This document shows, piece after piece, positions 1-23,717 of a stretch of DNA of 23,717 nucleotides. The translations under genes were made by a program, and so were the position numbers. The notes below the pieces were generated by a model. It saw only the letters and a list, made by a program, of their open reading frames with translations, did no database searches and had not been told where the DNA came from. Numbering within the stretch: the first letter of the stretch is position 1; each line of letters opens with the position of its first letter. The stretch lies in the IMG/VR virus record IMGVR_UViG_3300020410_000063, positions 1 to 23,717 of that record; one strand, given 5' to 3'. Source of the DNA: a virus.

Positions 1-1
1 A

Positions 2-21
2 CACTACCTAGAAAGGTAGTG
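2..21. other. 7-bp hairpin over the stop codon of the KTSC-like gene
   Basis: CACTACC (2-8) and GGTAGTG (15-21) form a perfect 7-bp inverted repeat with a 6-nt loop that contains the TAG stop. It could be a terminator stem if a U-run follows on the minus strand, but that sequence lies outside the window. Confidence 0.35.
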
Positions 22-316
22 GTGCGAACTCGTCGAGAGTTGCGCCAGTCTGGTTGTAGCATAGCTTACCAGTAGCGACAGTGTTACCTCTTAGGTAACT
101 TAGCTCTCTGATTGCGTTCTTGACTAGGTCCTGAACCCAGAACCCGAAGGACATGTTAGGGTTAATCAATAGATTAACAATCTTAGATCTGCTAACATTT
201 GAGTACTTGTACTCATAGCCATTGGTAAACCTAAGGTTAACAACCTTAGTGAATGGGTTAACGTTGATTGCCTCGATGCAATCTGATGTACGAGCTGAAG
301 GAATTGCTGTAAACAT
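8..316 (-). CDS. KTSC-domain-like small protein, probable first early gene
   Basis: This gene encodes 102 residues from an ATG, ending in TAG. Residues about 15-60 resemble the KTSC fold: a beta strand (TKVVNLRFTNG), an aromatic strand (YEYKYSNVSRSKIVNLL) and a short NPNMSFGFWV stretch, matching the family pattern of strand, Y-E-Y strand, short helix and a conserved small-residue turn. KTSC domains are short and their biochemical role is not established. The gene is the first one downstream of three candidate host-type promoters and a structured leader, on the far side of the probable genome-end junction from talC. That position in T7-like phages is used for host-takeover proteins expressed before the phage RNA polymerase. 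No Shine-Dalgarno sequence is visible before the ATG. The family call is moderately supported; an early role is inferred from position only. Confidence 0.6.
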   Translation of the reverse strand: MFTAIPSARTSDCIEAINVNPFTKVVNLRFTNGYEYKYSNVSRSKIVNLLINPNMSFGFWVQDLVKNAIRELSYLRGNTVATGKLCYNQTGATLDEFAPLPF

Positions 317-343
317 GGCAAAAAATTGTAAATTGAACAGTGA

Positions 344-427
344 GTAGAGAGTTGTAGTTAAGTTATATTATCTCTCTCACCTATTCTAGGAGAGAGAATA
401 TAACATAACGTAAACAACTCTATCTAC
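344..427. repeat. 84-nt interrupted inverted repeat in the early leader
   Basis: The arms pair in several blocks: 344-355 with 414-427 (GTAG plus AGAGTTGT, with a 2-nt bulge), 357-360 with 406-409, 362-369 with 397-404, 372-377 with 391-396, and CCTA 380-383 with TAGG 387-390 around a TTC loop. The inner part alone gives about 18 base pairs interrupted by two 2-nt bulges. No U-run follows on either strand, so it does not look like an intrinsic terminator. As RNA it would be a long leader hairpin, for example an RNase III or stability element; as DNA it could form a cruciform or a protein-binding site. Confidence 0.65.
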
Positions 428-433
428 CTTTCC

Positions 434-463
434 ATTGTAAGCCCTAGTTGAGCATTGTTTCAA
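434..463 (-). promoter_or_regulatory. Candidate host sigma-70 promoter 3
   Basis: On the minus strand TTGAAA (463-458) is followed after 18 nt by TACAAT (439-434), each one mismatch from consensus. Transcription would start near 427, exactly at the outer edge of the long inverted repeat 344-427. The -35 box lies within a dyad, AGTTGA (446-451) and TCAACT (460-465), which could bind a regulator. Confidence 0.45.
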
Positions 464-481
464 CTCATCTTAACATTCTGT

Positions 482-516
482 AACAATATATAACTACATA
501 GTAGTATATTATTGTT
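482..516. repeat. 35-nt imperfect palindrome
   Basis: The dyad is centred on base 499. The outer 7-bp arms AACAATA (482-488) and TATTGTT (510-516) and the inner CTAC/GTAG block with its flanking A-T pair (493-505) are symmetric, with four mismatched positions between. It overlaps the -10 region of promoter 2, so it could be an operator, a replication element or part of a terminal structure. Confidence 0.5.
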
Positions 517-533
517 GTCTCACTGTGTCTCAA
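503..533 (-). promoter_or_regulatory. Candidate host sigma-70 promoter 2
   Basis: On the minus strand TTGAGA (533-528) is followed after 19 nt by TATACT (508-503); an overlapping TAATAT lies 16 nt from the -35. Each box is one mismatch from consensus, but the spacing is on the long side. The -10 lies inside the 482-516 palindrome. Confidence 0.4.
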
Positions 534-540
534 GCTGGCA

Positions 541-793
541 ACAGATCGCTTCTCTCACGCGTCACGTATGTCGCGAATGTTTAGCTCCCGCTCGGCTACG
601 CCTCGCTCCCACGACCAGCAGTGCTGTCTCTTGGACAGTACTACATTGCTTGACAACCATTGGTATCACTGGGTTGTGGCGAGCGGTAGCGAGCCGTTGG
701 ACTCGCATTGGACACGCATACGCGATCAATTAACGCGTGCGTGCCTGTGCGTTAGAAGAGCACCCCTCCATGGGGGATCCTGCCGGCGTCGAC
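541..793. other. GC-rich, palindrome-dense island
   Basis: The stretch is about 58% G+C by hand count, well above its surroundings. It holds an 8-bp stem with one G-T pair (621-628 with 634-641, 5-nt loop), a 6-bp stem (653-658 with 672-677), a CCCC/GGGG hairpin (763-775), and two related GC motifs in roughly opposite orientation (about 584-610 and 679-696). Six-base palindromes are crowded here: ACGCGT twice, TCGCGA, AGTACT, CCATGG, GGATCC, GCCGGC and GTCGAC. No tRNA or conserved RNA was recognised. Its function is unknown. Confidence 0.5.
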
Positions 794-795
794 TA

Positions 796-825
796 TATAT
801 AATACACCTGACAAATTTCTGTCAA
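796..825 (-). promoter_or_regulatory. Candidate host sigma-70 promoter 1
   Basis: On the minus strand a perfect TTGACA (825-820) is followed after 17 nt by TTATAT (802-797), or after 18 nt by TATATA (801-796). It begins four bases after the talC stop and points toward the KTSC-like gene. An inverted repeat, TGACA (809-813) with TGTCA (820-824), overlaps the -35 box and could be an operator or chance. T7-like phages use host RNA polymerase promoters of this kind at the left genome end. Confidence 0.6.
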
Positions 826-828
826 AAA

Positions 829-1473
829 TTATGCCTGACCACTATCAGCTAAGAATTGAAATAAACCCTTATCTGTAAGCACATGTTTGTACATATCGTC
901 AAATACTTTTGGCGGTATGGTACAAATGTGTGCACCGGCTTGAAATGCTTTACCAACTGTAGCAGCATCACGTATGCTTGCAGCTAGTATTTTAGTATCT
1001 GATCTGTTATGACAAAATACTTTAGCTATTTCACGTATTAGTCCTATGCCATCATGTCCGTTGTCGTCTAAACGTCCAACAAAAGGTGACACATAGGTTG
1101 CACCAGCTAATGCACAAAGTATCGCTTGACTAACACTAAACACTAACGTCATGTTAGTACGTATGCCCATAAAATTAAGCATCTTACAAGCCTTTATGCC
1201 CTCTGGTGTGCAAGGTAGTTTAATAGTAGCTTGGTCTATCCATAACTTACCGTATTGTATGCCATTTTCTATAAGTTTGTCTGCATACTTACCATCTACC
1301 TCTATTGACACGTCTTGTACGCCTAAGTCTTGTATTAAGTCAGCGTACACGTCGTCTGGTTCCCTACCACTTTTCTTAATTAGTGTAGGGTTAGTAGTAA
1401 CTCCAGATATAACACCGGAGTCTAATCTTTTATCTATATCTTTAATAATAGCTGAGTCTAGAAACAGCTTCAT
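829..1473 (-). CDS. talC: Phage transaldolase (TalC/FSA-type)
   Basis: This 214-residue protein is the short transaldolase type carried by cyanophages as an auxiliary metabolic gene. It transfers a dihydroxyacetone unit between sugar phosphates in the non-oxidative pentose phosphate pathway and is thought to help feed NADPH and ribose to phage nucleotide synthesis. Visible family features are an N-terminal MKLFLDSA strand, GVTTNPTLI (24-32), the Schiff-base lysine K85 in TIKLP, SPFVGRLDDNG in the second half and AASIRD before the last strands. E58 in IEVDG matches the glutamate of true transaldolases, where fructose-6-phosphate aldolases carry glutamine, so transaldolase activity is expected. 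A strong AGGAG precedes the ATG by 7 nt. It is the last gene before the junction region, a common place for talC in cyanopodoviruses. Confidence 0.95.
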   Translation of the reverse strand: MKLFLDSAIIKDIDKRLDSGVISGVTTNPTLIKKSGREPDDVYADLIQDLGVQDVSIEVDGKYADKLIENGIQYGKLWIDQATIKLPCTPEGIKACKMLNFMGIRTNMTLVFSVSQAILCALAGATYVSPFVGRLDDNGHDGIGLIREIAKVFCHNRSDTKILAASIRDAATVGKAFQAGAHICTIPPKVFDDMYKHVLTDKGLFQFLADSGQA

Positions 1474-1480
1474 TTAAAAA

Positions 1481-1485
1481 CTCCT
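1481..1485 (-). promoter_or_regulatory. Strong ribosome binding site of talC
   Basis: AGGAG on the minus strand lies 7 nt before the talC ATG (1473). Most genes in this window lack such a clear site, so talC may be translated independently of the genes upstream. An 8-nt CACCCGTA lies just upstream of it (about 1487-1494). Confidence 0.7.
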
Positions 1486-1542
1486 ATACGGGTGAGAACG
1501 TACATTGTTAGTATCGTCCAGAATAGTATTTCTAATCCTATA

Positions 1543-1830
1543 TTATTCATCTTCTTCTTTGGCTTCAGGAAAGTATCCTATAGTAAAACCGCCATCCTCT
1601 GTCTCTTCTACAACAGCTTTGTACACTGGTTCTGACAACTCGTCCATCTTTGCGTGGTAGTCGTCAATAGCCATGTCTACGGTTTGTTCTGTTTTTATTT
1701 GAATCCATCTCTGCTCTAATCCAACTAGCATGCCTAGTATTAGAAAGTTAATAGGTGGGAAAGGAGTTTTCAAACTCTTATATAACTCTTTGAAGTGGCT
1801 TATCTTTAGTTTATTTTCCATGGTATACAT
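1543..1830 (-). CDS. Hypothetical 95-residue acidic protein
   Basis: I do not recognise this protein. It starts with a short basic segment, has a hydrophobic run near residues 26-38 (INFLILGMLVGLE) that may be a buried helix or a weak membrane segment, and ends in a strongly acidic tail (EAKEEDE). An alternative ATG at 1821 would shorten it by three residues. Its start overlaps the end of the zinc-ribbon gene by about 10-20 nt, and a 69-bp gap containing the talC ribosome binding site follows it. It therefore sits in a three-gene tail (zinc ribbon, this gene, talC) after the large terminase. Function unknown. Confidence 0.65.
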   Translation of the reverse strand: MYTMENKLKISHFKELYKSLKTPFPPINFLILGMLVGLEQRWIQIKTEQTVDMAIDDYHAKMDELSEPVYKAVVEETEDGGFTIGYFPEAKEEDE

Positions 1831-1954
1831 GTACGATTGATCCGCATTGTTGACAAGAAAGATTGGTAACTATCTTATGTTCTAATCCTTCTTTTTCATC
1901 TATATCTTCATCTCCACCCCATATAAGAGGGATGTTACATACATAACAGTTCAT
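1811..1954 (-). CDS. Zinc-ribbon micro-protein
   Basis: The likely product is 47 residues with two CxxC pairs: C3/C6 (NCYVC) and C34/C37 (SCQQCG), separated by an acidic WGGDEDIDEKEG segment and followed by a beta-rich IVHVYHGK end. This is a typical four-cysteine zinc ribbon. Small proteins with the same MNCYVC...WGG...LSC..C plan are, from memory, common in marine cyanophages, with no assigned function. An in-frame ATG at 2038 would add 28 residues, but that extension is hydrophobic and threonine-rich and overlaps a terminase-downstream hairpin, so I prefer the ATG at 1954. A nucleic-acid or transcription-related role is possible but not shown. Confidence 0.75.
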   Translation of the reverse strand: MNCYVCNIPLIWGGDEDIDEKEGLEHKIVTNLSCQQCGSIVHVYHGK

Positions 1955-2018
1955 AATTAATTTAGTGGTAGTAGTTAGAAGTGATATTAAAAAGAATATC
2001 CAGCTAACAGTGGATGTA

Positions 2019-2049
2019 TTTAGTGAGGGAGAGTCCACCCTTCTCTCCC
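2019..2049 (-). promoter_or_regulatory. Hairpin and possible phage RNA polymerase promoter after the large terminase
   Basis: GGGAGAG (2027-2033) and CTCTCCC (2043-2049) form a 7-bp stem with a 9-nt loop between the terminase stop and the zinc-ribbon gene. On the minus strand the distal arm runs into CCCTCACTAAA (2029-2019), identical over 11 nt to the core of the phage T3 promoter. The match stops before the GGG initiation region. It may be a divergent T7-type promoter, a processing hairpin, or chance. Confidence 0.3.
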
Positions 2050-2069
2050 CTATTAACCCGTGACCGGTC

Positions 2070-3800
2070 TTAGACCCACGTATGACTACCTTTAGTACCT
2101 GACTTGCCTCGAGCCTCTTTACGCTGCTCTACGTCTAATCCTAGTACTAAATGGTTGGTCATTGCCTGTGGGTCATCTATAAATTGTTCTAGTATATCGT
2201 TCCACTCGTCTCTTTTTCTTTGTTTGATCTGTTCCTGTGCTGATATAGACAGTGCATCTATGTAGTATTTTACACCTTGCGCTAGACAGTCTAACCTGTC
2301 ATCGTGTTTAACTGCATACTTCTGTCTACACATGCGACTCATTTGATAGAACAACATGTATAAAAGCCTTTCTTCTGGAGGAGCTTCTCTGTTGGAGTTA
2401 TAATCCCATTCGATGACAGACTTGTCAACAATAAGACGGTGCTGATTAAGCACAGGCTCGAGAGTATCAATAATCCTGTCTTCTTTTCTAACATTAGCTC
2501 TTACCTCTTCTACTAATATACGTTGTTTTGTTTGTTGTAAATGCTTTTTAAATAGCTCTGCTACTATACCATCACCAAAGTTAGATTCTATTACGAGTGT
2601 ATTTACGTTGTATTTTTTACAACCTTTTAGTATGTCTAACAGGGTGCTGTCGGAATACCCATCCCTATAGGAACGCATTTCGTGTAAATAGAGTAAGCCA
2701 TTTTTTTGCGAAATGTACGCTGCTGCCGTTTCGTCTGCTCCTCTACCGGAGGGGTCGACTGAGCAGATGGTTTCTTGGTAGTCTGTCCATTCCCCCTGTA
2801 TTTGCATCGGAGAGTAGAAGTAGTCCCCGGGTAAACCCACTGTGGGCAAATCCTTAAGTACGTTCCTCGGGTCTGAGCACCATACGATATTGTCGGGTGC
2901 TTTAGTAGGATTGACGCTAGTAATAACAAGGTCAGCCATTTTGAGAGGAAACTTCTCAGCGTCTGACAGACTTGTATCCAACATAAACTGCAACATAAAG
3001 TTGCTACGTCCCATAGATGCTTCCCGTTCAACAAGGTCATCTTCGCTAAATCTGTCATCTGTAGGTGTCCATGGTGTTACTCCGTTGTCTATATCTTCTT
3101 GTAGCTGTGGAGCTATAAGTCCTTCGTAAGGGGTATTGTTTCTTGGGTATCGCGCGGTCCAAATAAATGGTTTGTAATTCCTGCTTGCCAGCTTACGATA
3201 AATAGTAAAAGTAGTCTGAGGAGTCCCGAGATACATAATACGGCTATCGTCTTTTGGCGTAAGGATCGACTCGGCTTCTGTACAGAGTTGGAGGAGTTTT
3301 TCACGCATCAACTCCGTCATGCTGTTTCCCGGTACCTCTATGTCGTCCAGAATCATTAGGTCTGCTCTGCTTCCCGTTAGCTGACCAGTAATACCAACAC
3401 TTTTGACTGATGGTGCCTGATGAGGTGAACATAGAACGTCGAAGGAAATTCTTGACCATCTCGCGTCGTCGCTCTTTGGTTGTAGGTGACTTAGCCATGG
3501 TGTTTCAATAATAAGTTTTTGTAAGAAGATACTCATGTTGTCAGCTCTTTCCTTAGAAGCTGATATAATCATTATCTTCTTTTCTGCGTCATTGAAGAGT
3601 GTCCATAACACGAATGCTCCAGTAATCCAACTTTTTCCGACTCCTCGGAAGGCTTGGATCTGTAAACGTTTTGGTCCGTGTTGTAAATAGTCTGCAATGG
3701 CGTATTGTGCCCTAGTAGGTGAGGGTAGATCAAGCTGGTCCCATAATGCCTGTAGAAACAGCTTGAAATCGCTCTGTAAGGACGTTAAAACGTCTGTCAT
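2070..3800 (-). CDS. terL: Terminase large subunit (T7 gp19-like DNA maturase B)
   Basis: At 576 residues this is close to T7 gp19 (586). It is the ATP-driven motor that packages concatemeric DNA into the prohead and cuts it. The ATPase half shows a Walker A-type loop FRGVGKS (51-57), a Walker B strand ending in LMILDDIE (148-155) with acidic residues D152, D153 and E155, and a coupling-type LGTPQT (191-196). The C-terminal RNase H-like nuclease shows D349 in CSVDPSGRGADE, E405 and D410 in VIESNFGDG, and a late HDDRLDC cluster (499-505). The start overlaps the upstream 263-residue gene by ATGA, so translation is probably coupled. The gene appears intact. Confidence 0.95.
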   Translation of the reverse strand: MTDVLTSLQSDFKLFLQALWDQLDLPSPTRAQYAIADYLQHGPKRLQIQAFRGVGKSWITGAFVLWTLFNDAEKKIMIISASKERADNMSIFLQKLIIETPWLSHLQPKSDDARWSRISFDVLCSPHQAPSVKSVGITGQLTGSRADLMILDDIEVPGNSMTELMREKLLQLCTEAESILTPKDDSRIMYLGTPQTTFTIYRKLASRNYKPFIWTARYPRNNTPYEGLIAPQLQEDIDNGVTPWTPTDDRFSEDDLVEREASMGRSNFMLQFMLDTSLSDAEKFPLKMADLVITSVNPTKAPDNIVWCSDPRNVLKDLPTVGLPGDYFYSPMQIQGEWTDYQETICSVDPSGRGADETAAAYISQKNGLLYLHEMRSYRDGYSDSTLLDILKGCKKYNVNTLVIESNFGDGIVAELFKKHLQQTKQRILVEEVRANVRKEDRIIDTLEPVLNQHRLIVDKSVIEWDYNSNREAPPEERLLYMLFYQMSRMCRQKYAVKHDDRLDCLAQGVKYYIDALSISAQEQIKQRKRDEWNDILEQFIDDPQAMTNHLVLGLDVEQRKEARGKSGTKGSHTWV

Positions 3801-4588
3801 GTAGATTGGTTAATAAGTTGCTCAGTAAGCTTCTTGAGGTCGCTACTAACGCCTGATGTGTAGTTTTTAGGCATTGGTATAACACCTAATTCTTTTCCTG
3901 TAGAAACTTCTAACAAAATTAAATCTTTCATATTAGATCTATCTGTTTTAACAACAACATTGTTGCCTTTTTTTCTAATCCAGTTATAAAACCAATATTC
4001 AAAATTATTTTTATATTCTCTAGCGTAATGATCTCTAGCTATAAATAGATTTGCATTATCATTAGCAAGTGGTCCATTTTTTTTCCACCATTGTTGACCA
4101 CCCATAATAGCTATATCATGTTCAATACTTGCTACAAAATTTCCACCAGCAGCTTTTGTTGCTTCGTTTTCGTTTCTAACTATAGCTTGTAATCTTGCAT
4201 AGTTTTCTCTTGCTGCCGGAGAAGTAAATCCTACTTTATTTCTGTTTGCTTGATTTGCACGTTTACGCGCTGCATTTTTTGATTGATCTTGTAATTGTAA
4301 TGGTCTTTGACCTTCTAAAGAAATATCAGTTTGTTTAGTAGGAGTAGAACCCCCACTAACAAACATTTGCTCTTCACCTTGCCAAGTACGTGACCCTTTC
4401 CCAAACTCTGCATCATAATTTTGAGTTATTTGTTTGGGTGTAATCTCAGGATTTAGTTCACGTGCTCTATATCCGTAAGCTTTTAAATTCTTACGCATAC
4501 CTTGTTTGCTAAGTGCAGACTTTACGTATTGAGTTTTAGCAAGTTTACCTCCGCCAAGAGCTTTAGCGATTATAGTATCTATCGCCAT
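3797..4588 (-). CDS. Hypothetical 263-residue protein upstream of large terminase
   Basis: No confident family assignment. The first half is basic and low in hydrophobics, with a helical KNAARKRANQANRNK stretch near residues 105-120. The second half contains VASIEHDIAIMGGQQWW, then a loop and NDNANLFIARDHYAREYKNNFE, then a beta-rich KDLILLEVSTGKELGVIP. The spacing of EH, N and a later H is reminiscent of the His-Asn-His order of beta-beta-alpha-metal nucleases, but no cysteine pairs are present and the resemblance is weak. It ends in an ATGA overlap with the large terminase, and an AGGAAG lies about 9 nt before the ATG. A packaging-linked or virion role is plausible from position only. Confidence 0.7.
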   Translation of the reverse strand: MAIDTIIAKALGGGKLAKTQYVKSALSKQGMRKNLKAYGYRARELNPEITPKQITQNYDAEFGKGSRTWQGEEQMFVSGGSTPTKQTDISLEGQRPLQLQDQSKNAARKRANQANRNKVGFTSPAARENYARLQAIVRNENEATKAAGGNFVASIEHDIAIMGGQQWWKKNGPLANDNANLFIARDHYAREYKNNFEYWFYNWIRKKGNNVVVKTDRSNMKDLILLEVSTGKELGVIPMPKNYTSGVSSDLKKLTEQLINQST

Positions 4589-4594
4589 TAGTTT

Positions 4595-5128
4595 TTACTT
4601 CCTAGCTTTCTTAGCTGTCTGAGAGTTAGGGTATTTTTTGATAAACTGAGCCTTAGTCATTTTACCTTTTTTCATAGCTTGGAAGTCTTTGTTCTTTGCT
4701 TTTAACTTGTCAACCCTTGCATCACCAAGTCTTGCTCTGTTTTTAGCTTCGATAGAAGACTTACCTCTTTTAGCTGTTGTAGTAGATGTTTTAGTATCAG
4801 TAGTTTTACCTTTACCTTTGTATGTACCCATTTTTGGATACTTAGCTTTATTTCTTTTAGCAGAATCTTTTGTTGCAAAATCAGATAATTTTTTTTCTGA
4901 TTCTTTATATCCAGCTCCTAAGTTAGACATTCCAGTCTTAGAGCCACTTTGTTGTTTAGCTATATCGTAAGAAGATTGAGCTTTGAACGTAGACATTTTT
5001 TTCTTTTGTCCAGTTATCTGTCCTCTACGATTAACTTGGCGTAGTCTTCTAATCTTAAGATCAGTAAGAAATTTCTTTTGTCTTTTCTCACGTTTTTTAA
5101 GACCTTCTACCGTATTTGTTCTTGACAT
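4595..5128 (-). CDS. Lysine-rich basic protein, 177 residues
   Basis: The protein is dominated by lysine, serine, threonine and small residues, with repeated short basic patches (GLKKREKRQKKF, GQKKKM, KARK at the end) and a threonine-rich central linker near residues 105-120. No enzyme motif is visible. The C-terminal MTKAQFIKKYPNSQTAKK resembles short C-terminal segments I recall in other marine phage proteins, but I cannot name a family. It lies one base after the HNH gene and six bases before the next gene, inside the packaging neighbourhood. Its charge suggests DNA binding or a virion-internal polycation-like role; this is inference from composition. Confidence 0.7.
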   Translation of the reverse strand: MSRTNTVEGLKKREKRQKKFLTDLKIRRLRQVNRRGQITGQKKKMSTFKAQSSYDIAKQQSGSKTGMSNLGAGYKESEKKLSDFATKDSAKRNKAKYPKMGTYKGKGKTTDTKTSTTTAKRGKSSIEAKNRARLGDARVDKLKAKNKDFQAMKKGKMTKAQFIKKYPNSQTAKKARK

Positions 5129-5129
5129 T

Positions 5130-5459
5130 TTATTTAATGTGTTGATGAATAATTAGTTCTCGTAATGGCTGTAATCCAAATACTTTTCGCATCCATCCGA
5201 GCCAATCGCTACTACCTTTGTCCTGATTACATTGTCTGCACGCGCAAACAACATTTCGTGTAAGATCCTGCCCACCTTTGCTACGAGGTTTGACATGATC
5301 GAGTGTAAGTTCATTAAAATCATAAGTTTTTCCGCAATAAACACATGTACATTTGAAGTGCTCTTTTACTGCTCTTCTCCAGAGCCGTTTAGAATCTGAA
5401 CTTGTCATGGTTATTAAATTTTGTAAGTAATGTTTTGGACTAGGTAGTAGAGGGGTCAT
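5130..5459 (-). CDS. HNH endonuclease
   Basis: This 109-residue protein carries a complete zinc-bound HNH motif. C39/C42 (CVYC) and C74/C77 (CRQC) are the metal-structural pairs, H55 in LTLDHVKPRSKGG is the general base, and N69 and N78 (CNQDKG) complete the His-Asn-Asn set. It should nick or cut DNA. HNH genes next to terminases often assist packaging cleavage; free-standing HNH genes can also be homing endonucleases. Its start overlaps the previous gene by ATGA, which favours a resident operon gene. A second in-frame ATG at residue 18 would remove a non-conserved N-terminus, so the true start could be internal. Confidence 0.9.
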   Translation of the reverse strand: MTPLLPSPKHYLQNLITMTSSDSKRLWRRAVKEHFKCTCVYCGKTYDFNELTLDHVKPRSKGGQDLTRNVVCACRQCNQDKGSSDWLGWMRKVFGLQPLRELIIHQHIK

Positions 5460-5707
5460 TTACGTATTTTGAGTCTGCTTTTCCTGTTTTTGGATGGACT
5501 TTGGAGTCTGCCCTTGGTAGTACTCCCCGAATAGTGAGCAGCGTCTTGCCCATCACCATTTCCGTAGGTACCAAGTTGTCTATTAAGTCTGTTTGCATTA
5601 ACACGCAGGGCTAATCCCTTTTTTGTTTTGTTGTATTTTTTTTGTTGCTTGAGTCTAACTGCTCTAGCTTTTGGGTTGGATCTGTAGTATTTAGCTGTTT
5701 CTGCCAT
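5456..5707 (-). CDS. Basic conserved phage protein with GTYGNGDG motif
   Basis: The 83-residue product is very rich in lysine, arginine and asparagine. It has an N-terminal KYYRSNPKA, a KKYNKTKKG segment and a distinctive RQLGTYGNGDGQDAAHY motif around residues 44-60, followed by a serine/lysine tail. From memory, small proteins with KYY-xNP and GTYGNGDG segments recur in marine phages close to terminase or HNH genes, without assigned function. It overlaps the small terminase by 17 nt upstream and the HNH gene by 4 nt downstream, so the three are probably translated together. A DNA-associated role fits its charge but is unproven. Confidence 0.75.
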   Translation of the reverse strand: MAETAKYYRSNPKARAVRLKQQKKYNKTKKGLALRVNANRLNRQLGTYGNGDGQDAAHYSGSTTKGRLQSPSKNRKSRLKIRK

Positions 5708-5936
5708 AGAGTTTAGCCTGTACTAATTCTGGATCAACAGTTGGCATAACCTGTGCAAGTTTTGACAAAGGGTTGCCGTCATAAGCAACTCCACTAATAT
5801 CATTAGCTTTAAGCCAATCACAAGCTGCTTTTAAGTCTTGAGTAGTTGCCTCTCCAGCTTTGATGCGAGAGAGGAACTCCTTTGTAACTAGATTATGCAA
5901 CTCGTTGAATTGATCTTCGGTTGCTTTTTTGTTCAT
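5691..5936 (-). CDS. terS: Probable terminase small subunit (T7 gp18-like DNA maturase A)
   Basis: At 81 residues this is close to T7 gp18 (89). The sequence has the pattern seen in podovirus small terminases: a helical N-terminus (ELHNLVTKEFLSRIKAG), EATTQDLKAACDWLKANDISGV (residues 29-50), then a proline/leucine-rich end finishing in AKLYGRN. The small subunit binds phage DNA and regulates the large terminase. The position fits: it is in the same operon, two to five genes before the large subunit. Its ATG shares a base with the stop of the preceding 48-residue gene (TAATG). I am fairly confident of the assignment, though it rests on pattern and context. Confidence 0.72.
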   Translation of the reverse strand: MNKKATEDQFNELHNLVTKEFLSRIKAGEATTQDLKAACDWLKANDISGVAYDGNPLSKLAQVMPTVDPELVQAKLYGRNS

Positions 5937-6082
5937 TATCTTTTAGCTGTTTTAGCTGCACGTTTAAAATTAGCAGCAGTAGGAGCACCTTTAGCTCCGG
6001 GTTTTCTCATTTTTTCGCCAGAACCTTTTTTAATTCTTAGACGTTTGGCGTGAATGTTAGCATAGAGTCCGCGTTTAGCCAT
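5936..6082 (-). CDS. 48-residue basic micro-protein (AKRGLYANIHAKR family)
   Basis: This intact micro-gene starts with MAKRGLYANIHAKRLRIKKG and continues SGEKMRKPGAKGAPTAANF, ending in AAKTAKR. From memory, very similar small proteins (GLYANIHAK followed by GSGEKMRKPGxKGAPT) recur in many marine phages with no known function, which supports it as a real gene despite its size. It is linked to both neighbours by one-base TAATG overlaps: its ATG with the stop of the 21-residue gene, and its stop with the start of the small terminase. About a third of its residues are lysine or arginine. Confidence 0.8.
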   Translation of the reverse strand: MAKRGLYANIHAKRLRIKKGSGEKMRKPGAKGAPTAANFKRAAKTAKR

Positions 6083-6147
6083 TATCTATACCCCTTCTTT
6101 CCGCCTTTACCTTTTGAGCCACATGAGCCCTTGCCTTTATGTGCCAT
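6082..6147 (-). CDS. 21-residue glycine/lysine-rich micro-ORF
   Basis: This very short open frame encodes MAHKGKGSCGSKG followed by KGGKKGYR. It is flanked on both sides by one-base TAATG overlaps with accepted micro-genes, which is what a translated member of a coupled chain would look like. Its GKGSCGSKGKG segment resembles GKGTYGSKRGR in the next gene upstream, so the two may be diverged tandem copies. It contains a single cysteine. No function can be given. The main alternative is a chance frame, but its composition and exact coupling argue that it is expressed. Confidence 0.55.
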   Translation of the reverse strand: MAHKGKGSCGSKGKGGKKGYR

Positions 6148-6302
6148 TATTTTTTCTTCCTTATATTTTTAGAAATAGCTTTAGCTACTCCCATAGGTAG
6201 CCTAGGATTTTTAGCCATAAGTTTTTTAGCTGTGCCGTTACCATTTTTTTTAGCAGGAGGTCTACCTCTTTTAGAACCATAAGTTCCTTTTCCCATTGGC
6301 AT
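6147..6302 (-). CDS. 51-residue basic protein with AT-hook-like motif
   Basis: The product begins MPMGKGTYGSKRGRPPAKKN and ends in ISKNIRKKK. The KRGRPPAKK stretch contains the RGRP core of an AT-hook, a motif that binds the minor groove of AT-rich DNA. Small MxxGKGTYGSKxGRPPKK proteins are, from memory, frequent in phages and usually annotated as hypothetical. The ATG at 6302 lies two bases after the stop of the preceding gene; an internal ATG at 6296 is an equally good start. Its own stop overlaps the next ATG by one base. Binding to AT-rich phage or host DNA is a reasonable but untested inference. Confidence 0.75.
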   Translation of the reverse strand: MPMGKGTYGSKRGRPPAKKNGNGTAKKLMAKNPRLPMGVAKAISKNIRKKK

Positions 6303-6304
6303 AA

Positions 6305-6541
6305 TTAACATTTCCATTTGCGAAGGGCAAGAGCCTTACGAGTAGGCTTGCCGTTTGGTTTTTTCATTGGTCCTTTTACCCCTGACATACGGGCGCAAAA
6401 TGATCTTTTACGAGGACCTCCACCGGGTTGCGGTGCTTTTAGATTAGAGCCTGTAGCTCTGTTGTATTTTTCTCGACCAGCTTTGGTGAGTCCGCCAGTC
6501 CGACTTTTATGTTTGCCGATTTTTAAACTGACGTTTGCCAT
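6305..6541 (-). CDS. 78-residue basic conserved phage protein (DUF6321-like)
   Basis: The sequence SRTGGLTKAGREKYNRATGSNLKAPQP, followed by GGPRKRSFCARMSGVKGP and a C-terminal KALALRKWKC, matches a small phage family I remember as DUF6321. Its hallmarks are a GLTxxGRxKYN start, a CARM motif and an ALRxWxC end. Two cysteines (in FCARM and at the C-terminus) are conserved in that plan. No biochemical function is established. The gene starts on the stop of the 51-residue gene before it (TAATG) and heads the run of tiny basic genes leading to the small terminase. Confidence 0.8.
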   Translation of the reverse strand: MANVSLKIGKHKSRTGGLTKAGREKYNRATGSNLKAPQPGGGPRKRSFCARMSGVKGPMKKPNGKPTRKALALRKWKC

Positions 6542-6696
6542 TAAAGTCCTAGTCCTTTTTTAACTACTGCAACAGCTTTGTCGTCTAAATCGTTATCTGT
6601 TTGTGCAACTAATTTTTCTAGGCACTGAATAACAAAAACCTTGAATTTTTCTGATTTTGCGAAGCTCAAGATTACTGGTTTAAGGATTGCTAACAT
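6541..6696 (-). CDS. 51-residue hypothetical protein
   Basis: The frame reads MLAILKPVILSFAKSEKFKV, then FVIQCLEKLVAQTDNDLDDKA and VAVVKKGLGL. The N-terminal half is an amphipathic to hydrophobic helix; the second half is acidic and helical. From memory, small proteins with this plan (LLKPII start, an LVxxTDNxxDDxAV segment) occur in cyanophages beside the exported protein found here upstream. It overlaps that gene by 17 nt and the following gene by one base. Function unknown; peripheral membrane or virion association is possible. Confidence 0.7.
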   Translation of the reverse strand: MLAILKPVILSFAKSEKFKVFVIQCLEKLVAQTDNDLDDKAVAVVKKGLGL

Positions 6697-7258
6697 TGTT
6701 TTTTAATAGTGATTGAATAGGTACTACATCGGAGCATATGTGATATACACGTGACCCGGGTAGCAGGGTAAAGCCTTTCTGTTGTAGCTCGGCACATTTG
6801 AGCGCACGAACTAACTCGAAGTCTAATTTGTTTTTTTGTATCTGACTTTCTGCCATGCGTTCACATTGCTTAGTCAGATCTCTATTAAGGGGAACCATAA
6901 AATTAATTTGAAAACCCCAGTTTTCTGAAATTACATAACCATCTTCTGTCTGTGGTTCTGTATCGTTGCCCATATAAAATGGACTAAATGTCATCGTGCT
7001 GCCATTGCAAGATATGTTGCTACCAAAGGCTTGTCGACTAGGAGCTCCATTATTTTGAAATTGTACAGCTTGATTTGTGACATTTCCCGTCGCGGCTGCC
7101 ACGGGGTTGCTATTATTATTGGTATCTCCTTCTGCAAGTACAGGACTTACTGAGAGAATACAGAGAGCGATGTAGTAGTAGAGTTTATTGTATAGTTTCT
7201 TGTAAAGTCTATCTGCTCTACTAAGCCTGCTGCTCTTGTTGTGGTTTCTAAGTTCCAC
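6680..7258 (-). CDS. Exported cysteine-containing protein conserved in cyanophages
   Basis: The product has a basic N-terminus, a hydrophobic segment (LYYYIALCILSVSPVLA, near residues 26-42) followed by a likely signal-peptidase site before EGD, and an exported domain of about 150 residues. That domain holds four cysteines, in ISCNG, KQCER, LKCAEL and HICSD, which could form two disulfides in the periplasm. NPVAAATGNVTNQAVQFQNN and TFSPFYMGN are segments I recall from proteins of other marine cyanophages, of unknown function. The earliest start is a GTG that overlaps the previous signal-peptide gene by 112 nt; a non-standard start nearer the hydrophobic segment cannot be excluded. Host-envelope or lysis involvement is inferred from export and neighbours. 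Confidence 0.75.
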   Translation of the reverse strand: MELRNHNKSSRLSRADRLYKKLYNKLYYYIALCILSVSPVLAEGDTNNNSNPVAAATGNVTNQAVQFQNNGAPSRQAFGSNISCNGSTMTFSPFYMGNDTEPQTEDGYVISENWGFQINFMVPLNRDLTKQCERMAESQIQKNKLDFELVRALKCAELQQKGFTLLPGSRVYHICSDVVPIQSLLKNNVSNP

Positions 7259-7503
7259 GGTAGTGAATTGTTAGTTACTGAAAATGTTGTAGCTGAGTCT
7301 GATAAATTTCCAGATGCAGTTACATTATTTCCTGACCACGTATTTACGGAAGCACCCCACACTTGGCGTTGCTCCGTCTCCACAATAGTTTGAGTGGTAG
7401 TGGTCGTTGAGTTCATACTCCCTGAAGTAAACTGAGGAGTGACAGTATTGGCTCTAGCTATGCCGGGTGATAGCAGAGCTAAAAGCAGAATTAATTTCTT
7501 CAT
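7147..7503 (-). CDS. Small exported threonine/serine-rich protein
   Basis: This 118-residue protein begins with a textbook signal peptide, MKKLILLLALLSPGIARA, with predicted cleavage before NTV. The mature part is rich in threonine, serine and asparagine (for example NSTTTTTQTIVETE) and contains no cysteine, so it probably forms beta structure. It shares an ATGA overlap with the holin-like gene upstream and overlaps the next exported protein by 112 nt. From memory, a pair of adjacent exported proteins like this recurs in marine cyanophages; neither has a known role. A periplasmic or outer-membrane action during lysis or adsorption is conceivable. Confidence 0.75.
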   Translation of the reverse strand: MKKLILLLALLSPGIARANTVTPQFTSGSMNSTTTTTQTIVETEQRQVWGASVNTWSGNNVTASGNLSDSATTFSVTNNSLPWNLETTTRAAGLVEQIDFTRNYTINSTTTSLSVFSQ

Positions 7504-7811
7504 GCTTTTGTTGTTGGTTTTTTAGTTTCTCCGTTTCCGTTTTTCTTTCCGTTACCCGTGGACAGCCCAAAAGTTGCCAGCGCACCCGTAAAAATCGAGG
7601 CTACGAACGTGATATCGCCTGCTGTAGCTGACTTTTTAATCATTGGCAGTTCGACATAACTTAATGTAATAATAAATCCACTCCATATAACAACACCAAG
7701 TCGCACTGCTGCACCTAATATTGCCATTTGTTCTTCATGGTCATCAACATTTTCTTTGAGCTTTTTTAAGAAACTTTTTGGTTGCCCTTTGATTGGCTTA
7801 ATTTCTTCCAT
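7500..7811 (-). CDS. Holin-like protein with two membrane segments
   Basis: Starting at the ATG 7811 the product has 103 residues. A charged N-terminus (MEEIKPIKGQPKSFLKKLKE) is followed by a hydrophobic segment (AILGAAVRLGVVIWSGFIITLSYV), a short polar turn, a second one (ITFVASIFTGALATFGL) and a strongly basic, glycine-rich tail (NGKKNGNGETKK). Two membrane helices with charged ends and this length fit a class II holin, which would permeabilise the inner membrane for endolysin release. An in-frame ATG at 7850 would add 13 residues lying entirely within the previous gene, and seems less likely. Its ends overlap both neighbours. The holin call rests on topology and location, not on a recognised family. 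Confidence 0.6.
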   Translation of the reverse strand: MEEIKPIKGQPKSFLKKLKENVDDHEEQMAILGAAVRLGVVIWSGFIITLSYVELPMIKKSATAGDITFVASIFTGALATFGLSTGNGKKNGNGETKKPTTKA

Positions 7812-8149
7812 GTTGTTTTTAGTATTGGTTTTAATGCAGTAACCGCCCATTTAAAAGCTGCTGTAGCTGTAAGGGTGGCTGCTACAGAGACAACCGCAGT
7901 TGTCCCAGCCGTTACTAAAATTTCATTTTCCGGGACAGGCATTTTTAGATCTGTAAACGGTATGTCTACTTTTCTTATACCCGTTGCTTCCGGTTCATCT
8001 GATGCCTCTGCCTGTACTCCCTCGGGAGCTTCTAGATCGCTAGGCGGTACCACCATAGGAATGTATGATGGTACGTCTGCGGTAGGTAGAGGTATAGATA
8101 TTGTCTCAATTTTCTGAGGAGGAGGAAGTATCAGTTTCGGTATTTCCAT
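7766..8149 (-). CDS. Proline-rich membrane-anchored phage protein
   Basis: The 127-residue product starts with a proline-rich extended region (IPKLILPPPQ, then PLPTADVPSYIPMVVPPS), an acidic linker (AEASDEPEATG), an IPFTDLKMPVPE segment, and a single long hydrophobic stretch (ILVTAGTTAVVSVAATLTATAAFKW) before a basic tail. From memory, cyanomyoviruses and cyanopodoviruses share proteins with the PLPTADVPSY and MVVPPS blocks, of unknown function. The plan of a long proline-rich arm plus one membrane helix could suit a spanin-like or virion-anchoring role. The gene overlaps the coiled-coil gene upstream by 44 nt and the holin-like gene downstream by 46 nt. Confidence 0.75.
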   Translation of the reverse strand: MEIPKLILPPPQKIETISIPLPTADVPSYIPMVVPPSDLEAPEGVQAEASDEPEATGIRKVDIPFTDLKMPVPENEILVTAGTTAVVSVAATLTATAAFKWAVTALKPILKTTWKKLSQSKGNQKVS

Positions 8150-8291
8150 CTTCTGACTCCCTGTCTTTTATAACAGCTTGTGTAGCTATAATTGCTTGTT
8201 TACAATTTTGCATTGTGTCTAAAGCTTTGTTATGAGCTTCTACAAGTTGTTCAAGTTGTGTTTTTAATTCTTGAGTGGTTGGTTTAGTCAT
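8106..8291 (-). CDS. Small coiled-coil protein
   Basis: The 61-residue product is nearly all helix from residue 5 to 45 (TQELKTQLEQLVEAHNKALD, then TMQNCKQAIIATQAVIKD), with heptad-like hydrophobic spacing, followed by an acidic, serine-rich tail (DTSSSSEN). It begins 11 bp after the fibre-associated gene and overlaps the proline-rich membrane gene by 44 nt. Similar short coiled-coil proteins are common next to tail-fibre genes in marine phages. No function can be assigned. Confidence 0.65.
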   Translation of the reverse strand: MTKPTTQELKTQLEQLVEAHNKALDTMQNCKQAIIATQAVIKDRESEDGNTETDTSSSSEN

Positions 8292-8302
8292 TTAAAATTT
8301 TG

Positions 8303-8662
8303 TTATTCAGGTTTAGGGTATTTGTCTTTAATAGCTTTGATTTCAGCTTTCCACGCATCAAAACCTTTGTGATACATGATATCAAACTGATCCACAATAG
8401 CAGGATAATTTTGTTGTCTTTGATTTATGTATCCAAAATTTGCTTTTAGTTCAGCATCTTTAGATACAACTTGATCCCAAGTAACTGGAATGAGACTGTT
8501 ATCTTTACTTTCAACACATATATCATCAACTATATCAGTTATAACGTTATATGCTTCTTTAAAAGTAGCTTCATCTTTTACTTCGTTTTTGATTCGTAAA
8601 ATATATTTACTTTTATCAATACCTAAAGCTAATAAAGCTTCTTGTATATCTTCAATTATCAT
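8303..8662 (-). CDS. Tail-fibre-adjacent protein, possible fibre assembly chaperone
   Basis: This 119-residue acidic protein has a helical N-terminus (IIEDIQEALLALGIDKSKY) and a C-terminal QNYPAIVDQFDIMYHKGFDAWKAEIKAIKDKYPKPE. The YPxIxDQxDxxYHxGxDAW...IKDKYPKP pattern is one I recall from small proteins encoded directly after phage tail fibres, in some cases annotated as tail assembly or chaperone proteins. Its ATG overlaps the fibre stop (ATGA), which implies coupled translation and fits a stoichiometric partner of the fibre. The C-terminal family resemblance is fairly clear; the chaperone role is inferred. Confidence 0.7.
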   Translation of the reverse strand: MIIEDIQEALLALGIDKSKYILRIKNEVKDEATFKEAYNVITDIVDDICVESKDNSLIPVTWDQVVSKDAELKANFGYINQRQQNYPAIVDQFDIMYHKGFDAWKAEIKAIKDKYPKPE

Positions 8663-11600
8663 ACTGCTACCTCCATTGCTATTGATGTATATGATTTGAC
8701 ACTTCCACTACCAGCTGTGTCACTATATTTTGCATATATTTTATAAGTTACTTGAGAGGTTGTATTTGGTGAATCCATATAATCTATAGATGATGGTGCC
8801 ATTAAATACTTAGTCGCATAAACGTTATCTCTTTGATATAAAATATTTTGATTTATTAATGTTGTTGTAGTGCTACCAACTGTACGTGTTACTTTATGAT
8901 TAGCAGCTGGACCTCCCCAACTTGTACCACCATTAGTTTGTAAAACCATACTTGAAAAAATAGCTACCTTGTTACTAGAACTTGACGGTGTAATTTGTAA
9001 TTCCATAATTTCAGAATAAGAACTACTAAGAGATTGATCTCCACTTGTAAGATGACCTGAGTCACTGTCTGTACTTATAAGACCTCCTGAACCAAGTGCT
9101 GAACCGTTTACAGTTATTGCACCAGTAACATCAATACCAGTTGAAGTAGTTTCAATCTTTTTATTGTTGTCGTGATATAACTCTACTGCACCGTCTTGAT
9201 TAGCAACTATACAAAAATCTTTACGAGATAGGTTATTTCCACTGCCATGAGCTGTCCAATCACCACCAGCAGCAGCAAAAGAAACAATCTCTAAACGGTC
9301 GTTTGTTGAACTATTAATAAAAGCATATCCATCATTATTTCCTCTCATAACTAATGAACCAGCGTGGTCACTACCATCAGTAGCTAAAATTTCTATAGCT
9401 GCTTCATTACCTCTTACTGTAAGGTGTCTGTCAGATGCTGCACTACCATTAAAACCATATCTATAGTCAAAAGAAGAACCACTAACGGCTGTTCCACCAT
9501 TAATTACTAAACCACCAGAAATGTCACAACCCCAACTTGCAGTTTCAAACTTTTTATCGTTGTCGTAATATAGCTCTACACTTCCGTTTTCGTTACCCTT
9601 TATAATATTCTCGCCTGTGTTATAACCTGATACTCTAAAATCTGTAGATTGTAGTATTAAGTTTCCAGTACCAGAATCTTGAATGTAGCTGTTGCTGCCG
9701 TCATGAAATATAGCAAGATCTTGGTTAGATCCAAAATAACTTTTTAAATTATCGTTTTGATATTGATGACCTGTAGTTTGAAGTTTACCAGTTATATAGA
9801 CTCCATCAGCTTGTGTTTCCAGCTTCTTACTGTTGTCGTGGTATAGATCTACTGCTCCATGTTTATTACAAACGATTGCTAACTCTGCATCAGCAATTTT
9901 AAACAGCATTGAGTTTTGAGTAACAATTTCTAGGTTATTAGTATTGTTATCAATTACTGAATCCGTGCCATTATGATAAATCTGTAAATCTGCACCAGCA
10001 CCAAACGTAACTTTTTTATTATCCGTTTGAATTTTTACATCACCACTATTTACATCTAAATTTCCTGATAACGTAGCTCCAAAACTTTCGGTATTAAACT
10101 TTTTACTGTTGTCGTAATATGCTTCAAATGCACCGTTTGCAATGGCTTTAAAAGTATATTCATCATTTGAAGTTCTACCCTGTAAAGTATCTGCATAAAT
10201 ATTTAAATTACCTGTTGTATTATTTATGTAGCTATGGCTTCCATCGTGATAAATTTGGAGGTCATTACCATCTCCAGCAATAAATTTAGTACTATCATTA
10301 ACCTTAATACGATTTTCAGTACCACTCCAACTTGCTTTAGTTGTACCATCTGCCTGTTTAAAAACAAAATCTCCTTCTACCTTTGCTCCGTCAAGATAAG
10401 TATAAAGCTTTTTAACACCATTATAATATAACTCAACCTCTCCGTTTTCTACAGTCTTAATCATGTACTCACTAGAGTCGGAACTAATTATATTTACTAC
10501 ACTTCCTGATATTGCTAAAGATCCAGTTCCAACATCTTTTATGAAAGACCCATTTCCATCATGATAAATTTGTAAATCTGAGCCAGCTCCGAATACTAAT
10601 CTATCATCTGATGTGCCACTACTATCTCCAAATGTAATGTTGTTACCGTTACTTTGTAAGCCACCACCTAGCTGTGGTGATGTGTCATTAACTAAGTCAG
10701 TATTAACGGCTGCAAAACTTAAGTTACCACTAGAGTCTGTTTTTAAAAAACCATTATTTACAATACTGCTAGGAAAAGTTAGCGTATAACTTTGTGCAGC
10801 ACTGTGAGGTGGTGACTTTAGTTTGATACCATGACTCTGTGCAGAACAGTTTAACTGTAGTGTACCATCGGCACCTCCAGCTCCACGTACTTCTACTACA
10901 CCAGTTCCGTTAGGAGATAGTTTAACGTTTCCGTTAGTTACATCAGTTCCTATATTACCAGCTTCGATATTATCTAGACTAGCTCCGTCAGCTGCAATAT
11001 CACGACCATCTACGTTACCAGTTACAGTTATGTTGCCTGTTACGTCAATACCACTAGAAAAGTCTGTATTTGCATTTATGTCAATGTGACCATCTGAAAG
11101 AAATTGTACTAAATTACTACTAGAGGTGTTATTTCTTATATTAAATGCACCGTTAGTATTATTTATTTCGTAATCAGGGTTATTATCTGTATCATTAAAA
11201 ATTAACTTAGGTGCAGTATTTTGTATTGTTTGATTACCAGTAAACGTGTTAGCACCTGTACCAGCCAAGTTACCAGTAGCTGTAACACCACCTTGCCAAG
11301 CTGAACCATTGTATACTCTTAGCTCATTAGAGCTTGTGTCAAAGTAAAGATCACCAGCATCATTATTAGTGCCGGGTGCAGTACTATCTACACGGTATCT
11401 ATCTGCAAAAGAGTTTACACCACTAAGATTGCTTGCAACAGTATTTACATTAGCAATAGACCCACCAACGTTATTTACGTTTGTTATAGACCCTGCTACT
11501 AATCCTATGTCAGTACCGTCTGCTGCTACTACGCCTATATCAGAGGCATCTGCTGCAACAGCGTTTATGTTTGACGTATTACTAGCTACGGTATTAATAT

Positions 11601-13038
11601 TTGTAGCGTTACCAGCTACTGCTGTTACATTGCTGTCAATATTAGCAACTGCTGTTACATCACTATCAATGTTAGCTACTTTTGTTACGTTAGCACTATT
11701 ACCAGCTACAGTTGTTACCTCTGTTGCCTTAGGTACTAATCTGTGAAATGTGTATGTATGTAGTGTACTTGTAGATTCTACAATAAATCCAAACCCTGTA
11801 GGTATGGTAGATGTTACACCAGTTATCGTAATGTTAGCGTTGTCTGCTAAGTTACCATTACTTATAGTAAGTGTTGTACCACTAGGAACTAAGTTACCAG
11901 TCGCTGCCTTAATACTTAATACGGCTGCTGACCCTGCCTGACCCTGTGGGTTAGTGTTAGGAAAGTGTTGCTCGCTTTCTATAATATCAAAACCACCAAC
12001 ATCATTTACAATGTCAATAATTCTGTCGTTAATAGCTGCGGTTGTAGCAATAGTTGTATCGTTATCTGGAAATGTCTGACCATCTTTTATTGTGTCGCCA
12101 GAACTTATGTTGAAGAATCTAGCGTCGGCTGCTGCCGAAGTTAAGAAGGATGTATCGTTAGCTGTAGCAGCACCTTGCTCGGCTGCTGTTATAACAGTTG
12201 CTCCACTTAATTTATCTGAAGTTATAGACCCAGCAGCATAGTGCTCATTATCTAAAGCACCAGCAGCTATATGCTCAGAGTTAACAACATCATCTTGTAT
12301 GTTATCTCCATCTATTATATCATTAGCTAAGTGTACATGATCTATAGAACCATCTACGTAATGCTCTGAATTAACTGCATTATCTTCTAATTTAGTGCTA
12401 TCAATAATGTCAGCTTCTAATTTAGCTCTTGTTACAGTTCCATCAGTTATTTTGATTGTAGTAACAGCGTTACTTGCTAACTCATTAGTAGTAATCTGTG
12501 AGGCAGCAATGTGTTGTGTATCAATCGAATCATCTACATAATGCTCAGAATTAATACTATCGTCGGCTATTTTCGTACCATCAACTGCATCAAGTCCTAT
12601 TTTGGTGACAGTAATAGAACTATCTTGTATATCTTCAGTTTCTATCGGACGAGTTTGTAACTCGTGTATTGCAAATAAAGCTTGTTCTTGGTTAGCGTTT
12701 AAATCTATTGCACGAATAGAAGAACCAGCAGCAAATACAGCTTTAGGATCTTCGTCACCGTTTGTTTTACCAACAGTTGTTTCTCTATAAACTCTAACAC
12801 GTACACCTGATTTAGGTGCTCCAGAAGTTTCTTGTACAGAACTGTCTACACTGGTATTGTTAAAAGTTATTTTTGTAGGGTTGCTAACATTGTCAACCGC
12901 ATATTTAGTTGTCGCTTGTGTTACTCCATTAAGAGCAACTTTTACATCTTCAGTTTGTATGACTGGGAAAGTGTAAGTAAATTCCAAATCGGAACCATTA
13001 GGCGCACCTCCCCCATTGTCGGTGTATGTAATTGCCAT
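8659..13038 (-). CDS. Tail fibre protein (T7 gp17-like N-terminus, repeat-built shaft)
   Basis: At 1459 residues this is far longer than T7 gp17 (553). Residues 1 to about 135 match the T7-type fibre attachment domain (FTYTFPVIQTEDVKVALNG, later GSSIRAIDLNANQEQALFA), which docks to the tail. Then come NSEHYVDDSID-type repeats (about 155-275), an NVTAVAGNATNINTVAS-type shaft repeat (about 437-550), and long modules carrying DLQIYHDGxNSYI and ELYHDNxKKxET motifs (about 810-1300). A unique C-terminal domain of about 150 residues probably contacts the receptor. It follows the gp16-like gene by 12 bp and overlaps the next gene by 4 nt. The T7-type N-terminus makes the identification secure; host-range function is inferred. 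Confidence 0.93.
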   Translation of the reverse strand: MAITYTDNGGGAPNGSDLEFTYTFPVIQTEDVKVALNGVTQATTKYAVDNVSNPTKITFNNTSVDSSVQETSGAPKSGVRVRVYRETTVGKTNGDEDPKAVFAAGSSIRAIDLNANQEQALFAIHELQTRPIETEDIQDSSITVTKIGLDAVDGTKIADDSINSEHYVDDSIDTQHIAASQITTNELASNAVTTIKITDGTVTRAKLEADIIDSTKLEDNAVNSEHYVDGSIDHVHLANDIIDGDNIQDDVVNSEHIAAGALDNEHYAAGSITSDKLSGATVITAAEQGAATANDTSFLTSAAADARFFNISSGDTIKDGQTFPDNDTTIATTAAINDRIIDIVNDVGGFDIIESEQHFPNTNPQGQAGSAAVLSIKAATGNLVPSGTTLTISNGNLADNANITITGVTSTIPTGFGFIVESTSTLHTYTFHRLVPKATEVTTVAGNSANVTKVANIDSDVTAVANIDSNVTAVAGNATNINTVASNTSNINAVAADASDIGVVAADGTDIGLVAGSITNVNNVGGSIANVNTVASNLSGVNSFADRYRVDSTAPGTNNDAGDLYFDTSSNELRVYNGSAWQGGVTATGNLAGTGANTFTGNQTIQNTAPKLIFNDTDNNPDYEINNTNGAFNIRNNTSSSNLVQFLSDGHIDINANTDFSSGIDVTGNITVTGNVDGRDIAADGASLDNIEAGNIGTDVTNGNVKLSPNGTGVVEVRGAGGADGTLQLNCSAQSHGIKLKSPPHSAAQSYTLTFPSSIVNNGFLKTDSSGNLSFAAVNTDLVNDTSPQLGGGLQSNGNNITFGDSSGTSDDRLVFGAGSDLQIYHDGNGSFIKDVGTGSLAISGSVVNIISSDSSEYMIKTVENGEVELYYNGVKKLYTYLDGAKVEGDFVFKQADGTTKASWSGTENRIKVNDSTKFIAGDGNDLQIYHDGSHSYINNTTGNLNIYADTLQGRTSNDEYTFKAIANGAFEAYYDNSKKFNTESFGATLSGNLDVNSGDVKIQTDNKKVTFGAGADLQIYHNGTDSVIDNNTNNLEIVTQNSMLFKIADAELAIVCNKHGAVDLYHDNSKKLETQADGVYITGKLQTTGHQYQNDNLKSYFGSNQDLAIFHDGSNSYIQDSGTGNLILQSTDFRVSGYNTGENIIKGNENGSVELYYDNDKKFETASWGCDISGGLVINGGTAVSGSSFDYRYGFNGSAASDRHLTVRGNEAAIEILATDGSDHAGSLVMRGNNDGYAFINSSTNDRLEIVSFAAAGGDWTAHGSGNNLSRKDFCIVANQDGAVELYHDNNKKIETTSTGIDVTGAITVNGSALGSGGLISTDSDSGHLTSGDQSLSSSYSEIMELQITPSSSSNKVAIFSSMVLQTNGGTSWGGPAANHKVTRTVGSTTTTLINQNILYQRDNVYATKYLMAPSSIDYMDSPNTTSQVTYKIYAKYSDTAGSGSVKSYTSIAMEVAV
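9130..10610 (-). repeat. DLQIYHDG / ELYHDNxKK module repeats in the tail fibre
   Basis: Four DLQIYHDG-like blocks (near 10570, 10245, 9970 and 9705) alternate with five YHDN-KK or YYN-KK blocks, giving modules of about 265-315 bp. Similarity persists at the DNA level: the plus strand repeats a TTGTCGTRATAT core (for example near 9170, 9560, 9830 and 10110). Such modules can expand or recombine. Confidence 0.8.
11370..11730 (-). repeat. NVTAVA/NINTVA short repeats in the fibre shaft
   Basis: Roughly ten short tandem units of the form (N/D)(V/I)xxVAxxxx encode a regular shaft segment of about 110 residues, from VTTVAGNSANV to VNTVASNLSGV. Repeats of this kind are typical of trimeric beta-helical fibre shafts. 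Confidence 0.7.
12220..12560 (-). repeat. NSEHYVDxSID repeats in the fibre neck
   Basis: NSEHYVDDSID, NSEHYVDGSID, NSEHIAAGALD and NEHYAAGSI, with intervening DIIDxxK(L)ED-type units, form an irregular acidic repeat just after the T7-type attachment domain. Related plus-strand sequence (ATGCTCWGARTTAA-like) recurs near 12290, 12360 and 12540. Confidence 0.65.
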
Positions 13039-13050
13039 TTAATTAATTAG

Positions 13051-16000
13051 TTATTTAGGCATTTCTAGAATTTTATCTATTGTGCCTTTGTTTGCTTTTC
13101 TATTTTTTAATTTTTGCTCTCTTTCTTCCAGTAATAACTTTTGGACATCGTTATCATTTTTAAGGCTTGCCCAAGCTCGTTTTTTAGCTCTGTCAAACTC
13201 TCTCGCGATTTTTTTGTAGTGGGGGAATGATTTAGGTTCAACATCTGATAATCCATTTTTACGGTGCCAGTTCATTTCTGCAATAGATATTTGCATATTT
13301 TCTGATTCAGCCATCTTATCAAATTTAGCTAATAAGTTTTGTTCTCCTATAGCTTTTTGGAACATTGATCTAACTTTTGGACTGTCAGATAAATCTGTTC
13401 CATCTGGAGCTGAATACGTAGAAGTTCTCATATCATAACCACTGTTAAATAAAAACTCTCTACCGGGTGAGTAGTCTAAGTTAAAATTAACAGGGGAAAA
13501 CGCATTAAACATACGAGTAACAAAATCGTGATCCTTAATAGGTCGACCAGTTAATATATCATACTTAATAGGTAATGGGTCGCTTGCTATGTTCTCAGTT
13601 ATTAAGTTTCTATTTCTTATAGAACTTTGTAAATCAGAACCTAACTCTCTAGTATATGGTGTTAGTACTTTACCTATCTCATTTCTAAGACCAGATAAAG
13701 GTACCGTGTTATTCATTAAAGATGCAATAATTCTATTAGATTGTCCGGGTTGACCAGAAAATAAATCTACGAATGATTGCATACCAGCTAGATAGGACTT
13801 ACTTGTAACTGTACTTCCCATTGCCATAGCTAGTTTTAATAATCTATCTTCAGCCCATTCTTCACCCATTAATTGTTGGTGATCTCCTATATCTCCTACT
13901 AATGCAAGTATTTGGTTGTAAGGTTCAAAGGCATCATAGTTTACCCAGACGTCACCAAGTTTTATAGTTCTTGGTTTCCATCCCATATCTAACCATGCTT
14001 GTCTTTGCTTTCTATCTGTTGGTCCATTACCGTGTAAATTACCACTAAGATATGCCATAGATGCCATAGTTATAGCAGCAGAACCTATTGCTAGTCTACC
14101 ATTTTGTATAGCTTTAGCATTCATCAAATCTTGTTGAGTATAGATTCCATATTGTTGTAATTCAGGAATAGGTTTTTTTGCTTTAGCTATTTGGTTAAAT
14201 TCTTTAACAAAGAAGTTAAAACCGGGAGTATGCTTAGCAGTAAGTGCTAATCCGTTGATACCAGTTCTAGCAAATAGGAAAAAAGGTCTAGCCCATGGTG
14301 CTTCATCAAATGCTTTAGCTAAGTTCTTACTAAATCCAGTTAAGTCTTGAGTAAGTGTAGCTTCTCTTCTACTAAAATCAGCCATCTCATCAGCTAAACT
14401 ACCGTCAGGTTTAAAGATTTGTTGATTAAATATATCTTCTTGATTCTTAAAAAATGTTTGATCTAGGTTACTAAAGTTACCATCAGGTAAACTGTCAGCA
14501 GCAGCTAGAAATGCTTTTTCTCTTGATCTAGCTCTACCTATCATTAATGCAAAGGTATCGTCAGTAGCTGCCATAATCTTAGTAGAATATGTAAGAAGAC
14601 TACTATCATTTAAACCTCTAACCATGTTAGCTGTACGATATAACGCTTTATCTACTGTATTACCTCTTGTTTCTGCCCAATGTCCATACATTTGCCATTG
14701 GTCGTCTAGTTTATTTCTTTCTACAAATCTAGTTTTCATAGTTGACAATTCGCCAGCCCAATAACTATTTAGTCTTTTTCTAAAATATGCAAATGATTCT
14801 GGAACCATCTCACGCATTGCATTGAGAGAAGCTAATCCAGCTCTAGTTACTGCTGCATCACCACGCATTAAACCTCCCATAGCCATTGCTAAAGGTCTAG
14901 TAAATGCTGCGGTAGATGTACCCATGATTGCTCGGACTGATGTCTTAGGTCCAGATAAAACACTATGAGTAAACATAGTACCCATCTCTCTTAAGAATGC
15001 ACCAGTTTTTTTCTTATCGCCAGCAAATGTACCACCTCTCATTTTCTTACGCATAAATACGTCAAGATCATCTAGTGTGTGTACACCGTCAGCCATAGAT
15101 ATTCCTTCAAATATAGTCTTAAACACTTCATCACCGTCTTGTTCGGTAGTCATTTGTAAAGCTGTACGGAAAGCATCTACACTTTCTTGTACATCTTTCT
15201 GTATTGCTTCCTTAAACTCTTGAGGTGTTTTTCTTATACGTGCATCACCAAATTCTGAAAACATTTGGGATACTTCAGAACTAGATATTTTTCTTAATTC
15301 TAATCCAGCAATTAGTTTTTCTACCATTTGTTGTGCAGGACCATCAATATCTTTAATGTTTGCAACGTCAACTAATTCTCTAGCAGTTATACCAGCATCT
15401 CTAATGTCATTAAACAAAGAAATATTAACCATGTCTAATGCTTTTGCATATCTAGGCTGTATAAATTCACCAACTATCACTCCTTCTTCATCCTTAACTG
15501 GTAGTGATGATTTAGTAATCTTTTTAAAAAACTCTTCTGTAGTTACATCACTTGTGTTTCTACCTTCATATACAGCTCTAAAAGTATCAAGGTCTTGACC
15601 TATACTTTCTTGTAAAGTCTTACCTTGTCTCTTAGCAGTTTCTTCTAGTTGTTTAATAAATCCTTGACTTCTAAAATTACCAAGAACTTCTTTTATAACT
15701 TTTTCTGTTTCACCCGTTCCTTGAGCCATTCTACTAATCTGAGTGTTAGACAGTAAAGAACCTGTACTACCTTCCTCTGCACCCCATTCAGTTTTCATAC
15801 GTTTTGCAGATTTATCTACCGCTTCAGCAGTGCTGTTAGAAGTTGTAGCTCCTTGCCAAGGGTCAGCAATAGGCTCGTTTTTTGGTGCTCTAAACCCAGC
15901 GTCTTTTGTTTGAGATTTAGCTTGTTCTCTTTTTTGTACTTCTACACTATCTAATCTAGACTTTCTAAACTCGTCAAACTTAGATTTAATTGCAGCTATG

Positions 16001-16866
16001 TCTTCTCCTGCTGCTGCTTTTAATTCACCTCTAGCATCATATACTCTTTTAGCTGCATCACTTATTTCTTTACCAGCTTTTATACCAGTATCAGCAATGC
16101 CTGTTGCTATAGGTCTACCTTTTGTTACAGCTTCACCGGCAAGCATTTTAGCTAGTGGTGTCATCTTAAATATAGTTGCATCAAATACAGCACCTATACC
16201 CATACCTTCTACAATATGTCTTAGTTTATTTAAAGCTGGATGGTCTGTATCTTTTGTAGCTAAAGCTGAATCAAGCCATGGATATTTTTTAGCTATGATT
16301 CCTGATAAGTTATCAGTTTCTTCGTTTTTAGAAAATACATCATATTTTAAACCAGCTAAAGCACCTTGTTTTAGGTAAGCTCCAATCTTTGCACCTTGAG
16401 CTACTTTGCCTGCACCACCTGTTAAAGCAATGGTACCTACAACATCTGTAGCACCTCTGACTAGACCACCCCACCATGTTTTAGTTTCGATAGGGTCGCC
16501 ATCACCATACATAAATTGGTCCCATTCTGTTTTATAACCTTCTTCTGTTTTACCTTCTTCCTCCATTTCACCACTGAAAAAATCAATGACTCTTTCTGGA
16601 GTGGTAATAATATTAGAAGCTATATCTCTAGCACCAGCTCCTAAACCGATAAATGTATCAGCTACATAGTCGCCTGCTGTAGGACCTTCTGGTTCTGGTT
16701 TAGCTTCTTCAGGTATAACCTCTTCAGGAACTTCCTGTTCTGGTTCTACTATTCCATTTTGTATATCGGCAGCTTGTATGTTTTGTACTACCTTTTGTGT
16801 GTCCTCTTCGGACATACCCGTACCAGAAATTCCTATTTCTAGTGTAGGGTCAAATTCTTCATTCAT
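13051..16866 (-). CDS. gp16-like large internal virion protein
   Basis: This protein of about 1270 residues occupies the place of T7 gp16 (1318 residues), the largest ejected core protein, which crosses the cell envelope with the DNA. The N-terminus is acidic and proline-rich ([19 protein letters not shown]), followed by an alanine/glycine-rich helical region. Around residues 835-1000 it carries [32 protein letters not shown] and [19 protein letters not shown], blocks I recall from gp16-like proteins of marine podoviruses. T7 gp16 has an N-terminal lytic transglycosylase; I see no such motif here. I use the ATG at 16866; a GTG at 16875 would add three residues. Neither has a clear Shine-Dalgarno. 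The gene is intact. Confidence 0.85.
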
Positions 16867-16883
16867 AGTTACCACGGTAATTA

Positions 16884-16901
16884 TAGCCTAAGGAAAGGCT
16901 A
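16884..16901. other. Short hairpin between gp15- and gp16-like genes
   Basis: TAGCCT (16884-16889) and AGGCTA (16896-16901) form a 6-bp stem with a 6-nt loop, in one of the few gaps in the virion gene cluster. On the minus strand it is followed by a TATAAT (16885-16880) that lacks a -35 partner. It may be an RNA processing or stability stem; evidence is weak. Confidence 0.3.
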
Positions 16902-16912
16902 GTAATCCGCAG

Positions 16913-18976
16913 TTACTGGTCCTTTCTCATTAAGCCTTTTTTGTTATAAATAGAAGTTTTTACGTTCTGTTCTCCTGCTCCTTCTACTTCAAGTCTTGCT
17001 CTTGTTATGGTAGAACGAGTAGGAAATTTATAGATAAGATTTAAAACTTTATCGTTATATTTATTTTCTTGAGGTTTATATTCTACACCATCTGAATAAA
17101 ACTGTAGTTGTGAATTAGCTAAATCAATAGGATTAACTCCCATTCTCATAGCTAGATCACGATAATAGTCTGGTATATCTTTAGCTTGTTTTAATGGAGT
17201 TTTACTCCACATTAATAATTCTTGCTGTGAAATTTTATCAGCATTGATTTTTTGTTTTCTCCACTGACCGTTAGCAGATTGTTTCAAACCTTTTTGAATT
17301 TTTTTACTATATGTATTATCTGATGGGTCTAAACTAGGATTCATCAGAGAATCCTTTACTCTTTCATTACTTAATATTTTTTCTACAGCAGCTTGACCAG
17401 CTCTCATACCATCTTCAGGTCTACCTACAATCTGACCATCACGTACAGTAGCTTGTTCGTAAGCGTTATTGAATACTTCTTCTAGACCAGAATATAAGTT
17501 TAACCATTCTACTGAAGCAGTTTCTGTACTTCCAAATGTATCTCCTGTTCCTTCGTCAGTGTATGCCTTTAGATATTTAGCTGCTGTTTCATGTAAATCT
17601 GTTCCCGGGACGAGAGCACCTGAAGTAAGTATTTTATCTTTGTACTTGTTAAAGATTGCAGTACTTACATTTTCCATTTCAAAATCATATACACCACCTT
17701 GGTAACGTATAGATTGTTGAATCATGTCCTCTGCAACATCGTCTGGTAAATGACCTTTTAAAGCATCTGATAGTTCTATTGGTACGTAACCATCATACTT
17801 GCCTTTATAAAATTGGTACAGCATTGCTTTTTGTTCGTTAGTAGGAGCTTGCATACTTCTTATAACTTCTAAATCAGCAGCTATACTTGCTTCTTGTTTT
17901 TCTGCTCTAGCATCAGCACCTTGTTTAGCAGCACCAGCTAGTTCCCCTTCAAGACCACTCCATTCTTTCCAAGAACCCATAGTCTTAGTAGAACCATCAC
18001 GAGCTGTAATTTCGTGACTAACTATAGACATAGCTTCTGGGTATGAAATAACATCTTGCTCAACTAAACTAATTAAGTTTTCTTTAAATGCTGTTCTACC
18101 AGCACCAATAGTAGTTCTATTTCTAGCTGCATATCTTGCTGCCCAGTCGTGAGCTAGTTGGTGTCCGTCTTCTGGATTAGCAGTAACAAAACCCATCTGT
18201 ATCATTTTACTGTCAGAGGCTACAACTTGTGCTTGATAATTAGCTTCTCTTTCTATAGCTTGTTTCTTACGTCTAGCGTCGTCAAACTTATCTATCTCTG
18301 GTTTGACTACAGTAGCTACAAGAGCTTCGTTTAATCCTGCAAATTGTTTTGCATACTCAAACTTAATTTTTGTATCTAGAGCTGCCTGTTCAGCAGGAGA
18401 TAGGTTATCTAAATGTCCAACAGAAACTGACTGACCATCTCTAATAACATCTATCTTAGTTGTTTCGTAAGCATCATAAACATACTGGTCGTAGTCTTTG
18501 GCTTTTTGTAAAGCATACTGTTCTGCAACCATATACTTTTCCCAGCCTGCCATGTTACGAAATTCTTGAGCGGTGATAGAGTCACCGGTTTCAGCTTCGT
18601 ACTTAGATGCAAATTCTTGAGTAGCAATATCATCGTCAAATAGTTGTGATCTTTGCCCTCTAAAATGTTCTTCTAGTTCTGGACTTACACCTTTAGTAAG
18701 TATGTCTAGTTTTATCTGTGCTTCTCTATCTTCTCTAAATTTCTTTTGTCTTTCTTGTAATATGCTGCCAAATGTAGATGAAAGGTCAGATAACTGACTC
18801 CACATTTTTTCAGTGTTTCTTACTCTATCGGCAGCATTCTTTTCTAAACCTTGTAGGTATCTTTCCTCTGACGCTTGTATAGCTCTGTCAGATGCTTCTT
18901 GTTCTGGAATAACGTCAAGTATTTCTTGAGGTGTTACTGATTGTCCAGTTATATTAAAATCAGGAATTATGCTCAT
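16913..18976 (-). CDS. gp15-like internal virion protein
   Basis: The 687-residue protein is close in size to T7 gp15 (747) and sits between gp14- and gp16-like genes. It is predicted mostly helical, with long charged segments near the N-terminus (EERYLQGLEKNAADRVRNTE, then LQERQKKFREDREAQIKLD) and few cysteines. In T7 this protein forms part of the core stack and, with gp16, the periplasmic ejection channel. No enzymatic motif is visible. The start directly follows the gp14 stop, and GGAGG lies 7 nt upstream (18984-18988), one of the clearest ribosome binding sites in the window. The call rests mainly on position and size. Confidence 0.8.
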   Translation of the reverse strand: MSIIPDFNITGQSVTPQEILDVIPEQEASDRAIQASEERYLQGLEKNAADRVRNTEKMWSQLSDLSSTFGSILQERQKKFREDREAQIKLDILTKGVSPELEEHFRGQRSQLFDDDIATQEFASKYEAETGDSITAQEFRNMAGWEKYMVAEQYALQKAKDYDQYVYDAYETTKIDVIRDGQSVSVGHLDNLSPAEQAALDTKIKFEYAKQFAGLNEALVATVVKPEIDKFDDARRKKQAIEREANYQAQVVASDSKMIQMGFVTANPEDGHQLAHDWAARYAARNRTTIGAGRTAFKENLISLVEQDVISYPEAMSIVSHEITARDGSTKTMGSWKEWSGLEGELAGAAKQGADARAEKQEASIAADLEVIRSMQAPTNEQKAMLYQFYKGKYDGYVPIELSDALKGHLPDDVAEDMIQQSIRYQGGVYDFEMENVSTAIFNKYKDKILTSGALVPGTDLHETAAKYLKAYTDEGTGDTFGSTETASVEWLNLYSGLEEVFNNAYEQATVRDGQIVGRPEDGMRAGQAAVEKILSNERVKDSLMNPSLDPSDNTYSKKIQKGLKQSANGQWRKQKINADKISQQELLMWSKTPLKQAKDIPDYYRDLAMRMGVNPIDLANSQLQFYSDGVEYKPQENKYNDKVLNLIYKFPTRSTITRARLEVEGAGEQNVKTSIYNKKGLMRKDQ

Positions 18977-19765
18977 TTAAAAACCTCCGGCACCATACAT
19001 TTGATAAAACTGTGAACCAACTCCCATACTTGGCATACCTGTGTAATAAGTATTTGCTCCATAACCATATGATTGTCCTGCACTTACAGTTGACTGTTGT
19101 GAGATTGATGGATTTTTACTCATATAACTATTTTGTCCACTATTAGCAGGCATACCTTCTAATCCAGCACCTAGTGCCTGACCCATGCCTAGCATTAAAG
19201 TCATACCTACGTTCTGCATTACTGGTTTTGGAGGCGGTAAATCTGCTATTGGTTGGATAGCTACTTTTCCAAAGGATCTGTTTAGCTGTCCTTTTAAATC
19301 TCTATTAATATCTCCATATACTTCTCTAGCGTCATAGCCAGCTTCTCTCAAACCTCTGGATCTCATTGCTTGAGATATACCAAAGTTAGCATTATTCTGA
19401 ACTAATTGTCTAGCTACGCTTGCACCTCTAACTCCACGCTCGGCTGCTGATGCTTCAATCATACCTTCGTTGACTAACATCTTTTTAAAATCTTCTTGAT
19501 TTTGTAAAATGGCTAGAGATCTTGCGTTATATAGTTGTCTTTGTACTTTTGAATAAGCTCGTTGAGCTGCAATGTTTGACTGGTCAACCTCTTGTTCAAA
19601 TTGTACTTTTTTGGATGCGTAAGTAGTTCTTGTTTGCATCCATTTACGTTCTCGGACTTTTAGCTTATGCTCATAAATCCTACGTTTTTCTTTGTTCGCT
19701 TGGGACGCTGCTGCTGCGTTGCCTATGGCACCGACTGCTGGTCCTATTGCTGCTGGATCGCACAC
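18977..19765 (-). CDS. gp14-like internal virion protein
   Basis: The 262-residue product begins at a GTG (MCDPAAIGPAVGAIGNAAAA), giving a hydrophobic, glycine/alanine-rich N-terminus, then a long charged helix (about residues 22-100). A second glycine-rich hydrophobic segment (VGMTLMLGMGQALGAGLEG) follows near residue 180, before a tyrosine/glycine/serine-rich tail. The MCDP start followed by a hydrophobic helix is familiar from gp14-like proteins of marine podoviruses. T7 gp14 (196 residues) inserts in the outer membrane on infection, which fits the hydrophobic parts. Its start lies 86 nt inside the gp13-like gene in another frame, and it ends directly before the gp15-like ATG. Confidence 0.82.
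   Translation of the reverse strand: MCDPAAIGPAVGAIGNAAAASQANKEKRRIYEHKLKVRERKWMQTRTTYASKKVQFEQEVDQSNIAAQRAYSKVQRQLYNARSLAILQNQEDFKKMLVNEGMIEASAAERGVRGASVARQLVQNNANFGISQAMRSRGLREAGYDAREVYGDINRDLKGQLNRSFGKVAIQPIADLPPPKPVMQNVGMTLMLGMGQALGAGLEGMPANSGQNSYMSKNPSISQQSTVSAGQSYGYGANTYYTGMPSMGVGSQFYQMYGAGGF
18984..18988 (-). promoter_or_regulatory. Ribosome binding site of the gp15-like gene
   Basis: GGAGG on the minus strand, inside the last codons of the gp14-like gene (GAGGF end), lies 7 nt before the ATG at 18976 and fixes that start. Confidence 0.7.
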
Positions 19766-20189
19766 GGCAAAATTCTATAAAGGATAAATTGTTTGGTCCG
19801 TAGGGAAATCTCCTAAGAAATTTAAAACCTAAAAACCTAAGTAACTTAAGATGTATTTTGTTTCTTTCGTCAACAAAATTCCACAGTAACTTTTCTTGTC
19901 TTGAGTTTACATACCTTTTTGCTTCTCTAGCAAATGTATGAGGAAACTTTAAAATAGCTGGGGTACATAGCATCCATATTTGTCCACCATCGTGAACTCC
20001 TGCAATGCCACATATCTCATCATCTGGGTTAGTAAAATAGACTGACTCAGAGTTATGTACTCCGACAACCAGAGCATTTAAAGGGTCATGTCCATGACCT
20101 TCTTTTACTTCCCGATAATCGTCGGGTAGCAAGTTAGAAGCTACACGTAGTGCAGCCTCTGTTGTTGCTGGGTGAATGTATTTACTCAT
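19680..20189 (-). CDS. gp13-like protein (T7 internal protein / GNAT-like fold)
   Basis: Residues about 60-142 align by eye with T7 gp13. CGIAGVHDGGQIWMLCTP corresponds to the glycine-rich strand and QVWxL block. KFPHTFAREAKRYVNSRQEK and LLWNFVDERNKIHLKLLRFLGFKF match the helix, LWNYV and SHIRFLKTIG segments, and the end FIEFCRV matches the last beta strand. The fold resembles GNAT acetyltransferases. In T7, gp13 is needed for core assembly. The last 27 or so residues (RSSSNRTSSRCHRQRSSS and on) are low-complexity and lie in the overlap with the gp14-like start. The gp13-like domain itself ends just before that tail. Confidence 0.8.
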   Translation of the reverse strand: MSKYIHPATTEAALRVASNLLPDDYREVKEGHGHDPLNALVVGVHNSESVYFTNPDDEICGIAGVHDGGQIWMLCTPAILKFPHTFAREAKRYVNSRQEKLLWNFVDERNKIHLKLLRFLGFKFLRRFPYGPNNLSFIEFCRVRSSSNRTSSRCHRQRSSSVPSEQRKT

Positions 20190-20340
20190 TTAATGCGTGT
20201 TGTAATTTATCTATGGTATCTTGCATCCAAGATTCCCAAGGATTACCTAGGGGTAGTTTCATACCTTTATACATACGGTTCTTTTTCAACCATTGACTGT
20301 ATATACGTACTTCTTGTTCGGTAAGGGTGAGGTTATACAC
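20182..20340 (-). CDS. 52-residue micro-gene between tail tube B and gp13-like gene
   Basis: An open frame from a GTG at 20340 encodes MVYNLTLTEQEVRIYSQWLK, then KNRMYKGMKLPLGNPWESWM and QDTIDKLQHALNE. It overlaps the tail tubular B stop by 8 nt and the gp13-like ATG by 8 nt, so it fills the gap between two virion genes exactly. Three tryptophans and a helical, amphipathic sequence give it the composition of a real protein. No strong ribosome binding site is visible and internal ATG codons exist, so the start is uncertain; translation could be coupled to the upstream stop. Function unknown. Confidence 0.65.
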   Translation of the reverse strand: MYNLTLTEQEVRIYSQWLKKNRMYKGMKLPLGNPWESWMQDTIDKLQHALNE

Positions 20341-23300
20341 GTTGATAAAATTTAGTATTGTAAGCTCCTTCCCATGTCAGGTTATGAATAGTAGCTGGAG
20401 CTGGGTGTGTTGATTTAATTGTTATTGATACGTTTTTATTAGAATCATATATAGGTACTTCTCTTATTATATTATCATCTACTACTGATGAAGTGTTAGC
20501 TACATATTGGTCAGCACCTGTTAATTCAAATAATTCAGTATATGAAACTCTACCTGTTCTGTTTAATGTAGTTTCATATAACCCTACCGGACCAAATCCT
20601 AACTTAGCTCTATGCAATACAAGACTAGATCTAGTATCAGCTCTAAAGTTTTCTCCTTCTCTAGTTACATAGTAAAAAGTAGGTAAGTCAATTTGCATAG
20701 TAAATTGATGACCAATTAAAAATGTTTGACTAGACCAATTACCATCTATAGATAAAGTTCCATCATTGTTATTTGTTATTAGTCCATATCTACCTAATTG
20801 ATCTCCAGAGTCAACATCATATGCTGCTAATTGATTTGTGCTTTCAATACCAGTAGGTTTAGCAAATGTTGTTTTATTTGTTGTAGCACTGTAAGTATTA
20901 GATCCTGTTGTTACTGACATTAAATGGTCTAAATGTACTCTATTTTCTGCAATAGCAAAAGTATTAGAATCCATCTTAATACTATATTTAAGTAACTGAT
21001 CTTTATTACTTGCACCATTTCTTACAACTACGTATAAATTATCATCTTGCATACAATGGTATTGAATTGTTCCAGTCAATGTCCACTTAAACCAAGCTGC
21101 TAACTTTCTTTCTCTAATACTGTCAAAATATCTATAACCGTACAGTGTAGATGTACCTTCTTCACTAAAAAATATAACTGAGTTTTCTCTAGAGTTAGAT
21201 ATAAGTTTTAAATCTTTTTCAAATAATCTAGCAACTACTGCACTCTGTTCTATAACCTCTGGTTCACCTTCTCTTTGTACCTGTGCCATCTCAAAAAATC
21301 TTGAGAACTTACCGGCATTATCTAAGAACCCGACAGTAGTACCAAGAGAGATAGGATTTGTAGCAAAGTTAAAATTGTAAGTAGCGAGAGCATTGATTTT
21401 AGCGGTAGTTGGGCTGAACACGTCACTATCTGTAGTGAGCATAAATTGTTGATTTTTAGAAAATAATAATAAACCTGTGTTTACCTGTATGCCATCATAA
21501 ATAATAGCAGGATATTCTGAACTAGCTGCTATGTCTATTGGGTCACTAGCTATAAGTTGTATAGCTGACTTAGCAAAGAAGTTAGTAAAGTCTCCCGGAC
21601 GAGATAACACTATATTTTCATCAGCAAGTATTGCAAATCTGTTTCTAAAAAACAACATTTTACTAATACCTTTACCTATAAATGAAGGTTCAGGGTTAGT
21701 AACATCATCACCTACTATGGCATCATCCCATTGAGGGACAGAATATTGTGTTCCGGAAATAGTGTAATTAGAACCGTCTAGTTCAGATAATCTAAAATTA
21801 CCGTCAGCAGTTCTAATCAAAAGTAGAGGCATTTTAGATTTTTTAAATTCAATTAATCTACCCGGTTTCGCACACTCTTCCCATGTACCCTCACCATCTC
21901 TACCATTATTTCCAAAAAATTTAACAAAATGATTATCCTCATCAGCAACACTATTAATAACTTCTACAACCATTCCATCTTTGCACTGAGAGGGTAAATC
22001 GCCTACATCGTTAACTTTACTAGCAATAACGTTTAACAGCTCTCCTACGGGCGTAGAGGCGTTGAATACACTGGTTCTTTTTATATGTAAACCTGTACCG
22101 ATTGTAGTTATATCACTGTCAGCTATATTACCGTCTGCAACGATAGATGCTCTAATATCACCAAGAATACTCTCAGCAGTAATAGTCGTCTCCGTGTCAA
22201 ATGGTGTAGGTTGTGGTCTAACTAGGGCAAGATTTGCTTGAGCTTTAGATGTACTGATAGTGTCTATTGTAACCTTATAATAAGCATCTTTCATCCATAC
22301 ATAAAAGAAATCACCTTGCAACCAACCTTCTCCACCATGTAGTAAATCGTGGGTAACTGTATATCTTGCTTGATATGTAACGTTAGATCCTGAACCAAAA
22401 GGTACTGATTGACCAGTAGTGGCTATACGAAAGTATAAGTTTTTCCTACCAGTTTGATTTATTTCTGAAGAGTTAACGTTACCTGATGTTGTTCCTGAGT
22501 AACTAGAAGTGTAAGTAAATGTAGTTGAACTAGGTACAGTTGCAATACTTTTAAATTCATCTGTACCATTACCAGTAAGAATATCAAAATACATTTGTGT
22601 TCCTGCTGATAATCCATGTGGTGTAGCTGTAGTAACAGTTACGGTACTACCACTTCTAGAGTAAGTCCCTCCAAAAGCTTTTTTATGAATGCTTACATTA
22701 TATGTATAATTAACATCAGACCGATTTCCGTTTGCAAGAGTACCACCAGTAGCTGCTTCATCAACTAATTCTTTATTACTGTCAATACTAAATATACGTG
22801 TACCTACATTAGGTGCAAATGAATCTCTACCGTCTCCAGCAGACTCGCCACATCTATTTTGGTTAGCTCCTCTATCAGCATGTGCTTGCATCTTATTATT
22901 TGAATCACAGTAGCTGTTACTTGAAGAAACTTGAGACACATTGATTCTTGTAGCTGTAGTCACTGTAGTGAAATGACTACTTTGAGTACCATCTTGGTCA
23001 AATATATTTAATGAGTACTGTTTTGAATAAGATATTTTTTTTAACTCGACAAAAATTTCTTTGCCAAAATTTCCAAGAGGTTCTGTAGTAGTGTCCATTT
23101 CTGTAATAATGGATCTATTATTAAGGTATGTAAAATCGTTTAAAGTTAGTGTTTGTAAATCTTCGTCATTTGTGTGCATCAAATAATTATCTTTTACAGT
23201 AACATTACTTGTGCTAATACTTCCACTTGCTGTATCTTCAATTCTAAATGTATTAATATCTACTACTTGTGTTATAGAATAAAGACCATCTGTAGCTCCA

Positions 23301-23717
23301 CCAGAAGTAAAGTCTAATTCAACCGCTCTGCCAACATTAAAATCGTGGTTACTTAAAGTAACAGTAACTGTATTACCAGATCTAGTATAAGTAGCAGACC
23401 TTGATCTAGTAGTATTACCAACTACTACAGACTTTTCTGCTCCAGTTAAACAGTCCCACATTTTAATAATGCCAGTACGTGATATCTGTCCTATATATTG
23501 TTCGTTTTCATCACGATAGTAATGAAACCATCTACCGTCTGCTGTAGAGTTATTTGAACCATCAGATAAAGATGCCACAAACTTTCCAGCCGGTCTTTTT
23601 GTTAGTCCTTGTGTAACGTCAGGTAAGGCGTTCACCATGTCTTTTACCTGACCGGGAATCTTTTGCTCGTCAGGTTGTTGTGAAATGCCAGCCGTTAACG
23701 CTGGAATAGTTTGTGTA
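20333..23717 (-). CDS. Tail tubular protein B (T7 gp12-like nozzle), 5' partial
   Basis: The reading frame is open through the window edge, so the true start lies outside and at least 1127 residues are encoded. The first visible residues contain AGISQQPDEQKIPGQVKDMV, then GLTKRPAGKF, matching the conserved N-terminus of T7 gp12 (GGISQQPD...GLQKRP). The ATG at 23638 is therefore internal. The later part (for example GKGISKMLFFRNRFAILAD and FSKNQQFMLTTDSDVFSPTTA) also follows the gp12 plan. This protein forms the tail nozzle to which fibres attach. It is much longer than T7 gp12 (794), partly because of two related beta-rich inserts of about 60 residues. The gene ends in KFYQRV, overlapping the 52-residue micro-gene. 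Confidence 0.93.
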   Translation of the reverse strand, partial: TQTIPALTAGISQQPDEQKIPGQVKDMVNALPDVTQGLTKRPAGKFVASLSDGSNNSTADGRWFHYYRDENEQYIGQISRTGIIKMWDCLTGAEKSVVVGNTTRSRSATYTRSGNTVTVTLSNHDFNVGRAVELDFTSGGATDGLYSITQVVDINTFRIEDTASGSISTSNVTVKDNYLMHTNDEDLQTLTLNDFTYLNNRSIITEMDTTTEPLGNFGKEIFVELKKISYSKQYSLNIFDQDGTQSSHFTTVTTATRINVSQVSSSNSYCDSNNKMQAHADRGANQNRCGESAGDGRDSFAPNVGTRIFSIDSNKELVDEAATGGTLANGNRSDVNYTYNVSIHKKAFGGTYSRSGSTVTVTTATPHGLSAGTQMYFDILTGNGTDEFKSIATVPSSTTFTYTSSYSGTTSGNVNSSEINQTGRKNLYFRIATTGQSVPFGSGSNVTYQARYTVTHDLLHGGEGWLQGDFFYVWMKDAYYKVTIDTISTSKAQANLALVRPQPTPFDTETTITAESILGDIRASIVADGNIADSDITTIGTGLHIKRTSVFNASTPVGELLNVIASKVNDVGDLPSQCKDGMVVEVINSVADEDNHFVKFFGNNGRDGEGTWEECAKPGRLIEFKKSKMPLLLIRTADGNFRLSELDGSNYTISGTQYSVPQWDDAIVGDDVTNPEPSFIGKGISKMLFFRNRFAILADENIVLSRPGDFTNFFAKSAIQLIASDPIDIAASSEYPAIIYDGIQVNTGLLLFSKNQQFMLTTDSDVFSPTTAKINALATYNFNFATNPISLGTTVGFLDNAGKFSRFFEMAQVQREGEPEVIEQSAVVARLFEKDLKLISNSRENSVIFFSEEGTSTLYGYRYFDSIRERKLAAWFKWTLTGTIQYHCMQDDNLYVVVRNGASNKDQLLKYSIKMDSNTFAIAENRVHLDHLMSVTTGSNTYSATTNKTTFAKPTGIESTNQLAAYDVDSGDQLGRYGLITNNNDGTLSIDGNWSSQTFLIGHQFTMQIDLPTFYYVTREGENFRADTRSSLVLHRAKLGFGPVGLYETTLNRTGRVSYTELFELTGADQYVANTSSVVDDNIIREVPIYDSNKNVSITIKSTHPAPATIHNLTWEGAYNTKFYQRV
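22470..23395 (-). repeat. Pair of related beta-domain inserts in tail tubular protein B
   Basis: Module 1 (about 23395-23204) contains TYTRSGNTVTVTLSNHDF, then TDGLYSITQVVDINTFRI. Module 2 (about 22672-22470) contains TYSRSGSTVTVTTATPHGL, then TDEFKSIATVPSSTTFTY. The shared (T)Y(T/S)RSGxTVTVT start and TDxxxSI...TFxx end indicate duplication of a small beta-sandwich-like module. Confidence 0.7.

Follow-up and report, generated by a model that had tools for sequence, protein, structure and literature searches.

A predicted genome-end junction with one conserved host-type promoter element and a structured leader in a T7-like marine cyanophage

Genome setting of the talC–KTSC gap

The window analysed here is the entire IMG/VR record IMGVR_UViG_3300020410_000063 (23,717 bp). 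Read on the minus strand, it covers the late half of a T7-like genome, running from the tail genes through the large terminase gene to talC, which is followed by a gap and one small gene (Table 1). The nearest isolate is Prochlorococcus phage P-GSP1 (HQ332140), with 90.6% identity over the shared part, and P-SSP7 comes second at 73.9%. T7 gene order and close isolate relatives place the virus among the T7-like cyanopodoviruses (Autographiviridae). In P-SSP7, talC is also the last gene, and the virion ends have been determined experimentally, revealing a 206-bp direct terminal repeat whose ends had been collapsed by assemblers into a false circle (Sabehi and Lindell 2012, PMC3350473). The talC–KTSC gap of the window matches the arrangement of this genome-end region. 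A sequence-only reading of the window had taken it for a talC-bearing cyanophage with a T7-like left end, and both the gene order and the relationship to P-GSP1 and P-SSP7 bear this out. No tRNA or tmRNA was found in the window.

The label KTSC-like that the same reading gave to the small gene is weakly supported. The encoded protein matches phrog_7365, but its match to Pfam KTSC is weak (E = 0.0013) and below the cut-off, as is PF13619 in four homologues. The protein is 91% identical in P-GSP1. For comparative analysis of the gap we used P-GSP1, P-SSP7, Syn5, S-TIP37, S-SBP1 and 59 IMG/VR loci.

Table 1. Features of the talC–KTSC gap and its flanking genes in the window, followed by tRNA-like elements in related genomes
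Feature	Position	Strand	Basis or remark
Small KTSC-like protein gene (102 aa), first of the left end	8–316	−	phrog_7365, E = 8e-31
Leader hairpin, about 35 bp, 5′-terminal from predicted transcript start (about 427)	343–428	−	Fold and covariation
Site 3 −10 element TACAAT, sole conserved early promoter	434–439	−	TAnRMT in relatives
Site 3 −35-like TTGAAA, not conserved	458–463	−	Best −35 in relatives 3 to 6 of 6
Site 3, TTGAAA-18-TACAAT	463–458, 439–434	−	Direct sequence reading
Conserved word TGTTACAGAATGTTAAGA (18 bp), between palindrome and promoter	468–485	−	Single copy
AT-rich imperfect palindrome beside right cut	482–516	−	Inverted repeat I3; holds site 2 −10 (508–503)
Site 2, TTGAGA-19-TATACT	533–528, 508–503	−	Direct sequence reading
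Predicted direct terminal repeat, 255 bp	547–801	−	Boundaries 802/801 and 547/546 (AGCG^ATCTGT), by homology
Short GC hairpin ATCCCCCATGGAGGGGT, just within predicted repeat	762–778	−	Read directly; no U-run after it
Site 1, TTGACA-17-TTATAT	825–820, 802–797	−	Direct sequence reading
Genome-end motif TTTTGACAGAAATTTGTCAGG, including site 1 TTGACA	807–827	−	Single copy in window
talC	829–1473	−	PF00923, E = 6.5e-50; phrog_440; last gene in P-SSP7
tRNA-like element, P-GSP1 (L115)	~12630		Just after KTSC gene
tRNA-like elements, P-SSP7 (L116)	~630, ~1019, ~2578
tRNA-like elements, L107	35300, 35994
tRNA-like elements, L108	6711, 7365
tRNA-like elements, L105	8605, 8821
tRNA-like element, L110	39632
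tRNA-like elements, IMG loci L025, L027, L098

Three promoter-like hexamer pairs

The sequence-only reading had proposed three tandem host-type promoters in the gap. The three minus-strand hexamer pairs on which it relied are all present where it placed them and point in the same direction. The TTATAT of site 1 agrees with TATAAT at only three of six positions, the A of position 2 not among them. The spacer of site 2, at 19 nt, is beyond the usual 16–18. Dinucleotide shuffles contain 0.68 ± 0.80 promoter-like sites per 512 bp compared with the three observed (P(≥3) = 0.025). Elsewhere in the window, 7% of 512-bp minus-strand bins also hold three such sites, and the first 20 kb contain 35 promoter-like sites, fewer than the 59.6 of shuffles. 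The excess over chance is thus mild, and conservation must decide. Comparison with the relatives shows that the three pairs are three different things.

Site 1 belongs to a genome-end motif

Both the isolates and the IMG/VR relatives have a motif of the form TTTTGRCARAAAT... after their last gene, and the TTGACA of site 1 (at 825) forms part of its conserved core, TTTTGRCA. In P-SSP7, Syn5, S-TIP37 and S-SBP1 the direct terminal repeat starts exactly 22 nt past the G of this core; the P-SSP7 ends were checked against a paper (PMC3350473), and those of the other three phages are as deposited in their records. Applying the 22-nt offset to the window puts the predicted left cut at 802/801, within the −10 proposed for site 1, so that the left end, once injected, would be without site 1. 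Transcription starting from site 1 at the right end would run off the molecule within 255 bp. The most plausible role for site 1 is that of a packaging or end-processing signal.

The right boundary of the repeat reads AAGCG^ACCTGTTGC in P-SSP7, CGCG^ATCTGT in S-TIP37 and S-SBP1, and ^ATCTGT in Syn5, where ^ is the boundary. The window has AAGCG^ATCTGTTGCC at 547/546, and most relatives contain the right-cut word. In the assembled junction, a single predicted repeat copy is flanked by conserved cut signals. Terminal repeats measure 206 bp in P-SSP7 (experimental, PMC3350473), 237 bp in Syn5, 150 bp in S-TIP37 and 180 bp in S-SBP1. With the 22-nt end motif, genome ends can be predicted in cyanopodovirus assemblies with collapsed repeats, a problem raised earlier (PMC3350473).

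Two further observations concern the ends. Nearly all relatives have a C-run/G-run hairpin at the same place as the short GC hairpin of the window. In the P-GSP1 record, some 345 bp are present at both record ends (1–345 and 44590–44932), inside gp34-region genes, which looks like an uncut circular-assembly overlap and not a virion terminal repeat.

Site 2 lies in a variable palindrome

The −10 of site 2 falls within an AT-rich palindrome. Relatives have an AACA...TGTT palindrome at the same place with different arms, for example AACAATACTATGTATTGTT, AACAGTACTATGTACTGTT and AACATAGTATTACTATGTAATACAATGTT, such that the sequence is altered and the form retained. The segment with site 2 is absent from P-GSP1, and the palindrome has no clear counterpart in P-SSP7. 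Site 2 scores 7–10 of 12 in relatives, where hexamers and spacings differ. Folding of the window palindrome as DNA is not significant by itself (z = −1.1). On this comparison, site 2 is not conserved, and its hexamers are by-products of some versions of the palindrome. Most close relatives also retain the 18-bp word that follows it.

In P-SSP7, a different palindrome, CCCCTACGTATACAGGGG, occurs twice, at 6853 (RNA polymerase gene) and at 43820 (right after the terminase gene), and TTACACACTCATC likewise recurs. These repeats are possible phage-polymerase signals.

Site 3 retains a −10 element

Of 38 non-redundant leaders, 37 have a TAnRMT −10 placed 41–47 nt ahead of the hairpin core, compared with a chance expectation of about 22% per leader region. 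Its information content is 1.6 bits per column versus 0.4–0.5 upstream, a figure biased upward by the choice of the hexamer by pattern. Where the window has TACAAT, the IMG/VR relatives have TATACT, TACAAT, TAGAAT or TAGACT, and among isolates P-GSP1 has TAGACT, P-SSP7 TAGAAT, P-SSP2 TATAAT, and S-SBP1 and S-RIP2 TATACT; in S-TIP37 the hairpin is present without a clear −10. A separated −10 of this type is typical of host sigma factors. Site 3 is likely to be an early host-type promoter whose −10 is strong and whose −35 is loose, from which we infer that host RNA polymerase would start at about 427.

Conservation of the hexamers, the check that the sequence-only reading had named, is thus seen for the −10 of site 3 and not for the other two sites. 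The first gene does appear to have at least one host-type promoter aimed at it; three are not supported.

The predicted leader is a covarying hairpin

Downstream of site 3 the sequence folds into a long hairpin (minimum free energy −36.6 kcal/mol, z = −6.1; z of −3.7 to −7.1 in seven isolates). The 47 leaders have 31–42 pairs, with the stem beginning 0–8 nt after the −10, which would put the 5′ end of the message at or within the stem. A MAFFT and RNAalifold consensus was poor owing to the variable arm lengths, and a fitted covariance model, built from 21 sequences, performed better. In the alignment tested, of 26 sense sequences, standard pairs fill 89% of the pair cells, compared with 43–55% when the partners are slid. 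Compensatory changes affect 23 of the 35 pairs (5–10 when slid), and double changes in register number 103 (12–29 when slid). Isolates outside the model behave alike, with 41 double changes (3–9 when slid). The outer arms pair as GAGTTG/CAACTC, AGGTTG/CAACCT, GACTGA/TCAGTC, GTCTGG/CCAGAC or CTCTTC/GAAGAG. Pairing is therefore maintained by compensatory changes in excess of the in-alignment controls, as expected of a conserved structured RNA, across Prochlorococcus and Synechococcus podoviruses.

The model search located a single copy of the leader per genome, always at the left end, for P-GSP1, P-SSP2, P-SSP7, S-SBP1, S-CBP3 and, weakly, S-RIP2; in a smaller search S-TIP37 matched with E = 1. 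The first of these searches did not find the leader in NATL1A-7, P-SSP10, 9515-10a, S-RIP1, S-B28, Syn5 or S-CBP1. A second IMG/VR pattern scan, for the Synechococcus form, returned one contig. Against Rfam, the window gave no match at the gathering threshold and only weak, chance-level matches.

The sense RNA strand is the more stable in 18 of the 26 sequences and the antisense in 8, a modest bias, and G-U occurs at 8 pair positions and A-C at none. Because the model behind the pair counts was itself fitted to the sense strand, these biases support an RNA role short of proving it. An intrinsic terminator was ruled out, as the stem has no U-run after it. The first 85–90 nt or so of the early message are thus predicted to form a deeply conserved hairpin that is absent from Rfam.

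Other RNA-like elements occur in the related genomes. Many cyanopodoviruses have tRNA-like elements in the gaps between their early genes, most of them immediately ahead of a start codon. These elements have an acceptor-like stem and a T-arm (GGTTCRANTCC), and their stems covary (Table 1). They are called neither as tRNAs nor by Rfam. A strict search finds 1–2 per genome versus 0.1–0.4 in shuffled genomes, and they are possible RNase P/Z processing sites. Glutamine-II riboswitch aptamers, a known Rfam family, lie upstream of capsid genes in P-GSP1 (40269–40323) and P-SSP7 (20522–20575).

Interpretation of the gap

We consider it probable (about 0.75) that in the gap the two ends of the genome of a T7-like cyanophage near P-GSP1 meet, with one collapsed repeat copy, one conserved promoter and a structured leader, and that it is not an A1–A3 array. 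Along the minus strand, talC would be followed by the end motif with site 1, the predicted 255-bp repeat, the right-end cut, the AT-rich palindrome with site 2, one host-type promoter with the conserved −10 of site 3, a transcript start near 427, the hairpin of about 35 bp and the first gene. On the injected left end, host RNA polymerase would start at about 427 and produce a message sealed at its 5′ end that continues into the KTSC-like gene.

The array that the sequence-only reading proposed, with three tandem host promoters as in T7 A1–A3 all firing early into the first gene, draws on the existence of three co-directional hexamer pairs in a T7-like genome and on the 2.5% of shuffles that reach three sites. 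Instead of several strong tandem host promoters inside a left terminal repeat, we find one of three sites conserved and one lying across the predicted end; with site 1 part of the end motif and cut by the predicted terminus, and site 2 missing from P-GSP1, its place in relatives taken by other palindromes, we regard the array as very improbable. We think it likewise very improbable that the phage's own single-subunit RNA polymerase uses the conserved block as a promoter or origin, in place of a host promoter with a leader. Parts of the block are indeed conserved in sequence, and in T7 a phage promoter lies close to the left end, but the separated −10 is of host type, the leader and the 18-bp word are each single copy per genome, and the window has no Syn5-type promoter with up to three mismatches to the consensus. 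On the last two grounds we rejected the leader and the word as phage-polymerase promoters.

The leader hairpin and the palindrome could instead act as DNA, for example as cruciforms or as hairpin primers when concatemers are processed, the repeat is duplicated or replication starts, and the promoter would lie between them only by chance. Both elements adjoin the terminal repeat, which T7-like phages have to duplicate, inverted repeats fold on either strand, and the palindrome keeps its form despite changed arms. Against such a role stand the tight spacing between the −10 and the leader stem and the occurrence of G-U but not A-C pairs in the sense RNA, as does the position of the P-SSP7 hairpin, about 120 bp beyond the end of the repeat. 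We therefore think a DNA role unlikely.

Returning to an RNA role for the leader, a paired 5′ end usually resists decay of the RNase E type, and RNase E rises in MED4 infected by P-SSP7, so that 5′ protection would be useful. The most likely function is that the paired end shields the earliest mRNA from 5′-end-dependent decay (RNase E type), or that it serves as a processing or regulatory structure, or both; it might alternatively be an RNase III processing signal or control translation. Going further, we tentatively suggest, at somewhat less than even odds, a new RNA family in which the earliest transcript of T7-like marine cyanophages is sealed at its 5′ end in a covarying hairpin of about 35 bp that protects or times the mRNA while host RNA is degraded. 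If this is true, the leader, together with the tRNA-like elements near the early genes of relatives, would put the fate of the early operon under RNA control. This conserved RNA without an Rfam entry, which the sequence-only reading did not mention, is in our view the most interesting part of the locus. The analysis provides testable coordinates for the start of infection in very abundant ocean viruses, namely one promoter and one RNA structure in place of three promoters.

Comparison with known systems

The left end of T7 has a direct terminal repeat followed by host-type early transcription (A1–A3) into small early genes. The window resembles it in the predicted repeat and in the host-type early transcription that would follow, but has one conserved promoter in place of three, and its transcript is predicted to open with a long hairpin. 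P-SSP7 shares with the window a terminal talC, a direct terminal repeat and an unannotated left leader, and the end motif and right-cut word match; it differs in the length of the repeat (206 bp versus the predicted 255 bp) and in the position of the hairpin, about 300 nt before the KTSC-like ORF in P-SSP7 and directly before it in the window. The report on the P-SSP7 ends (PMC3350473) does not describe the promoter, the hairpin or the end motif. P-GSP1 lacks the site 2 segment and has TAGACT as the site 3 −10 with a weak −35, but has the same end motif and right cut as the window and an identical leader core.
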